Below are positions 1-64,000 of a stretch of DNA of 64,000 nt, piece after piece; the first letter of the stretch is position 1; each line of letters starts with the position of its first letter. This DNA is from Methanofollis fontis. GTDB taxonomy: Archaea; Halobacteriota; Methanomicrobia; Methanomicrobiales; Methanofollaceae. Location of the stretch: positions 310,001 to 374,000 of the forward strand of contig NZ_PGCL01000002.1 of assembly GCF_004297185.1 (NCBI RefSeq), in the 5' to 3' direction. A model generated the notes under the pieces. It did no database searches. It was given only the letters and a program-made list of their open reading frames with translations, and was not told where the DNA came from. A program made the position numbers and the translations under genes.

Positions 1-1
1 C

Positions 2-190
2 ATGGAGAAGCCCGAATACGAGGAAGTGGTCTGTCATCACTGTGATGGTGCGGGCTGCATGTATTGCGATCGGAAAGGAAAGGTGCTCGTCAGAAAACCG
101 GCACAGATCTGCTGCACATGCGATGGGACCGGCTGCATCTACTGTGGCTACACAGGATGGGCCGGTCTGAAAGGCAAATACGAAGAATAG
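2..190 (+). CDS. small Cys-rich zinc-finger-like protein
   Basis: This is a 62-residue reading frame that begins two bases inside the window, so the true start may lie upstream. It carries two similar clusters, CHHCDGAGCMYC near residues 11-22 and CCTCDGTGCIYC near residues 37-48. Both follow the CxxCxGxGCxxC pattern of DnaJ-type zinc fingers. No catalytic domain is visible. It probably binds one or two zinc ions through the paired clusters. A role in protein or nucleic-acid binding would be guesswork. Confidence 0.6.
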   Translation: MEKPEYEEVVCHHCDGAGCMYCDRKGKVLVRKPAQICCTCDGTGCIYCGYTGWAGLKGKYEE

Positions 191-292
191 GGCCAGAAAA
201 ATTTCCGAAGGCAGGTTATTCCCCCCTCCTGCAACCTGGCCGCGGTTAATCAGGAGGAGCACCTGCGGATCTGCCGGGGCAGACCCGGCGGA

Positions 293-1051
293 TCACTGTT
301 TTTTTCGGGCGGGCAGGAGCAGGCCCAGCGCCGCCACCGCCGCCACCGCCGCGGGCAGCAGGGGGGAGGCCTGCTGTGGTGTGGTCGGTACAGCCGTGGT
401 CGCCGTCGGTGTCTCAGGCGTGGTCAGCGGTGCGAGGACGGCGCTGACCTGTGCAGTCCCGCCGTTCTCGACAATCACGCTTCCTGTCCAGGGGGCATAT
501 CCCGCGGCGGCGACCGTCACGGTATATTCGCCCGCCCTGACACCGTCGAGCGTGAGAGGCGTCGTTCCGACCTCTTCACCATTGATCGTGACCGTCGCCC
601 CTTCTACCGATGCCGTTATCACAAGTTTTCCTCCGGTGTCCAGGGTCAGACCCGGGCTTCTCAGACTGATGCCGACGGTCCCGTAGACCGCCCCGCTCGA
701 TCCCAGATCGCTGCGTGCCGCCGGTGTGTCCGATGCATACAGGGTATAGACGGCAGGGTCCAGTCCGAGACCGGCGGTGTGCCAGGTATAGTGCCACCTG
801 TTCTCGCTGTCGGTGGAGACCACTGTGAACGACGACGTCGATCCGGTCGAGACAGGCGTCAGGCGGTCGAGGTTCACACCGTCCTGTGCAAGGTTTGGTC
901 CGGTGAGAAACAGGTAGACATCCCCGCCACCGGTTGCTGTTCCGGAAAGAGGGACGTCTTCGCCGATAAATGCCTCTATTGTCGCTGCTGACACTGTGGA
1001 TACTGCAACAAGAAGGAGGAGGAGAGGGATATACCCATATGATCTGCGCAT
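293..1051 (-). CDS. secreted PEGA-domain surface protein with C-terminal anchor
   Basis: The protein has 252 residues when started at the ATG followed by RRSYGY, which immediately precedes a hydrophobic signal segment (residues 8-23). The open frame extends further upstream, but that part is low in hydrophobicity and not protein-like. Residues about 25-150 resemble the beta-rich N-terminal domains of Methanomicrobiales cell-surface proteins (DUF3821-like, a tentative match). Residues about 155-215 form a PEGA domain (GATVTINGEEVGTTPLTLDG, then GEYTVTVAAAGY). A Thr/Pro linker leads to a final hydrophobic helix ending in RKKQ, which suggests envelope anchoring. It is likely exported and displayed on the cell surface. 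Confidence 0.75.
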   Translation of the reverse strand: MRRSYGYIPLLLLLVAVSTVSAATIEAFIGEDVPLSGTATGGGDVYLFLTGPNLAQDGVNLDRLTPVSTGSTSSFTVVSTDSENRWHYTWHTAGLGLDPAVYTLYASDTPAARSDLGSSGAVYGTVGISLRSPGLTLDTGGKLVITASVEGATVTINGEEVGTTPLTLDGVRAGEYTVTVAAAGYAPWTGSVIVENGGTAQVSAVLAPLTTPETPTATTAVPTTPQQASPLLPAAVAAVAALGLLLPARKKQ

Positions 1052-1201
1052 ACGTTTCGATGGTTCCGGGCAGGGAAAATGATTGTGGATTGGGGGGTGG
1101 GGGTTCAATGGAGGGGGATCCGTGCCGATCCTTCGGGGGGATCTCTCTGATGAGACACAATTAAATATCGGCACTGCCGCACAGGGTGTCAGGTGGAGAC
1201 G

Positions 1202-1585
1202 ATGGCGAAAGTAAAACGCTTTATCTGTAAATATTGCGGGTATGTCTATTCGCCCCTCAGGGGTGAACCGCATCGGGGCATTCCCGCCGGCACCGAATTT
1301 GAGGATCTGCCCGGGGATTATGTCTGTCCGGTCTGCGGGGCGACCGGGAAGGGTCCGATCGGGACTTGGGGCTTTGAACCCTGGGAGCCCACGCGGTTCA
1401 TCTGCAAGATCTGCGGCTATATCTATGACGAAAAGCGTGGCGAACCGCACCGGGGTATTCCCGCCGGCACCCTGTTTGAAGACCTGCCAGAAGATTATGC
1501 CTGCCCGGTCTGCGGACTCGATCCCAAGATCAGCAGTCATTACGGGAAGGTGGGGAAATCGCAGTTTGAAGCGCTGGAAGACTGA
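1202..1585 (+). CDS. double-domain rubredoxin
   Basis: This 127-residue protein consists of two tandem rubredoxin domains. Each has the paired iron ligands CxxCG and [15 protein letters not shown] and DYVCPVCG in the first, [15 protein letters not shown] and DYACPVCG in the second. Both share the [11 protein letters not shown] loop and are near-copies of each other, joined by a short linker. Each domain should bind one Fe in an FeS4 site and act as a soluble one-electron carrier, perhaps for oxidative-stress enzymes or oxidoreductases. The ATG at 1202 is preferred over a GTG at 1193 because AGGTGG at 1191-1196 sits at ribosome-binding distance. Confidence 0.92.
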
Positions 1586-1758
1586 TCGGTATCCCGGATG
1601 GCAGCGCCGAAGGATGTGGGGGGACTGATTGGTCCATTTTACAGTCCCCGTCTTTTCGCCCTTCAATGTGTCGGGTGAGGGAACCCACATCTTAATCCTG
1701 TTCGGTTCCTGCGGCATCGAGGGATCCTGGCGTCGATGCACGGCGGAGATGACCTCTG

Positions 1759-2856
1759 TTATTCCTGCCACCGATTCCTATCCCTGCATTCATTTGCCAT
1801 TCTGGCGATTCCTCTGTACCGTTTCTTTTCCAGCCGTTTCAATCCGATTTCTGCCTTTTCCTTTTCAAAATCTGCTTCTTTGTGCAATTTCCTGTAGCGC
1901 TCAAGTCGTTCCTGGGATATCAGTCCATCCTCCACTGCCTTGCGGACGGCACATCCCGGTTCCTGCAGGTGACGGCAGTCGGAAAATCTGCACTCCTGTG
2001 CAATCCGGATGATATCATCAAACGCCTCGTTGAGGGTGTTTCCGGCAGTCCAGATCCGGACTTCCCTCATACCCGGTGTATCGATCAGGCAGCTCCCGCC
2101 ATCCAGGGGAATCAGATGCCTGACCGTTGTGGTGTGCCGCCCCTTTCCGTCGTTCTCTCTGATCCCTCCTGTTTTCTGGAGTGATGCGCCTGTCAGGGCA
2201 TTGATAAGCGTGGATTTTCCAACTCCTGAAGAACCGAGGAAAATGACGGTGGCGCCCGGTGTCAGGAATGGCCCCAGCTGCTCAAGTCCGGTATTGTTGA
2301 GGGCACTCAGGGCAATGACAGGCACTCCCCTGAGTTCTGCATGGACCCTGTCGATGATCGTTGATATCTCTTCACTGGTATCTGATTTATTCAGGATGAT
2401 CACCGGTTCAGCCCCTGAATTTCGAACGATGAGCAGATATCGTTCAAGACGGGGTATGCTCAGGTCGTGTCCGGGATCGGTGACGATAAAGGCCGTATCA
2501 ATATTTGCAGCAAGGATCTGTTCGCCTGCAGATTCTCCTGCTCCTCCCCGTGAGAGACAGGTTCTCCGTTTGAGTATCGATACGATCATCTGTGTGGCGG
2601 CGTCCTGGTTGTCGAGAACGACAACAAAATCGCCCACCACGGGCAGATTTTTTTGTTTTTTCATCGCTCCGGATATCGGGACCGAGATGATACCTCCCGG
2701 TATGTTCACATCATACCGGGTTTTGTGTACAGCGATCACCCTGCCCGGGACATACGGACCCTTAAAGGGAGAAAATAAAAAATCCCATTCACTGTCCCAT
2801 CCGAGGTTTTCAAGTGATGACCATGATGATTCGGAAAAAACCTGAGTTTTATCCAT
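1759..2856 (-). CDS. rsgA: ribosome small-subunit-dependent GTPase A
   Basis: This is a 365-residue circularly permuted GTPase. An N-terminal OB-fold region (about 35-105) is followed by the G4 motif NKSD near residue 156, the P-loop GSSGVGKSTL near 207, and the G3 motif DTPGMRE near 260. The zinc-binding C-terminal cluster CRFSDCRHLQEPGC follows near 290. The order G4-G1-G3 and the C/C/H/C zinc site identify the RsgA/YjeQ family, which in bacteria checks late 30S subunit assembly. The family is more common in bacteria but occurs in methanogens. The protein ends in a basic, Lys/Arg-rich helix. It is transcribed alone, convergent with the rubredoxin gene. Confidence 0.93.
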   Translation of the reverse strand: MDKTQVFSESSWSSLENLGWDSEWDFLFSPFKGPYVPGRVIAVHKTRYDVNIPGGIISVPISGAMKKQKNLPVVGDFVVVLDNQDAATQMIVSILKRRTCLSRGGAGESAGEQILAANIDTAFIVTDPGHDLSIPRLERYLLIVRNSGAEPVIILNKSDTSEEISTIIDRVHAELRGVPVIALSALNNTGLEQLGPFLTPGATVIFLGSSGVGKSTLINALTGASLQKTGGIRENDGKGRHTTTVRHLIPLDGGSCLIDTPGMREVRIWTAGNTLNEAFDDIIRIAQECRFSDCRHLQEPGCAVRKAVEDGLISQERLERYRKLHKEADFEKEKAEIGLKRLEKKRYRGIARMANECRDRNRWQE

Positions 2857-3715
2857 GAAAATTGTTTCATGATGGGTGTATAACTAGTTTTACACGTCCT
2901 GAAGACCAGAAAGGTGGAAAATGTGCTCCAACTCGTATGTGCCTGAAAAACTGTGGAATCTGGCGTTTACACCACAAATTCGCCTCTGTGGTCTTTTTTC
3001 AGGTGATCGATCCCTTGCGCAGGCATAGAGGGGGCGCCCTCGCTTCAGGCGGTGCACCGGTAATACGCCGGGTTGTGGTGGGGCAGATTGAGCTCAGGGT
3101 GTGACCGGACGAAACCCATTCCTCCGGTGGAAAAACTGCCCATTCTGGGCAGCATATCCCATTCTGGGCATCAGGATCTCGAAAATCCGGGCTGTTTTTC
3201 AAAAATAGATATTTGTGGGGCTATATCACGAACCCGGACTGAAATGTATCGTACAGAGGACGTCTCTGCTCCTCCCCGGGGAGAGAGGGAAGGGGAAGTT
3301 GGTTGTCCTGCGTGCAGGATGGTGTGGGGGCAGGAGAAAGCGTGGAAATGGCCGCTTTTTCTCTGGTGACAATTTCAATGAATGGCCAATCGGACTTAAA
3401 AACGGTCAGGAGTTCATGAATGAACACACCCGGTCTGTGCCGGCCTGTGGCGCACGTCACACCTGGGGCGGTGTGTGATCTACACCCGCCAGGGCGCAGA
3501 ACAGCGCCGTGACCATCTCTGCGCCTGGTATAGAGACTGGTGAGTGGGGGCGTAGCGATCGGTTCGAAAGAGCGGCGGTTCTGCTCCGGCTCCATTGGAC
3601 GAAACGGTCCAGGCTACATCCCGGCATGGCTACTTGAAAACCCAATCGATGAGACCTGCTGTATGGTGCAGAAGGGAGAGGGCGACCACACCAGGTCGGT
3701 GATCAGAGTGTCATC
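2857..3715. other. coding-poor interval
   Basis: I find no convincing gene in these roughly 860 bases. Open frames occur but overlap on both strands, have odd composition and match nothing I recognise. The stretch holds a tandem palindromic repeat at 3139-3170 and AT-rich patches near 2870 and 3200. It may be an eroded gene region or hold regulatory or RNA elements. Confidence 0.5.
3139..3170. repeat. two direct copies of a palindromic 13-mer
   Basis: The sequence CCCATTCTGGGCA occurs twice, at 3139-3151 and 3158-3170, with a 19-base period. Each copy contains an imperfect inverted repeat (CCCA...TGGG). Such spacing, close to two helical turns, is typical of paired operator sites. The nearest start codons are several hundred bases away. 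Confidence 0.6.
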
Positions 3716-3982
3716 CTACCTGATGTTTGTCAGGACGACTCTATCGATGATCTCCACAAACCTCCTTGATTCCATATCGCCGAGAGGGATCGTGCCGGTC
3801 TCCTCTATTCTGAGATCGATGTCCCCGTCCGAATACTCTGCAATAATGGCGAGGTTGCCAGATACCGGTTCCCCGAAGATATGCCGCAACTCCTCGTTTG
3901 CATTCAGATCTTCGATGATGCGGGCAAGCTTGTCCATCCTGACACCGACCCGCTTCACGCTCTCCCCCCTCCCTGTGGCCAT
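3716..3982 (-). CDS. conserved-looking small acidic protein, unknown function
   Basis: I do not recognise this protein of 88 residues. It is acidic, with a predicted alpha/beta mix and regularly spaced hydrophobic residues (ARIIEDLNANEELRHIFG, then NLAIIAEYSDGDIDLRIEE). That pattern is what a real folded domain looks like. The frame could start at 4006. I chose the ATG at 3982 because a TATA-like element, TTTAAATA, lies on the minus strand at 4016-4009, about 25 bases before 3986. This would give a nearly leaderless message. Confidence 0.55.
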   Translation of the reverse strand: MATGRGESVKRVGVRMDKLARIIEDLNANEELRHIFGEPVSGNLAIIAEYSDGDIDLRIEETGTIPLGDMESRRFVEIIDRVVLTNIR

Positions 3983-4008
3983 GTGAATCGGCGTATGGCA
4001 ATCCATCT

Positions 4009-4016
4009 ATTTAAAT
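4009..4016 (-). promoter_or_regulatory. TATA box for the 88-residue protein gene
   Basis: TTTAAATA on the minus strand lies about 26 bases upstream of the preferred start codon at 3982. This is the expected archaeal spacing for a leaderless transcript. Confidence 0.45.
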
Positions 4017-4275
4017 GGGGAGGGTGGGCAGGGTGAAACCGGCTGTAGTCCCTATCTGTAAACCACAGGTTCGGTCTCTCGTTCATCCCGGCACCTGTAA
4101 GGGGTTTTCTGGGTGACCTGTTTCAGGGTGGTCATTGATGACGAGACCGTCCATGGAGGGGGTCAGGTCAGGAAAACGGCATTGGTGAACGGCATGACGG
4201 TACCGGGGTTATTGATGCAGGAAACAGTGAATACATCCTCTGGTCATCCAATCCTCTAAAATTACATGAATTATC

Positions 4276-4494
4276 ATGAATAATGAGAAAATATCACTTC
4301 ACAAACACTTTAACCAAGAACTCTCAACAATGAAAGTGCCGATGAAGACAAAGATGTTGATCTACCGTGATTCATTTGAAGACTGGTATAATGAAGAGTT
4401 CAGGGAGAGCGTCCGTAATCTCAATCTCTATCGCGCCGTCGCCCTCAGGCTGAACACCTGCGACGAGGCGAACCTTGAGATCAGGGACCTGTAG
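4276..4494 (+). CDS. small hypothetical protein
   Basis: This 72-residue protein is not recognised. It is basic in its first third and acidic later, with predicted helices (SFEDWYNEEFRESVRNLNLY and the following stretch). It contains one Cys and no membrane segment. Its third-position codon bias is moderate, and its start region is AT-rich. A real gene is plausible, but only comparison with relatives could settle this. The 260 bases before it hold no other gene; they contain a weak AT-rich element just ahead of the ATG. Confidence 0.5.
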   Translation: MNNEKISLHKHFNQELSTMKVPMKTKMLIYRDSFEDWYNEEFRESVRNLNLYRAVALRLNTCDEANLEIRDL

Positions 4495-4521
4495 TCCTTT
4501 CCTCCTCACCTTTTAGTCTCC

Positions 4522-5478
4522 CTATCTGGAGGATATTACCTTTAAAAATAGGGCTGCGGCTTCTGCCGCCCCGATCGACACTCCGAGGCGTTTCGGATCG
4601 ATTTTCCTGAGTTGTGATAGGCGCGGCCTTTGCCCCTGTTTCAGGCTGACGAGAATATCACGTTCGACTTTCATCTGGGGGAACTCCGCACGGATCGCGT
4701 CCTCATATGCACCGGCGTCCTCCCAGTGCCTTATCAGGAGGTGTACGGACCTGATGGCAGGGATAATCCCATCCCCCACCAGAGGGTAGACGCACCCGAT
4801 TGACTCGCCGACCCCCCAGACATTTCCTGAGACAAAAGGTCCGCCCTCCCATGGGGAGGTGACCCGCAGTGTGCTCGTGCACCCGCAGATCGAGTCCAGT
4901 CCGGTGAAGAGGGGGCAGGTGCGGATCAGCAGGCGCGGATCCTCCAGATGGCTCAGGCATCCGACATGGAACTCCCCTCCACCGAGAGGGAAGGACCAGG
5001 CATACCCGCCGTGGATGAACCGGACCTCGGGCAGGTCCCGCCCCTCCCTGAGTGTGCCCTTGAACTGGACGCATGAAACGAGGTCGTCGTTTTTGGGAGG
5101 GGGGAGGTATGCCCTGGCCGTACCGGTGGCATCGATGATCCGGTCATACTCCGATGTATCGGGGGTATGGGTGGAAACCGGCAGATCCCCCCTGAGGGCG
5201 TTTATCAGTGCCGGTTTGTCCACTGTTATCAGGTCGGCGCCGACCTCATAGCCGCAAAAAACCGCTGATGCAAAGGTCTTCAGGATGAAATCATCTGCAT
5301 TGAGTCCTGCAGTGCGGAGGAGGGGAACAATCTCTCTCGTCGTCATCCAGGCGCACGGGGCGATCGAACAGGCATTTGTCCGGATAATGTCGATTAGGTC
5401 AACATCAAATCCCTTTTCTGCGAGAATGCGGGCACACAGGCTCCCTCCCACCCCTGCACCTGCAACGGCAACCTTCAT
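4522..5478 (-). CDS. geranylgeranyl reductase-family FAD-dependent oxidoreductase
   Basis: The protein has 318 residues. It starts with a Rossmann FAD-binding motif, VAVAGAGVGGSLCARIL, with an acidic residue at the end of the second strand. Later motifs GGYAWSFPLGGG (near 158) and YPLVGDGI (near 235) match the PxxYxWxFP-like and GD(G/A) signatures of the geranylgeranyl reductase family. In archaea these enzymes saturate the isoprenoid chains of membrane lipids. It is shorter than the roughly 390 residues of typical digeranylgeranylglycerophospholipid reductases, so another substrate is possible. It is a single gene, downstream of the truncated permease on the same strand with a 54-base gap. 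Confidence 0.75.
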   Translation of the reverse strand: MKVAVAGAGVGGSLCARILAEKGFDVDLIDIIRTNACSIAPCAWMTTREIVPLLRTAGLNADDFILKTFASAVFCGYEVGADLITVDKPALINALRGDLPVSTHTPDTSEYDRIIDATGTARAYLPPPKNDDLVSCVQFKGTLREGRDLPEVRFIHGGYAWSFPLGGGEFHVGCLSHLEDPRLLIRTCPLFTGLDSICGCTSTLRVTSPWEGGPFVSGNVWGVGESIGCVYPLVGDGIIPAIRSVHLLIRHWEDAGAYEDAIRAEFPQMKVERDILVSLKQGQRPRLSQLRKIDPKRLGVSIGAAEAAALFLKVISSR

Positions 5479-5532
5479 GGAAAATATCTCCTGAAATGAG
5501 GTAGCCCCCGGAAATAATCAATCTTATTCCCT

Positions 5533-6363
5533 TCATTCATGGCCATGGCGGTGATGGAGGTCGGGCATATGTGGGTGGTCATGCCATGTCGTCTCATGGG
5601 TATGCAGATGGCAGTGCTCACCCCGTCGATCGGGGCCGGGTGTGCCGTCGGCATGCTCGTGATCATGGTGGAGGTCGTCATGCCGGTGGCGGTGCGTATG
5701 CATGAGCAGTGGGTGATGGTGGGGATGGGCATGGCGCTCGGTGATCAGCAGGCATGCGCCGATCGCCATGATGAGGCATGAGAGATAAAATGTGGGGCCG
5801 GGCAGATCAGTGAACCGGAGCAGTGAGACCGCCACCCCGAAGAACGGGGAGGTTGAAACGAGCGCTCCGGTCCGGGCCGATCCGATCCCCCGCAGGGCCA
5901 TCATAAAAAATACGCTCATCAGTCCGCCGTAGCCGAGAAAACCGATCGCCATGGCGATGCAGCAGGTCGGTATGGAGGGGATGCTCTCTCCGAGCAGGGA
6001 GGCGATGCCGAGGGTGATGAGGCCTGCGGCGAGGCCCTTGATCATCATGGTTGCGATCAGGTCCTTGCCGGCGATCATCCGGCTGAAGTTGTTGTCAAGC
6101 CCCCACAGCACACAGGTGAGGAGGATACCGAGAGCGAATATCGAGATGCCGAATGGGTGGTCCGGGTTCCATGACAGGATCATGCAGGAAGCCGTGATCA
6201 GGGCCGCCATGAGGGCATAGAGCACCGGGAGCCGATCATGGACTGATATGGGTATCGATGGATGAGGTGAACCGTATGCGCCCTGAAGGGATATACCTGA
6301 CACATTACCGGTCTGGTGGGAAAATGCCCGGCGGGATCGACCGGTTTTCGTCCCCTCCGTCAC
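5533..6363 (-). CDS. N-terminally truncated EamA/DMT-type permease with His-rich tail
   Basis: About six membrane segments are visible in residues 45-205, including LTCVLWGLDNNFSR, the hallmark region of one branch of EamA/DMT transporters. Family members normally have ten segments in two repeats. Here the first repeat is absent, replaced by about 40 polar residues without family resemblance. From about residue 210 to the end the protein has 24 His in some 67 residues, suggesting metal binding. Only about 130 bases separate the frame start from tRNA-Leu, so the missing half cannot lie upstream. It may be a pseudogene or a working half-transporter for a metal such as nickel or cobalt; the substrate is a guess. 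Confidence 0.65.
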   Translation of the reverse strand: MTEGTKTGRSRRAFSHQTGNVSGISLQGAYGSPHPSIPISVHDRLPVLYALMAALITASCMILSWNPDHPFGISIFALGILLTCVLWGLDNNFSRMIAGKDLIATMMIKGLAAGLITLGIASLLGESIPSIPTCCIAMAIGFLGYGGLMSVFFMMALRGIGSARTGALVSTSPFFGVAVSLLRFTDLPGPTFYLSCLIMAIGACLLITERHAHPHHHPLLMHTHRHRHDDLHHDHEHADGTPGPDRRGEHCHLHTHETTWHDHPHMPDLHHRHGHE

Positions 6364-6491
6364 GATTAGACGGGAACGGTTTCAGGGGGTTGCATCAGGG
6401 CGGGTTCGTTCGGCTCCTCCTCCCGGATTCAGAAGGGGTATCTCAGAACAGAAGCAGCACCATCGCCATAATGAAGAAATCACGAAAAGAA

Positions 6492-6576
6492 TGCGAGGGG
6501 AGTGATTCGAACACTCGAACGCCTACGCGACTAGGCCCTCAACCTAGCTCCTTTGACCTAGCTCGGAAACCCTCGC
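6492..6576 (-). tRNA. tRNA-Leu(GAG)
   Basis: On the minus strand the sequence folds as a class II tRNA. The acceptor stem is GCGAGGG/CCCTCGC with discriminator A. The D stem is TCC/GGA around GAGCTAGGTCAAA. The anticodon stem CTAGG/CCTAG holds the loop TTGAGGG (anticodon GAG). A long variable arm follows, and the T arm is GAGTG-TTCGAAT-CACTC. The 3' CCA is not encoded and there is no intron. The gene lies between the truncated permease and the ACT regulator. Confidence 0.96.
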
Positions 6577-6723
6577 CTGTTACCCTATAAACAAGGATTT
6601 ACAGGTTATTTAATCTATCGCTTGTTCTGACCCTTCAGCGGGGGTGCAATGGCATCTTCGATCAAAAAATGCCGAATACGACCTCCGGAGAGGGCAAAGA
6701 GCGCAGGTGATAGCAAACCCCAA

Positions 6724-6733
6724 GAATAATATG
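6724..6733 (+). promoter_or_regulatory. TATA box for the ACT regulator gene
   Basis: GAATAATATG is centred about 31 bases before the start codon at 6760. A transcript starting near 6753 would have almost no leader. Confidence 0.4.
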
Positions 6734-6759
6734 CCGCACCGATGTAGATCTCTGCAGAT

Positions 6760-7260
6760 ATGTGGGCAACACTCATGCGGGAGTTCGCCGATTCCCCGGC
6801 ACAGAGTCGGGTCGTCCGTTTCCTGCTTGAAAACGGTTTTGGCGTCTCGCCAGAGGGGCGCGTCACCTGCAACGGCATCGAGATACCGGCGACCCATATC
6901 GCCCGCGCCATCGGGATCGACCGGCGGGTGGTCGATGCCACGGCGCGGCGGATCGCCTCCCTCGAAGGCACTGCCGAGGTGTTTGCACGGATGAGGGCAA
7001 CCCCTGACCTCTCACAGGTTGCCGACTTTCTTGGTCTCACCGTGATCACGATCATCCCTCCTGACGCCCAGCAGCGAGGAATCGTCGGTGCGGCAGTGGA
7101 CATTCTCTCACGCCATAATCTTGCCATCCGGCAGATCTTTGTCACCGACCCCTACCTGGTAGAAGCCCCGAAACTCGTGATCATACTGGACGAACCGCTT
7201 CCGGTGGGCGTTGTCGAGGAACTGCGGGCGCTCCCGCAGGTAAAACAGCTTATTTTCTGA
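6760..7260 (+). CDS. ACT-domain predicted regulator of amino acid metabolism (COG2150-like)
   Basis: The protein has 166 residues. Residues 1-80 look like a winged-helix DNA-binding domain (VVRFLLENGFGVSPEG and ATHIARAIGIDRRVVDATAR). Residues 90-166 form an ACT domain (GIVGAAVDILSRHNLAIRQI and the closing strand), a fold that binds amino acids. This domain order is known in archaeal proteins annotated as regulators of amino acid metabolism, which probably bind DNA in response to an amino acid effector; the effector is unknown. The start has a TATA-like element about 30 bases upstream. Its end overlaps the convergent HD-domain gene by 11 bases. Confidence 0.82.
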   Translation: MWATLMREFADSPAQSRVVRFLLENGFGVSPEGRVTCNGIEIPATHIARAIGIDRRVVDATARRIASLEGTAEVFARMRATPDLSQVADFLGLTVITIIPPDAQQRGIVGAAVDILSRHNLAIRQIFVTDPYLVEAPKLVIILDEPLPVGVVEELRALPQVKQLIF

Positions 7261-7735
7261 TGTGAAGGAGAGGTTCGAGATCGAGGGCGAGTCTGAACGC
7301 CCGCACTCTCGCCTTCCTGCCGAGATCCGTCGAACGGTCCATCCTTTCCTCCAGAGTAATCCTCCGTGTGCCCTTCACCAGATTGTCGGCATGGGCGACG
7401 ATCCGCTCCTCTATCCGCTGCGGCATGCCGTCGCGGGGGAGGAGACCGAGGAGAGCACACTCCTCAGATGTCAGTCCGGCACCGATATGCCGCTGGATGA
7501 TCCTGACCACTCCCTCTGCGTATCCGAGAGAACGGGCGCTGTCCGCCCCCACCTCTGCATGCCGGAGACTATGGGTTTCTGAACGCCCGATATCATGGAG
7601 GAAGGCGCCGGTCCGCAGGAGATCACGGTCGACCGACGGTGACACGGCGTATTCCTGGGCCCTGTCGGCGACCGCCCGGCAGTGGGCGATGACCCCTGGA
7701 TCGCACCCTTCCTCTCTCAGGATATCTTCATACAT
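7250..7735 (-). CDS. HD-domain (HDIG) hydrolase, TIGR00295-like
   Basis: This 161-residue protein has the metal-binding pattern of an HD phosphohydrolase. It shows an upstream His (VIAHCRAVAD), the doublet in GAFLHDIGRSETHSLRHAEVG near residue 48, and a late Asp in VAHADNLVKG near residue 118. Family members hydrolyse phosphate esters of nucleotides or nucleic acids; the substrate here is unknown. It is the last gene of a minus-strand operon and overlaps the tfe gene by 8 bases, which implies translational coupling with a transcription factor gene. Length and motif spacing fit the archaeal TIGR00295 family. Confidence 0.83.
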   Translation of the reverse strand: MYEDILREEGCDPGVIAHCRAVADRAQEYAVSPSVDRDLLRTGAFLHDIGRSETHSLRHAEVGADSARSLGYAEGVVRIIQRHIGAGLTSEECALLGLLPRDGMPQRIEERIVAHADNLVKGTRRITLEERMDRSTDLGRKARVRAFRLALDLEPLLHIRK

Positions 7736-8246
7736 CTCCGATGGTCGCCCGGATCGCCTCGACCCGGCGCTTCAGCGCACCCACAAGCATCTCGTTGTCG
7801 AAGTGCTTCAGCGGTGTCCCACAGTGGGGGCAGACAAAACCGTTATCCATGACGTCAACAAAGGTGAAGATTCCGCACTCGTCGCAGATGAAAAAATCGT
7901 TTTCCTCCTCATATCTGGCACGTTTCTCGAGGAGTGTAAGCACACGTTCGAGTTCCTCCCTGAGCACCGGATAGATCCGGTCGTTCCTGAGTGTCCAGAG
8001 ATAGGTAAGCCAGCCGGTATCCGGATCCTTGATCCGCCGGTATTCGGCCAGCCGTTTCTCATAGAGGGTGTAAAGTGTGTGCCGGACGGAGTTCAGATTG
8101 ATGCCGGTCTTCTCTGCAAGTTCCTCATCGGAATACTCGCCTTCCGGGGGGAACCTCTCCAGAAGATCGATCCCCTCGCTCCCGATCAGACGGAGGAGAT
8201 ATGCCCTGATCGCCTGATCGGCCAGCATCTCGTCTATGCCAACCAT
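7728..8246 (-). CDS. tfe: transcription initiation factor E subunit alpha
   Basis: This 172-residue protein has the two domains of archaeal TFE. A winged helix occupies residues 10-90 (YSDEELAEKTGINLNSVRHT, TLYEKRLAEYRR), and a zinc ribbon lies at about 118-142 (FICDECG...FVCPHCG). TFE helps RNA polymerase open the promoter together with TBP and TFB. The length matches the family. The ATG overlaps the stop codon of the upstream ATP-grasp gene by one base (TGATG). Confidence 0.95.
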   Translation of the reverse strand: MVGIDEMLADQAIRAYLLRLIGSEGIDLLERFPPEGEYSDEELAEKTGINLNSVRHTLYTLYEKRLAEYRRIKDPDTGWLTYLWTLRNDRIYPVLREELERVLTLLEKRARYEEENDFFICDECGIFTFVDVMDNGFVCPHCGTPLKHFDNEMLVGALKRRVEAIRATIGDV

Positions 8247-9322
8247 CAGGAAATATATTGACGGAGGCGTGTTATATTTCTATCCAGCTCCGAACATGCG
8301 GCGGCGCGATCCGCCCCCCGGCCATAGACGCTCACCACCGCACTCCCCTCTTCTATTGATGTTCCGGGCCAGGGTATGTCGGCACAGCAGTCGGCATATG
8401 CCATCAGGTCCCGCTCCACGGTGAGGTCGCGGTCGGCAAACAGGATCGCCCGCGCGCAGGCCCGCTGTGCCGCAGGGCGGCGTTCAGGCAGAATGCCGGT
8501 GCAGGCCTCGATATGGAGGTCGAACAGGTTCAGACCGGTTGCAGCCTCGACGGTATCGAGGGTGCCCTGGAACCGCGGATTGATCTCGATCGCCCGCACA
8601 CCGTCCTCACCGACCATGAAATCCACTCCGACCGAACCCACGCATCCACTGAGGGCCACCGCCTGTTCAGCGATCGCCATCATCGCCTCTGCCGCAGGAT
8701 GATCCGATGGGGTGATCGAGCCCGAGAAACCAAATGCCCGGTTGCCGTCGCCGCCGCGGAGTATCTGGTCGTTCACCGCAATGGCGACGGCCCTGTGTCC
8801 GTCTGCAATGCAGGAGACACTTGCCGGCACCCCGTCGATCACCTCCTGAAGGATAGAGGGCACTTCCGGCCATTCCTCTTCCCATGCTGTCACATCGGCG
8901 GCTGAATGGACGAGGCGGTTCCGCCATCCGCCCGCACCATGGCGGGGTTTGAGCATTGCCGGATACGTTCCGCAGGCGCGGCAGGGCGCCGGGATGCCGT
9001 TCTCCTCAAAAAATTCCTGGATATGCTCTTTGTCAAGGAAACGAGCCGAAATTTTCGGGGTGGTGCCGGCACGCCGAACCGGCACGGTCAGCATCTCCGC
9101 CCCCGATGTCCCGACAAACCAATCGATCGAGTGGTCGGCGCAGATCCCGGCGATCAGTTCGGGGAGGTCAGCGAGTTCCTCGAACGACGAGTGTGCCGTC
9201 GCTGCGGCACAGAGGTCCTGGTCGCAGAAATGATCGATGGCATAGACCTCGTAACCCGCCCGGACCGCCGAACAGACGACATGCCGGGTGGCGAAGCCCG
9301 CCACGAGCACCCGCCCCTTCAC
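8246..9322 (-). CDS. ATP-grasp carboligase-like protein, substrate unknown (COG2232-like)
   Basis: This 358-residue protein has an N-terminal Rossmann-like domain ([20 protein letters not shown]). An ATP-grasp region follows: LKPRHGAGG (ATP-binding lysine loop), then [18 protein letters not shown], and the metal-binding segment [16 protein letters not shown] near residue 265. The E-x-N triad of the last motif is intact, so the enzyme should be active and join a carboxylate to an amine using ATP. The substrate cannot be deduced. It sits between trm56 and tfe, overlapping both (ATGA and TGATG junctions), an arrangement that implies co-expression. Confidence 0.82.
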
Positions 9323-9846
9323 AGCTCGATCACCCGCTTGCCGGCCCCGCAGGGTTCGACCCGGATCTTTGCGCCGTCAAACCGGTGTTCAATCTCGCGG
9401 CCTTCGAAGAGGCGGTCCAGGAAGACCGCAAGGCTCGAGATCTCCGAGTGGGGCTGATTGGTGACTGAGACATTATAGTCCACCATGCCGTAGACATCGC
9501 CCGGCACCTTCTCGGCCCCGACGATGATGAGCAGGTCCTCTGTGCGCTGGCGGATATCTGACACCACCTCTCCGACCTCGAGGCCGTACATGGTGAGGTG
9601 GGCGACGATCCCGCCCTTTTCCTTCCAGTCCCTGATGCATTTCTTCCAGGGGACCCTGTGCTCCACAAAGAATGCCCCCCCCCAGCGCTCCACCACGTCG
9701 CCGATCGATCCGACCACGCCGGCATCGTCTGCGGCCAGATACATCCCGTCCGCCCCGAGCGCCCGTGCGGTGAGGCCGACATGGGTCGTCACCCGCTGGT
9801 CCCGCTCCGGGCGGTGTCCCAGCCTGAGAATACAGACCTTTCTCAT
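9319..9846 (-). CDS. trm56: tRNA (cytidine(56)-2'-O)-methyltransferase
   Basis: This is a 175-residue SPOUT-class methyltransferase. The N-terminus [20 protein letters not shown] and the C-terminal knot region ([21 protein letters not shown], then [19 protein letters not shown]) are characteristic of archaeal Trm56, which methylates C56 in the tRNA T-loop. I chose the ATG at 9846 because a strong ribosome binding site (GGGAGGAG) lies directly before it. The longer frame is not protein-like. Its first codon overlaps the stop of the upstream small gene (ATGA). Confidence 0.93.
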
Positions 9847-10187
9847 CTCTCCTCCCTCCCCTGTTCGGTGCTCGGTATTTTTATGACGCCGTTCTCGATC
9901 TCCAGCGGGATTCCGTTGCCGTGCCGGACCTGGCACCTGAGAATGGACTCACCCACTGAAAGGGCGCGGAGGCGCTCGCCCTGCCGGTCGATGAGCAGAT
10001 ATGAGATTAACCGTCTGACTGATGCCTCGACTGCATCCCCGTCCCCGCCGGCATATTCGATGAGTGCCGGGAGGGTGGTGGCCTGGTTCCAGGCGATTGC
10101 ATGGTAGACCATCCAGTCGAATTCTTCGGCTTTCACACCAAAAGGTGGGAGGGGCGCCACAATATACTTTTGTACCTCCGTGATCAT
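9843..10187 (-). CDS. conserved-looking winged-helix-like small protein
   Basis: This 114-residue protein is the first gene of the trm56 operon. Residues 15-90 have the alternating helix pattern of a winged helix ([40 protein letters not shown]). I infer nucleic-acid binding or protein interaction, but the family is not recognised. Its stop codon overlaps the trm56 start. Its own start lies only eight bases from the start codon of the divergent gene at 10196. Confidence 0.7.
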
Positions 10188-10195
10188 CTTCTGGT

Positions 10196-10591
10196 ATGAC
10201 CGAATTCCAGGAACTCATCGAGATTGCGGACCGCCTCCTCGATGAGGCGGAAGATGACGATGTACGGCTTGTGCGCCTGCTGGACGGACTGGACCCCTCT
10301 ATCAGGGACGAACTCCTCACGTCCGATCTCCTGAATGCATATCAGGCATATCTTTTCGCCTTCCGTGAATTCCCGGGCGAACTCCAGATGGAGCGACTGA
10401 TGCTCTCCCCGGCCTCATCGACGCTCAGGGGGGTGTTCCTGGAAGAAGTGGACGTCTTCAGTCTGGTTTTTGTCATGGGAAAAGGGGGGGCCGAGATCGT
10501 CGTCACCGATGGTGAAGAGGTATATGCGCGTTTTACCGGGAAAGGGGCGAAAAAATCCGCCGAAAATTACGTGCTCGATGAGCTGGCATGA
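10196..10591 (+). CDS. hypothetical protein, divergent from the trm56 operon
   Basis: This 131-residue acidic protein is not recognised. It has an N-terminal helical, Asp/Glu-rich half (FQELIEIADRLLDEAEDDDV, then a helix-rich part) and a C-terminal beta-rich half (LMLSPASSTLRGVFLEEV, FSLVFVMGKGGAEIVVTDGE). It contains no Cys or membrane segment. The TATA-like element AATATACTTTT near 10163 lies inside the divergent gene and would place transcription start almost at the ATG. The gene is convergent with the UPF0280 gene, whose stop is adjacent. Confidence 0.65.
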   Translation: MTEFQELIEIADRLLDEAEDDDVRLVRLLDGLDPSIRDELLTSDLLNAYQAYLFAFREFPGELQMERLMLSPASSTLRGVFLEEVDVFSLVFVMGKGGAEIVVTDGEEVYARFTGKGAKKSAENYVLDELA

Positions 10592-11302
10592 TCAGGGTTC
10601 CCCCCTGGTGATCAGGGAGGTGTCCACCGTCGCCCCGGCAATCCGGGGAAGTGTGCCCCATGTGCCGACGGCATTGCCGATGATCACCAGCACCCCCTCG
10701 ACCCCCGACCCTTCGAGCGGTGCGAAGGCCTCGTCGTCCTCGAATGTGACGGTATTGCAGAGGGAGGTCGCCCATGCATCGGCGAGGGATACATCCCGGG
10801 AGACGGCACAGACGGCGTCGGCGATGCCGAAAGAGATCGAAGGTCCGACCGAGGCGGACGAGGTGCAGATGCCCAGGATCTCCTCCTGCGGATCCACAAT
10901 AAAGGCCAGACGATCAGAGAGGGTCGCATCTCCAGCGTGGATTCCTACCCGTACCTCCCTGTCGGAAAAAAGGGCGATGTCGCCACCATTATCCACGATG
11001 CCGAAGACCGCCCCGGCGTCGCGCATCGCCTCCGCTCCCGCCCAGGCGATCGTGCCGGCAACCGCCGCCATCGGCCCCACCCCGGCGGCGCGGGACGCCG
11101 CACCCATCCGCCGCACCGCTCTGCCTCCGTCCGGCGGGTCGTAGGGGTCGAAGGTGACACCGAAGAAGGGATCGGTCCGGATATAGATCTCCACCTCCTC
11201 CCGTGCCGCCAGCATCCCCTCTTTCGCCGCCCGGATGTGCTCCTCATCATCGGCGACGATCGTGGTGATCGTCTGTCGATACTGGAAGTGTTCGCGGATC
11301 AT
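10592..11302 (-). CDS. UPF0280 family protein (homocysteine/sulfur-linked)
   Basis: The 236-residue protein matches the UPF0280/COG2122 family, distantly related to ApbE-type proteins. Conserved-looking stretches are RRMGAASRAAGVGPMAAVAG, IVDNGGDIALF and GICTSSASVGPSISFG with a Cys. In Methanosarcina, COG2122 has been linked genetically to sulfide use for homocysteine and cysteine synthesis. Its place next to the NIL-ferredoxin and DUF39-CBS genes supports that role here. The exact chemistry is unsettled. It follows the ferredoxin gene by 24 bases and is likely in the same operon. Confidence 0.88.
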   Translation of the reverse strand: MIREHFQYRQTITTIVADDEEHIRAAKEGMLAAREEVEIYIRTDPFFGVTFDPYDPPDGGRAVRRMGAASRAAGVGPMAAVAGTIAWAGAEAMRDAGAVFGIVDNGGDIALFSDREVRVGIHAGDATLSDRLAFIVDPQEEILGICTSSASVGPSISFGIADAVCAVSRDVSLADAWATSLCNTVTFEDDEAFAPLEGSGVEGVLVIIGNAVGTWGTLPRIAGATVDTSLITRGEP

Positions 11303-11326
11303 ACAGAGGGGAGATGGTGAGGGCGC

Positions 11327-11725
11327 TTACGCCCGCCTGGTGTTTTCCATCGATAGTGCCCCGTGCGGGCATGCCTGAGTGCAGCGTCCGCAGAGCACGC
11401 ATCGGGACTGGTCGAGCACCAGTTTCCAGTCCTCGTCAAAGGAGAAGACCTCCTGCGGGCAGACCGAGACACAGGCACCGCAGTCCACACACTCGTCCCT
11501 GTCATGGCGGATGGCGTCGCCGAGGGGTTCCACCGTCGCCCCGAGGGAGCGCATGCGTTCACAGATGATCGGAGCGCTCTCGTCTGGCACATCGATCAGC
11601 ACGTCTCCTTCGGTCGGTTCGATCCGTGCCCGCTCCACGTTGATCAGCACCCCGGTGTCCTTGACCACCCGTGCGATGATCGGTTCATGCACCTTTTTAC
11701 GCGTAAACGAGACCATCAGTTTCAT
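11327..11725 (-). CDS. NIL-domain 4Fe-4S ferredoxin of the homocysteine pathway
   Basis: This 132-residue protein has an N-terminal NIL domain (MKLMVSFTRKKVHEPIIARV through about residue 75) and a C-terminal double [4Fe-4S] ferredoxin domain with CVDCGACVSVCP and CVLCGRCTQACP. It corresponds to the partner of the aspartate-semialdehyde sulfurtransferase (MA1822 type in Methanosarcina acetivorans), which delivers electrons during homocysteine formation. The ATG overlaps the stop of the DUF39 gene (ATGA), with a GGAGGTG ribosome binding site inside the preceding gene's end. A GTG at 11734 is a less likely start. Confidence 0.92.
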   Translation of the reverse strand: MKLMVSFTRKKVHEPIIARVVKDTGVLINVERARIEPTEGDVLIDVPDESAPIICERMRSLGATVEPLGDAIRHDRDECVDCGACVSVCPQEVFSFDEDWKLVLDQSRCVLCGRCTQACPHGALSMENTRRA

Positions 11726-13230
11726 CGCTTCCACCTCCCGCCAAGAAGCGTGCCCAGGTTGAGGGCCGTGAGCATCCCCACCACCTCGTTCTGGGGGTTG
11801 ACCACCGGCAGGGCGCTGATGTTGTGTCTTTCCAGTTTCTGTGCTGCGATGTCCACCGCCTCCTCAGGTGCCGTCCGCACGACCTTCCGTGTCATGATGT
11901 CCTTTACCGTCAGGCGATCCCCGCGCCGCGCCACCGCCTTGGTGACGTCATAGGTGGTGACGATCCCGACCAGACGTCCGTCGGACGCAAGCACCGGCAG
12001 ATGGTTTGTCTCACCCTTCAGGAGTTTAGCGGCCGCTCCTGTGACCGGTTCCTCCTCGGTGATGCAGACGACCTTTGTCTCCATCACCTCCCGAACCCGC
12101 GGGACATGGGCGGTCTCCCGCATCGGGCCGGTCCTTTTTGTGGTGTTGAAGCGGCGGGTGGGGAGGGCAAGTTCGATGGAACCCTTCTCCACCCACGAAC
12201 GGAGCGTTTCGGCGACTTCCCGGGCCTTGCGGTAACTCGAGAGGGAGGAGGTCCGAACCTCCTCACCGTTGATCTCGACGCGGCCGCTCTTCAATTCGGC
12301 ATAGCTGACCTGCCGGACGGTCGGGCGGTCCCGTTCAGGGATGCCGTAATCGACGATATCGGTCATGATCTCCTCATCGCGCACCGCCGTGCTCCGCACC
12401 ACCGCCAGATCGGTGACCGGCAGGGGGATGCCCACACCGACATACATCGTCACCCCATAGCCCCGGAAGGTGGCGGCCCGGATATAATCGGTGGTCATAT
12501 GCCCCATATCGCCGGTCGTCATCAGGTTCGCAAAACCGCTGGCCGGTGAGGACTGTGTGCCCTGCCCGACGATCATCCCCTGTGCACCGCCGAGAAAGAT
12601 CGGCACCCCGCTCCCGATCACATGGCATCCAGGGTCGTTTGCAAGGGGTGAGAGCATGCCTGCTCCTGAGTATGATATATTCCCTGAATGCGGGAGGAGC
12701 ATGCCCATATAGGTGTGGATGGCCCGTTCGGTGGAGTTCGTGGCGGCGTTATAGCGCTGGAACGAGTTTCTGGGGTTCAGCATGACGGCATCGTTGAGAT
12801 CCTCGAGGAGGAGCGAGGTGGTCACTGTCCGGCGTGGATAGCAGTCGGTGCCGCGCGAGATGGCGCGGAGCTCCACGGAGCGTCCGGCGATGAGGTCTTC
12901 GATCACATGGGCACCGCCATATCGGTCGCCCTGCGTCGTCGATTGTTGTGTCGCCCCGATATATGCATCCACAGCGGCGATGCCGCCATATGCCTCGACA
13001 TCGTTCAGCCATACCCGCTCCATCCGGATCGGCGGATCGGCATGGCCGAAGTTGAGGAATGCGCCGGAAGAGCACATGGCGCCGAAGGTGCCGGTGGTGA
13101 CGACGTCCACCTCACGCAGTGCCCTTTCTTCTCCCAGTTCGGCGACAATGTCCGGCATCTCCTCCGCCGTGACGACGCGGGCATTGCCATCCCGTATTCT
13201 CGTATTGATCTCGTCGATGGATTTCTCCAT
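11722..13230 (-). CDS. L-aspartate semialdehyde sulfurtransferase (DUF39 plus CBS pair)
   Basis: The 502-residue protein has a DUF39/COG1900 homocysteine-biosynthesis domain over about residues 1-365, with Cys in CSSGAFLNFGHADPP near residue 53 and in TDCYPRRTV near 125. Two CBS domains follow (residues 380-500, e.g. MTRKVVRTAPEEAVDIAAQK). The family, established with MA1821, converts aspartate semialdehyde to homocysteine using a sulfur donor and the NIL-ferredoxin encoded next door. The CBS pair suggests regulation by an adenosyl ligand such as SAM or AMP (inference). It is the first gene of the cluster and divergent from the Nif3-like gene. Confidence 0.92.
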   Translation of the reverse strand: MEKSIDEINTRIRDGNARVVTAEEMPDIVAELGEERALREVDVVTTGTFGAMCSSGAFLNFGHADPPIRMERVWLNDVEAYGGIAAVDAYIGATQQSTTQGDRYGGAHVIEDLIAGRSVELRAISRGTDCYPRRTVTTSLLLEDLNDAVMLNPRNSFQRYNAATNSTERAIHTYMGMLLPHSGNISYSGAGMLSPLANDPGCHVIGSGVPIFLGGAQGMIVGQGTQSSPASGFANLMTTGDMGHMTTDYIRAATFRGYGVTMYVGVGIPLPVTDLAVVRSTAVRDEEIMTDIVDYGIPERDRPTVRQVSYAELKSGRVEINGEEVRTSSLSSYRKAREVAETLRSWVEKGSIELALPTRRFNTTKRTGPMRETAHVPRVREVMETKVVCITEEEPVTGAAAKLLKGETNHLPVLASDGRLVGIVTTYDVTKAVARRGDRLTVKDIMTRKVVRTAPEEAVDIAAQKLERHNISALPVVNPQNEVVGMLTALNLGTLLGGRWKR

Positions 13231-13321
13231 GCGGATGTATTTATTCTGTATATTTATAGGTCTTTTGTATTACTCACAATAATACGTGCCTTCATCATGC
13301 GCCACAACCGATCTCTTGTGT

Positions 13322-14029
13322 ATGCACAGTGCAGACCTGGTAGCGCATCTGGAGGCGATCGCCCCCCCGGGACTTGCAGAGGAGTATGACGACGGCCGGA
13401 TCGGGCTCATTGTCGAGGGAAAAGAGGATATCGAAACCGTCTGCTGCGCCCTCGATGCCACCCCGTCTGTTGCGCGTGAGGCGTCCCGGCGGGGGGCGGA
13501 TCTGCTCGTCGTCCATCACACCCCGATATGGGAGGGTGTGACGGCGATCCGGGGTGGTCTTGCGGCGACGCTCACCCCCCTCCTCCAGACCGGCACCGCT
13601 CTCTATGTCATGCACACCAACTTCGACCGTGCTCCGGGTGGTGTCAATGACACGCTGGCCGCTCTCCTGGGCCTCACCGACCGATGTCCGATGACGATGG
13701 GATGCGTGGGGCGCTGCACCCGCACCCTCGACGAGATGGCGGCGGCGATCGGGGGGAATGTGCGGGTCTGGGGTGAGTGCGGGGATCCGGAGCGGATCGG
13801 CATCGTGGCGGGGAGCGGTTTCGATCCCGCCCTGATCGCTGAAGCAGCGGCGCTCGGGGCCGACGCCTTCCTCTCATCGGAGTTGAAGCATCATGTTGCA
13901 AGGACGGCGCCCATCCCCTGCATCGAGTCCACGCACTATGCACTCGAGGCTCCGGCGATGCAGGCACTCTCCCGGCGTGAGGGATGGGACTATATCGAGG
14001 ACATGCCGCCTCTCCGCACCATCCCATGA
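13322..14029 (+). CDS. Nif3-like dinuclear metal centre protein (DUF34)
   Basis: This protein has 235 residues when started at the ATG in MHSADLVAHLEAIAPP, which aligns with the family N-terminus. The family's metal ligands are visible: VVHHTPIWEGV (two His near residue 68), MHTNFDRAPGGVNDTLA near 100, and ELKHHVARTAP then ESTHYALE near the C-terminus. DUF34 proteins form hexamers with a two-metal site; their physiological role is unresolved, though some are described as GTP-cyclohydrolase-like. Its stop overlaps the start of the SWIM-domain gene, so the two are probably coupled. Confidence 0.9.
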   Translation: MHSADLVAHLEAIAPPGLAEEYDDGRIGLIVEGKEDIETVCCALDATPSVAREASRRGADLLVVHHTPIWEGVTAIRGGLAATLTPLLQTGTALYVMHTNFDRAPGGVNDTLAALLGLTDRCPMTMGCVGRCTRTLDEMAAAIGGNVRVWGECGDPERIGIVAGSGFDPALIAEAAALGADAFLSSELKHHVARTAPIPCIESTHYALEAPAMQALSRREGWDYIEDMPPLRTIP

Positions 14030-14364
14030 GCGACATCCCCCCCATGATCGACACTGAAGGTCTCTCACCGGCGGTTCGCCAGCAGATCCTCCGCTGCCAC
14101 CGTGCGCGCGGTGAGAAGGCCCTGAAGGCCGTTGATGCCGGAAAAATCCGGAAATATCTGGATTTTTATGTCGTCACCGGTCAGACGGGTGAGTATGTTG
14201 TCGAAGAGGACTTCTGCACCTGCTCCCATTTCACCTACCGCGGACGGTGCTGCTGGCATATCCTGGCCGCAGAGATCGCGGCACGGACCGGGCTCTATGA
14301 GTGCCGGGACGAATGGTATGTCGACCGCCTGAAGAATGAGAAATGGGCACGACAAACAATATAA
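14026..14364 (+). CDS. small SWIM zinc-finger protein
   Basis: This 112-residue protein contains a SWIM-type zinc site, CTCSHFTYRGRCCWHILA (CxC...CxH), around residues 64-80. Upstream helices carry basic residues (ILRCHRARGEKALKAVDAGK). SWIM domains bind DNA or proteins, and small archaeal versions have no known enzymatic activity. The start ATG overlaps the stop of the Nif3-like gene (ATGA), so translation is probably coupled. The partner process is unknown; the alaS gene follows after about 40 bases. Confidence 0.85.
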   Translation: MSDIPPMIDTEGLSPAVRQQILRCHRARGEKALKAVDAGKIRKYLDFYVVTGQTGEYVVEEDFCTCSHFTYRGRCCWHILAAEIAARTGLYECRDEWYVDRLKNEKWARQTI

Positions 14365-14405
14365 TGAACAATTCCGAATAATAGAGTTATAAGACGTGGT
14401 TTTGA

Positions 14406-17147
14406 ATGCTCGAAGAAGAGTATCAGCTTGAATATTTTAAAACTCATGGCCTGGAACGCAAGATCTGCACCCAGTGCGGATCTGCATTCTGGACCAGGGA
14501 TCCGTCCAGAGAGACCTGCGGGGATGCACCCTGCGAGCCGTACTCCTTTATTGCAGATCCGGTCTTTGCCCCGCATTCCCTGGATGAGATGAGGGAGGCA
14601 TTTCTTTCGTTTTTCGAGCGGCACGGCCACACCCGGATAGAGCGCTATCCCGTCGCCGCCCGATGGCGGGATGACATCTACCTGACCATTGCCTCGATCG
14701 CCGATTTCCAGCCCTTTGTGACGAGCGGACTTGTGCCGCCGCCCGCCAACCCCCTGACCATCTCGCAGCCGTGTATCCGGCTCAACGACCTCGACTCGGT
14801 CGGACGGTCGGGGCGGCATCTCACCCTCTTCGAGATGATGGCCCACCATGCCTTCAACTCGCCGAGCGAGGACATCTACTGGAAGGACCGGACGGTCGAA
14901 CTCTGTGATGAATTCCTCTCCTCCCTCGGTGCAGACCTCAAAAGGATCACCTACAAGGAGCATCCATGGATGGGCGGCGGAAATGCGGGTCCGTCGGTCG
15001 AGGTGCTCATCGGTGGTCTGGAGGTGGCGACGCTCGTCTTCATGAGCATGACCAGAGAGCCCAACGACGAGGAACCGGTGGAACTCGACGGCGTCCTCTA
15101 TTATCCGATGAAGATGCGGATCGTCGACACCGGCTATGGTCTGGAACGTCTCACCTGGGCTTCGAAGGGATCCCCGACGGTCTATGACGCCGTATTCCCG
15201 GAGATGGTCAGTCACCTGATGCACTCGGCAGGCCTTGAGCACCTCCTGGACAGCAAAGAGTTCACGAAGATCCTGGGGCTTAACGCAAAGTTTGCCGGGC
15301 TCATGGACATCCACGGCAAGAACCTCTTCCATCTCAGGAAGAAGGTGGCCGCCGCCATCGATGTCCCGCAGGAGAAGCTCGACAAGATGATCACCCCGAT
15401 CGAGAAGATCTATGCGATCGCCGATCACACGCGCTGCCTTGCCTATATGCTCGGCGACTGTGTCGTCCCCTCGAATGTGCGGGAGGGGTATCTCGCCCGT
15501 CTCGTGCTCAGGCGGACCCTGCGGATGATGGCCGAACTCGATCTCGAGGACAGTCTTGCCGATCTTGTTGAGATGCAGATGCGGATCGTCGGTCCGTCTG
15601 CATTTGAGCAGAGCATCACGGTGGTGCGCGAGATCCTGGACCGCGAGGTGGAGAAATATGCGGCGACCCTTGCACGCGGCTCCCGGATCGTCCAGCGGAT
15701 CGCCCGGAGTTACAAGAAAAAGGCCGAGCGCATTCCCCTCCAGGAGGTTGTCACCCTCTATGATTCGCACGGCATCCCCCCCGAGCTGGTGAAGGAGATC
15801 GCCGGTCAGGAAGGGGCGGTCGTCGAGATCCCGGACAATTTCTACTCCCAGATCGCCGACATCCACTCTGAAAATCATGTTGAAACAGCTGAGGACCCGC
15901 TCGCCCGCTATCGGGAGCGTATCGGCGGCCTCCCTGCGACCAAAAAGCTCTTTTATGATCAGCCTGTCGATTTCGAATTCGAGGCGATGGTCATCGATTA
16001 CTTCGACGGGTATGCGGTCCTGGACCAGACCCTCTTCTATCCTGAGGGCGGCGGACAACCCTCAGATACCGGGACGCTGGTGACCACCGAGAGCATGGTG
16101 CGGGTAGAGGACACGATCAAACTCGGGGAGGTGATCCTCCACCGGATCAAGGGCGGCAGTCTCAAACGCGGCGACCGGGTGAAGGGGATCGTCGATGAAG
16201 AGCGTCGCCGCTCACTGATGCGCCACCACACCGCCACGCACCTTATTCTGCGTGCGGCACAGCAGGTGCTCGGCGCCCACATCCACCAGGCCGGTGCGCA
16301 GAAGGGGAGCGAGACATCGCGCCTTGATATCAGGCACTTCAAGCACATCACGCAGGAAGAACTGAACCGGATCGAGATCCTGGCGAACGGTATGGTGATG
16401 GAGAACACACCGATCTATATCAGCATCGAGGACCGGACAAAGGCCGAGCAGAAGTACGGTTTCTGCCTCTACCAGGGCGGTGTGCCTCCGGGCAGACAGA
16501 TCCGGGTCGTCCAGGTGGCCGGCGATATCGAGGCCTGCGCCGGCACCCACTGCCGGTCCACCGGCGAAGTCGGTCCGATCGCCATCCTCCGGGTGGAGCA
16601 TATTCAGGACGGCATCGAACGCCTGGAGTTTTCCGCCGGTGTGGCGGCAGTGACCTCCGTGCAGAACCTCCGGGATATCATCGGCCGTTCGGCTGAGGTG
16701 CTCTCGGTGCAGCAGGAGAACCTGCCCGCAAGCGTCAACCGTTTCTTCACCGAGTGGAAGGAGCAGCGCAAGGAGATCGAGCGCCTCCAGCAGAAACTGG
16801 TAGACCTTGAGGTGAAAAACCTGGTCGCAGAGGATGTCGGCGGTGTCGGCGTGGTGATCCGGGAGGTGGACCTGCCGCCGCAGGAGCTCGTCGCCCTTGC
16901 AACAAAGATCTCGGCGAACGGCGATGTGGCGCTGCTCGCGGGCGGTGCGGAGCGCGTCCATGCCGTGGTCGCCTCGCCGCTCCCAGAACTGAATGCCGCA
17001 GAGATCATCAGGGAGGTCTGTGCAGCCCTCGGTGGTAAGGGAGGCGGTAAACCGCAGCTTGCCCAGGGCGGCGGGCCGGAAACCGGAAAAATCACAGAAG
17101 CGCTTGGCGTGGGGCGGGCGCTCATCGAATCAAAACTGAATGGCTGA
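14406..17147 (+). CDS. alaS: alanyl-tRNA synthetase, archaeal type
   Basis: This 913-residue enzyme charges tRNA-Ala. The N-terminal extension has a Cys pair (ICTQCGSAFW, ETCGDAPC) typical of archaeal AlaRS. The class II catalytic core follows (FQPFVTSG, LTISQPCIRLND, RHLTLFEMMAHHAF, DTGYGLERLTWAS). The editing domain shows HHTATHLILRAAQ near 600 and CAGTHCRSTGEVGP near 710. A C-terminal coiled coil and a Gly-rich DHHA1-like end (GGKGGGKPQLAQGGG) complete the architecture. The length fits the family. A TATA-like element lies near 14386. Its last codons overlap the next gene's start. Confidence 0.97.
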   Translation: MLEEEYQLEYFKTHGLERKICTQCGSAFWTRDPSRETCGDAPCEPYSFIADPVFAPHSLDEMREAFLSFFERHGHTRIERYPVAARWRDDIYLTIASIADFQPFVTSGLVPPPANPLTISQPCIRLNDLDSVGRSGRHLTLFEMMAHHAFNSPSEDIYWKDRTVELCDEFLSSLGADLKRITYKEHPWMGGGNAGPSVEVLIGGLEVATLVFMSMTREPNDEEPVELDGVLYYPMKMRIVDTGYGLERLTWASKGSPTVYDAVFPEMVSHLMHSAGLEHLLDSKEFTKILGLNAKFAGLMDIHGKNLFHLRKKVAAAIDVPQEKLDKMITPIEKIYAIADHTRCLAYMLGDCVVPSNVREGYLARLVLRRTLRMMAELDLEDSLADLVEMQMRIVGPSAFEQSITVVREILDREVEKYAATLARGSRIVQRIARSYKKKAERIPLQEVVTLYDSHGIPPELVKEIAGQEGAVVEIPDNFYSQIADIHSENHVETAEDPLARYRERIGGLPATKKLFYDQPVDFEFEAMVIDYFDGYAVLDQTLFYPEGGGQPSDTGTLVTTESMVRVEDTIKLGEVILHRIKGGSLKRGDRVKGIVDEERRRSLMRHHTATHLILRAAQQVLGAHIHQAGAQKGSETSRLDIRHFKHITQEELNRIEILANGMVMENTPIYISIEDRTKAEQKYGFCLYQGGVPPGRQIRVVQVAGDIEACAGTHCRSTGEVGPIAILRVEHIQDGIERLEFSAGVAAVTSVQNLRDIIGRSAEVLSVQQENLPASVNRFFTEWKEQRKEIERLQQKLVDLEVKNLVAEDVGGVGVVIREVDLPPQELVALATKISANGDVALLAGGAERVHAVVASPLPELNAAEIIREVCAALGGKGGGKPQLAQGGGPETGKITEALGVGRALIESKLNG

Positions 17148-17739
17148 CGAGATCGTGGTGTTGGAGCCCGGCGATGAACGGGCACAGCGGATCGCAAAGG
17201 CGATGTCGAGTCAGACGGCAAACGACATCCTTGCGGCCCTGCGGGATGGTCCCCTGAGCGCGGCCGAGATTGCCGACCGTCTCTCCATCCCCCTCACCAC
17301 CCTCAAATATCATGTCGAGAACCTTGCTGACGCCGGCATCATCGAGGTCGTCAGGACGCGCTGGAGCGCGAAAGGGCGCGAAGTCAAGGTCTACGGGATC
17401 ACCGGGCGCCTCCTGATCGTCGCCCCGGCGACGAAGGACATCAGATCGATCCTCCTGAAGTATGCCTCTCTCTTCGGCATCATCCTGTTTGCAAGCGTCG
17501 TGATTGCGGCAATCATGCCGCTCTTTGGCGCCCCGCCCCCCACAGGCGGGGAGGAATCCCGCCTGATGGCCTTCGACAACAAGGCTCTGGGCGCCCCCCA
17601 GTCCGCCGCCGTCCCGCAGACGGTCAACGATCTTGTCATCGCCTTCTTCCTGGGCGGCAGCAGCGTGATCCTGCTGCTGATGATCTATGAGGTCTATCTC
17701 TATTTCACCTATTACCGCCGGCGGCGGATGAAAAACTGA
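17140..17739 (+). CDS. membrane-anchored ArsR-type winged-helix regulator
   Basis: The protein has 199 residues. Residues 20-90 are an ArsR-like winged helix (ANDILAALRDGPLSAAEIAD, LTTLKYHVENLADAGIIEVV), followed by two hydrophobic segments at about 105-127 (LFGIILFASVVIAAIMPLF) and 170-190 (LVIAFFLGGSSVILLLMIYE). A Pro/Gly-rich loop joins them, and the C-terminus is basic (RRRRMKN). It should be a membrane-bound DNA-binding regulator, as seen in several archaeal families; the signal is unknown. The ATG overlaps the alaS stop by 8 bases, so it is co-translated with alaS. Confidence 0.82.
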   Translation: MADEIVVLEPGDERAQRIAKAMSSQTANDILAALRDGPLSAAEIADRLSIPLTTLKYHVENLADAGIIEVVRTRWSAKGREVKVYGITGRLLIVAPATKDIRSILLKYASLFGIILFASVVIAAIMPLFGAPPPTGGEESRLMAFDNKALGAPQSAAVPQTVNDLVIAFFLGGSSVILLLMIYEVYLYFTYYRRRRMKN

Positions 17740-17783
17740 AGATTTTTTGCTGGAAAAATGATATCTGGGAACGCCGGCGACTG

Positions 17784-17824
17784 CCCCCCCCCCCGGGGAA
17801 AAATGAATAAAGATCCCCGGGGGG
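17784..17824. terminator. GC-rich bidirectional terminator hairpin
   Basis: A perfect inverted repeat, CCCCCCGGGG (17789-17798) and CCCCGGGGGG (17815-17824), encloses 16 bases, followed by TTTT. It lies between convergent genes (the regulator and hisH) and preceding C residues make an unbroken run of eleven C (17784-17794). It could end transcription from both sides. Confidence 0.6.
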
Positions 17825-17840
17825 TTTTGGATCCCGTTTT

Positions 17841-18446
17841 TCAGACCAGATCGATGAAGTTCTTCAGGAGGTGCAGCCCCACCGCCCCGCTCTTCTCCGG
17901 GTGGAACTGGACCCCGTAGACCGATCCGTTCCGCACCGACGAGGCGAAGGGACAGATGTACTCGGTCGTGGTCATCGTGTATTCGGGGGCGGCGGAGGCA
18001 TAGTAGGAATGGACGAAATAGACGTACGACCCGTCGGGGATCCCCTCAAAGAGGGGTTCGTCCTCCCTGATTGAGAGGGTGTTCCAGCCCATATGCGGCA
18101 CCTTCATGCCGGGCAGGCGCGGGAAACGGCGTACGTCTCCCGGCACAAGCCCGAGTCCTGCCTGCAGGCCCCCCTCGTCAGAGGTCTCCATCAGCATCTG
18201 CATCCCGAGGCAGATGCCGATCACCGGCACGCCGTCGTGCACCGCCGCCCTGATGCTCTCCCCGAGCGGTCCGAGCATCTCCATGCCGTCCCTGAATGCC
18301 CCGACGCCCGGCAGGACCAGACTCTCGGCGGCGGCGATCTCCTGGAGGTCCCGTGAGATCACGGCGCTGGCACCGGCCTTTTCGAGGCCGCGCTGGACAC
18401 TCCTCAGGTTCCCGAGGCCGTAATCAATTATAACTGTCGTCTTCAT
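17841..18446 (-). CDS. hisH: imidazole glycerol phosphate synthase, glutamine amidotransferase subunit
   Basis: This 201-residue class I glutamine amidotransferase starts IIDYGLGNLRSVQRGLEKAG. It has the nucleophile Cys in PVIGICLGMQMLM, an oxyanion segment, and the catalytic His/Glu in YGVQFHPEKSG near the C-terminus. HisH releases ammonia from glutamine for HisF in histidine synthesis; hisF is not in the window. The ATG at 18446 overlaps the end of the upstream PAPS-reductase-like gene by 23 bases. A longer frame (to 18482) adds residues not seen in the family. Confidence 0.95.
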   Translation of the reverse strand: MKTTVIIDYGLGNLRSVQRGLEKAGASAVISRDLQEIAAAESLVLPGVGAFRDGMEMLGPLGESIRAAVHDGVPVIGICLGMQMLMETSDEGGLQAGLGLVPGDVRRFPRLPGMKVPHMGWNTLSIREDEPLFEGIPDGSYVYFVHSYYASAAPEYTMTTTEYICPFASSVRNGSVYGVQFHPEKSGAVGLHLLKNFIDLV

Positions 18447-19833
18447 CTGTTCCAGACTCCCTGCGTCTCCACCCGTCCCCATCGATCCATTCGGGGGGCA
18501 GTCCGTTCTGCTCCTGCCACGACCGCAGACGCCCCTCCCACTCCGCCCAGAGCGACGGGTAGGTCTCTTTGATCCGTTTCAGCACCGCGCGGTCGCTGGA
18601 CGGGCACATAAAGCATCCGATCCGGTCCAGCCCCTGCTCGTAGAGGACGTTGTAGGGGACCCCCTCTCTGAAGATGCTGAGCCAGACATGGAGCGCGGTC
18701 CAGTGCTGGATCGGTGCGGCCGAGACCTGGCTTTTCACCACCCGGTTCCGCCAGATGCGCGGGCTGTTCTTCCTCGATAGGGACTCGTACTTCCGCTGCC
18801 CGATAAATGAGAGCGATTCGCCCCACCGCTCCCTGATGATCCTCCCGACGGGCTCGAGTTTCGCCACCCGGCAGCACCAGCGGGCGTTCACGGCGGGGGG
18901 TCCCTCCCTGCTGAAATGCTCCCAGAATTCGTCTTTTGTCTCGGCCCGCACCACCTCCAGCCCGTAGTGCTCTGCAACGGCCCGGACGTTCTCCTCGGTC
19001 TCCGGGAACTCAAGACCCGTATCCGCATACAGGATGGGGACCGGGCCGAGCGCCCTGTGGACGAGGAGCAGGGTTGCAAGGCTGTCCTTTCCGCCGGAAT
19101 AGGAGACGTTCACCGGGAAACCGGGATGACTCTCCCGCACCTTATGGATAAAATCGATCGAGGCTCCTTCATAGGTGTCAAGGATCTGTGTATTGGCCCG
19201 CACGGCGTCGTCCCATGAGGCTGGGCCCGGCACCGCATCGGATGCGGTGTTTTTGCGTGTCCTGACGATCTGGCCGCGCTCCATCTCCCGCGCAGCGGCG
19301 GCGTCCACCTTTGCGCGACCGACGCCGATGCACCCGCCGGTCCGGTCCAGTATGAAGACCTCATCGCCGGCACGCACCCAGTCGTCGATCGCCACCAGTC
19401 CGGGTGCAAGCAGGCTTTTGCCGGTGCGGATCGAATCCACCGCCCCGTCGTCGGCAATCACATAGCGCTTGTTCGGGCGGAGATAGCGCGCCGCCGACGG
19501 TCGGGGGAGGGGATCCCACCGCTCCAGATCCGGCAGATAGCGGATCGCCGCCACGACTGATCCGCCCAGGATGATCTCCTCCATCCGGTCCGGATCCGGC
19601 ACCTTGTTCATGAGAGCGCAGTGCCCTTCCGGGATGAGGGGGGCGCCAAAATGCTCTTCAAAGATGGCGTTCACAAGGTCGATGTCGGCACGAAAGGCGG
19701 GCCTCGCATCCCCGGGGGGGGTGATCGCCACCGGGCGCGTCTTCGCCCCGCAGGCGCATTCGCCGCCGAGAACCGGCGTATGGCAGGAATCGCACCAGTT
19801 CAACTGGATCTTCCCGAGGTATGATGGACGCAT
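18424..19833 (-). CDS. PAPS reductase-family PP-loop protein with zinc ribbon and PUA domain
   Basis: The 469-residue protein begins with a zinc ribbon (CDSCHTPVLGGECACG). A PUA-like domain covers about residues 115-190 (RYLRPNKRYVIADDGAVDSI, VGRAKVDAA). A phosphoadenosine-phosphosulfate-reductase/PP-loop domain starts at about 240 with VSYSGGKDSLATLLL. Cys pairs RWCCRVAKLEP and GCFMCPSSD may bind an Fe-S cluster or take part in sulfur transfer. This zinc ribbon-PUA-PP-loop order is typical of archaeal proteins of unknown exact role, perhaps RNA sulfuration or sulfur metabolism rather than sulfate reduction. It precedes hisH with a 23-base overlap. Confidence 0.85.
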   Translation of the reverse strand: MRPSYLGKIQLNWCDSCHTPVLGGECACGAKTRPVAITPPGDARPAFRADIDLVNAIFEEHFGAPLIPEGHCALMNKVPDPDRMEEIILGGSVVAAIRYLPDLERWDPLPRPSAARYLRPNKRYVIADDGAVDSIRTGKSLLAPGLVAIDDWVRAGDEVFILDRTGGCIGVGRAKVDAAAAREMERGQIVRTRKNTASDAVPGPASWDDAVRANTQILDTYEGASIDFIHKVRESHPGFPVNVSYSGGKDSLATLLLVHRALGPVPILYADTGLEFPETEENVRAVAEHYGLEVVRAETKDEFWEHFSREGPPAVNARWCCRVAKLEPVGRIIRERWGESLSFIGQRKYESLSRKNSPRIWRNRVVKSQVSAAPIQHWTALHVWLSIFREGVPYNVLYEQGLDRIGCFMCPSSDRAVLKRIKETYPSLWAEWEGRLRSWQEQNGLPPEWIDGDGWRRRESGTDEDDSYN

Positions 19834-20112
19834 TCCATAGAGTATGGGCGCTGCAGGGTAAAAAGACAGGGATTATCCCCCATTCGGTGGTGAGGGGGCG
19901 GCGCGCACCGCTCCCTTCTACGCCTGCTGCCGGCGGAATCATCATGATCAAACATGGAGAATCCGGGTAAGGGCCCCATTTTCAGGCAGATCTGGATGAT
20001 AGTTAAAATTTCTGACCGAAATTGAAAAATACACTGAATTGAAGGGCAATAGCGATCCGGTTTCGTATGGTTAATAAACCCCGAAAACCACTGGTAACAT
20101 GAGGGATTTTGG
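19834..20112 (+). promoter_or_regulatory. ech upstream region
   Basis: This 279-base gap separates the divergent PAPS-reductase-like gene and the ech operon. It is AT-rich from about 19995. A TATA-like element TTAATAAA lies at 20071-20078, about 40 bases before the echA start, giving a transcript start near 20100. No other gene was seen. Confidence 0.45.
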
Positions 20113-22017
20113 GTGAATGATCTGTTATTCCTGATACTCTTCCCGTGTATCATTGCATTCATCCTGTTATTGCTATCGAATAACCGGATACGACATGCAA
20201 TCGTCGCACTCTCCGCAGTGATCATCTCTGTGGCATCTGTCTGGCTCCTTGCCACCTCGTATGCACGGGGGGCGGTCTATTATGCCGTCCCCTTTGAGCC
20301 CACGGCTCAGGTGATGTTCGCCATCGAGATGGGTATCGCACTCCTGCTTCTGTACCTCGGATTCAGGTTCAAACAATATCTCGCTGTTCTGCTTGTCCTT
20401 GTGCAATCGGCGATGATGCTGGTGTACGAGTTCACCATGTCGCATGGGATGGAACCGGTCAACAACCTCTTCTGTGACCAGTTCTCCATCATCATGGCCC
20501 TGATCATCGGGATCATCGGGAGCCTCATCGCCCTGTATGCGACACGGTATATGGACACCTACCACGGTCATCATCCCGAGGTGCGTGACCGGCGGCGGTT
20601 CTTCTTCTTCGTCACCTTTGTCTTCCTTGCAGCGATGTTCGGGCTCGTCTTCTCGAACAATCTCTCATGGATCTTCTTCTTCTGGGAGATCACGACACTG
20701 GCATCCTTCCTGCTCATCGGCTACTCCGAGAGTGAGGAAGCCACGAACAATGCCTTCCTGGCGCTGAAGATGAACCTCCTCGGCGGCATCGCCTTTGCGG
20801 GTGCAATTATCTATCTCGCATCGGTTGATCCCTCCGGCGGTCTCCTCCAGCTTGACACCCTCATTACCTCCGGTCAGGCGGCGGCGATTGTACCGGCGGT
20901 GCTGATCGCCTTTGCGGGCCTGACCAAATCGGCGCAGATGCCCTTCTCCTCATGGCTTGTGGGGGCGATGGTGGCACCGACACCTGTCTCTGCCCTGCTC
21001 CACTCCAGCACCATGGTCAAGGCCGGTGTCTACATCATCGTGCGTTTTTCCCCGGTGTTCCTGGGCTCTCTTGCTGGTCTGGCCATTGGATTCGTCGGCG
21101 CCGTGACCTTCCTTGTGGCCTCGGCCATCGCCATTTCGCAGAGCAATGCCAAGAAGGTGCTCGCCTACTCGACCATCGCCAACCTCGGGCTCATCGTTGC
21201 ATGCGCCAGCGTCGGGACGCCCCAGCTGGTCTGGGCCGCCATCATGCTCATCATCTTCCATGCCGTCGCCAAGTCCCTTCTCTTCCTCTGTGTCGGAACG
21301 GTCGAGCACCGCACCGGCAGCAGGGACATCGAGGACATGGACGGGCTGATTGTCCGTCTGCCGCGTATCGCCGTGATGATGTTCATCGGCATGGCCGGCA
21401 TGTTCCTCGCACCCTTCGGCATGCTGATCTCCAAGTGGGCGGCGATCGAGGGGTTCATCAACACGCCCTTTGGTCTGGTCTTCGTCACCATCCTGGCCTT
21501 CGGTGGTGCGTTGACGGTCTTTTTCTGGACAAAATGGATGGGTAAGATCATCGCCGTCACCCCCTTCGGGGAAAGCCTCGAGAGCACCATTTCCAGGCAG
21601 AAATGGGTCGTCCTCTCATGTCTGACGGCCCTGACCGTGATTGCCGCCCTGTTCTTCCCGCTGATCTCAGGGGCGCTCATCGAGCCCTATCTCCTCGATG
21701 TCTTCGGGGCGACGGCGCGGCTTGCCCAGGACAACATCATCATCATGGCCCTGATGATCTCCCTTCTGCTGGTGCTGCCGTTTTCCCTGCTCTTCTATGC
21801 AAAGGACGGCAAACGGATGCCGGCATATATGGGCGGGCGTGAGGTGACGCCCGACCTGCATTTCACCGGTTCGGCCGGGATTGAACGGATAATGACCACG
21901 CGGAACTACTATTTCGCCGATCTCTTCGGCGAGAAGAAGATGCTCAGGGTAGGGGATCCGCTCTGCATCCTCTTGATCCTGCTTGCTGTAGCGATCCTTG
22001 CGGGGGCGATACTATGA
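20113..22017 (+). CDS. echA: Ech hydrogenase subunit A (proton-conducting antiporter-type)
   Basis: This 634-residue integral membrane protein belongs to the NuoL/MrpA-like family. About 14-16 membrane segments are evident. The core TM regions include FFFWEITTLASFLLIGYSES, LTKSAQMPFSSWLVGAMVAP with its key Lys, and STIANLGLIVACAS. It forms part of the ion-translocating arm of the energy-converting hydrogenase. The start is GTG (20113), with a weak GA-rich site before it. Its stop overlaps the echB start (ATGA), and it begins a six-gene operon. Confidence 0.95.
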   Translation: MNDLLFLILFPCIIAFILLLLSNNRIRHAIVALSAVIISVASVWLLATSYARGAVYYAVPFEPTAQVMFAIEMGIALLLLYLGFRFKQYLAVLLVLVQSAMMLVYEFTMSHGMEPVNNLFCDQFSIIMALIIGIIGSLIALYATRYMDTYHGHHPEVRDRRRFFFFVTFVFLAAMFGLVFSNNLSWIFFFWEITTLASFLLIGYSESEEATNNAFLALKMNLLGGIAFAGAIIYLASVDPSGGLLQLDTLITSGQAAAIVPAVLIAFAGLTKSAQMPFSSWLVGAMVAPTPVSALLHSSTMVKAGVYIIVRFSPVFLGSLAGLAIGFVGAVTFLVASAIAISQSNAKKVLAYSTIANLGLIVACASVGTPQLVWAAIMLIIFHAVAKSLLFLCVGTVEHRTGSRDIEDMDGLIVRLPRIAVMMFIGMAGMFLAPFGMLISKWAAIEGFINTPFGLVFVTILAFGGALTVFFWTKWMGKIIAVTPFGESLESTISRQKWVVLSCLTALTVIAALFFPLISGALIEPYLLDVFGATARLAQDNIIIMALMISLLLVLPFSLLFYAKDGKRMPAYMGGREVTPDLHFTGSAGIERIMTTRNYYFADLFGEKKMLRVGDPLCILLILLAVAILAGAIL

Positions 22018-22874
22018 TGTCCATTCTGAACGCCCTGGTCTACCTGATCCTGGCACCCGTTCTCGGCGGTCTGGTCGCCGGGATCGACCGGAAGATCACC
22101 GCCCGCATGCAGGGCCGGGTCGGTCCGCCCATCCTGCAGCCCTTCTATGATGTGGCAAAGCTCTTCGAGAAGGAGGATGTGACGGTCACGCCCTCGCAGA
22201 ACTACTACATCCTCTCGTACCTCGTGTTCATGGCGGTGACGGGCGCCCTCTTCTTTGCCGGAGGGGACATGCTGCTCGTGATCTTCGCCTTCACCCTGGC
22301 ACATGTCTTCATCGTGCTCGGGGCCTATGCCGCCTACTCCCCCTACAGTTATCTGGGGGCGGAGCGCGAGCTGATCGCCCTGATGGCCTATGAACCGATG
22401 ATCATCCTCACGGCGGTGGGGCTGTACCTGGTCACCGGGAGTTTCTATGTGAGCGATATCGCTGCATCGACGGTGCCGGTGATCCTCTACCTCCCAGGTG
22501 TCTTCCTGGGATTCCTGACGGTGCTGACCATCAAACTGAGAAAGTCGCCCTTCGACATCTCGACCTCGCACCATGCCCACCAGGAGCTGGTGAAGGGGTT
22601 GACCACCGAGTTCTCGGGTGCGACGCTCGGCAAGATCGAGATCGCCCACTGGTACGAGACCGTGGTGATGCTGGGGATCGTTTACCTGTTCTTCGGGTTC
22701 AATCCGCTGCTGGCGATCATCGTCATCGCGCTCGTCTATCTCCTGGAGATCTTCATCGACAACACCTTCTCCAGGATGAAGTGGGAGATGACCATGAAGA
22801 GCGGGTGGGGAGCTGCCGCAATCCTCGGGTTCCTTAACCTGGCAGTTCTGTACTACTTCTATCTGGGGGTGTGA
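22014..22874 (+). CDS. echB: Ech hydrogenase subunit B (NuoH-like)
   Basis: This 286-residue membrane protein belongs to the NuoH family. It has conserved GIDRKITARMQGRVGPPILQ at the first loop and LGAERELIALMAYEPMIILT and KLRKSPFDISTSHHAHQE in the loops facing the electron-transfer module. In Ech and complex I this subunit links the quinone-type cavity to the antiporter-like subunit. The ATG at 22014 overlaps the echA stop; another ATG follows three bases later. About eight membrane segments are visible. Confidence 0.95.
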   Translation: MMSILNALVYLILAPVLGGLVAGIDRKITARMQGRVGPPILQPFYDVAKLFEKEDVTVTPSQNYYILSYLVFMAVTGALFFAGGDMLLVIFAFTLAHVFIVLGAYAAYSPYSYLGAERELIALMAYEPMIILTAVGLYLVTGSFYVSDIAASTVPVILYLPGVFLGFLTVLTIKLRKSPFDISTSHHAHQELVKGLTTEFSGATLGKIEIAHWYETVVMLGIVYLFFGFNPLLAIIVIALVYLLEIFIDNTFSRMKWEMTMKSGWGAAAILGFLNLAVLYYFYLGV

Positions 22875-22878
22875 GAGC

Positions 22879-23322
22879 ATGGCATATCTGAAGAAATCAC
22901 CGTGGCTGCTGCATTATGATGCATCCAGCTGCAATGGCTGCGACATTGAGGTGCTCGCATGCCTCACCCCGCTCTACGATGTGGAGCGCTTCGGCATCAT
23001 CAACACCGGCAATCCGAAGCATGCCGACGTGCTGGTGATCACCGGTGGGATCAACGAGCTGAACCGGCAGGTGGTCAGGAACATCTATAACCAGATGCCT
23101 GAACCGCGGGTGGTCGTGGCGGTCGGCATATGCGCCTCCTCGGGCGGCGTGTTCAGGGAATGCTACAATATCGCAGGGGGCGTCGACCAGGTGATACCGG
23201 TCGATGTCTATGTGCCGGGGTGCGCGGCGCGGCCCGAGTCGATCATCGACGGGATCGTGCAGGCGCTCGGCATCCTTGAGGAAAAACGAACGAAGATGAA
23301 AGAACAGGAGGCACAGAGATGA
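22879..23322 (+). CDS. echC: Ech hydrogenase small subunit C
   Basis: This 147-residue protein matches the NuoB/[NiFe] small subunit family. It holds the proximal [4Fe-4S] ligands: SSCNGCDIEVLACL near residue 15, GICASSGGVF near 81, and VPGCAARPESI near 112. It passes electrons between the NiFe centre in the large subunit and the ferredoxin subunit EchF. Length and order fit the Ech family. The stop overlaps the echD start (ATGA). Confidence 0.95.
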   Translation: MAYLKKSPWLLHYDASSCNGCDIEVLACLTPLYDVERFGIINTGNPKHADVLVITGGINELNRQVVRNIYNQMPEPRVVVAVGICASSGGVFRECYNIAGGVDQVIPVDVYVPGCAARPESIIDGIVQALGILEEKRTKMKEQEAQR

Positions 23323-23699
23323 TACCAAAAGAGCAGCCCCTGAGCATCTGCACCCTCGACGATTTGCAGGCGCAGGTGCAGTCATACTATGACCGGGGCT
23401 ACCGTCTCGTCCAGATGAGCTGCACGAAGGTTGACGAGGGCTTTGAGATCAGCTACTGTTTCGATCTCGACTGGCAGTTCGAGACTATCAGGATCATCAT
23501 CCCGCCCGGCACCGTCGTCCCGAGCATATCAGGGATCTATGGGGGTGCGTTCATCTATGAGAACGAGATGCACGACTTCTTCGGTGTGGAGGTCAGCGGC
23601 ATGAATATCGACTATAACGGGAACCTGCTGAAAACGGCGGTGAAGTATCCGTTCAGCAATGTCACCTTCAAGGGGGTGGAGAAATGTCAAAAGAAATAG
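23319..23699 (+). CDS. echD: Ech hydrogenase subunit D (NuoC-like)
   Basis: This 126-residue protein resembles the 30-kDa NuoC family. Its segment YENEMHDFFGVEVSGMN corresponds to the conserved E-x-x-x-x-D-x-x-G signature. In Ech it is a soluble connecting subunit next to the large subunit. It overlaps echC by four bases and echE by sixteen bases, so the operon is tightly coupled. Confidence 0.9.
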   Translation: MIPKEQPLSICTLDDLQAQVQSYYDRGYRLVQMSCTKVDEGFEISYCFDLDWQFETIRIIIPPGTVVPSISGIYGGAFIYENEMHDFFGVEVSGMNIDYNGNLLKTAVKYPFSNVTFKGVEKCQKK

Positions 23700-24763
23700 T
23701 CGTGCCCTTCGGCCCCCAGCACCCGGTGCTCCCCGAACCGATCCACCTGGACCTGGTCATCGAGGACGAGAAGGTCAAGGAGGCCCTGCCGTCCATCGGC
23801 TATATCCACCGCGGCCTCGAGACCCTGGTCGAGAAGCGGGAGTATCCGGAATACGTCTATATCGCCGAGCGGATCTGCGGGATCTGCAGCTTCATCCACG
23901 GTTCGACCTACTGCCAGGGTGTCGAGGCGGTGATGAACGTCGAGATCCCGGAGCGGGCGGAGTTTCTGCGGGTGATCTGGTCGGAATACTCCAGGATGCA
24001 CTCCCACCTGCTCTGGCTCGGGCTCTTCGCCGATGGTATGGGCTTTGAGAATCTGTTCATGGACGCCTGGCGTCTCCGGGAGTTTATCCTGGACGAACTC
24101 GAGGCGACGACCGGCGGGCGCGTCATTCAGGGCACCGCCAAGGTCGGCGGCGTGAGGCGCGATATCGATTCCGAGAAACTGGACAATATGGCCGCCGGGC
24201 TGGAGGGGATCCGGGGCGAGTTCTCGGCGATGGCCGATGTCTTCCTCAACGACTCCTCGGTGAAGTCCCGTCTCTGTGGTGTGGGGATGCTCTCGAAGGA
24301 GGATGCCTACGAACTCGGCGCCGTCGGACCGGTGATCCGGGGGAGCGGCGTGGCCTCGGACGTGCGCATGGACGGGTATGCCGCCTACGACCGCCTCCAT
24401 TTCAAGCCAGTGGTCGAGGAGAGTTGCGACTGTTATGCCCGCTGTGCGGTGCGGGTGAAGGAGCTCTTCACCTCGATCGACCTGGTGAAGGAGGCGGTGC
24501 AGAAGATTCCGGACGGCCCCATAGAGGTAAAGGTGACCGGGAAACCGGACGGGGAGTATTTCGCCCGCGCCGAACAGCCGCGCGGCGAGGTGGTCCACTA
24601 TGTGAAGGGGAACGGCACCCGCAACCTCGCCCGCCACCGGGTGCGCACACCCACGATAACGAACATCCCGCCGATGGTGAAGATGCTGGAGGGCTGTGAC
24701 CTCGCTGATGTGCCGGTGATCGTGCTCTCGATCGACCCCTGCATCGGCTGCTGTGAGAGGTGA
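23684..24763 (+). CDS. echE: Ech hydrogenase large subunit E ([NiFe] catalytic)
   Basis: This 359-residue catalytic subunit has the N-terminal nickel motif RICGICSFIHG (RxCGxCxxxH, near residue 66) and the C-terminal motif DPCIGCCER, which is the very end of the protein. As in other Ech-type large subunits, no C-terminal extension follows, so no protease cleavage is needed. All four Cys ligands are present. It oxidises or produces H2 using ferredoxin, coupled to ion flow. The hyp genes at 45.9 kb serve its maturation. Confidence 0.96.
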   Translation: MSKEIVVPFGPQHPVLPEPIHLDLVIEDEKVKEALPSIGYIHRGLETLVEKREYPEYVYIAERICGICSFIHGSTYCQGVEAVMNVEIPERAEFLRVIWSEYSRMHSHLLWLGLFADGMGFENLFMDAWRLREFILDELEATTGGRVIQGTAKVGGVRRDIDSEKLDNMAAGLEGIRGEFSAMADVFLNDSSVKSRLCGVGMLSKEDAYELGAVGPVIRGSGVASDVRMDGYAAYDRLHFKPVVEESCDCYARCAVRVKELFTSIDLVKEAVQKIPDGPIEVKVTGKPDGEYFARAEQPRGEVVHYVKGNGTRNLARHRVRTPTITNIPPMVKMLEGCDLADVPVIVLSIDPCIGCCER

Positions 24764-24770
24764 TCTGAGG

Positions 24771-25154
24771 ATGGCATACTTTGAGATGGCAAAGACGGTG
24801 GTGAAATCGGTCATCCGCGGACCGGCGACCATCCGCTACCCTGCGGAACCCGCAAAGAAGACCCCGATCTCCCGCGGGCATGTGACAATCGACCCCTCCC
24901 GCTGCATCTCCTGCGGGATGTGCATGCGCAAGTGCCCGGCGGACGCCATCTGCGTCGTCCGCGAGGAGAAGACCTGGGAGATCGACCGTCTCCGCTGTCA
25001 TGTCTGCAACTGCTGCGTGGAGGTCTGCCCGGTCCACTGCCTGACGATGGAGACCGAATACACCCCGGCCGTCACCGTCCACGAGGGGCGCGAGCTGGTG
25101 CATATCACCTATGTGAAGCCCGAACGTCCCCCAAAGAAAGAAGAGTCGTCCTGA
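24771..25154 (+). CDS. echF: Ech hydrogenase ferredoxin subunit F
   Basis: This 127-residue protein has two [4Fe-4S] motifs, CISCGMCMRKCPADAIC and CHVCNCCVEVCPVHCLTM. It is the peripheral electron-transfer subunit that meets the soluble ferredoxin pool. The ATG at 24771 was chosen because GAGGTGATC lies six bases ahead. A GTG at 24753 would overlap the echE end. A T-run follows the stop, near 25169, and may end the operon. Confidence 0.94.
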   Translation: MAYFEMAKTVVKSVIRGPATIRYPAEPAKKTPISRGHVTIDPSRCISCGMCMRKCPADAICVVREEKTWEIDRLRCHVCNCCVEVCPVHCLTMETEYTPAVTVHEGRELVHITYVKPERPPKKEESS

Positions 25155-25437
25155 TCCGATCCTCTCCCTTTTTTTAACGTTTTCTGCATTGCGGTCTTCT
25201 GGAGCTGACCGACCATCTGCTGGCTATTGAAATAATCAGTAGTTTGGAGAGGCATCGCTCTCCCTCCGGTCATCCTTCATTTCGATGGGGTGGACCGGCA
25301 GGGGCGCCTCCCTCCTCTTTTCCCGGAAGTGCCGGACGATCAGGGGGTGAGATCAATTCGAGCGCCAGATGCCCTGAACCGCCCTGTTTTGAGGGGAAAC
25401 AACAACCATAAATGAGACCACGGCATACCTATATGCC
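25155..25437. other. ech to glycan-cassette spacer
   Basis: This gap holds a T-rich stretch (25169-25175) consistent with a terminator and a small hairpin (GGAGAG/CTCTCC, 25246-25263). I see no gene. A TATA-like AT stretch near 25406 precedes the next start. Confidence 0.35.
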
Positions 25438-26751
25438 GTGAAAACGGCGATACTGGGCGGCGGGCTGACCGGAGTGACCCTTGCACGCCTGCTCTCTGAA
25501 CGGGGCGAGGAAGTGGTGGTCCTCGAGGCCGGCACAGAATACGGCGGTCTCTGCCGGTCCCGGATCGCCGGCGGCTTCACCTTCGACACCGGCGGATCGC
25601 ATATCATCTTCTCCAGGGACGAGGAGGTGCTCTCCTTCATGAAGGGGGTGCTCGGGCAGAACCGGACCGAACGCCACCGTACGACGAAGATCTTCTATAA
25701 GGGGAGGTATGTGAAGTACCCGTTTGAAAACGGCCTCTCCGATCTGCCCGACGAGGACCGCTTCTTCTGCATCAACGAGTTCATTCACAACCTCATCGCC
25801 GTCGAGAAGGGCGAGGTCGACGCACCCGGCAACTTCAGAGACTGGATCTATGCCACCTTTGGCCGCGGCATTGCCGAGTGCTATATGGTGCCCTACAACC
25901 GGAAGATCTGGAACTGCCCCCCCGAGGAGATGTCGGCGCACTGGATGGAGGGACGGGTGCCGCGTCCGCCGGTGGAGGACGTGATCCGCTCTGCCATCGG
26001 GATCGAGACCGAGGGCTACACCCATCAATCGGTCTTTTCCTATCCGCAGGAGGGGGGTATCGAGGCGCTTGTCCAGGCGATCGCCGCACCCATCGAGGAC
26101 TCTATCCGGACCGGCTTCACGGTCCGCTCGGTCAGGAGAATGGACGGGGGATGGGTCATCGGGAACGGTGAGGAGGAGGTCAGGGCCGACCGGTGCATCA
26201 GCACCATCCCCCTGCAGTCGCTCCTCCCCTGCCTTGCCGGTGTACCGGATGAGGTTTCCCGCGCCTGCTCTGCGCTCCGCTACAACTCGGTCGCCTGTGT
26301 CTGCATCGGCATCAGGGGAGAGGTGCCGCCGTATTCGTGGGTCTATGTCCCCTCAGAGGAGATCGGGGAGTTCAACCGCATCTCGTTCCCATCTGGATAC
26401 AGCGACACAAACGCCCCTGCGGGATGCACATCGGTGCTTGCCGAGATCACCTACCGGGAGGGCGATCCCGCCGAGACCATGAGCGATCAGGCCCTCATCG
26501 ACCACACCATCCAGGGGCTGATCCGGATGGGGGTGCTCGGGGATCAGGAAGAGGTCGTGCACACCGCCGTCGAGAGGCAGCAGTATGCCTATGTCATCTA
26601 TGACACCGCCTACCTGGAGAACATCCGGGTCGTCAGGGAATGGTGTCGGGATGAGGGGATCGACCTTGTCGGCCGGTTTTCGGAATTTGAGTACCTGAAC
26701 ATGGACGGATGTATCCGCCATGCCCTTGATTACGTCGGTGCGTCGAGATGA
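25438..26751 (+). CDS. FAD-dependent amine oxidase/UDP-galactopyranose mutase-like protein
   Basis: This 437-residue flavoprotein begins with the FAD-binding motif ILGGGLTGVTLARLL, an acidic end to strand 2 (VVLEAGTEYGGLCRS) and the conserved GGSHIIF pattern. The middle region FGRGIAECYMVPYNRKIW resembles sugar-nucleotide mutases such as Glf. The overall fold also fits the protoporphyrinogen oxidase/amine oxidase family, so the substrate is open. The start is GTG, with no clear ribosome binding site and a TATA-like element about 30 bases ahead, so the message may be leaderless. The next gene starts before it ends. Confidence 0.78.
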   Translation: MKTAILGGGLTGVTLARLLSERGEEVVVLEAGTEYGGLCRSRIAGGFTFDTGGSHIIFSRDEEVLSFMKGVLGQNRTERHRTTKIFYKGRYVKYPFENGLSDLPDEDRFFCINEFIHNLIAVEKGEVDAPGNFRDWIYATFGRGIAECYMVPYNRKIWNCPPEEMSAHWMEGRVPRPPVEDVIRSAIGIETEGYTHQSVFSYPQEGGIEALVQAIAAPIEDSIRTGFTVRSVRRMDGGWVIGNGEEEVRADRCISTIPLQSLLPCLAGVPDEVSRACSALRYNSVACVCIGIRGEVPPYSWVYVPSEEIGEFNRISFPSGYSDTNAPAGCTSVLAEITYREGDPAETMSDQALIDHTIQGLIRMGVLGDQEEVVHTAVERQQYAYVIYDTAYLENIRVVREWCRDEGIDLVGRFSEFEYLNMDGCIRHALDYVGASR

Positions 26752-27722
26752 AGGTGAACTTTTTTGTCGAGGATATGCTTTTTTTCAAGTATATCGGCTG
26801 TTCCACCCTCGCCCGAATGCTCTGCCGGAAACTGAGGGAGAACGGGTATCTGGACCTCTCCTGGAACTCGCTCTCCCATGACCATGATCTCGTCCACTAC
26901 CATACCTTCGGCCCCCTGGCCCTGATGAACAAGAGGTACAGCCGCGGGGTCAAGATCCTCACCGCCCATTCCACTCCTCGCCTCAATGAAGGCAACCTGG
27001 CCTTTTCCGAGACGGTCAATCACTTTTATCCGGGTATCTATCAGGGATTCGACCACATCATCACCATATCCGGGCCCAATGAGCGGGAAGTGCGCGAGAT
27101 GGCCCCTGAGGTGCCGACGACCCTCATCCCGAACGGCGTGGACCGCAACCGTTTCAGGCCGGACGCCGAAAAGCGGGCGTCGTTTCGCAGACACTACGGC
27201 ATCGGCGAGGAGGAGCGGGTGGTGCTTACCGTCGCCCAGCAGACCCCCAGGAAGGGTATCTACGATTTCATCGAGCTCTCAAAGGAGCATCCCGATATCA
27301 GGTTTGTCTGGGTTGGTGGGTTCCCGTACGGCTCCTTCTCCAAGGACTACAGGAGGATCGAGGAGGAGAAGAGCGGATGCGGCACAAACGTCGTTTTCAC
27401 CGGTTTTGTCGAGGACATCACGGCCGCTTACTGCAGCGCCGACCTCTTCTTCATGCCCTCCTTTGCCGAGGGGCTGCCCATGGTCATCCTGGAATCGATG
27501 GCGAGCGGCATCCCGGTGCTCGCCCGCACCATCCCTGAATTTATCGAGAACTTCGACGGTGCCGCACTCTTCTTTGAAAATCTCGATCAGGCCGGTGCGA
27601 TCGTGGAGGATGAACCCCTCATCAGGCAGCATGCCGCCCTCTCCCGCCCCTTCACCGAGCGCTTCGATATCGGGAGAGTGGCCGACCTGCATGTGCATCT
27701 CTATCAGGAGCTGATCCCGTGA
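26748..27722 (+). CDS. GT4-family glycosyltransferase
   Basis: This 324-residue GT-B protein has the typical C-terminal domain: VLTVAQQTPRKGIYDFIELS, FVWVGGFPYG and a Glu-rich nucleotide-sugar site in FMPSFAEGLPMVILESMASG. No membrane segment is evident. It overlaps the flavoprotein and the following GT2 gene (ATGA and GTGA-type junctions). It probably transfers a sugar to a surface glycan or lipid-linked glycan; donor and acceptor are unknown. Confidence 0.88.
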   Translation: MKVNFFVEDMLFFKYIGCSTLARMLCRKLRENGYLDLSWNSLSHDHDLVHYHTFGPLALMNKRYSRGVKILTAHSTPRLNEGNLAFSETVNHFYPGIYQGFDHIITISGPNEREVREMAPEVPTTLIPNGVDRNRFRPDAEKRASFRRHYGIGEEERVVLTVAQQTPRKGIYDFIELSKEHPDIRFVWVGGFPYGSFSKDYRRIEEEKSGCGTNVVFTGFVEDITAAYCSADLFFMPSFAEGLPMVILESMASGIPVLARTIPEFIENFDGAALFFENLDQAGAIVEDEPLIRQHAALSRPFTERFDIGRVADLHVHLYQELIP

Positions 27723-28420
27723 TATCGGTCATTGTCCCGACCTACAACGAGGAGGAGAACATCGCCTCCTGCCTGGAGTCGCTCTGCAACCAGACCCTCC
27801 CCCGTACTGCCTACGAGATCATCGTCGTGGACGGCAACTCAAAGGATGGGTCGCGTGAGATTGCGGCGAAATATGCCGATCAGGTCTTTGTCCAGACGAG
27901 CAAAAAGGTCGGGGGAGCGAGAAACGACGGTGCCATGGCGGCGAAGGGCGAGATCATCGCCACCACCGATGCCGACTGTTACCTCCCCCCCGATTGGCTG
28001 GAGCGGATCGAGCGGGACTTTGCCGATCACCCCGATGCCGTCCAGATCTATGGCCTGGTCTTCCCGAAGGAGAAGGGGATCAAGAACATGCTCTCACTCT
28101 GGGCGGCAAATCTCTTCTCCCGCCTGGGCTACTGGACGCACTCGGTCTATTACACCCTGGGCTGCAACACCGCCTTCAGGCGTGAGGCCTTCATGGAGAT
28201 CGGGATGTACCATACCATCGATGCCGGTGACGACCTGGAGATCGCCCGGCGGGCCCGTCGTGTCGGGAGGGTGGTGCTCGACACCCGGCTGAAAGTCGGT
28301 TTTTCCATGCGCCGTTATGAACAGTTCGGCACCCTGAAATCGCTCTGGGAATGGATCTATATCGTGGTGAAGGGCGGCGAATCAGACAAATACTCGTACT
28401 CGAAGCGTGAATATAAGTAA
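27719..28420 (+). CDS. GT2-family glycosyltransferase
   Basis: This 233-residue GT-A protein begins ISVIVPTYNEEENIASCLES, carries the diphosphate-metal motif TDADCYLPPDW near residue 82, and has the acceptor-side motif DAGDDLEIARRARR near residue 166. No C-terminal membrane helices are present, so it may act on a soluble or separately held acceptor. The start is GTG at 27719, overlapping the GT4 stop. It ends the cassette and is followed by a hairpin terminator. Confidence 0.9.
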   Translation: MISVIVPTYNEEENIASCLESLCNQTLPRTAYEIIVVDGNSKDGSREIAAKYADQVFVQTSKKVGGARNDGAMAAKGEIIATTDADCYLPPDWLERIERDFADHPDAVQIYGLVFPKEKGIKNMLSLWAANLFSRLGYWTHSVYYTLGCNTAFRREAFMEIGMYHTIDAGDDLEIARRARRVGRVVLDTRLKVGFSMRRYEQFGTLKSLWEWIYIVVKGGESDKYSYSKREYK

Positions 28421-28431
28421 ATCCTGCTCCT

Positions 28432-28460
28432 GATGGTGGAACAGAATTGTTCCCTCCATC
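28432..28460. terminator. inverted repeat between convergent genes
   Basis: GATGG-T-GGAACA and TGTTCC-CT-CCATC form a nearly perfect stem, followed by TTTTT. It lies between the convergent GT2 and radical SAM genes and could stop both transcripts. Confidence 0.55.
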
Positions 28461-28471
28461 ACGTTTTTAAT

Positions 28472-29545
28472 TTACAGGAAGGCTGAAAGGGATGTCTGCA
28501 TTTCTCTGTCTCCCAATATCAGGTGATGTAATGCCTCCTTTCTCACCACGCCGCACTGCCGCAGGTCGTTCTCCGTCAGTATCGGTCTCATCTTCCGGGC
28601 GATGAGAATCCGGCGGGCCCCCCGGGGTCCGATGCCCGGCACCCGCAGGAGATCGCCATAGGAGGCGGTATTGACATCGAGGGGCGGCATTCCCCGTGCA
28701 AGAAGGGCCTTGGGGTCGGCGTCCGGGAGGTTGCCCTCCTCGTCCAGCACATCTGCAATGGCGTCTGCCCGCCAGCCATATGCCCTCACCAGGGCATCGG
28801 CCTGGTAGAGGCGGTTCTGGCGCCAGGAGGGAGTGGGATCATGCTCCTGGAGGGGTGTTCCCGCCAGCGGGGTGAACGCTGAATAATAGACCCTTGATGT
28901 TCGCAGGTGCCTGTACTGCCGGTCCATACATCGCAGGATCTCTGCATCGCTCTCGCCTGCCGCCCCAACGACGATCTGGGTGGTGTGCCTTCCGGGCATG
29001 GCATCGGCCACCCATGCCTGCCTCTTCTCGATGTCCTGCCTGAAATCTTTCACCCCGGCGATCTCGGAGAGGCGTGAGGCCGAGGGCGCCTCAAGGTTGA
29101 TCGAGATCCGGTCGGCCAGCCGCGCCGCATCGGTGATGTCGGTCCGTGCGGCGCCAGGGAGCACCTTCAGGTGGAGGTAGCCCTCAAATCCCCTCGCCCT
29201 CAGGATCTCTCCCGTCCTGATGATCCCCTCCATCACCTGGTCCACATCTCCCGGTATCCCGGACGAGAGAAAGAGTCCGTCCGCCTTTCCCTGGCGGTGC
29301 ATCGAGAGGAAAGATTCGGCCAGTCGTTTGGGTTCAAGGCTGCACCGTCGCTTTGTCCTGATGCCGCAGTAGCCGCAGTCATAAGCGCATCCGCCGTGGA
29401 GAAGCACCTTGAGGAGTCGGTTGCATTTCCCTCCCCTCCTGCTGTATGAAACACCGGACGGGCCCTGGAGCACGTTTTCGCCGGGTGTGGCGATATCGAA
29501 TGCCGCTGCCTCCATCAGGGTGGTCAGGGTTCGGGCAGTGGACAT
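28472..29545 (-). CDS. radical SAM protein with C-terminal helix-hairpin-helix
   Basis: The 357-residue protein has the radical SAM motif CAYDCGYC (CxxxCxxC, near residue 47) and a later barrel. A C-terminal HhH DNA-binding motif, LLRVPGIGPRGARRIL, follows near residue 300. The plan resembles the putative DNA modification/repair radical SAM family linked to a uracil-DNA glycosylase-like partner (TIGR03916); the partner gene is not in the window. I chose the ATG at 29545 because the residues before it (to 29644) lack family resemblance. Its start region lies about 90 bases from the divergent DUF2148 gene. Confidence 0.85.
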   Translation of the reverse strand: MSTARTLTTLMEAAAFDIATPGENVLQGPSGVSYSRRGGKCNRLLKVLLHGGCAYDCGYCGIRTKRRCSLEPKRLAESFLSMHRQGKADGLFLSSGIPGDVDQVMEGIIRTGEILRARGFEGYLHLKVLPGAARTDITDAARLADRISINLEAPSASRLSEIAGVKDFRQDIEKRQAWVADAMPGRHTTQIVVGAAGESDAEILRCMDRQYRHLRTSRVYYSAFTPLAGTPLQEHDPTPSWRQNRLYQADALVRAYGWRADAIADVLDEEGNLPDADPKALLARGMPPLDVNTASYGDLLRVPGIGPRGARRILIARKMRPILTENDLRQCGVVRKEALHHLILGDREMQTSLSAFL

Positions 29546-29637
29546 GATTTTCGCGGTTGGTCTGCCTGACAGATAATCCTTCGATCCGCACCGCGAAAGT
29601 GAGAGAATATATCTTTGGGCCGGCAGAACACTCATCC

Positions 29638-30186
29638 ATGACACCTGAATATGAGGCGGTGCAGACCGTCGCCTCTCTGATGGCGCTCTCCGCCCGGACG
29701 GCGCCGAAGGGAAAAGGGGTGGACACCATCCATATCGAGATCCTCATCGCCACGGATCTCTCCCGACTTGCAGCTGCGATGCGCGAATACGGTGAGTGCA
29801 ACAACCTTGGTTTTTTCATCAGGGATGCAAAATGTGTCGAACAATCAGATGCCTGTGTGCTGATCGGGTGCCGCGGGCAGGTAACCGCCGGGATCAACTG
29901 TGGGGGTTGTGGGTATCCGACGTGTGCAGAGATGGCGTCAGCGGTATCGTGCGCTGTGGAGGGGACCGCTCCCTTCTCAGGTCCGAACTGCGTGATCAGG
30001 ATGACCGATCTCGGGATTGCGGTGGGTTCGGCGGCAAAAACAGCCTCCATCCACAATGTGGACAACCGGATCCTCTACTCCGGGGGTGTCGGCGCCCTCT
30101 GCCTTGGCATGATGGAGGGGTGCAGCGTCGTCTATGCCATCCCGCTCAAGGCATCAGGGAAGAATATCTTCTTTGACCGCACATAG
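29638..30186 (+). CDS. DUF2148 ferredoxin-domain protein
   Basis: This 182-residue protein matches DUF2148. It has a Cys cluster typical of that family: GINCGGCGYPTCAEM near residues 83-97, plus further Cys at CVEQSDACVLIGC. It may bind an Fe-S cluster. A Gly/Ala-rich region follows (GIAVGSAAKTASIHNVDNRI). The function is unknown; the family is common in methanogens and other anaerobes. The ATG at 29638 is the likely start; the upstream frame is composition-poor. The GHMP-type gene follows after nine bases. Confidence 0.85.
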   Translation: MTPEYEAVQTVASLMALSARTAPKGKGVDTIHIEILIATDLSRLAAAMREYGECNNLGFFIRDAKCVEQSDACVLIGCRGQVTAGINCGGCGYPTCAEMASAVSCAVEGTAPFSGPNCVIRMTDLGIAVGSAAKTASIHNVDNRILYSGGVGALCLGMMEGCSVVYAIPLKASGKNIFFDRT

Positions 30187-30195
30187 GAACAGACC

Positions 30196-31275
30196 ATGCC
30201 AATGATGAAGATCCGGGGCGGCGATCTTGACCTTGTCGAGTACGAATTCGAATCATTCAGTGCCGGCGAGAACGTCCGCCCTCTCACCATTGAACGGGAA
30301 CTGAGACCACTCCCGCAGCACGGAACCTTCATTGCACGGGCGCCTGCCCGTATCCATGCCACCGTTCTTGACATGAACCGGTTTGCACCCGGGCAACCGG
30401 GCGGGGGCGGTTTCGGGTATGCGGTCGGGGTCTACTGCACCGCCACGGCGGCGTGTACTGGCGATAAGATCACCATCGAATATGGTCGGGTTTCCATTAT
30501 CCGGCATATCGTCGAGGCGTTCCGCTGTACGGTCGGATATAATGGCGGATTTCATATAACTGCGCAGGACCACCACTACAGGCATGTCGGACTCGGTTCG
30601 ACCGGCACGATTCTTGTTGCCGTCTGCCATGCGATGAATGCTGCCGTGGGTTCGCCGCTCACACCCGAGGAGATCCGTATCCTTGTCGGGAGGAATTTTA
30701 TTGAGGAGACGGCGGATGATCGGGTCGCGTTCGGATTTGAGACCGGTGTCGGGCCCTCAGTGAGCACCTATGGCGGTTTTGTGCTCATGGGTGACGACCT
30801 CACGCTGGTCTATAAAAGGGCGTTTGCCGTGGGAAAGAATGTGTTCATCATCATCCCGTCCAGCGGGATCTCCTCTGCCGGAACATCGGAGTTCAACGTG
30901 CTGATGAACCGTGCCCGTGACCTCGATTATCGGGACCGTTCCCTGAAGACCTATATGGCAGTGATGGACCTGATCCCGGCCCTCGAACGGGGAGACCTCC
31001 GGCGTGCCGGCGATGTGATGTGGGAGTTTGAGTTCCGGGGTTCCAAGCGTGCCGAGATCGAACATCATTCCTTCACTATCTATGCGATGATGAGCGGTCT
31101 GCGGAATGCCGGACTGGAATTTGTCGGCATGAGTTCGGTCGGACCGTCGATTGCTGTTATTACAGAAAAATCCGAGGACGAGGTCCGGACGATCGCCGAA
31201 GGTCTCGGTCTCTCGATTGCCCTTTCGACCGCGGTCGACAATGATGGGATCAGGGTGGGGCTTCAGGGGGAATGA
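30196..31275 (+). CDS. GHMP-superfamily protein, beta-RFAP synthase-like
   Basis: This 359-residue protein belongs to the GHMP superfamily. Motifs are ARAPARIHATVLDMN, the Gly-rich GQPGGGGFGYAVGVYC, HVGLGSTGTILVAVCHAMNA and GVGPSVSTYGGFVLMG. This set resembles the MptG-type family (beta-ribofuranosylaminobenzene 5'-phosphate synthase) of tetrahydromethanopterin synthesis, but with an N-terminal extension of about 45 residues. Its substrate could therefore differ. It is co-directional with the DUF2148 gene and probably in the same operon (nine-base gap). Confidence 0.7.
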   Translation: MPMMKIRGGDLDLVEYEFESFSAGENVRPLTIERELRPLPQHGTFIARAPARIHATVLDMNRFAPGQPGGGGFGYAVGVYCTATAACTGDKITIEYGRVSIIRHIVEAFRCTVGYNGGFHITAQDHHYRHVGLGSTGTILVAVCHAMNAAVGSPLTPEEIRILVGRNFIEETADDRVAFGFETGVGPSVSTYGGFVLMGDDLTLVYKRAFAVGKNVFIIIPSSGISSAGTSEFNVLMNRARDLDYRDRSLKTYMAVMDLIPALERGDLRRAGDVMWEFEFRGSKRAEIEHHSFTIYAMMSGLRNAGLEFVGMSSVGPSIAVITEKSEDEVRTIAEGLGLSIALSTAVDNDGIRVGLQGE

Positions 31276-31335
31276 TTCCTCTGACCGTCCCTCTAAAACC
31301 TTCAGTTCCATGTCCCCATTGCCATGACGGTGTGT

Positions 31336-31761
31336 CTACCTGACGATCATGACCGGGCACTCCGCACTCTGCGCAACCTTCTGACTGACGCTGCCGATGA
31401 GTGCGCCTTTCAGTGCGGTCAGTCCCCTGCTGCCGATCACGATCAGGCCTGCGCCCTCTTTTTCGGCGTATCTGATGATTTCTGATGCCGGGTCTCCAAG
31501 GGCAACGACAAGACTGTAGGGTATCCCTTCCTCTTCAAACCGTTGAATCGTTGTCTGGATCGTCCGTCGCGCCTCTTCTTCGAGAAGATGGTGAAGATCA
31601 AATTTTGCCCTGACAATCTCCGACTCGGAGGGGGCGGAGAGCAGAATGTGGACGATGGTGACCGATGCACTTTTCAGTTCTTTAACAAGTCCAATGGTTG
31701 ATTCTGTTGCCCTTTGTGCATTTTCTGAACCGTCTGTTGCAAGAATAATTCTCTCGTACAT
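31336..31761 (-). CDS. universal stress protein (UspA family)
   Basis: This 141-residue protein begins MYERIILATDGSENAQRA and ends with the ATP-binding motif GLIVIGSRGLTALKGALIGSVSQKV (listed here as two parts: GLIVIGSRG then LKGALIGSVSQKV), typical of ATP-binding Usp proteins. Three ATGs in a row precede the protein; GGTGAT overlaps them and favours the third (31761). The open frame further upstream looks non-coding. It is divergent from a SulP transporter, a pairing often seen in this group. Confidence 0.9.
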   Translation of the reverse strand: MYERIILATDGSENAQRATESTIGLVKELKSASVTIVHILLSAPSESEIVRAKFDLHHLLEEEARRTIQTTIQRFEEEGIPYSLVVALGDPASEIIRYAEKEGAGLIVIGSRGLTALKGALIGSVSQKVAQSAECPVMIVR

Positions 31762-32011
31762 CATCATCACCGCTGGTGTGGCATCTGGCCTGTCCGGACC
31801 AGGAGATCCTGCAATGCCGATGGATACGGGTGTCCGCCGGACTCTCCTCGAGGATCTGTCAGGTCTGTTATCCCCGCAGTTTTCACTCCTGAGTTTGTAT
31901 GTGTTGTGGATTGGTATTCTCCCAAGCATTATATGCTCCTGATTACAACGCTGCCAGACCATGCAAAACGGTGCATTCGGACAGTCCGGAGTGGCACCCG
32001 GAGGAACGTGA

Positions 32012-33448
32012 TTGAATATTCAAAGCATCGGGGAAGAGTGGTTCTCAAATTTGCGGGGTGATCTTCTTGCCGGACTGACTGTTTCGCTCGCCCTGATTCC
32101 TGAAGCGATTGCATTTTCCATCATCGCCGGCGTCGATCCGATGGTCGGGCTCTATGCATCTTTTTGTATTGCCGTTGTGATCGCCGTTACCGGCGGCAGA
32201 CCCGGGATGATCTCTGCTGCCACCGGGTCGATGGCGCTGATCATGATCGTGCTCGTGAGGGATTTCGGCCTCGAATATCTGCTCGCGGCAACGCTGCTGA
32301 CAGGCGTTCTTCAGTTTGTTCTGGGCTATATGAATGTCGGTCGGTTTATCACCTTCATACCCTATTCCGTGGTTATCGGTTTTGTCAATTCGCTGGCCAT
32401 CCTGATCTTTCTTGCACAGGTGCCCTTTGTCATCGGACAGTCGGGACTGACCTATATGATGGTCGCAGCAACCCTTGCCATCATCTATCTCCTTCCAAGG
32501 TTCACGCGGGTGGTACCTGCTCCCCTTGTGGCAATCGTACTGATGACCGGGATTGTTCTGTTGACCACTCCTGACCTGCTGACCGTCGGGGATATCGGGG
32601 AGATCAGTCGTCAACTCCCTGTATTCCATATCCCCACTGTTCCCCTCAGTCTGGAAACCCTGCTGATCATCCTGCCCTATTCGGTCACACTTGTCATTGT
32701 GGGGCTGCTTGAGTCCCTGCTCACCGCCACCATTGTTGACGAGATGACCGATACCCGGAGTGATAAGAACCGGGAGGTCCGCGGTCAGGGGTGTGCGAAT
32801 ATTGCGGCCGGGTTCTTCGGGGGTATGGCCGGGTGCGCCATGATCGGTCAGTCGGTGATCAATATCAAATCGGGCGGAAGGGGTCGATTGTCATCCGGTG
32901 CGGCCGGAGTTTTCTTGATGGCGCTGATCATCGTCCTTGGCGAATATGTGAGCAGGATACCGATGGCCGTACTGGTGGGAGTCATGATCACGGTCGCCAT
33001 CGGGACCTTTGACTGGCAGTCGGTCAGGGACCTGAGGAAGATGCCCGGGAGCGATGCGGCGGTGATGCTGATCACGGTTGCCATCGTTGTTGCGACTCAT
33101 GACCTGGCTAAGGGTGTGATTACGGGGGTCGTCCTGAGTGCACTGATCTTTGGCTGGAAGATATCGACCCTCCGGAGCACGAGCCTCATCAGGGAGGACG
33201 GGGTGAAGGTCTATACGATATCCGGACAGCTCTTCTTCGGGACGATGCAGAGTTTCATCGACCTCTTCGATTATGCTGGAGACCCCGGGAGAATAGAGAT
33301 CGATCTCCGCAATTCGCATGTCTGGGACCATTCTGCAGTCACCGGCATCGTGAAGGCGATCACCAGATACCGGCAGAATGGGAAGAGGGTGTATATCACC
33401 GGCCTCGACGAGGATAGCCAGCGTCTGGTGGATCAGGCCTATTCTTGA
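32012..33448 (+). CDS. SulP-family anion transporter with STAS domain
   Basis: This 478-residue membrane protein has about 10-12 segments and the family signature in [20 protein letters not shown] with the following SYLVGLY-like region. It ends in a STAS domain (about 395-478: [40 protein letters not shown]). SulP proteins carry sulfate, bicarbonate or other anions; the substrate is unknown. The start is TTG at 32012, preceded by GGAGG at 32000-32004. Its stop is two bases from the convergent methyltransferase stop. Confidence 0.92.
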
Positions 33449-33450
33449 GT

Positions 33451-34254
33451 TTATTCTGGCTTTTTCACCAGATCGAACACCCATCTGCTCACACCCGGCG
33501 CCACATTCCCGCACCGCCTCGTCGAACGCACATCATACCCCTCCGACCTGAAATGTGCTGTCAGTCCCTCGATCTCCTCCGGCGTCCTGAAGGTATAGAA
33601 GTGGACCGTCCCTCCGTTGCGGACCATCCGGGCACAATAGGGAAAGCATGTGTCCAGTCCGTAAGGGGTGGGGACGATCGCACGGTCGAATCCCCCCTCC
33701 GAACACAGCGGAAGGCGGCGGACATCCCCCCTGATGATCTGGACGCGATCGGCGACACGGTTCAGGCGGATATTCTCAATAAACCATCGGCATGCATCTG
33801 GATTCAACTCTATACCGACAACATCCGCCCCTTTTGCCGCTGCAGGCACGGCAAAGGGACCGACCCCGCAGAACGGGATGAACACCCGTTCGCCGCTCCG
33901 CACCTCTGCCGCCACCCGCATCCGTTCGCTTGCCAGGCGGGGGTTGAAAAACACCTCCGCAAGGTCGAGGCGGTAGGTGAAACCGAACTCGTGGTGGAGG
34001 GTCAGACTCCCCTCTCCGACCAGGTGTTCGAGATGCGCCACCCTCCACTCGCCCTCCAGTTTCGACCTCTTCTGGATCACCCGCCGCACGGCATGGTTGG
34101 CGGAGCAGATTGCTTCGGCGATCTCGTGCCTGAAAGGCTGGAGCGGTTCTGAGATCTGGATAACCGCGATGTCGCCGATGACCGTATATCCGCTATTGAG
34201 CAGTTTGAGGTCATCTGCCGGGATGGTTTCCCTGAGCGCATCCTTCAGACGCAT
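33451..34254 (-). CDS. Trm5-like tRNA (guanine-N1) methyltransferase
   Basis: This 267-residue class I methyltransferase has the Trm5-family substrate segment VFFNPRLASERMRVA (near 108), the SAM motif VFIPFCGVGPFAVPAAAKG, and the acidic VVGIELNPDACRWF. The motif FDRAIVPTPYGLD replaces the usual NLP-type sequence. The sequence FNPRLxxER favours Trm5 (m1G37 formation) over the related aminocarboxypropyl transferase Taw2. It may also act in wyosine synthesis. The protein is shorter than full Trm5 (no long N-terminal domain). Confidence 0.78.
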   Translation of the reverse strand: MRLKDALRETIPADDLKLLNSGYTVIGDIAVIQISEPLQPFRHEIAEAICSANHAVRRVIQKRSKLEGEWRVAHLEHLVGEGSLTLHHEFGFTYRLDLAEVFFNPRLASERMRVAAEVRSGERVFIPFCGVGPFAVPAAAKGADVVGIELNPDACRWFIENIRLNRVADRVQIIRGDVRRLPLCSEGGFDRAIVPTPYGLDTCFPYCARMVRNGGTVHFYTFRTPEEIEGLTAHFRSEGYDVRSTRRCGNVAPGVSRWVFDLVKKPE

Positions 34255-34678
34255 GCCGTATCTGTTGGCGGTCCGGGGTAAAATGGGCGCCGTTATGAGG
34301 GGGTGAAGATGCTCTCATCGATTGTCATTGAGTTGCTATTTGCACATTTTTGGTGAATTAATGCCATATATTTCTTTATTTTGTGTTTTTGTGCCGTATT
34401 GGCGCTCTGAAGTGTGCTGTCAGGCTGGTTCATTATAAACTCAATGCATAAATTATAGTTTGCGATGGTTCTTAATGTCATAAATGGATTTAAAATAAAA
34501 TTTATGTTTAAAATCCCAATATGTGGGTTTTTGAGCCGATTTTACCAGCCTAATTCGTTACTTTTTAATACTGACATTCAGACCTTCAGGTGCCGATACA
34601 TCTGCATGTGATCTGTTTTGATCCCCCCGCTGATGGATCGTGAGGCTTGAGGTTAATCGAACAACGGGAGGCAGTTCC
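34255..34678 (+). promoter_or_regulatory. AT-rich upstream region of the large surface protein gene
   Basis: This 424-base gap is clearly AT-rich between about 34300 and 34570, unlike the surroundings. A TATA-like TTTTAATA near 34563 lies about 115 bases before the ATG. It also contains an imperfect hairpin (AAAATCCC...GGGTTTTT near 34515). It may hold strong promoters for the large gene and for the divergent methyltransferase gene. Confidence 0.45.
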
Positions 34679-37600
34679 ATGACACTGAAGACGAACAGCA
34701 GACTATTACTCACATGTATATTCATCTGCATCTTCGGCATCTCTGCTGCGGGTGCACTGGCAGTCAATTATATCGGGATCGATAAGGTCGATCTCTCATG
34801 GTCTGAAGATACATCTGAAGATTTTGAGGAGTATCGGATCTATCGTGACGGCGCCTGTGTGAAGACCATCCCCTATGCAGCGGAAACCACCTATCGTGAT
34901 GAAGGGGTCGATGAGGGCTACCATGATTACAAAATCACATACGTCTACACCGATGAAGCATACACGAGCCCGATCGCGTCCGTATACGTGGGTGAACCGA
35001 GGGGCCAGCTGAAATGCGGGGATGAAACATGGACAGATACAAGCGTCGATCTCGGAGGCGACGTCGACCTGGGCGGATATGAACTGATCATCACCGGATG
35101 TCAGGTCGCCGCCGGAAGCGATTATGAGATTGTCGGGAGTGGTAACCTTACCATCCGGAACTCAACGTTTTCCAGTGTCACCGTGGATGTGACCGCCCCG
35201 TATGCCTGCATCGAGAAGGTGAGTTCAGACCTTCCAATCAAGGTCCGCGGCGGTTATATCACTGCGAAAGAGGTTGAAATTCCCTGGGGCACCACCTGGG
35301 GACCGGGCGACCACGTCATCTATCTCTATGGTGACTACAACACCATCACGCAATGCAATGCAGAGGCTCATATTCAGGGTGATTACGGCGTTGTAGAGGG
35401 GTGTGAGGGCAACTATGTGAAGATCGCCGTGACCGGTGACAATGCCACGATTCAGAACAATATCCTCCATGATGTCCGCGGCCATGGCATCTACGCCTCA
35501 GGGAGCGATCTCAAGATCTATTCAAATGAGGTCACCAATGCCTCACGCTGGGATAAGAGTTATTATGTGACAGAAGACGGCGCCGGCATCTATCTCTGTG
35601 ATTGTTGCAGGAACGTCGACATCTACGGAAATACCATCGTCGATGCCGAAACCTATGGCATCTATGCATGCATCGGCAGCGAAACCGGCCCGATGACGAA
35701 CTATACGTTTTCGTTCAATACTATCCGTGACTCTGACTATATCGGAATGCGGGTCCAGGGTGAACTGAACGACTGTGTGATAGAGGACAACACCTTCGAC
35801 ACCAGTGACCAATGGATCGTCTATATTGACCAGGCGGACCATCTTCTCATACGCGAGAACACGTTTTCCAACCTCACCTCGGGCCTCCATGTCACTGCTG
35901 CGAACTCCACCATCACGCAGAACACCCTCACGGTCGAGGACAATACCGGTATGGTGATCGGGACCGGCAACGAGGGGAAAGGGAACGTTACCGTCTCGCA
36001 TAACACGATCACCGGTGTCCCGGCAGACAACTGCTGCCCCGACGGCATCTCCTTCTCCGCACAGGACAGCGTGCTGGAAGGAAACACCATCACGAACTGC
36101 CGCAGGGGCATTGACGCAACGGACCATGAGAACATCACGGTCCGTGACAACCGGATCACCGACTGCTGGGGCGACTGGGGCCTCTACTGCTACGATATGG
36201 ACCACGGTCTCGTCGAGAACAACACCCTCATCAATACATCTGCGGATGGCGGGAGCTATGACGGCGTCATCTTCGTCCACCACACCGGCAACACCACCGT
36301 GAAAAACAACCTGATCGACGGTGGAAAGAATGGCATCTATGTCGAAATTGCTGCCGATGGCATTGTCGTCGGACAAAACACCATCAAAAACGTCTCTTCA
36401 TACGCCGTCAAGGTATATTCGGCAGAAGGCGGGGACGGCTACCATAACTACCGCGGCCCTGCAAACGTCATGACGCGGGACAACACCATCGTCTCAGAGA
36501 ATGGATATGCCGGTTATGGCTGCTATTATGTCTACGGTACATCGTTTGTGAACAATACGGTCACGGGCCTCTCACGGGGGGTGCAGCTCAGTGTCGCCAA
36601 TAACAGCGTTGTCCGGGATAACCGGTTTGAAAATGTCGATCAGGGATTTACGCTCTTTTCTGCGCCAGATTCCGTTGTGGAAAAGAATGCCTTCAACGTC
36701 ACCCAGACCGGCGGAATGATCGATACCGGCAGTGGTTCACAGAACTCCACCGTCGCCGACAACAGGATTGCCGGATATGAATATACCGGTGTTCAGGTGA
36801 ACGAACCCGAGCGTACGACCCTTCGAAACAACACCTTCACCGGCCGGGGGTATGCCTGGGACATCTACCTGAACATCCCGGACGGCCTCCGTCAGGATAC
36901 GCTCGTGCTGGAGGAGAATACCATCGGCACCGCACATCCGACGACCGTTTCCATCACCGCACCGGACAATCCGATGTTTATCCGTGGCGTCGAAAACCCG
37001 CCCGAACCGCCCTCGCCTCCCGACTATAACACCACAAGGAGCGCCGTCGGCAACTGGGTCGAGATAATGGGAGATGGCGGCCTGAAAGAGGCCCGGATGA
37101 ACCTCACCTTCCATTACACGGAGGAGCAGATCACCGGCGTCGAGGAGAAAACCCTCTCTATCTGGAAGCACAATGGCACCGGATGGGACGCAGGAAACGA
37201 GCACTGGGATTCCTGGAACGGCACTCGCTGGCAAAATCTGGACGAGCATGAGATCGGTGTAGAAGTTCGGGAACTCTGTATCTTCGCCCCGCTCGGTGGG
37301 TATCCGGTCCACAATACCCGGATACCGGACGACTACTCCACCATCACCGAAGCCCTGAATGATCTCTACTTCCAGGCGGGTGACACCATCACCGTCGATG
37401 AGGGATACAGCGGCACCAAGGAGAATATCGTCATCGCCAATTCCGTGATCCTGAAGTCGTCGTCCGGAACCCCTGCATCGGTCACCCTCACCGCATCAGA
37501 CTCCTATGAACCGACGGTAAAGGTCTACGCCGACGATGTGGAGATCGACGGCTTTGTAATCACCGGGGCCACCGGCACACAGGGTGTCCGTTTCGCAGGC

Positions 37601-40555
37601 TCTGACAATGCAAAGGTCACGAACTGCCGGATCGAGGGGAACTACTTCGGGGTCACCATCTGTGCCGACTCGTGGGGGGAGATGTCCTCCTGCGGAAAGG
37701 TGATCGACTGCACCGTCACCGGCAATGAGCATGGTGCGGTGCTGATCAACCAGTCGAAGGAATGCAATGTCTTCGACTGCACCCTCTCGGGCGACGTCGG
37801 TATCGGCATCATCGATGCGGAGAGCGCCTATGTCTCCGGAAACACCATCACGAACTGCGACGATTACGGCATCGCCGTTGACGGTGGACGGAGCAATGAG
37901 GTCACCGACTGCACGGTGACCGGCGGCGGTCTCGGCATCTATCTCTACGGCGGAGAGGCGCAGACGGTGACTGACTGTATCATCACCGACACCAATGCGC
38001 CGGGCATCGTGCTCGAGGAGACCGAAGGAAACACCATCAGCGGAATCACCGTCACTGGTGCGCCCCTGGGAATCGGATGTGAAGGGGCGGACGACAACAC
38101 CTTCACAAACATCCATATCTCTGGCGCCGATGCGGGTGGCTCCCGCCTTGTGGGCATCGCCGTTGAGAGTTCGGACAGGAACACCCTCACTGGATGTACG
38201 GTTTCAGACCTCCGGGTCGTCGGGTATTCTGCGACCGGCATCGAGTTGACCGGGTCCGCACACACGAACACAATCGAGTCGTGCCAGTTCAGCGGGTTCG
38301 AGTCTTCCCGTGCAGACGGCGCCGTCCTCGCATCCTCTGAAAACCTGATCCGCAACTGCACCTTCACCGACCTGCGGGGTGCGACCGCGGGCGCCGCGGG
38401 TATCAGCATCACGCAGAACACCACCGGCAATACGGTCCGGCACTGCACCTTCAATGACATCTCCGCCCCGGAAAACGCCACCGCCTTTGCCGTCCTCGGC
38501 ACCACGGACCTCCTGATCACCGACTGTACGGTAGGGACGGTCACCCTAGCAAACACCTCGGCATTTGCCGTCTTCGAGAACTCCGACTACTCCAACGTGA
38601 TCGAGGAGACCGCGCTCGGTAGCCTGGCCGTGGTGCACGAACTCCACGCGGACGGGAACCTTACGCTCTCGAATACCAATGTCATCCCGGCGGATGATGA
38701 GGACGTTGCAAACATCGGTCACTACCTGAACCTCTCCTCTGACGGCAGCGGCGAGGCCTGGATCGCCTTTGCATACACAGACGACGACCTCGGCGGGAAG
38801 AACCCCGCACTCCTCTCGGTCTGGCGCCATGACGGTACGACCTGGCAGAAGGTGCCGGCCCCGAACGGCGTGAACACCGCTGAACGGTATGTGTATGCCG
38901 ACAACATCACCGAATTTTCGGTGTTTGCCCCGATGTGGTCGGGCAGCGGTCTCCCGAAGGCAAACTTCACTGCCGCCCCGACGGAGGGCATCGCGCCGCT
39001 GGAGGTCACCTTCACGGACACTTCCCGCAATGCGGAAACCTGGTCCTGGACCTTTGGCGATGGTGCAACGGCGACCGAACAGAACCCGGTGCACACCTAC
39101 ACCACCATCGGTTCCTTCAACGTCACCCTCAGGGTGACAAATGCGATCGGCACCGATGCGATCACAAAGACCTCCTGCATCACGGTCCGCGACGCCCCGC
39201 CAGGACCGTCGGAAGGGGAAGAGGACTATGCAACGAACAACACCGGCACGACGGTCAGCACAATCGGTGACCGCCAGCAGGTTTCGTTCAACAGCACCCT
39301 GGGCAACGGCACGGTCAGCGGCGACGACATCATACTTGAAAACAACCACCTGAACGTGACCATCCGGACCGACGGCATCACCTCGGTCGGGAACGTCTCC
39401 ACCGGCAATGTGACCGGCGTCCTGCTGGAGAGCGCCCCCCTGAACGCCTCCATCGGGGGCGGTGTCGGAAATGTCTCGGTGAACTTCAATGCCTCGATGA
39501 ACGCCTACAACCCGGACCTCGGGATCACTACCGGCATCTACGACCGCCCGAGCGATGAGGCGGCAACGGCGTTCACGCTTGCCGCGGCGGACGAGGGTCT
39601 CTCGATCACCTCGACGGCATATGCGGTCTATTTCACCAAGACCAACCTGACCGACGACAACGGCATCCATGACGCCTACCTGCAGATGAGTGTCTCCCCG
39701 GAGTGGGTGGAGGCGAACGGCGGGACAGGTGCCATCCGGATCTTCCGGCAGGGCGACAACGGAGATACGGAGGTCCTCGACACGACCTATCTCGGTCTCG
39801 ACAGCGAAGGCATGATGGTCTTCAAGGCGTATTCGCCAGATGGGTTCTCCTCGTTTGCAGTTGCGGCGACTGCCGTGTCGCCCACACCTACGCCTACCCC
39901 CACACCCACGCCCACACCCGCACCAACACCCGCACCCTCATCAGGCGGCGGGGGGAGTTCGGCTGTTTCGGTCACCACCACAGGCAGCCTGACGGCCGGA
40001 GAGACGGCGACCCTCTCAGTCCACGATTCGGCGGTCACCCGGATCGTCGTGGAGGCGAAGGAAGACCTGAATGACCTGCTCCTGACGGTGGATGAACAGG
40101 GTGCCCGACCGTCGGGCCTGCCCGCTCCTGAGACGGATGTCTGGCGCTACCTCTCGATCACGCTCTATCACGCCGACCCGTCGGCCATCGGCGGTGCGGT
40201 GATCACCTTTGGCGTGCCCGCAGACCTCCTGGGCGACGGAACGGCGGTGCTGATGCGGCTGAACGGATCGGTCTGGGAGACGCTCCCCACCGAACCGGCC
40301 GGAACCGCCGGTCAGGACCGCCTCTTCACCGCCGTAACACCGGGCTTCTCCTGGTTTGCGATCGGCATCCCGGCAGGGGTGGCGCCAGCAGCGGCGGCGC
40401 CTGCAGAGGTCACCACGACTGCACCACCGGTGCCGGCAACAACGGAGGAGAGCGGCACTCCTGCCACCACTCCGCCGACACAGACACCGCTCTCCCTGGT
40501 CGGGGCGCTTCTGGCCGTTGCCGGGGCGTGTCTGTTCTTCGGGCAGAAACGCTGA
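34679..40555 (+). CDS. large secreted beta-helix/PKD surface protein with C-terminal anchor
   Basis: The protein has 1,958 residues. An N-terminal signal sequence (TCIFICIFGISAAGALA) is followed by a fibronectin III-like domain (about 30-100). A first right-handed beta-helix (about 105-775, with many N-T-I-x-N-C repeats) and a small beta domain (785-880, SIWKHNGTGWDAG) come next. Then a second beta-helix (885-1310), a second copy of the small beta domain (1340-1425, SVWRHDGTTWQKV), a PKD domain (1425-1505, WSWTFGDGATATEQNP), and a Thr/Pro linker (near 1736). A PGF-pre-PGF-like domain and a C-terminal hydrophobic anchor ending FFGQKR close it. Many N-glycosylation sequons are seen. It is likely an adhesin or envelope protein. 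The ATG follows GGGAGG. Confidence 0.9.
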   Translation: MTLKTNSRLLLTCIFICIFGISAAGALAVNYIGIDKVDLSWSEDTSEDFEEYRIYRDGACVKTIPYAAETTYRDEGVDEGYHDYKITYVYTDEAYTSPIASVYVGEPRGQLKCGDETWTDTSVDLGGDVDLGGYELIITGCQVAAGSDYEIVGSGNLTIRNSTFSSVTVDVTAPYACIEKVSSDLPIKVRGGYITAKEVEIPWGTTWGPGDHVIYLYGDYNTITQCNAEAHIQGDYGVVEGCEGNYVKIAVTGDNATIQNNILHDVRGHGIYASGSDLKIYSNEVTNASRWDKSYYVTEDGAGIYLCDCCRNVDIYGNTIVDAETYGIYACIGSETGPMTNYTFSFNTIRDSDYIGMRVQGELNDCVIEDNTFDTSDQWIVYIDQADHLLIRENTFSNLTSGLHVTAANSTITQNTLTVEDNTGMVIGTGNEGKGNVTVSHNTITGVPADNCCPDGISFSAQDSVLEGNTITNCRRGIDATDHENITVRDNRITDCWGDWGLYCYDMDHGLVENNTLINTSADGGSYDGVIFVHHTGNTTVKNNLIDGGKNGIYVEIAADGIVVGQNTIKNVSSYAVKVYSAEGGDGYHNYRGPANVMTRDNTIVSENGYAGYGCYYVYGTSFVNNTVTGLSRGVQLSVANNSVVRDNRFENVDQGFTLFSAPDSVVEKNAFNVTQTGGMIDTGSGSQNSTVADNRIAGYEYTGVQVNEPERTTLRNNTFTGRGYAWDIYLNIPDGLRQDTLVLEENTIGTAHPTTVSITAPDNPMFIRGVENPPEPPSPPDYNTTRSAVGNWVEIMGDGGLKEARMNLTFHYTEEQITGVEEKTLSIWKHNGTGWDAGNEHWDSWNGTRWQNLDEHEIGVEVRELCIFAPLGGYPVHNTRIPDDYSTITEALNDLYFQAGDTITVDEGYSGTKENIVIANSVILKSSSGTPASVTLTASDSYEPTVKVYADDVEIDGFVITGATGTQGVRFAGSDNAKVTNCRIEGNYFGVTICADSWGEMSSCGKVIDCTVTGNEHGAVLINQSKECNVFDCTLSGDVGIGIIDAESAYVSGNTITNCDDYGIAVDGGRSNEVTDCTVTGGGLGIYLYGGEAQTVTDCIITDTNAPGIVLEETEGNTISGITVTGAPLGIGCEGADDNTFTNIHISGADAGGSRLVGIAVESSDRNTLTGCTVSDLRVVGYSATGIELTGSAHTNTIESCQFSGFESSRADGAVLASSENLIRNCTFTDLRGATAGAAGISITQNTTGNTVRHCTFNDISAPENATAFAVLGTTDLLITDCTVGTVTLANTSAFAVFENSDYSNVIEETALGSLAVVHELHADGNLTLSNTNVIPADDEDVANIGHYLNLSSDGSGEAWIAFAYTDDDLGGKNPALLSVWRHDGTTWQKVPAPNGVNTAERYVYADNITEFSVFAPMWSGSGLPKANFTAAPTEGIAPLEVTFTDTSRNAETWSWTFGDGATATEQNPVHTYTTIGSFNVTLRVTNAIGTDAITKTSCITVRDAPPGPSEGEEDYATNNTGTTVSTIGDRQQVSFNSTLGNGTVSGDDIILENNHLNVTIRTDGITSVGNVSTGNVTGVLLESAPLNASIGGGVGNVSVNFNASMNAYNPDLGITTGIYDRPSDEAATAFTLAAADEGLSITSTAYAVYFTKTNLTDDNGIHDAYLQMSVSPEWVEANGGTGAIRIFRQGDNGDTEVLDTTYLGLDSEGMMVFKAYSPDGFSSFAVAATAVSPTPTPTPTPTPTPAPTPAPSSGGGGSSAVSVTTTGSLTAGETATLSVHDSAVTRIVVEAKEDLNDLLLTVDEQGARPSGLPAPETDVWRYLSITLYHADPSAIGGAVITFGVPADLLGDGTAVLMRLNGSVWETLPTEPAGTAGQDRLFTAVTPGFSWFAIGIPAGVAPAAAAPAEVTTTAPPVPATTEESGTPATTPPTQTPLSLVGALLAVAGACLFFGQKR

Positions 40556-40601
40556 TTGTCTGATCTGTGGGGTATCCTCCACTCCTTTTTTCTGATGCGA
40601 C

Positions 40602-41246
40602 CTATTCCTCCCTGAGGGCGTTCATGATCCCGTCCCGTCTTTCCTGCAGGGCCATAGCCAGAAGGGCGACATATTTCCCCTGATACCGGGCCCCGGCGAG
40701 TTCGTTCGCCGAGGGCATCCGGGAACCGTCGGCGGCGGCGATGGTGGACGCCCCGTAGGGCGAACATCCGGTGATCTCGTCGCTGCGGCACTGCTGTCCG
40801 AAGGTATAGGGCAGACCGGCGCAGATCATGCCGTGGTGGAGGAGGGTGACCATCGTCGTGATGATCGTCGTTTCCTGCCCGCCGTGCTGGCAGTTTGAAC
40901 CGGTAAACACGCTCCCTATCTTCCCGACGAGCGCCCCTGCCGCCCAGAGATTTCCGGTCGAATCCAGGAACTGGCGCATCTGTCCGCACATATTCCCAAA
41001 ACGCGTGGGTGTACCGAATATCACCGCATCGGCATCGCCGAGACGGTGGCGGTCGATCACCGGCACCGCCCCAAATTCCGATTGGAATTCGGGCGTGGAC
41101 ATCTTCCCGATTACATCGGGCGGCAGCGTCTCGGGCACGCGGTAGAGTTCGGCCTCAGCGCCGGCGTCCCGCACTCCCTCTGCGATCGCCCCTGCAAGAC
41201 GGTGGATATGGCCGTTGAGCGAGTAATACACAATATAGACCTTCAA
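40602..41246 (-). CDS. WrbA-like NAD(P)H:quinone oxidoreductase (flavodoxin fold)
   Basis: This 214-residue flavodoxin-fold protein begins VYIVYYSLNGHIHRLAGAIA (FMN phosphate loop) and has the FMN-side motif FGTPTRFGNMCGQMRQFLDS and SVFTGSNCQHGGQETTI of the WrbA family. It should bind FMN and reduce quinones with two electrons, protecting against oxidative stress. I chose the TTG at 41246 because it fits the family N-terminus and a GA-rich site precedes it; the longer frame to 41324 adds unrelated residues. Confidence 0.9.
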   Translation of the reverse strand: MKVYIVYYSLNGHIHRLAGAIAEGVRDAGAEAELYRVPETLPPDVIGKMSTPEFQSEFGAVPVIDRHRLGDADAVIFGTPTRFGNMCGQMRQFLDSTGNLWAAGALVGKIGSVFTGSNCQHGGQETTIITTMVTLLHHGMICAGLPYTFGQQCRSDEITGCSPYGASTIAAADGSRMPSANELAGARYQGKYVALLAMALQERRDGIMNALREE

Positions 41247-41348
41247 ACCTGATCCCCCCCCTGCTGAAAGGAGGGTATGAAAATAAAGGTGTCGACAATG
41301 GGTGGATGGCGAGGGAGGGGCCAATTATCTCGAAAAAAGGGATCTGGG

Positions 41349-41900
41349 TTAGTGCCTGCCCAGGAAATACACCCCGATGCAGATGATGCCGATTGAAGCG
41401 GCCATTGCAAGCATATCCATCGAGGTGGTAAACTCCATGGAGAGAATCCTCTGGAAGAAACTGACAATCAGCACCATGATGATCACCTTGATGATCTTGT
41501 TCTTCAGGTCGTCAAGGCTGGATACCTCGAGAATACTCCCGAAATCACCTTTTTTGCGGGCAACGTCCAGTTCAGATATGAAAAGTTCGTAGATGCCGAA
41601 ACTGAAGATCAGGAGCACAAGACCGATAAGATAGAAGTCGATCGCCCCGATGACATCGATCAGGATCTCCTCATGGGAGAGATGGTTTTCCGAAAGACGC
41701 AAAAATTCGGTGAGGACCGTAACGATCTCTGATGAACCGGCAATAAACAGTACGATCGCGCTCAATGCCCCGAACACAACGCCGAGAAGCACAAAATAGC
41801 GCGAATTCCAGAGGATCCCCTCGAAAATTCTCTCGATCAGATGCTGGTCGTGATCCTCTCCAGGGGGATTCCGTGTATGTGGGGTGTGCGGTCTGTCCAT
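41349..41900 (-). CDS. YqhA-family (UPF0114) membrane protein
   Basis: This 183-residue protein has three to four membrane segments: NSRYFVLLGVVFGALSAIVL, DFYLIGLVLLIFSFGIYELF, and the last helix MLAMAASIGIICIGVYFLG. The mid-loop LDDLKNKIIKVIIMVLIVSF is typical of YqhA. Its function is unknown. The polar N-terminus (first 20 residues) is unusual. It is a single gene, 103 bases from the WrbA gene on the same strand. Confidence 0.85.
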   Translation of the reverse strand: MDRPHTPHTRNPPGEDHDQHLIERIFEGILWNSRYFVLLGVVFGALSAIVLFIAGSSEIVTVLTEFLRLSENHLSHEEILIDVIGAIDFYLIGLVLLIFSFGIYELFISELDVARKKGDFGSILEVSSLDDLKNKIIKVIIMVLIVSFFQRILSMEFTTSMDMLAMAASIGIICIGVYFLGRH

Positions 41901-42082
41901 GGTCTGCCCTTGTATTCAGATATGGATCGCCATCAGGTGAAGAACCTGTGCCTGTAGGGGGGGTGCGTTCATGCCGGGGGAAGAGGGGGGGATGATCCCC
42001 GCTCATGGAAATTGTTTCAATCTACCCGATAATTTCCGTATCTCCGAAATAATCCCTCTCCTGTAATTTTCTCTCCATTTAC

Positions 42083-42117
42083 GATGGTTCATGACTTTCG
42101 GTTCTCGATGAACCATC
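42083..42117. repeat. inverted repeat upstream of uraA
   Basis: GATGGTTCAT (42083-42092) and ATGAACCATC (42108-42117) are perfect 10-base arms with a 15-base spacer. It lies about 165 bases before the permease start and could be an operator or an RNA hairpin. Confidence 0.6.
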
Positions 42118-42279
42118 TGAATCTGGATCCGCCCGACATTGTCGAGAACAAAATAGAAAGGTATTTGCATCCACCCCCAGAAATCAACACAATCCTATAG
42201 GGGCCACTGCATCCCGCGGCATGGCGTGGTTGCATCTCGTTCTTGCTCACAGCAGAACACGTCGATTGTGAGGTATATC

Positions 42280-43518
42280 ATGAAAACCGAACGAGTGACT
42301 GCCGCCATCAAGCGCATGTTTCAGGGTGTCCAGATTCTTTTCGTCGCCTTTGGTGCGCTTGTTCTCGTCCCCCTGCTCACCGGGCTTGATCCCAATGTGG
42401 CATTGTTCACGGCGGGCATCGGCACACTGATCTTTCAGATGATCACGCGGATGAAGGTGCCGATCTTTCTTGCGTCGTCCTTCGCCTTCATTCCGGCAAT
42501 CACCTATGGCGTCGGCGCATGGGGGATCCCGGGCACCCTGTGCGGTCTTGCCGCCGCAGGTCTGCTCTATGTTCTGCTCAGTTTTGTGATCCGTTTTTTT
42601 GGCGTCGAGGTTGTAAACAGACTCTTTCCCCCCGTGGTCGTCGGTCCGGTCATCTGCATCATTGGTCTCTCGCTTGCGCCGGTTGCAGTCTCTATGGCCC
42701 TTGGCATGAACGGTGACATTCAGGTGATCCCTGTCGCCATCGCCCTGATCATCGCCGGTATCTCCCTGTTGACGACGCTCTGTGTCTTTATCTTCGGGCG
42801 CGGCTGGTTTAAACTCATCCCGATCCTCTGCGGTATTGGAGCGGGCTATCTGGCGTCGGCGGCATTTGGAATCCTGGACATTTCGAGCGTCGTCTCGGCG
42901 CCGTGGATCGGCGTGCCGAACTTCGTGTTCCCTGAATGGAACCTCGAGGCCGTCCTTTTCATCGTGCCGGTGGCGATCGCTCCGGCCATCGAACACTTCG
43001 GCGACATCCTGACCATCGGTTCGGTGACCGGCAAGAACTACCTGGAGGACCCGGGCATCCACCGCACCATGCTCGGGGACGGCATCGCCACCTTTGTCGC
43101 CTCCTTTCTCGGAGGTCCCCCGAACACCACCTACTCAGAGGTGACCGGGGCAGTGGCGCTGACAAAACAGTTCAACCCCTTCATCATGACGGCGGCGGCA
43201 ATCTGTGCTATTCTGTTTGCTTTTGTCAGCAAGATCGGCGCCGCTCTCCATTCCATCCCCGGACCGGTGATGGGCGGTGTGATGATCCTGCTCTTCGGCC
43301 TCATCGCAAGCCTCGGCATCAACCAGCTGATCACGAACCGGGTTGACCTGAGCGTCCAGAAAAATATCGTCATCATATCCATCGTGCTTGTCGCCGGGAT
43401 CGGTGGGTTGTTCATCCCGATCGGCGACTTCGAACTGGCGGGGATCGGTCTGGCGGCAATCGTAGGTGTGGTGTTGAATCTTGTCATCCCGGAACCAGTG
43501 AGTGGTGACGGAGCATGA
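42280..43518 (+). CDS. uraA: uracil/xanthine permease (NCS2 family)
   Basis: This 412-residue membrane protein belongs to the nucleobase-cation symporter-2 family. The family pattern is seen in VAFGALVLVPLLTGLDPNVALF, PVVVGPVICIIGLSLAPVAV, the substrate-site region VAIAPAIEHFGDILTIGSVT and DGIATFVASFLGGPPNTTYS. It carries about 12-14 membrane segments. It probably imports uracil, perhaps xanthine. The ATG at 42280 follows GTGAGGT at a suitable distance; the longer frame from 42226 is not family-like. The inverted repeat upstream may regulate it. Confidence 0.9.
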   Translation: MKTERVTAAIKRMFQGVQILFVAFGALVLVPLLTGLDPNVALFTAGIGTLIFQMITRMKVPIFLASSFAFIPAITYGVGAWGIPGTLCGLAAAGLLYVLLSFVIRFFGVEVVNRLFPPVVVGPVICIIGLSLAPVAVSMALGMNGDIQVIPVAIALIIAGISLLTTLCVFIFGRGWFKLIPILCGIGAGYLASAAFGILDISSVVSAPWIGVPNFVFPEWNLEAVLFIVPVAIAPAIEHFGDILTIGSVTGKNYLEDPGIHRTMLGDGIATFVASFLGGPPNTTYSEVTGAVALTKQFNPFIMTAAAICAILFAFVSKIGAALHSIPGPVMGGVMILLFGLIASLGINQLITNRVDLSVQKNIVIISIVLVAGIGGLFIPIGDFELAGIGLAAIVGVVLNLVIPEPVSGDGA

Positions 43519-43536
43519 CGGTGCGTCCTGTCTCCC

Positions 43537-43728
43537 ATGCTCAAGGGGACGAGCGTCACCCGGATCAAGGTGCTCTGCATCCTTGAGGCGCCCGAAGGCA
43601 GACGGCTGGAGCGGGACCATCCAGACGTTGAGGTCGTCCCGGCGGCGTTCGATGAGTGCCTGAATGAACAGGGCTACATCCTCTCTGGACTGGGTGATGC
43701 CGGCGATCGGTTGTTTGTGACCGGATAA
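43537..43728 (+). CDS. small hypothetical protein downstream of uraA
   Basis: This 63-residue reading frame starts 19 bases after uraA. Its composition ([20 protein letters not shown]-like, acidic patches) is protein-like, but I recognise no family and see no strong ribosome binding site. It could be the small downstream partner of the permease or a chance frame. Confidence 0.4.
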
Positions 43729-43814
43729 TCTTTTTTCCCCTTCCGGATCAGTCCAAGATTGAGTTCGGAAGGCCTAAGACTCCTCCCGCACAACCCACAG
43801 GGGAGTGTAGCCCT

Positions 43815-44285
43815 ATGCCTGACCGTTCTGTCCATGACGTAACCGAAGACGCCCCTTCCGACGAAGCGCTTCGTCTCTCTGAATCCGGTGACCTCGACGG
43901 CCTGACCGCCCTTCTCTTCACCGGCGACACCCCCAAACTGAGACAGGACGCCGCCCTCGGCATCGGTATGCTTGCAGGCGAAGCGGCGATCGCCCCCTTC
44001 ATCGATCTCTTCTCTCACGAGGACCGGGATATCAGGATGGCAGCCTCATGGGGGCTTTCGGCGATCGGTTCTCTGGCGGCAGCGTCGCTCGCCATTGCCC
44101 TGGACGACGACGACCGGCAGGTGCGATTGTGGGCCGCATACACCCTTGGTTTTACCGGTACCTGGCGGGAAGAGGCGGCGCTCCAGAAGACCTGCCATGA
44201 TCCTGACCCCGATGTGCGGCGATGGGCCGCCTGGGCGCTGGAGCGGATCGAACGGATGAACCGCCCCTGCTGCTCCGGGTGCTGA
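43815..44285 (+). CDS. HEAT-repeat protein (PBS lyase-like repeats)
   Basis: This 156-residue protein carries about three or four HEAT-like repeats, each with paired helices: DAALGIGMLAGEAAIAPFID, ASWGLSAIGSLAAASLAIAL, AAYTLGFTGTWREEAALQKT, and DPDPDVRRWAAWALERIERM. It ends in Cys-rich PCCSGC. Repeats of this kind mediate protein contacts. No enzymatic function is apparent. The terminal Cys pair could bind metal. The start ATG lies in a composition-consistent frame. Confidence 0.78.
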   Translation: MPDRSVHDVTEDAPSDEALRLSESGDLDGLTALLFTGDTPKLRQDAALGIGMLAGEAAIAPFIDLFSHEDRDIRMAASWGLSAIGSLAAASLAIALDDDDRQVRLWAAYTLGFTGTWREEAALQKTCHDPDPDVRRWAAWALERIERMNRPCCSGC

Positions 44286-44383
44286 GGGGCGAAGGCGCTG
44301 TCCTGGCCCACATGACACCATCTATTTCACCTCCGTTGACCAGAAGTGCATATGCCGGATGATGCACCGGCATGGAGGAGAGC

Positions 44384-44722
44384 ATGAAGGTCACCGATGT
44401 ACACGCCCTGCCGATCGGGCCAAACCCGCATCATGTGGATGCACGAAAGATCTATGACACCGAGCACGCAACGGCGGTTGTGATCACTCTCAGACCCGGA
44501 GAGGGGCTGAAAAGACACATCACCCCAGTGGACGTATTTTTTTATGTGCTTGACGGCACCGGAATCGTCGAGATAGGGGACGAACGACAGAGTGTGGACA
44601 GGGACCATATCGTCGAAAGCCCTGCCGGCATCCCCCATCGCTGGTCAAATGAGGGTGATGCTGATTTCAGGGTGCTCGTAGTGAAGGTGCCACGGCCGAC
44701 AACCGGGACAAAACTCCTCTAA
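44384..44722 (+). CDS. cupin-domain protein
   Basis: This 112-residue single-domain cupin shows the two conserved motifs: RPGEGLKRHITPVDVFFYVL (motif 1, His/Glu-like metal site) and SPAGIPHRWSNEGDADFRVL (motif 2, His). Cupins bind metal and act as isomerases, oxygenases or sensors. The substrate is unknown. The ATG at 44384 follows GGAGGA at a proper distance; an upstream ATG at 44372 is in frame but contains the ribosome binding site. Confidence 0.85.
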   Translation: MKVTDVHALPIGPNPHHVDARKIYDTEHATAVVITLRPGEGLKRHITPVDVFFYVLDGTGIVEIGDERQSVDRDHIVESPAGIPHRWSNEGDADFRVLVVKVPRPTTGTKLL

Positions 44723-44788
44723 AGTCGGCCCTCTTCAACTCATATTCTCCTTTTTTGTTTGGATTATTCCAATTGCAAAGGAAATCGC

Positions 44789-44795
44789 ATATATA
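44789..44795 (+). promoter_or_regulatory. TATA box for the PAS-domain gene
   Basis: ATATATA at 44789-44795 is about 36 bases before the preferred ATG at 44828, giving a transcript start near 44817 and a leader of about 11 bases with GAGG in it. Confidence 0.5.
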
Positions 44796-44827
44796 GCGGG
44801 ATGGACAGAGTGGTATCTGAGGCGAAT

Positions 44828-45850
44828 ATGAGCGACGGCGGTGAACCGGGCCCTGTATATGCAGGCGACCTGATGGTTGGGGGAGACCTCTGGCGACGGA
44901 TCTTTGATGCGATAGAGGACCCGGTCTTCATTCAGGACGCCGACGGAACCATCCTCTCTGCCAATCGTGCGACCCAGAACCTTCTTGATGTATCGGAACC
45001 GGACCTGATCGGAAACCGCTGTTATGCTGTTGTCCACGGCACTGAATCCTTTATTCCGGAATGTCCGTTTGTCCGGGCGAGTGGATCGCATACCCGGGAG
45101 AGTTATGTGATCTTCATGTTCGAGCGCTGGTTCCGCATCTCCATCGACCCGATCCTTGATGACGCCGGCAGATTCACCGGCGCCATCCATATTCTCACCG
45201 ACATCACCGATATCAAACACCTCGACGAACTCCGCTCCCGCCTCGCCGCCATCGTCGAAACGAGTGAGGACGCCGTCATCGGGGCGACACAGGACGGACG
45301 GATCGTCTCCATGAACGCCTCTGCCTCCCGGATCACCGGATTATCCCGGGATGTTGTGGAAACGCCCAATATTTTCTCGGTGGTGACCGCCGGGGATGAG
45401 GAACGCTGGGAGGAGGCGATCCGCTCGGTGGTCGGAACAGGCGAAGGGATTCGCTTTGAATCGGTGTTGAAGGGCCTTCATGACAATGAGAGTGAGGTTT
45501 CGGTCGGGATCGCCCCCATCCTCGACGAACGTGGCGCACCCGGCGGGGTTTCGTTTATCATCCACGACCTCACCCCGCGGCGGAAGGCGGAACGGGCGCT
45601 GGTGGCGTATATGGCCGAAGCGGCGCTCAGGATGAAGGTTCCTCTCGAGACAGTGGCACAGGAGATCGGGAGGATGACAACGCTCCTGACCGGCGGATCG
45701 CTGACCGTTGCTGAGGCTTCGACGATTCTGCGGGTCCAGAAGGCCCATATCGATCAGATCGTCCAGAACCTTGCAGATCTCAACCGCGCCGTTGCCGAAT
45801 CTGATGAGGAGATTCCCGAGGCCTACCGCCATTTTCTCTCCAACCGGTAG
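44828..45850 (+). CDS. PAS-domain sensor protein without output kinase
   Basis: The protein has 340 residues. It contains two PAS domains: about 20-135 (IFDAIEDPVFIQDADGTILS, ending in PCPF-like Cys region) and about 155-270 (IVETSEDAVIGATQDGRIVS). A helical C-terminal part with several Glu/Arg follows. There is no histidine kinase, HATPase or GGDEF. It may be a cytoplasmic sensor acting by protein contact. The start ATG at 44828 fits a TATA box and GAGG at 44819-44822; upstream in-frame starts at 44759 (TTG) and 44801 (ATG) are less likely. Confidence 0.8.
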   Translation: MSDGGEPGPVYAGDLMVGGDLWRRIFDAIEDPVFIQDADGTILSANRATQNLLDVSEPDLIGNRCYAVVHGTESFIPECPFVRASGSHTRESYVIFMFERWFRISIDPILDDAGRFTGAIHILTDITDIKHLDELRSRLAAIVETSEDAVIGATQDGRIVSMNASASRITGLSRDVVETPNIFSVVTAGDEERWEEAIRSVVGTGEGIRFESVLKGLHDNESEVSVGIAPILDERGAPGGVSFIIHDLTPRRKAERALVAYMAEAALRMKVPLETVAQEIGRMTTLLTGGSLTVAEASTILRVQKAHIDQIVQNLADLNRAVAESDEEIPEAYRHFLSNR

Positions 45851-45895
45851 ATCGAGAGGATATCTGACCCCCATTTTTTTGATGTCACTTCGGAA

Positions 45896-45938
45896 GGTGT
45901 TTTTAGTATCAACACCCATATTCCCTATCCGAGGGAAT
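45896..45938. promoter_or_regulatory. two inverted repeats upstream of hypC
   Basis: Two inverted repeats lie in the 90-base gap before hypC: GGTGTT...AACACC (45896-45916) and ATTCCCT...AGGGAAT (45920-45938). The second one covers the GAGGG ribosome binding site at 45931, so folding could hide it. They may be operator sites or an RNA switch. Confidence 0.4.
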
Positions 45939-45943
45939 GCTGA

Positions 45944-46168
45944 ATGTGTGTTGCAGTTCCAGCCGAAGTAATCGAGATCAAGGACGGCAATATCGGTGTC
46001 GTCGATTACGGTGATCTCAGACAGGAGGTACGGCTCGATCTCGTCGATGTCGAGATCGGCGAGTTTGTTCTGGTCCACGTCGGCTTTGCCATCCAGAAAC
46101 TGAGCCGGGAGGAGGGGCTTTCCACGAGAGAACTGTTCAAGGAAGTCTACGCGGCGATGGAAGAGTAA
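45944..46168 (+). CDS. hypC: hydrogenase maturation chaperone HypC
   Basis: This 74-residue protein begins MCVAVPAEVIEI, with the essential second-position Cys of HypC/HupF. The later VLVHVGFAIQKLS pattern is also typical. It carries the Fe(CN)2CO unit to the large subunit of [NiFe] hydrogenases, together with HypD (not in the window). It overlaps hypA by one base (stop TAA and start ATG share the A). Confidence 0.95.
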   Translation: MCVAVPAEVIEIKDGNIGVVDYGDLRQEVRLDLVDVEIGEFVLVHVGFAIQKLSREEGLSTRELFKEVYAAMEE

Positions 46169-46509
46169 TGCACGAATACAGCATTGCATACGATATATTC
46201 GCCACCGCACGGCGTGCCGCCATCGAGAACAAGGCCTCAGGGATAAAGGCGGTCAGGGTGGATATCGGCGAGATGGCGATGGTCAATCCTGAACAGGTAA
46301 AATTCCTCTTTGATGCCATCGTCGAGGACGACCCCCTGTTTGCGGGGGTGCGGATGGAATGCCGGAAGGTGCCTGTCCGCACCACATGCGAGTGCGGATA
46401 TGAGGGGGGTGAGCGATTTGTCTGTCCCTCGTGCGGTGGTCTCCCCCATATTGTCGAAGGAAAAGAGATCGTAGTATCCAGCATTGAGATAGAAGTGAAC
46501 GAGTCATGA
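46168..46509 (+). CDS. hypA: hydrogenase nickel incorporation protein HypA
   Basis: This 113-residue protein begins MHEYSIAYDIF with the nickel-binding MHE motif. It has a zinc ribbon at CECGYEGGERFVCPSCGG. HypA delivers nickel during NiFe-centre assembly, here probably for Ech and other hydrogenases. It overlaps hypE by four bases (ATGA). Length fits the family. Confidence 0.95.
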   Translation: MHEYSIAYDIFATARRAAIENKASGIKAVRVDIGEMAMVNPEQVKFLFDAIVEDDPLFAGVRMECRKVPVRTTCECGYEGGERFVCPSCGGLPHIVEGKEIVVSSIEIEVNES

Positions 46510-47501
46510 AAGTCAACCTGATGCACGGTGCCGGCGGGGAGGTGATGGGAGAACTTCTCAGCGTCCTCACACGCTTCTCCCACAACAATGCCGGAGGTAT
46601 TGGCCTTGAATCCCTGGACGATGGGGCGGTCATCCCCATCGGCGATAAAAACCTGGTGTTTACGACCGACAGCCATGTCGTCCACCCGATCTTCTTTCCG
46701 GGCGGCGATATCGGCAGGATCGCCGTTTCTGGAACGATAAACGACCTGGCAATGATGGGCGGGAGACCGATCGCCCTCTCCTGTGCGATGATCATCCAGG
46801 AAGGCTTTGATGTCGCCGATCTGGAGCGGATCGTGGCCTCGATGGACGCCGCCCTCGGCGAGGTGGGCGCCTCCATCGTTACCGGCGACACCAAGGTGCT
46901 CGAGCGGGGGGCGCTGGACGGCATTGTGATCAATACCGCCGGTATCGGCGTCACAGAGCGGGCGGTGCGGGACAACGGTCTGCAACCCGGCGACCTGATC
47001 ATCGCCAGCGGGACGATCGGGGATCATGGTCTTGCGATCATGGCGCACCGGGAGGGCTTCGATCTCGGCGAGCAGATCCGTTCCGATGTTGCACCCCTGT
47101 GGGGCATGATCGAGGGCGCTCTTGCCGCCGGCGAGATCCATGCCATGAAGGACCCGACACGCGGCGGATTTGCAAACGCCATCAACGAAATGGCCAGCAA
47201 GAGTGGCGTCAGGGTGGAGATCGATGAAGAGGCCCTCCCGATCCGGCGGAGCGTCCGGAGCGCTGCGGCCATGCTCGGCATCGATCCCCTTGAGGTGGCG
47301 AACGAGGGGAAGGCGATCATGGGCGTGGCGCCCGACGACGCCGAAGCCGTTCTCCAGGCCCTCCGCTCGCACCCATACGGCCGGGACGCTGCCATCATCG
47401 GCCGCGTAACCGAGGGGAAAAACGTCGTGATGAGGACGTCCATCGGCGGCGAACGCTTCATCGAACCCCCTGTCGGCGACCCGGTGCCCCGGGTCTGCTG
47501 A
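46506..47501 (+). CDS. hypE: hydrogenase maturation protein HypE
   Basis: This 331-residue protein resembles PurM/SelD-type ATPases. It has the Gly-rich MHGAGGEVMGELLS, DDGAVIPIGDKNLVFTTDSH and DPTRGGFANAINEMA, and ends in PVPRVC, the conserved C-terminal Cys that is carbamoylated and dehydrated to a thiocyanate before transfer to iron. It acts with HypF and HypD. It follows hypA in the operon; the other hyp genes are elsewhere. Confidence 0.96.
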   Translation: MKVNLMHGAGGEVMGELLSVLTRFSHNNAGGIGLESLDDGAVIPIGDKNLVFTTDSHVVHPIFFPGGDIGRIAVSGTINDLAMMGGRPIALSCAMIIQEGFDVADLERIVASMDAALGEVGASIVTGDTKVLERGALDGIVINTAGIGVTERAVRDNGLQPGDLIIASGTIGDHGLAIMAHREGFDLGEQIRSDVAPLWGMIEGALAAGEIHAMKDPTRGGFANAINEMASKSGVRVEIDEEALPIRRSVRSAAAMLGIDPLEVANEGKAIMGVAPDDAEAVLQALRSHPYGRDAAIIGRVTEGKNVVMRTSIGGERFIEPPVGDPVPRVC

Positions 47502-47537
47502 TCCCTTTTTTGCCTTCCGCTCCGAGAGAGTGATCTG

Positions 47538-48806
47538 ATGAGCGATCCTGCAGAGTGTGTGATCCGGAACGCCGTCCTCCCCTCCGGGCGAGTGGCCGAC
47601 CTTGTGCTGGGAGGCGGGCGACTCCTCCATATCGGTGCCGGGGTACGTGCAGACGAGACGATCGACGCATCCGGCCTCATCTGTGTTCCGGGAGCGGTGG
47701 ACATGCACACCCATCTCCGCGGCGGTCCGCAACGCGCCAAGGAGGACTGGAAGAGCGGGACGATGAGCGCCCTCTTCGGGGGGGTGACGGTCGTCGTGGA
47801 CCAGCCGAACACCGTCCCGCCGCTGGTCGATCCTGCTGCATTCGCCGCACGGGTTGCCGAGGCCCGTGAGAATGCCCTCTGTGCCTTCGGCGTGAACGGG
47901 GGTGTGGTGGCCGGGGCCGATCTCCCGGCCCTCTGGCGGGCCGGCGCCCTTGCCTTCGGGGAGATCTTCGCGGGGCCATCGAGTTACGGCGCCGCCGTCC
48001 CCCTGCCGGTGCTTGCAGAGTCGTTCACCGCCATCCAGGGGCTCGGCGCCCTTGCCACCATCCATGCCGAGGACCCCCTTCCCGGTGCACCTGAGGATCT
48101 CCGGGACCACGACCGTCTCAGGCCCGCGGCAACCGAGGCGGCGGCGGTGCAGGATGTCTGCACCATCACCCCTCCTGGTCTATCTATCCACTTCTGCCAT
48201 ATGAGCACGGCCGCGGCGGTGGATGCCGCCTGCGGAAGCGTCGAGGTCACCCCGCACCATCTCTTTCTCTCACTCGAGGGTTTTGAGGCCGACGACACCC
48301 ATGCCCGGATGAACCCGCCCCTCAGGTCGGAAATCGAGAGAAAAGGTCTCTGGAGTCGCTGGGAGAGGATCGATGCGGTGGCGTCGGATCACGCTCCCCA
48401 CACGGCGGCAGAAAAGGCGGTGACCTTTGCCGATGCGCCCTCCGGTGTTCCCGGCGTCGAGACGATGGTCCCCCTGCTGATGGCGGCGGTGCTCGGGAAG
48501 CGGATCTCCCTCTCCTCCCTGATCCAGAAAACGGCGCTGAACCCTGCCCGCATCCTGGGCATCATTCCCGCCGGGTTCACCCCGGGAGAGCGGGCTGATT
48601 TTGCCTTCTATCCCCGCCGCACAGAGAGGATCGAGCCCGACCACCTCCATACGAAGTGCGAATGGACCCCCTTTGAAGGAATGGAGGCGTCATTCCCCCA
48701 ATATGTGGTGATGGAAGGGCGATGCACCGTCCGGAATGGCGACCTCCTGCCGACCAGAGGGCGCTGGATCCCTGGCGGCGGTTATATCGGGACCGCCGAC
48801 AGGTGA
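47538..48806 (+). CDS. pyrC: dihydroorotase
   Basis: This 422-residue class I amidohydrolase has the metal motif DMHTHLRGGPQ near residue 57 and later metal ligands in ATIHAEDPLPG, SIHFCHMSTAA and ASDHAPHTAAEK. It closes carbamoyl aspartate to dihydroorotate in pyrimidine synthesis. The ATG follows GTGATCTG. pyrE and a uracil permease occur in the same window but at separate places. A candidate RNA follows its stop. Confidence 0.95.
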   Translation: MSDPAECVIRNAVLPSGRVADLVLGGGRLLHIGAGVRADETIDASGLICVPGAVDMHTHLRGGPQRAKEDWKSGTMSALFGGVTVVVDQPNTVPPLVDPAAFAARVAEARENALCAFGVNGGVVAGADLPALWRAGALAFGEIFAGPSSYGAAVPLPVLAESFTAIQGLGALATIHAEDPLPGAPEDLRDHDRLRPAATEAAAVQDVCTITPPGLSIHFCHMSTAAAVDAACGSVEVTPHHLFLSLEGFEADDTHARMNPPLRSEIERKGLWSRWERIDAVASDHAPHTAAEKAVTFADAPSGVPGVETMVPLLMAAVLGKRISLSSLIQKTALNPARILGIIPAGFTPGERADFAFYPRRTERIEPDHLHTKCEWTPFEGMEASFPQYVVMEGRCTVRNGDLLPTRGRWIPGGGYIGTADR

Positions 48807-48864
48807 GTGTACCGGTCCAACATTTTTTATCTCTCCTGCGTCGATATATTGGGTGCCGACACAT

Positions 48865-49018
48865 GCACATCCATAGGTCCCCGGGCAATCGATTGGCAGA
48901 GCCTGGATATGAGCTTCGGGACAACCCGGATGTGCGACAGGCGCGCCCGGCGCGAGGGTTAAAACCCGGGAGGAACGGCGCAACGCCACCGATGACTGTA
49001 GGTTGTTAGCGCCGGGCG
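48865..49018 (+). ncRNA. candidate structured RNA between pyrC and the DUF167 gene
   Basis: About 155 bases form two nested domains. Domain 1: GCACATCC (48865-48872) pairs with GGATGTGC (48928-48935), enclosing GTCCC/GGGAC (48877-48881 and 48918-48922) and CGGGC/GCCTG (48882-48886 and 48901-48905). Domain 2: a ten-pair all-GC stem CGCCCGGCGC (48944-48953) with GCGCCGGGCG (49009-49018), enclosing the hairpin GGGT-TAAA-ACCC (48956-48967) and GGCG/CGCC (48977-48987). A TATA-like element lies near 48845. It ends 13 bases before the DUF167 start. No known RNA family is recognised; it could be a free RNA or a leader switch. Confidence 0.5.
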
Positions 49019-49031
49019 ACATGGTGATCAG

Positions 49032-49349
49032 ATGACTGTTTTTACCGATGCCATTTCCGGTTCCGACGATCACGCCGTGATCGCCCTCGATGTCTCCGCA
49101 GGCGCGAAAAAAGAGCGTTTTCCTGCAGGATACAATGAATGGAGAAAGGCGATCGTCTGTCATGTCTCCGCCCCTGCGGTCGGCGGTAAGGCGAACCGTG
49201 CGATCATCGCCTGTGTCGCCGATGCCCTCGGTGTCCGCACCTCTGCCGTCAGCATTCTCTCTGGCGCCACCTCCACACAGAAGAGGGTTGAAGTCCGGGG
49301 AATTTCCCGCGATTCTGTCGCCCAGATCCTGAAAAATCTTTTATCCTGA
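49032..49349 (+). CDS. DUF167 (YggU-like) family protein
   Basis: This 105-residue protein matches DUF167. Characteristic parts are IALDVSAGAKKERFPAGYNE and HVSAPAVGGKANRAIIACVA, followed by a terminal helix (STQKRVEVRGISRDSVAQIL). The function is unknown in most organisms. The ATG has GGTGATC ideally placed before it, at 49023-49029, just after the structured RNA candidate. It stands alone before dnaG. Confidence 0.88.
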   Translation: MTVFTDAISGSDDHAVIALDVSAGAKKERFPAGYNEWRKAIVCHVSAPAVGGKANRAIIACVADALGVRTSAVSILSGATSTQKRVEVRGISRDSVAQILKNLLS

Positions 49350-49391
49350 CGTTTTTCGTCCCCATGCTCCGGGCGAATATTCTCGCGGCGT

Positions 49392-49401
49392 GATATATAA
49401 G
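49392..49401 (+). promoter_or_regulatory. TATA box upstream of dnaG
   Basis: GATATATAAG at 49392-49401 would start transcription near 49422, leaving a leader of about 58 bases. GGAGG at 49469-49473 provides the ribosome binding site for the ATG at 49480. Confidence 0.6.
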
Positions 49402-49479
49402 TAGTTTGTAATGATATCCATACGTGTTATCTATGGTCTGTCATAGCATTCATCGTATGACACATCCTGGAGGCTTCAC

Positions 49480-50715
49480 ATGTACTCATCTGATACGACA
49501 AAGTATCTCATTCACATTAATCTACATGCCGAGGGGGTGGTCGAGAAACCTGATGTAGTCGGGGCCATATTTGGCCAGACTGAAGGGTTGCTCGGCGAAG
49601 ACCTCGACCTGCGCGATCTCCAGCGGACCGGGCGGGTCGGCAGGATTGACGTTCATATTACCAGCAGGAAAGGAGAAACCCGCGGAGAGATCCTGATCTC
49701 GTCCTCCCTCGACCGGGCGGAAACGGCGGTCCTCGCCGCATCCCTGGAGACAATCGACCGTGTGGGGCCGTGCATCGCCCATGCAACGGTGGAGCGGATC
49801 GAGGACATCAGGGTCACGAAACGGAAGAAGATCGTGAACCGGGCGAAGGAGCTGCTGCTCACCCATTTTGACGAGACCTCCATTGATTCCACCGAACTTC
49901 TCGACGACGTCAGGGAATCGATGCGCATCGAGAAGATCGGTGTGCTCGGGGACGAGCGTGTCCCTGCCGGCCCGAATGTCCTGGACTCGGATGCGATCAT
50001 CGTCGTTGAAGGGCGGGCGGACGTGATCAACCTCCTGCGTTACGGCATCAAGAATGCCGTGGCCGTGGAGGGCACAAAGGTGCCTGCTGTGATCACAAAA
50101 CTCTGTGAGATCAAGACCGCTACGGCATTTCTGGACGGTGACCGGGGTGGTGACCTGATCCTCCGCGAACTCCTGCAGGTGGCCGATATCGACTATGTCG
50201 CCTTCTGCCCCCGCGGCAAGAGTGTCGAGGAGATCACCAGAAAGGAGATCATCAAGTCGCTCAGGAACAAGGTGCCGGTGGAATATCTCAAGGACCAGTT
50301 GATCGAGGAGGAGGAGAAACCCTCCCATGAACCTCAGATACCGGTACAGGAGACGGATGTGATCGTTAGCGAGACCAATGGCGGGCAAAAGGATGTCGCC
50401 GTCTCAGATCGTCCTGCCTCTCCGGAGATGACACTTGAAAAACAGATGCAGGAGGTCGAGGGCAGGCATGTGGCCCGATTTCTCACGTCCGATTATGCGC
50501 TTATCGGTGAGGTGAACGCCGAAGAGGTGGAGCAGGCGATCGAACGGATCGATGGAGATGCTGCCGGTGTTGTCATCGATAGAACGGTGGATCAGAAGCT
50601 GATCGACACCTTTCTCTTAAAAGGGGTTGAATTCGTCGGTGCTCCGGAGTTCAAGGACATTGTCAAGAGACCCCTATCGCTGCGCCTCATGAAGATCCGG
50701 AAAGGCGAGAACTGA
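49480..50715 (+). CDS. dnaG: archaeal DnaG-type primase/exosome subunit
   Basis: This 411-residue protein carries a central TOPRIM domain (about 165-250) with the Glu of [17 protein letters not shown] and the Asp-rich [13 protein letters not shown]. The N-terminal [20 protein letters not shown]-like region and the Lys/Glu-rich middle are typical of archaeal DnaG. In archaea this protein is part of the RNA-degrading exosome and can make primers in vitro. The Glu-rich part before the last domain is a flexible linker. A TATA box and a clear ribosome binding site precede it. Confidence 0.94.
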
Positions 50716-50764
50716 GGAAATATATATATAATAAAATTTCCTATTTTTCTTTCCGGGTCTGGAC

Positions 50765-51052
50765 ATGCATAAAGAAGAACTGATAACATTGCATCAGATC
50801 CTTGTCGAGATCAAGGATTATTTTGAGATGATGAACCCTGAGTTGAAATTTCCGCAGTACTATGCTCTCAAGATCAACCCATCACAGATCCACAAGAGCA
50901 AACTTGAACACAAACACGCCATTTTTGTCCTGGGTCAGGAACTGGCCAATGCCATGAAGGATATTGAGTTCACCGGTTCGGCCAGAATCTCTGCCCGTAT
51001 GAAGGATCTCGCCGAAAGGACCGAGAAGGAACTGGAACGCAATATTGAGTAA
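50765..51052 (+). CDS. UPF0058 family protein
   Basis: This 95-residue archaeal protein (MHKEELITLHQILVEIKDYF..., listed only in part) fits UPF0058 in length and pattern (INPSQIHKSKLEHKHAIFVL, then a charged terminal helix). The function is unknown. A strong TATA-like AT run lies at 50719-50733, about 40 bases before the ATG, giving a short leader. It is next to dnaG, possibly with its own promoter. Confidence 0.9.
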   Translation: MHKEELITLHQILVEIKDYFEMMNPELKFPQYYALKINPSQIHKSKLEHKHAIFVLGQELANAMKDIEFTGSARISARMKDLAERTEKELERNIE

Positions 51053-51084
51053 AGGGGTGCGGGACAGATTCCCGCGAGATTTTT

Positions 51085-51879
51085 TTATCTCCTTGACTCC
51101 CGCTCTTTTTCGAGGAGGTATTCTGCCATCAGGCGGGGGATCGGTGCGGACATGCAGTGCCAGTTCGGTGTCCCGTTCACCTCAATAGCCGTATAACTCC
51201 CGTTCTGCGGCAGAAGGTCCACCCCGCAGTAATGAGCGCCGACCGCCCCGGCAGCACCGCCGGCGATCTCCTGCATCAGGGGGTCCACCTCAACAGGGGT
51301 GCCTGTTCCGCCCTGATGGATGTTATGGGTGAGATGCGGTGACTGGCGGCAGATCGCGCCCACACCCTTTCCTTCGATGACAAAGACCCGGAAGTCCCGG
51401 TCGTTGGGGACATACTCCTGAAGATAATATGGCGGTGCCCCGAGGTCTGCCAGGGAGTCGACCAGGCGGACATCGATGCCGTCATAGCCATAGACCGGTT
51501 TTGAGACCACTCTGCCGTGTCGGGCAAAAAAATCGGCTGCCAGGTCAAGGGATGCTGTAAAAAGCGTTTCTGGAGAGGGTATGCCCGCCCTGAGGAGCAG
51601 CGCCGTGGTCTTCACCTTCGAGGCGCAGGTGGCGATGGCATCCGGCGGGTTGACCACATCATTCTCTATCGAGAGGATGTCCAGACATTCGAACTGGTGG
51701 ATGTCCTGTTTCATGCCGCAGACCCAGATGACGTCCCCCGAGAGGTCGGATGCAAGGGGATCGATTCGATCGAGGTCAAGGAGAGAATACGAGGCGCCTG
51801 CACGTTCCAGTTCTCGGATCACAGCGCCGGTTGAGTTGTCGTCAGGGGTGTCGGTGGGTTTTGGTACGATCCGGATCAT
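51085..51879 (-). CDS. RimK-family alpha-L-glutamate ligase (possibly MptN/CofF)
   Basis: This 264-residue ATP-grasp enzyme has the lysine of RVVSKPVYGYDGIDVRLVDS, the Gln-Glu pair LQEYVPNDRDFRVFVIEG and the metal triad in TAIEVNGTPNWHCM near 235. It is of the RimK type, which adds glutamate. In methanogens such enzymes modify tetrahydromethanopterin (MptN) or coenzyme F420 (CofF), either of which is plausible here. The sequence alone does not decide. It is divergent from no close gene; the next gene upstream is a 195-residue unknown on the same strand. Confidence 0.78.
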   Translation of the reverse strand: MIRIVPKPTDTPDDNSTGAVIRELERAGASYSLLDLDRIDPLASDLSGDVIWVCGMKQDIHQFECLDILSIENDVVNPPDAIATCASKVKTTALLLRAGIPSPETLFTASLDLAADFFARHGRVVSKPVYGYDGIDVRLVDSLADLGAPPYYLQEYVPNDRDFRVFVIEGKGVGAICRQSPHLTHNIHQGGTGTPVEVDPLMQEIAGGAAGAVGAHYCGVDLLPQNGSYTAIEVNGTPNWHCMSAPIPRLMAEYLLEKERESRR

Positions 51880-51962
51880 GATATCTTCCTGCCGGCGGGG
51901 CGGCGGTATGTATGGTCAGTACTGGTGTATTTGGAGGCTTTCCGGCATGAAGGTATCTGTTT

Positions 51963-52550
51963 TCACTCCTCAATCTCGGACAGACCCGCCTCTGCTTTCT
52001 CGACCATCACCTGTATGGCGATAGTTTTTGCCATGGCCGCCTGGACGTGACCGTCGCCGAGGTCGCTCTTTGCTTCATGATAGAGTGTTTCGGCACGCAA
52101 TGCCCTTCTCTCAGGGGTCGATACATCCTTACCCCGGCTTCTGAGGTGCTCGATCTCCTCCTGCACCGAGAGGAGTTCCAGATGGATATCGGAAAGGGTG
52201 ATCCTGATGAGGTCTTCAGATTGCGGCTCCTGCACCTGCCCGTCGGAGAGTGCCTTCATCTCGTCGTCGATATCGGTCACATTCTCCTCGATGAGCATGG
52301 CAAGAGGTGTTTTTCTGGCAGGCGAATTGCGTTCGTCCGGTGAATAAATGATCTGGATGTCCGGTCCGGAGCGGATCACCCGGAGAATGCCATATTCACT
52401 CCCGCGTCTGATTCGCATCGAACCCCGGAAGCGGGGATCATCAGGACTGATCTCTGCCCCTGTACCGGTGAGGTCGTCCACAAGGTGATTGAGAAATGCC
52501 GAGTAGCCGGTTGCATGGCTCCTGGCAAAATATACGTGTTGTATACACAT
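51963..52550 (-). CDS. hypothetical protein with helical C-terminus
   Basis: This 195-residue protein is not recognised. Residues 1-85 are mixed alpha/beta (SMRIRRGSEYGILRVIRSGP, IQIIYSPDERN). The remainder is charged and largely helical (IRITLSDIHLELLSVQEEIE, HEAKSDLGDGHVQAAMAKTI). It has a single Cys and no membrane segment. It sits in front of the glutamate ligase gene (83-base gap), perhaps in the same operon. Confidence 0.65.
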   Translation of the reverse strand: MCIQHVYFARSHATGYSAFLNHLVDDLTGTGAEISPDDPRFRGSMRIRRGSEYGILRVIRSGPDIQIIYSPDERNSPARKTPLAMLIEENVTDIDDEMKALSDGQVQEPQSEDLIRITLSDIHLELLSVQEEIEHLRSRGKDVSTPERRALRAETLYHEAKSDLGDGHVQAAMAKTIAIQVMVEKAEAGLSEIEE

Positions 52551-52687
52551 CCCCCGTTACAACAGATACCTCAGCCGAGATAAGCGTTTTGTTAGTGGAC
52601 CCTTACCGGGCGTATTCAGGTAGATGGAGGGGTTATGAGTTCTGAACCCATCAATACTGTTTTATCTCCGCCTGCCGATATGCCCGC

Positions 52688-53623
52688 ATGCGATATATCC
52701 CCGGCGGTGCCGGTCTGCTCCGTCCTGATGAGGTGAATGCCGAGATCGAGAGGGTGTTCAGGGAGTACGGTGAGGGAAGAGTCCAGATGCCCCCGAAGAT
52801 CTATGTGACCTTTGAGCAGGGCGATTTCAGGACGATGCCCGCCTATCTGCCGGGTATGGGGATCGCCGGTGTAAAAATCGTGAACGTCCACCCTGAAAAC
52901 CCCTCCCGTGGTCTCCCGACGGTGATGGCACTGACGGTGATCCTGGATCCTGAGACCGGGGTGCCGCAGGCGGTCCTGAACGCCACGGAGCTCACCGATA
53001 TGAGGACCGGTGCAGCGGGCGCCGTTGCCGCCCGCCACCTCTCCCCCCGACAGGAGGTTGTGCTGGGTGTCGTTGGCAGCGGGCGTCAGGCACTTGCCCA
53101 GGTGAACGCCATCAGAGAGGTGCTCGAGATCCAGGAGGTGCGTGTGTGGAGCCGGACAGACGCCAATGCCAGGCGTTTCTGCCGGCAGATCCCCGATATA
53201 CCCTCATCGGCAGGTTCGGTCAAGCATGCCTGCGACGCAGACGTGATCGTGACCACCACACCTTCCCGAACGCCTGTAGTCCGTTCGGAGTGGGTCAATG
53301 AGGGGACGCATATCAATGCCATCGGTGCCGATGCACCCGGAAAACAGGAACTCGATCCCGCTCTTCTCCTCCGTTCGAGTGTGTTTGTCGATGATCTCGA
53401 ACAGGCGCTCCATTCCGGCGAGATCAATGTGCCGATCGCGCAGGGGATCTTTTCGGCCGACCGGATCGCCGGAACACTCGGGGATATCGTCTGCGGCCGC
53501 AAAAAAAGGACAAGTAATGATGAAATTACGATTTTCGACTCGACCGGGCTTGCAATACAGGACCTTGCAATCGCTTCCCTGGTGATGGCAAAGGGAGACG
53601 GGATCGATCTCCCCTTCCCGTGA
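52688..53623 (+). CDS. ornithine cyclodeaminase/mu-crystallin family alanine dehydrogenase
   Basis: This 311-residue NAD-dependent enzyme has the substrate-side motif MPAYLPGMGIAGVKIVNVHP with the family Lys, the NAD site VVLGVVGSGRQALAQVNAIR and the late DDLEQALHSGEINVPI. Archaeal relatives of this family act as alanine dehydrogenases; ornithine cyclodeaminase activity is less likely because of family placement, but is not excluded. The ATG at 52688 fits the family start. It is convergent with the tes gene. Confidence 0.88.
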   Translation: MRYIPGGAGLLRPDEVNAEIERVFREYGEGRVQMPPKIYVTFEQGDFRTMPAYLPGMGIAGVKIVNVHPENPSRGLPTVMALTVILDPETGVPQAVLNATELTDMRTGAAGAVAARHLSPRQEVVLGVVGSGRQALAQVNAIREVLEIQEVRVWSRTDANARRFCRQIPDIPSSAGSVKHACDADVIVTTTPSRTPVVRSEWVNEGTHINAIGADAPGKQELDPALLLRSSVFVDDLEQALHSGEINVPIAQGIFSADRIAGTLGDIVCGRKKRTSNDEITIFDSTGLAIQDLAIASLVMAKGDGIDLPFP

Positions 53624-53628
53624 TCCGC

Positions 53629-55086
53629 CTATTCCTTTGCAAACTTTTTCCAGACCTCTTCACGGTAGACCGGGCCTGAATTATAGGTGCAGAAGGGGAT
53701 CATCCTGCCGTCCGGCGTTGCATAATGTATGCAGCAGCGCTGCACACGGGAGAGGTCGTAGTTGTAGTTGTCCATGAAATGCATGGTGCCGATGAAGAGC
53801 GCATTCCAGTGGAACTCGCGGAGTGCGTCGAAGTTCTGGGAGATCAGGGTCTTTCCAAGGAGTTTCCAGAAGCGTGCAGTTTCCGAGTGTTCGCCTCCCG
53901 TCGCCGACACTCCCATGTCCTTCACCCCTTCCAGCAGGGCCCGGTACTTGTTGATCTTGCCGCCACCCTTCAATTTCTCGGTCATCTTCTCGATCGCCTC
54001 GAAGAAACCGTCGACATTGACCATCTCGTTGATCGGCACCAGTCCGTCCTCGGTGACGAATACATAGGTTGCCGCCCCGCAGTGCTGGTGAGTGGTGAAA
54101 CGGACGACCGGTTTGCCGGTATAGGTCTCAACCAGGTCGGATATGGGCATGACGCATGGGACCGGATAAAAATGGCTCTTTTTTATGATCCCGCCGGTCT
54201 GCTCCTCCATACGGTCTGCGAGATCTGGGATGGTGATCCGTTCCCGCTTGATATCGTCCTCTGAGGCAGCACCGGTGAACGCCACCGGTTGAAAGTTGAC
54301 GCCCCTGACCACGCTGATATGTTTGGCAGCGAATTTCAGGATTGCACCCAGTTCAGAATCGTTCCTGCCGTTGATGACGGTCGGCACCAGCACGACGCCG
54401 AGTCCCACCTTTTCGCAGTTCTCCACCGCTTTCAGGCTGGTCGGGAGAATATGGTTTGTTTCGGGCGTGACGCCATCGAAGTGAAGATAGAGGGTGCTCA
54501 GTCCGGCTTCCTTGAGTTTTCTGACAAATTCAACGTCCTTTGCAAGTTTGATCCCGTTGGAAGCCATCTGAACCTGTGAAAAACCGAGTTCCTTTGCCTT
54601 CCTGATTATTTCGAGGAGATCTTTATGGAGAGTCGGTTCTCCGCCGGAAAACTGGACTGCCGGGGGTGGAACAGGCTTTTCGTCCCTGAGCATCGTCATC
54701 ATCCCGACGACCTCCTCAAAGGTGGGTTCATAGACAAATCCACATGCCCGTGCATTCGCAAAACAGAAGTCGCAGTTGAGGTTGCAGCGGTTTGTCAGGT
54801 CGATATTTGCAAGAAGCGTGCCGGACCGGTGATTGGAGCAGAGACCGCATGCACCTGGGCACTCATCGGCTCCTGACACCTGCCGGGGGTTGATAATGCC
54901 GGAACCTATCTTCTCATATGTATCGAAACGCCTGTACATCTCCACATCTGACCAGTAGAGGTTCTTTGCATACCCGTGCTCCGGGCATGTGCGGCCGATC
55001 CAGACTTTACCGTCCTCCTCAAATATCTCGGCATCGAGAACTTTTCTACAGACTGGGCAAAGACTCTTGGTATTTTTTAGAAGCAT
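53629..55086 (-). CDS. tes: tetraether lipid synthase Tes-like radical SAM enzyme
   Basis: This 485-residue protein begins with a zinc/iron-like Cys pair (CPVCRKVLDAEIF, CPEHGYAK). A Cys-rich segment ECPGACGLCSNHRSG follows, then the radical SAM motif CNLNCDFC near residue 102 and GGEPTLHKDLLEI. Additional late Cys occur (QHCGAATYVFV, CCIHYATPDG, FCTYNSG). The pattern matches the MJ0619-type family shown to join archaeol chains into tetraethers (GDGT synthesis). The divergent neighbour makes CDP-archaeol, which fits lipid synthesis. A TATA-like element lies about 25 bases before its ATG. Confidence 0.9.
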   Translation of the reverse strand: MLLKNTKSLCPVCRKVLDAEIFEEDGKVWIGRTCPEHGYAKNLYWSDVEMYRRFDTYEKIGSGIINPRQVSGADECPGACGLCSNHRSGTLLANIDLTNRCNLNCDFCFANARACGFVYEPTFEEVVGMMTMLRDEKPVPPPAVQFSGGEPTLHKDLLEIIRKAKELGFSQVQMASNGIKLAKDVEFVRKLKEAGLSTLYLHFDGVTPETNHILPTSLKAVENCEKVGLGVVLVPTVINGRNDSELGAILKFAAKHISVVRGVNFQPVAFTGAASEDDIKRERITIPDLADRMEEQTGGIIKKSHFYPVPCVMPISDLVETYTGKPVVRFTTHQHCGAATYVFVTEDGLVPINEMVNVDGFFEAIEKMTEKLKGGGKINKYRALLEGVKDMGVSATGGEHSETARFWKLLGKTLISQNFDALREFHWNALFIGTMHFMDNYNYDLSRVQRCCIHYATPDGRMIPFCTYNSGPVYREEVWKKFAKE

Positions 55087-55258
55087 GTCTCATTCACCGG
55101 CATCTCTTTACTATAGCGTTTCAAATAGTAGTACCCTGACGGTTCAGGTCACAACACACACTGTTTACTCGATGAAAATTTAACTTTACGGAAGATTAGG
55201 GGCGATTCATATTATTAGTATCGTTTCGATTATATCTGCGCTTGTTGCGGCAATCTGG

Positions 55259-55762
55259 TTGATGATGCCGGCCTATGTGCCCAATTCGGCAGCAGCAGCG
55301 CTTGGTGGTGGAACACCTGTTGATTTCGGGCGCAGATGGAGCGATGGACGAAGAATCCTGGGTGACGGGAAAACATGGCGGGGTTTTGCCCTGGGTGTGG
55401 CGGCAGGTGTTGGTGTTGGTCTGGTCGAAATCTGGGCACAGACGGCATTCAACCTCTCATCTCTCCCCGAGCATACGGTACTGACGGTTTTTCTGTTTGC
55501 TGCCGGAGCATTGCTGGGTGACATGGTGAAGAGCTTTTTCAAGCGGAGGTTCGGCAAGGAGCGGGGAGAAGAATGGTTGATTGCCGACCAATATGATTTT
55601 GTCATCGGGGCCTTTGTGCTCACCGCCATCTTCCAGTGGACCTGGCTTGCGGAAAACCTCGACCTGATGGTCCTCATCTGGATCCTGGTCCTCACCCCGC
55701 TTCTCCACAGGCTGGCAAATATTATTGGTTATCTTGCAGGAGTGAAGGACGTACCATGGTAA
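55259..55762 (+). CDS. carS: CDP-archaeol synthase
   Basis: This membrane protein has the family regions MMPAYVPNSAAAALGGG, DGRRILGDGKTWRGFALG and LIADQYDFVIGAF. CarS activates digeranylgeranylglycerol phosphate with CTP for polar lipid synthesis. The first standard start codon is TTG at 55259, which leaves only part of the first membrane helix (167 residues). In-frame upstream codons to 55184 encode IISIVSIISALVAAIWL, a good first helix, but lack ATG, GTG or TTG. ATT at 55205 is a possible non-standard start. Its stop overlaps pyrE. Confidence 0.88.
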   Translation: MMMPAYVPNSAAAALGGGTPVDFGRRWSDGRRILGDGKTWRGFALGVAAGVGVGLVEIWAQTAFNLSSLPEHTVLTVFLFAAGALLGDMVKSFFKRRFGKERGEEWLIADQYDFVIGAFVLTAIFQWTWLAENLDLMVLIWILVLTPLLHRLANIIGYLAGVKDVPW

Positions 55763-56268
55763 TCACAGTTGCAGAGGCGCTCAAAAGCCACGGGGCAATT
55801 GAGTTCGGGGACTTTGTGCTTGCATCAGGAGCGCGTTCATCGTACTATCTGGACATCAAGACGGCGATCACCGATCCCGCTCTGCTCCGGATGATCTCCG
55901 TTGCATTTGCACAGAAATTTTCCTTTGACGTGGTTGCAGGGGTGGCGGTCGGCGCTGTCCCCCTTGCCGTAGGAGTTTCTCTCGCATCGGAAAAACCCTA
56001 TGCCATCATCAGAAAAGAGGAAAAAACCCACGGGAAGAGTGGTGTTGTGATCGGCGACGTGCAGGGGAAACGGGTTCTTCTTGTCGAGGATGTCACCACC
56101 TCCGGCGGATCGGCACTCTACGGGGCACGCGTGCTGAAGGAGGCCGGGGCGACGGTTGTGGCCGTGGCTCCGGTCGTTGACCGGGAGAGCGGCGCGACAG
56201 AGGCCTTTGCACGGGAAGGGATTGACCTCCGACCGTTGACGACCATCTCAGAGATAATGGGCCTGTAA
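55756..56268 (+). CDS. pyrE: orotate phosphoribosyltransferase
   Basis: This 170-residue protein has the PRPP-binding motif VLLVEDVTTSGGSALYG and the flexible loop with IIRKEEKTHGKSG. It converts orotate to OMP in pyrimidine synthesis. The ATG at 55756 overlaps the carS end by seven bases; a longer frame from 55636 lies inside carS and is a shadow. It follows carS in the same transcript, and purD follows. Confidence 0.95.
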   Translation: MVITVAEALKSHGAIEFGDFVLASGARSSYYLDIKTAITDPALLRMISVAFAQKFSFDVVAGVAVGAVPLAVGVSLASEKPYAIIRKEEKTHGKSGVVIGDVQGKRVLLVEDVTTSGGSALYGARVLKEAGATVVAVAPVVDRESGATEAFAREGIDLRPLTTISEIMGL

Positions 56269-56296
56269 AGGATTTATTTAGGGGAGGCATATAATT

Positions 56297-57589
56297 ATGG
56301 ACATGAAGATTCTTGTTGTGGGTGGAGGAGGTCGGGAACACGCCATAGCCCGTGCCCTTTCCTGCAACAGTGATGTTGCACTGTTCTCTGTTATGAGTCG
56401 CCGGAATCCCGGCATTGCGGCTCTTTCCAGGGGTACCCTCATTGAAAAAGAGACCAATGTGGAAAAAGTCGCTGATTTCGCCGTCGAGTGCGGGGCGGAA
56501 TGTGCGATCATCGGACCCGAGGCCCCGCTGGAGGCCGGGATCGCCGACCGACTCCTCGAAGGCGGCATCCCCTGTGTCGGCCCCACCAGGATGGCGGCGC
56601 GTCTTGAGACCGATAAGGCGTTCTGCCGGGAGATGATGGAGAGGCACGGCATCGCAGGCTGCCCCCATTACCGGGTCTTCCACGATGCCAGGGCTGCTTG
56701 TGAGTTTATCGATGCCTATGACGGCGATCTGGCGATCAAACCGATCGGTCTCACCGGCGGCAAGGGCGTCAGGATCATGGGCGAGCAGGTGGACCGCGAG
56801 GGCGCTAAAGAATATGCACAAAGCCTTGACGGCAATGTTGTCCTTGAGGAGCGTCTGGTCGGTGAGGAGTTCACCCTGCAGGCCTTTGTCGACGGCAACC
56901 ACCTTGTGCCGATGCCGCTGGTGCAGGACCACAAGCGGGCATATGAAGGTGACACCGGCCCGAATACCGGTGGGATGGGCACCTACTCACTGGCCGATCA
57001 CCTGTTGCCGTTTGTGGAAAAACAGGACTATCAGAAGGCGCTCGAGATCATGCGCAGCGCCGTGGCGGCGATGGCCGCGGAAGGCGAACCCTACCGTGGC
57101 ATCCTCTATGGCCAGTTCATGAACACCGCCGACGGGCCGAAGGTCGTGGAGTTCAACTCGCGGTTTGGCGATCCTGAGGCGATGAACGTTCTTTCCCTGC
57201 TCGAATCCGACTTCGCCGATATCATGTTCCGGATCGTCGAGGGGCAACTCTCGTCTGCGGACGTCAGGTTCGCCCCGAAGGCGACTGTCTGCAAATATCT
57301 TGTTCCGGACGGATACCCGGATGCACCGATCTCCGGGGCACCGATCACCGTCGGCGATTACGGCGACGCAATCCTCTATTATGCCAGTATCGGCGAGGAA
57401 AACGGGCGCCTGACCACCCTCTCCTCCCGGACGATGGCCTTTGTCGGTCTGGGCGATACGCTTGCAGAGGCCGAGGAGCAGGCCGAACACGCCGCCGCAT
57501 CGGTGAGCGGCGGGGTCTGGCACAGGAGTGATATCGGCAAACCCGCCCTGCTGGAAAAACGGATCGCACATATGAAGGAGATACGATGA
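56297..57589 (+). CDS. purD: phosphoribosylamine--glycine ligase
   Basis: This 430-residue ATP-grasp enzyme begins [18 protein letters not shown]. It has the family's ATP site [14 protein letters not shown], the segment [20 protein letters not shown] and [20 protein letters not shown]. It joins phosphoribosylamine and glycine in purine synthesis. GGGGAGG (56281-56287) serves as the ribosome binding site for the ATG at 56297. The stop overlaps argF by four bases. Confidence 0.96.
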
Positions 57590-58497
57590 AGAAAGACTTT
57601 CTGACCTTTCAGGATGTCGACGCTGGCGAGATCGAGGCCCTCCTCGCTGAGGCCGAACGCCTGAAAGCGCTCCAGCACTCCGGCACTCCACATCCCCTCC
57701 TGCAGGGCTGCAGCCTGGCAATGATCTTCGAGAAGGCCTCCACCCGCACCCGCGTCTCCTTTGAGGCCGGGATGCACGACCTCGGCGGGAGCGCCCTTTT
57801 CCTCAATGCCGCTGACCTGCAGCTCGGCCGCGGTGAACCGGTACGTGATACCGCCCGTGTGCTCTCACGCTATGTCTCGGCGGTGATGATCCGCGCCTAT
57901 CGGCATGAGACCATCCGTGAGTTTGCTGAGTATGCATCGATCCCGGTCATCAACGGCCTTTCCGATCTTGCACATCCCTGTCAGGTGCTCGCCGATCTCC
58001 TCACCCTGAAAGAACGTTTTTCGTCCCTCAAAGGGCTGAAGGTGGCATGGATCGGTGACGGCAACAATGTGTGCAACTCCCTGATCCTGGCCGCGGGGCA
58101 TATGGGCTTTGACCTCAGGGTGGCATGCCCGCCTGGCTACCGCCCTCCGCAGGGGGTTGTCGATGAGGCGGTTGCCAGGGGTGCGGGCGTAACCTTCTTC
58201 GAGACGCCGGAGGAGGCGGCCACAGGGGCGGATGCCCTCTATACCGACGTCTGGGTCTCAATGGGGAGTGAAGCCGAACGAGAGGGGCGCCTGCGTGCCT
58301 TCCGCGGCTATACCATCACCTCTGAACTGGTGGCGCTCGCCCGACCGGGGGCTGTTGTGATGCACTGTCTGCCGGCACACCGGGGCGAGGAGATCACCGA
58401 CGAGGTGATCGAAGGGCCGCAGAGCATTGTCTGGGACCAGGCGGAAAACCGGCTTCATGCCCAGAAGGCGCTTCTGGTCAGGTTGCTCAAAAAATAA
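57586..58497 (+). CDS. argF: ornithine carbamoyltransferase
   Basis: This 303-residue enzyme has the carbamoyl phosphate motif [14 protein letters not shown] (STRTR), the HPCQVLAD motif near residue 127 and the C-terminal [11 protein letters not shown] motif. It makes citrulline in arginine synthesis; argG lies about 3 kb away on the opposite strand. It overlaps purD by four bases. A symmetric AT-rich hairpin (58493-58511) between its stop and the convergent small gene may end both transcripts. Confidence 0.96.
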
Positions 58498-58506
58498 AAA
58501 TCGTTT

Positions 58507-58746
58507 TTATTCCTCACCGATAAATTCTCGGATGAGGTCGAACATCTCTTTTTCCACCTTTTCGATGACGTCCCGCCTGCCCCTGAAGGCAAGCAGGTCA
58601 CGCGTATCACCGTCCATGTTGGCAAAGTACATTCTCTCGCTCCGTTCTACGAGTTCGACATCATATTTTCCGATGATATCCCGGATCACGCTTCTCGGAA
58701 CGCCGGGCGGGATGATCAGATCGAACAGTTCTTCCTCTTCTGCCAT
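58507..58746 (-). CDS. small acidic protein coupled to mmp14
   Basis: This 79-residue protein is not recognised. It resembles a compact alpha/beta domain (LFDLIIPPGVPRSVIRDIIG, YDVELVERSERMYFANMDGD). It is encoded directly after mmp14. Candidate starts are ATG at 58758 (overlapping the mmp14 stop as ATGA), 58752 and 58746; I prefer the last because GAGG lies six bases before it. The tight link to a methanogenesis marker gene suggests a shared function. Confidence 0.6.
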   Translation of the reverse strand: MAEEEELFDLIIPPGVPRSVIRDIIGKYDVELVERSERMYFANMDGDTRDLLAFRGRRDVIEKVEKEMFDLIREFIGEE

Positions 58747-58754
58747 TTCCATCC

Positions 58755-60257
58755 TCATTTTCCAACTTTTATCCGTCTGCTCATGATACATGGTCCGCCC
58801 CGGACACCGCCGAGGGGGTTCTTCGGTTTGCCGAGTGAGTTCATGCACCGCCCCATGAGGGCGGCGCCCCGTGCCAGACCGTCATCTACAAAGACCACAT
58901 GTTCGTGGGGATCCGTAAAAAGACCCCGTTCGGTGATGCCGTCAAGGATATACTGCGGTTTCTTACCGGAGATCGCCGCCCGTCCAGTGAAGCCGATGGA
59001 GGCGTTCTCCGGAACCATCCCGAGGTCTGAGGCGACATCGACGAGTCGGAGGGCCATCCGGGCACAGACATGGTCGATGACGTCTGCAAGCATTCCCTTG
59101 CCGTGCTTCTCATAGATCTCTGCACCGATCCTATTGAGTTCTCCGGTCTCGCTCCCGTTTTCACCCACGTCGCAACCGATGAGGGCAACCCCGGAATCGT
59201 GGGCCACCCGTGAACTCACCGGCACCCTGCCGAACCGTTCGCGGTCGGGCGGTACGACCCTGATATCGATATGGCTATGGATCTCGTCCACATAGTTCCC
59301 CATGATCCCGGCGCTGCGACCGACCCGCGAGAGTCCGGCGGCGATACTCCGGTCGCCAAACATGTCCAGGGCCGTCCCGGTCCGCCCCTCGACCTCCCCG
59401 GTGCCCCGGACGATGCTATCAGGGATCGCTCCTGCAAGCCCACAGAAATTGCCGATGGTGGAAGCAAACGGGTTTAATTGATCTTTTCCGACATCTGAAG
59501 TGATCCTGCCGTCAAGGGTGGTGCCGAAGTCGATGGAGACGCAGGGATTTCGAAAATCGACCGGGGTGTTCTTTGCACCCTCCTTGATCCCGGCCATGGC
59601 GAGTTCGCCCTCCATCTCGTTGGCGACCATCTCGACGCCGGAACTCCCGACCGGGGGGATGACGCCGGCGACCGCCCCGACAAACACCACCTTGTCTGCA
59701 AAGCTGTAACTCTGCAATTTTTTGGGGAGGTTGTCCTTGGACATCGGAGGCGTCATCTTCTTTGGCGGCACCCCTGCCGCCAGGCACCCGTTTGCAAGGG
59801 CGATGACAAAATCGCCGACCTGGTCGGGGGAGTCCATCGCCGCCACGACGCCGGTGCTCCTGACCACGAAGTCCAGATCGTTGGTGATCGAGAGGCCGGC
59901 TTCTTTATGGCATTCGAGCAGGGTGTCCCGCACGAGTTCGGTGACCGATTCCCGCGTGAGGTGTGTGCCGTCAAGGGTCTCACCGAAGATCTCCTCATCG
60001 GGTTTTGGCGGTCTGACCTCCCGGCTCATCTTCACGGTCTTATTGATCACATAGGAGAGGCCGGTATCGAGATTGGTGCCGGTAAGAATACATTTTGTGG
60101 TTGTGTTACCCATTTCCACAGATGCAACGATGAAATAGGGCTTGATCTTGTATTCGGGAACGACCATTCCTGCACCGTGGGAGATGGAGGGCGGTGGGAT
60201 GCTTTCCACGATATATGGCTTCTGTTTGAAAAAGCGGTCCAGAAAACGGGCACACAT
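58755..60257 (-). CDS. mmp14: methanogenesis marker protein 14
   Basis: This 500-residue protein matches methanogenesis marker 14 (TIGR03285). The N-terminus contains VASVEMGNTTTKCILTGTNL, like an ASKHA-type ATPase phosphate loop; a second loop is seen in CVSIDFGTTLDGRITSDVGK. Later parts include GVALIGCDVGENGSETGELN and FTGRAAISGKKPQYILDGIT. It is found only in methanogens and relatives; the role is unknown, perhaps activation of an enzyme or cofactor. A TATA-like element (AGGTATAAAG, 60290-60281) lies about 25 bases before the ATG at 60257, giving a nearly leaderless message. Confidence 0.92.
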   Translation of the reverse strand: MCARFLDRFFKQKPYIVESIPPPSISHGAGMVVPEYKIKPYFIVASVEMGNTTTKCILTGTNLDTGLSYVINKTVKMSREVRPPKPDEEIFGETLDGTHLTRESVTELVRDTLLECHKEAGLSITNDLDFVVRSTGVVAAMDSPDQVGDFVIALANGCLAAGVPPKKMTPPMSKDNLPKKLQSYSFADKVVFVGAVAGVIPPVGSSGVEMVANEMEGELAMAGIKEGAKNTPVDFRNPCVSIDFGTTLDGRITSDVGKDQLNPFASTIGNFCGLAGAIPDSIVRGTGEVEGRTGTALDMFGDRSIAAGLSRVGRSAGIMGNYVDEIHSHIDIRVVPPDRERFGRVPVSSRVAHDSGVALIGCDVGENGSETGELNRIGAEIYEKHGKGMLADVIDHVCARMALRLVDVASDLGMVPENASIGFTGRAAISGKKPQYILDGITERGLFTDPHEHVVFVDDGLARGAALMGRCMNSLGKPKNPLGGVRGGPCIMSRRIKVGK

Positions 60258-60395
60258 ATACCGATCTCTCCCCCTGAAGACTTTATACCTTTCTGTTATT
60301 GCAGTGCTTCGTGTTGCAACGAGGAAAGATGCCGCTAGCGGATGGTGACCTGACCGATCGCTCGAATCGTTTTCGGGAGCGGCGAATTGCACACA

Positions 60396-60405
60396 GATAT
60401 ATATG
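60396..60405 (+). promoter_or_regulatory. TATA box for the first PPOX-like gene
   Basis: GATATATATG is about 36 bases before the ATG at 60436, so transcription would start near 60426. It excludes the in-frame ATG at 60403. Confidence 0.5.
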
Positions 60406-60435
60406 GGACCGGACAGAATGGGGTATCTGGTAACC

Positions 60436-60852
60436 ATGGTCAGACTAACAGATGAGATGAAGGCCGCCTTTGCGGCGGTAAGGACATTTCCGGTGGCGAC
60501 AGCGTCAAAGGAGGGCGAACCCAATGTCGTCCCGATCGGGTTCTGCATGCTGATGGACGATGAGACGATCTGGATCGCCGACAATTTCATGAAAAAAACG
60601 CTTGCCAACCTGAAGGAAAACCCCAGGGTCGGGATCTATATCTGGGGGCCAGAGACGAAGGGGTGCTACCAGATCAAGGGCGACGTCGTCATCGTGAACG
60701 AGGGCGAGGATTTCCAGAAGATGCGGGAGATCGTGCTCTCGAAGATGTCGAAGGCGCCGGCGAAGAACCTGATCGTGGTGACGATCACCGAGGCTTATTC
60801 CTGCACCCCGGGACCGGGCGCCGGTGACCGCATCCCCCTGCTGGGGCAGTAA
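60436..60852 (+). CDS. pyridoxamine 5'-phosphate oxidase-like flavin-binding protein (copy 1)
   Basis: This 138-residue protein belongs to the split-barrel FMN-binding superfamily. Characteristic segments are FPVATASKEGEPNVVPIGFC, DETIWIADNFMKKTLANLKE and YIWGPETKGCYQIKGDVVIV. It should bind a flavin or F420 and may act as a small reductase. The ATG at 60436 fits a TATA box at 60396. A close paralogue follows directly, implying tandem duplication. Confidence 0.88.
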   Translation: MVRLTDEMKAAFAAVRTFPVATASKEGEPNVVPIGFCMLMDDETIWIADNFMKKTLANLKENPRVGIYIWGPETKGCYQIKGDVVIVNEGEDFQKMREIVLSKMSKAPAKNLIVVTITEAYSCTPGPGAGDRIPLLGQ

Positions 60853-60961
60853 CCCCTTTTTTTGTGTTCAGCACCCTCTTCCATTGTGTGTTGACGGACG
60901 CCGGGTGTATCCAGCCCTGCACGGTATCTTTATCTGGTGTGGGAGGGAGAACATACCTGCT

Positions 60962-61366
60962 ATGGCTGCATTGACGTCTGAAATGAAGGAGATATTTTCA
61001 AAGGCTCCTGTTTACCCGCTCGCTACTGCATCGAAAGATGGAATGCCGAATGTCGCACCGATGAAGTCGGTATGGCTTGTGGACGATGAGACGATCTGGA
61101 TTGCCGACAATTTCATGAAGAAGAGTCTTATGAACATGCAGGAGAACCCTTATGCGGCGGTCTATGTCTGGGGGCCGGAGACGAAGGGGTGCCTGCAGAT
61201 CAAGGGGGACGTGGAGATCCTCACCTCCGGGCCTGATTACGAAAAAATGCGGGCTGAGGTGCGGGCGAAATCCGATAAATATCCGGCCAAGTCCCTGATC
61301 CGGATCCGGATCACCGAGGTCTTCACCTGTGCACCTGGCGAGGGTGCCGGCGACCGTCTGCTCTGA
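60962..61366 (+). CDS. pyridoxamine 5'-phosphate oxidase-like flavin-binding protein (copy 2)
   Basis: This 134-residue paralogue of the preceding gene shares DDETIWIADNFMKK, WGPETKGC and QIKGDV. Differences concentrate in the N-terminal part (VYPLATASKDGMPNVAPMKS) and the C-terminus. It probably binds the same type of cofactor but another substrate. The TATA-like CTTTATC near 60928 gives it its own promoter in the 109-base gap. The ATG at 60962 matches the family start; the longer frame is unsupported. Confidence 0.88.
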   Translation: MAALTSEMKEIFSKAPVYPLATASKDGMPNVAPMKSVWLVDDETIWIADNFMKKSLMNMQENPYAAVYVWGPETKGCLQIKGDVEILTSGPDYEKMRAEVRAKSDKYPAKSLIRIRITEVFTCAPGEGAGDRLL

Positions 61367-61401
61367 ACAACGGGCAATTGAATCCGTGGAACTTTTTTTT
61401 T

Positions 61402-61440
61402 GGAGGGGGTGCACCCCCTCCCACCCACCGGACGTCCGGT
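61402..61440. repeat. two perfect palindromes
   Basis: GGAGGGGGTG/CACCCCCTCC is a perfect 20-base palindrome (61402-61421), preceded by nine T. A 14-base palindrome ACCGGACGTCCGGT follows at 61427-61440. They lie in a 276-base gap between the PPOX-like pair and argG, without other genes. They may be terminators or a mobile-element remnant. Confidence 0.6.
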
Positions 61441-61642
61441 GAGATGAGGGCGGCAATGCACGTGATCAATCGTTCTGCAGATCGTCGCATCGCACGCTCA
61501 AGAGAGGTATCTCTCCTCATGGTGGGTGGGGCTAACCGGGTCCCCGCACATTGCAGGGAATTTTAACACGCAGTGCTCTTCGCGGTTAATTGCTCAGGGA
61601 CAGGGGGACGACCCTCGCATGAAACAAGAGAAGAAAAAATGA

Positions 61643-62827
61643 TTATTTTCGGATCTGCCTGAGCAGGCGCGCCTGCATTCCGAAATACTTCGAGACACCG
61701 ACCGCATCGCACTGGTCGAGGGTCTTTGAATCGAAGGAGACCAGGTCGTCTGAATACAGTGCCATCGGGGACGTGCGTCCTGTGATATGCACGCCGCCCT
61801 TGTAGAGGATGCAGTCGACCGTGCCGTTGACGCGTTCCTGCGTGTGGTCGATGAAGGCCAGCAGGTCGGCGTAGAGGGGTTCGTGGGTGAGGCCCATATA
61901 TGCCAGTTCGGACCAGCGCTCGTCGACGATCGCCTTGAAGGAGAGTTCCTGCCTGGTCAGCACCAGCCGTTCAAGGTCGCGGTGGGCGGCAAGGATGACG
62001 GTGGCCGCCGGGTGCTCGTAGTTCTCCCGCGCCTTGAGCCCAAGGATCCGGTCCTCCATCATATCGTTCCTGCCGACGCCGTGGCGCCCGGCGATGCGGT
62101 TGAGGTCCCGGATCAGGTCGGCACCGCCCATTACTTTCCCGTTCAGGGAGACGGGTATGCCGTTCTCAAACCCGATCGAGAGGATCTCGGGCTCGTCCGG
62201 GGCGTCGGTGAGCGAGGTGGTCCATGCATAGATCTCCTCGGGGGGGTGGTAGGCCGGATCCTCGAGTTTGCCGCCCTCGATGCTCCTCGACCAGAAGTTT
62301 TCGTCGATCGACCAGGGCTTCTCCTTCTTCACCGGCACCGGGATGCCGTGCTCCTCGGCATAGGCGATCTCCCAGTCGCGGGTGAGGTTCATTTCGCGGA
62401 TCGGGGCGATGACCTCATAGCCGTGGGCCCTGAAGATGAAATCGAACCTGAGCTGGTCGTTGCCCTTCCCGGTGCACCCATGGGCGATTGCCGTTGCCCC
62501 TTCTTTCTCTGCAACAGCGACGATCTCTTCGGCGATCAGGGGGCGGGCGAGGGCGGTGCCCATCGGGTAGCCCTCATAACTGCCGTTTGCCCTGATGGCC
62601 GGGAAGATGTGCTCACTCACGAACCTTTCCTGGACATTGACGGTATAGTGGCGGTCGGCGAGTTTTTCGCCCTTCTTTGTCGCCTCTTCGATCTCCTGTG
62701 CCGGCTGACCGACATCAACGACGACGGTGATCACCTCGTCGTAGCCATAGTGCTCCTTGAGGAGGGGTATGCAGATCGAGGTGTCAAGGCCGCCCGAATA
62801 GGCAAGAACAACTTTCCCTTTTCCCAT
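61643..62827 (-). CDS. argG: argininosuccinate synthase
   Basis: This 394-residue enzyme begins [20 protein letters not shown] (PP-loop SGGLDTS). It has the family segments [19 protein letters not shown] and [20 protein letters not shown]. It joins citrulline and aspartate in arginine synthesis and works after ArgF. The AGGAG ribosome binding site precedes the ATG. It is a single gene on the minus strand. Confidence 0.96.
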
Positions 62828-62989
62828 GGTGTGGTGCTCCTGAATGGTCGTGCAGGGAGCGGGCGGTGAGATGCGAATCGTCCGACCCCTGATATGACGG
62901 TATAGGTATTGTATTCATTCCATAAAAGGTGTGATGAGGAGGCGGGCAATGGATCCTGCTCTGGAACGGGTGCGTTCCCTGGCCAGAGA

Positions 62990-64000
62990 CTATCTGTTCT
63001 CAGACGGGACCACGGTGAACCGGTCCATCTTTTCCATGAGATCTGCAGTCAGTGCGGCCATCTCCTGAGCCCCGTCGGCGACGGCGCCGGCCGAGCTGCT
63101 GACGTCATCGATCAGGTCCGCATTTTCCCGCACAATTGCCTGCGTTCTGCGGGTCATTGAGGTGGCTGTTTCCACTGAGCAGACGACCCGGTTGGTGATA
63201 TGCGCCTGTGCATCTGTCTCTCCTGCGATCTGCCCGACGCCCTCTGCCGTCTCCACCGCTTTGTTCGTTATCGTCCCCAGAAACGCGATCATATCCTGTA
63301 CCCTCTGGATCCCATCGTGCACCTCGGTATAGGTGATCTGCATCTTTTCTGCTGTTCTCTGACTGTCGCTCCGGATCCGCTCAATCAGGTCGTCGATCTG
63401 GGTCGTCGCCCCCTTCGCCTCTTCGGCAAGGTTTTTGACCTCGGCAGCGACGACAGCAAAGCCGCGGCCATGTTCTCCAGCCCGTGCCGCTTCAATTGCG
63501 GCGTTCAGGGCAAGAAGTTTTGTCTGCGCCGTAATATCGTTGATCAGACTCGTAATGGCCCCTATCTCTTTCACCTCATCGTTCAGTCTGGTGATCTCCC
63601 CCATCGTCTCTCTTGATATCGTCTCCACCGATGCCATCTGCCTGGCAGTCTCGTTGCCGAGCGTCGTTGCCTTTTCTCCTATGTCCGTCGTCTCATCGGC
63701 AATATCCCTCACACTCCGGGCTGTCGAGGCGATCTGCTGGATAGAAGAGAGCATCGTGGAGATCTCATGGTGGACCTCATCGATCACATTCATCAGATTG
63801 GCGGTGTCATCAGCCGTGGACCTGCTGTTCTCCGCCACGGTCTGAAGGGTGGCGCTGATCTCCTGGATGTTGCCCGCCGATGCCGAAACATGTTCTTCGA
63901 GGTCGATGATCGCTTCTCCCGCCTCTTCCACAAGCGTCCGGATCGCTCCCACCGATGAATTGTAGTTGTCCTTCACCACAAGGAGGGGGTCGTCGTCTGC
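62990..64000 (-). CDS. methyl-accepting chemotaxis protein, C-terminal part (5' end outside the window)
   Basis: The frame stays open to the right edge of the window, so this is the C-terminal part of a larger protein (at least 336 residues). The signalling hairpin is clear: [20 protein letters not shown] is the conserved tip, flanked by long coiled coils with alternating heptads. Before the coil a short segment ([16 protein letters not shown]) may be the end of a sensor domain. The GTG at 63979 is inside the open frame and not the true start. Receptors of this kind feed CheA, which is not in the window. Confidence 0.92.

Follow-up and report, generated by a model that had tools for sequence, protein, structure and literature searches.

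A probable two-hairpin box H/ACA guide RNA between pyrC and the DUF167 gene of Methanofollis fontis

RESULTS

A conserved structured block between pyrC and DUF167

We analysed a stretch of 64,000 nucleotides of the Methanofollis fontis genome (the window); all the features described below lie on its forward strand. The pyrC gene (47538-48806), encoding a dihydroorotase-like amidohydrolase, is followed by a TATA-like promoter element (48824-48831), which predicts an RNA start about 25 nt downstream, near position 48853, and by a GC-rich spacer that leads to the Shine-Dalgarno sequence GGTGATC (49023-49029) of the DUF167 gene (YggU, PF02594; 49032-49349), itself outside the RNA. A preliminary description of this DNA had placed a candidate structured RNA directly after pyrC, downstream of a TATA-like element and abutting a ribosome binding site, and the gene positions and both sequence elements bear this out. 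A TATA-like sequence 26 to 30 nt upstream of the equivalent of position 48853 was present in 49 of 50 orthologs. The order pyrC, H/ACA RNA (see below), DUF167, dnaG (Toprim), occupying 47538-50715 of the window, is nearly invariant in Methanomicrobiales. Among about 170 loci with room for such neighbours, pyrC lay directly upstream in 161 and DUF167 within 120 to 260 nt downstream in 150, followed by dnaG in 138.

Both of the stems proposed earlier turned out to be correctly placed. Stem 1 pairs GCACATCC (48865-48872) with GGATGTGC (48928-48935) at 8 of 8 positions and reaches 9 bp once U48864-G48936 is counted, and stem 2 pairs CGCCCGGCGC (48944-48953) with GCGCCGGGCG (49009-49018) at 10 of 10 positions, all of them G/C. 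The predicted folding energy of the 154-nt block was -66.8 kcal/mol, compared with -56.8 ± 4.2 in dinucleotide shuffles (z = -2.37; 5/200). Folded singly, the hairpins gave z values of -2.57 (hairpin 1) and -3.01 (hairpin 2), while the minus strand of the block gave only -1.45. The block thus folds better than its shuffles, as the preliminary description had implied. The small nested hairpins within stem 2 are a product of energy folding and not the conserved fold, since covariation backs a single long stem broken by a K-turn.

Orthologs of the block were found by blastn in 52 of the 61 genomes of the order, the window genome included, and a covariance model of hairpin 1 added seven of the nine that blastn had missed, giving 59 of 61; in the other two (G013, 98% complete, and G033, 77%) neither method gave a match to hairpin 1. 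By blastn, conservation begins near 48853 and usually ends at or just past the second of the ACA boxes described below. The block 48865-49018, as first delimited, had its stems right, but the conserved unit really extends from about 48853 to the ACA at 49021, and with an end at 49018 the second ACA box is lost. Ahead of hairpin 1 stands the conserved 5' leader GTGCCGACACA (48853-48863); this GCCGAUA-like sequence is strongly kept across the order, and its role is not obvious (5' end of the RNA or promoter-proximal element).

In 48 distinct orthologs, 80 cells over 12 pairs of hairpin 1 and 91 cells over 16 pairs of hairpin 2 were changed on both sides, against 18 ± 6 and 33 ± 5, respectively, in shuffles. 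The covariation score of either hairpin was reached by none of 500 shuffles, and when partner columns were slid by 1 to 3, the covariation of both collapsed. The compensatory changes that the preliminary description had proposed to look for are thus present in strength in both stems, and of the grounds for refutation given there, lack of covariation and lack of conservation do not apply.

Both hairpins have the parts of an H/ACA motif

In archaea, the box H/ACA motif is a stem that holds both an internal pocket and a K-turn and ends in an ACA box. The decisive feature of the spacer, overlooked in the preliminary description, is the ACA that comes after each stem. Hairpin 1 (48864-48936), delimited by folding and covariation, has the lower stem 48864-48872/48928-48936. 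Its pocket is formed by the 5' guide strand AUAGGUC (48873-48879), of which UAGGUCCCC showed no variation in the 48 orthologs, and the equally invariant 3' guide strand ACAACCC (48921-48927). In the K-turn and its cap (48887-48912), (G/A)A at 48887-48888 stands opposite GA at 48911-48912, with a bulge at 48908-48910, and UC at 48889-48890 pairs with GA at 48906-48907, the capping pairs covarying. The UGA of this K-turn was found in 48 of 48 orthologs and the 5' GA in 47 of the 48 distinct sequences, whereas the window genome reads AA at 48887-48888, a change that would cost the K-turn one of its sheared G-A pairs and that counts against an H/ACA reading. ACA box 1 (48937-48939) lies 14 nt past the closing pair G48877-C48922, is ACA in all 48 orthologs, and completes the order GGATGTGC-G-ACA on the 3' side of stem 1.

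Hairpin 2 (48944-49018), likewise delimited by folding and covariation, has the lower stem 48944-48953/49009-49018. Its 5' guide strand GAGGGUUA (48954-48961) pairs with 23S UGACCCUC, two bases 3' of U1915 (E. coli numbering), and its 3' guide strand GUUA (49005-49008; GTTA in 46 of 48 orthologs) pairs with 23S UAAC immediately 5' of the same uridine. In the K-turn and cap (48970-48995), GA at 48970-48971 stands opposite GA at 48994-48995, with a bulge at 48991-48993, and both the GA and the UGA are present in all 48 orthologs. The capping pairs are 48972-48990 and 48973-48989, the first of which may be GC, AU, UA, CG or UG and is paired in 48 of 48. ACA box 2 (49019-49021; ACA in 47 of 48 orthologs, ATA in one) follows GCGCCGGGCG with no gap, 14 nt past the upper-stem closing pair and one base short of the Shine-Dalgarno sequence. 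Counting against an H/ACA reading is the poor pairing of the hairpin 2 upper stem in the alignment (50% of cells).

The structure, boxes, covariation, homology, rRNA complementarity, and presence of the protein genes are all shown by computation. Published limits for archaeal H/ACA motifs are a lower stem of 7 to 9 bp and an ACA spaced 14 to 16 nt from the upper stem (PMC4652768). The lower stems measure 9 and 10 bp, with six and seven pairs changed on both sides; an ACA (ANA) box stands immediately 3' of each; both upper stems carry a K-turn; and in both hairpins the ACA is spaced 14 nt from the pair that closes the upper stem (16 nt when hairpin 1 is set to U2555). The window genome encodes Cbf5 (337 bits), Nop10 (82 bits), and L7Ae (174 bits), all over the cut-off, together with a weak Gar1 candidate below it (25.4 bits against a curated cut-off of 29.3; E = 2.2e-5).

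The pockets match three uridines of 23S rRNA

All uridines of the 16S and 23S rRNAs of the window genome were scored for pairing of the pocket on both sides of U-N, and the 23S sites were converted to E. coli numbering by alignment with rrlB. Hairpin 1 scored best at 23S position 2586, equivalent to E. coli U2555 (12 bp with one G-U, -20.9 kcal/mol, 0 of 200 shuffled rRNAs), and second best at 2617, equivalent to U2586 (9 bp, -17.1, 7 of 200), the third-ranked uridine scoring only -11.8. For hairpin 2, the best target was 1957, equivalent to U1915 (12 bp with one G-U, -19.5, 2 of 200). Rival targets with ACA distances of 12, 19, or 21 nt were dropped as forbidden. Hairpin 2 thus most likely guides modification of U1915, and perhaps also of U1917, at position 1959 of the window genome's 23S rRNA, and hairpin 1 most likely that of U2555, in the A-loop, and, through a second overlapping register, of U2586, in the peptidyl-transferase ring.

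All three predicted sites agree with sites reported or deduced for homologous guides. In Archaeoglobus fulgidus, Af4.2b was assigned to L2601 and Af4.3 to L1970 (PMC4652768); these lie 631 nt apart. G110, a genome with a strong HgcG match, has the same distance between U1915 and U2555 in its 23S rRNA, and on this equal spacing L2601 is taken to be U2555.

The U2555 register of hairpin 1 uses AUAGGU/ACAACC and the U2586 register GGUC/AACCC. With at most a single mismatch, at an end, both registers pair throughout in 46 of the 48 orthologs, and the remaining two read TTAGGTC and scored short from an alignment gap. Outside this pattern, the guide strands are UUAGGCC ... ACAACA in five genomes that resemble Methanocorpusculum (family f6, genus g16; the name is guessed), with the U2555 register intact and that for U2586 broken. 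In two haloarchaea-like loci, the strands are (U)AGUC ... AGAACCC; most of the U2586 register is kept there, but the U2555 register, intact in the window, is broken. The opposite losses, seen in the guide strands and with only two loci on the haloarchaea-like side, suggest that the registers may be selected separately.

Each register has a structural cost, and both costs count against the guide RNA reading. With the pocket set to U2555, the ACA lies 16 nt away and the stem up to the GA has 8 bp, a fold with a short GA stem of the kind counted as usually nonproductive in Pyrococcus (PMC4652768). Setting it to U2586 requires opening at the base of the upper stem; the possibility of an alternative structure that reaches the 2586 site has been raised for Pab40 (PMC2584109).

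Homologs beyond the order

At the gathering threshold, Rfam gave nothing in the window. A permissive search, however, aligned HgcG/Pab40 (RF00064) over its full length with E = 0.00086, so that the earlier statement that the RNA resembles no class that can be named no longer stands: it is a box H/ACA guide homologous to HgcG/Pab40. Counting against this assignment, the score was 21.1 bits against a gathering score of 77, and the three tandem H/ACA motifs of RF00064 are reduced to two in the window, where conservation begins at 48853. The other two permissive matches had E > 6, and a riboswitch, a tRNA-like element, or another known class was unsupported.

The relationship was also seen from the other side. 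A search of whole genomes of the phylum with RF00064 picked the ortholog locus in two relatives as well (G004 and G040). A model of hairpin 1 (R1) matched in 124 of 295 genomes, and it also matched inside 29 RF00064 (HgcG) loci. Of 28 distant loci, 20 had a match to a model of hairpin 2 (R2) close to hairpin 1; they include the two GC-rich haloarchaea-like loci, where about 40 nt lie between the hairpins. Among named genomes, a pattern scan matched Methanoculleus, Methanoregula, Methanolinea, Methanocalculus, Methanospirillum, Methanofollis, Methanogenium, and Archaeoglobi. Its matches in one MAG each of Acidobacteria and Alcanivorax had no model match and were set aside as chance.

Other readings of the spacer

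The preliminary description had left open a stand-alone small RNA or a cis element controlling DUF167. The stand-alone small RNA, conserved, structured, and with a promoter-like element, stood, whereas its being mainly a cis element did not. A riboswitch-like or L7Ae-bound K-turn leader controlling DUF167 translation would fit the conserved gene order, the DUF167 ribosome binding site just past the second ACA box, and the ability of archaeal L7Ae to regulate translation through leader K-turns (PMC6298567). Yet linkage to DUF167 is not constant: the RNA occurs without an adjoining DUF167 in five Archaeoglobi and Methanocorpusculum-like loci, which makes a DUF167 riboswitch unlikely as its main role. 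Besides, the conserved block stops at the ACA, short of the start codon, and the invariant bases are those of the rRNA guides. Nor did the proposed switch, an alternative CGGG/CCCG pairing (48917-48928), hold up. Only one of its pairs varies, and 9 of 48 orthologs cannot form that pair, whereas 46 retain the lower-stem pair in which base 48928 also takes part; the near-invariance of its GGG and CCC is explained by guide-target pairing. We therefore regard control of DUF167 as a very improbable main function. It is plausible that the sRNA and the mRNA are cut from one common transcript, and a side effect of the RNA on DUF167 translation is possible.

Similarly small is the chance that the RNA belongs to a nonmodifying H/ACA RNP (structural or engaged in rRNA processing) or has other targets, with its rRNA matches incidental. 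Single guide matches are indeed short, and that to U2586 was equalled in shuffled rRNAs at the rate given above, but the top targets fall on sites to which homologous guides of other archaea have been assigned, and in 48 orthologs the guide strands stay invariant within covarying stems. Chance folding of a GC-rich spacer or coding sequence, for instance, the 95-aa open reading frame at 48722-49009, is negligible: GC-rich DNA folds readily and the z score is only -2.4, but covariation in both hairpins and the distant homologs refute it, the frame has no Pfam match, and the length between the conserved ends, 153 to 170 nt depending on the ortholog, does not change in threes.

DISCUSSION

We conclude that the GC-rich spacer between pyrC and DUF167 very probably encodes, over about 170 nt (48853-49024), a two-hairpin archaeal box H/ACA guide sRNA whose orthologs are hairpins 2 and 3 of Pab40/Pf7/Afu4 (HgcG) and HP1/HP2 of Haloferax; we put the probability of this explanation at about 0.95. 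We infer that the locus is transcribed, that its RNA is assembled into an RNP, and that this directs pseudouridine modifications, probably at two or three sites. L7Ae would bind the K-turn of each hairpin and Cbf5, with Nop10 and Gar1, would sit at each ACA box; the internal pocket would present a stretch of rRNA, of which Cbf5 would turn the exposed uridine into pseudouridine.

The class is already well known, and the RNA of the window is an unannotated addition to it with an ordinary mechanism. What is new is the pair of overlapping guide registers in hairpin 1, of which two lineages have each lost a different one. Tentatively, and at somewhat short of even odds for the whole proposal, we suggest that hairpin 1 is a single pocket with two separately selected registers, that loss of one register has shifted the target in some orthologs, and that both registers act in the peptidyl-transferase region and are kept together by most Methanomicrobiales. 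Such a pocket suggests how the targets reported for hairpin 1 of its homologs (U2555 or U2586) can differ. The interest of the RNA is modest and lies in this two-register hairpin and in the fixed linkage to DUF167. For the Methanomicrobiales, the gain is an H/ACA guide RNA that the Rfam threshold had missed, with predicted pseudouridine sites in the catalytic core of the ribosome.

Three known systems invite comparison. Like the RNA of the window, the HP1/HP2 H/ACA RNA of Haloferax volcanii, also called sR-h45, has two hairpins; unlike it, the haloarchaeal hairpins are separated by a long spacer. HP1 was assigned to position 2621 (E. coli 2586) and HP2 to 1956/1958 (1915/1917), and the two have been called homologs of stems II and III of Pf7 (PMC2584109). 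Afu4 of A. fulgidus (Af4.1/4.2/4.3) shares the adjacent hairpins but has three of them where the window RNA has two, and it belongs to the Archaeoglobi, which lack a neighbouring DUF167. HgcG/Pab40/Pf7 (RF00064) of Pyrococcus resembles the RNA of the window in its tandem H/ACA hairpins and full-length alignment. The third hairpin of Pab40, equivalent to hairpin 2 of the window, targets P. abyssi 2016, that is, H. volcanii 1956 and E. coli 1915 (PMC2584109), whereas its first hairpin has no homolog in the window: only 46 nt lie between the end of pyrC and the conserved block. Through the RNA of the Methanomicrobiales, the guides of Archaeoglobus, Haloferax, and Pyrococcus are joined into a single orthologous set.
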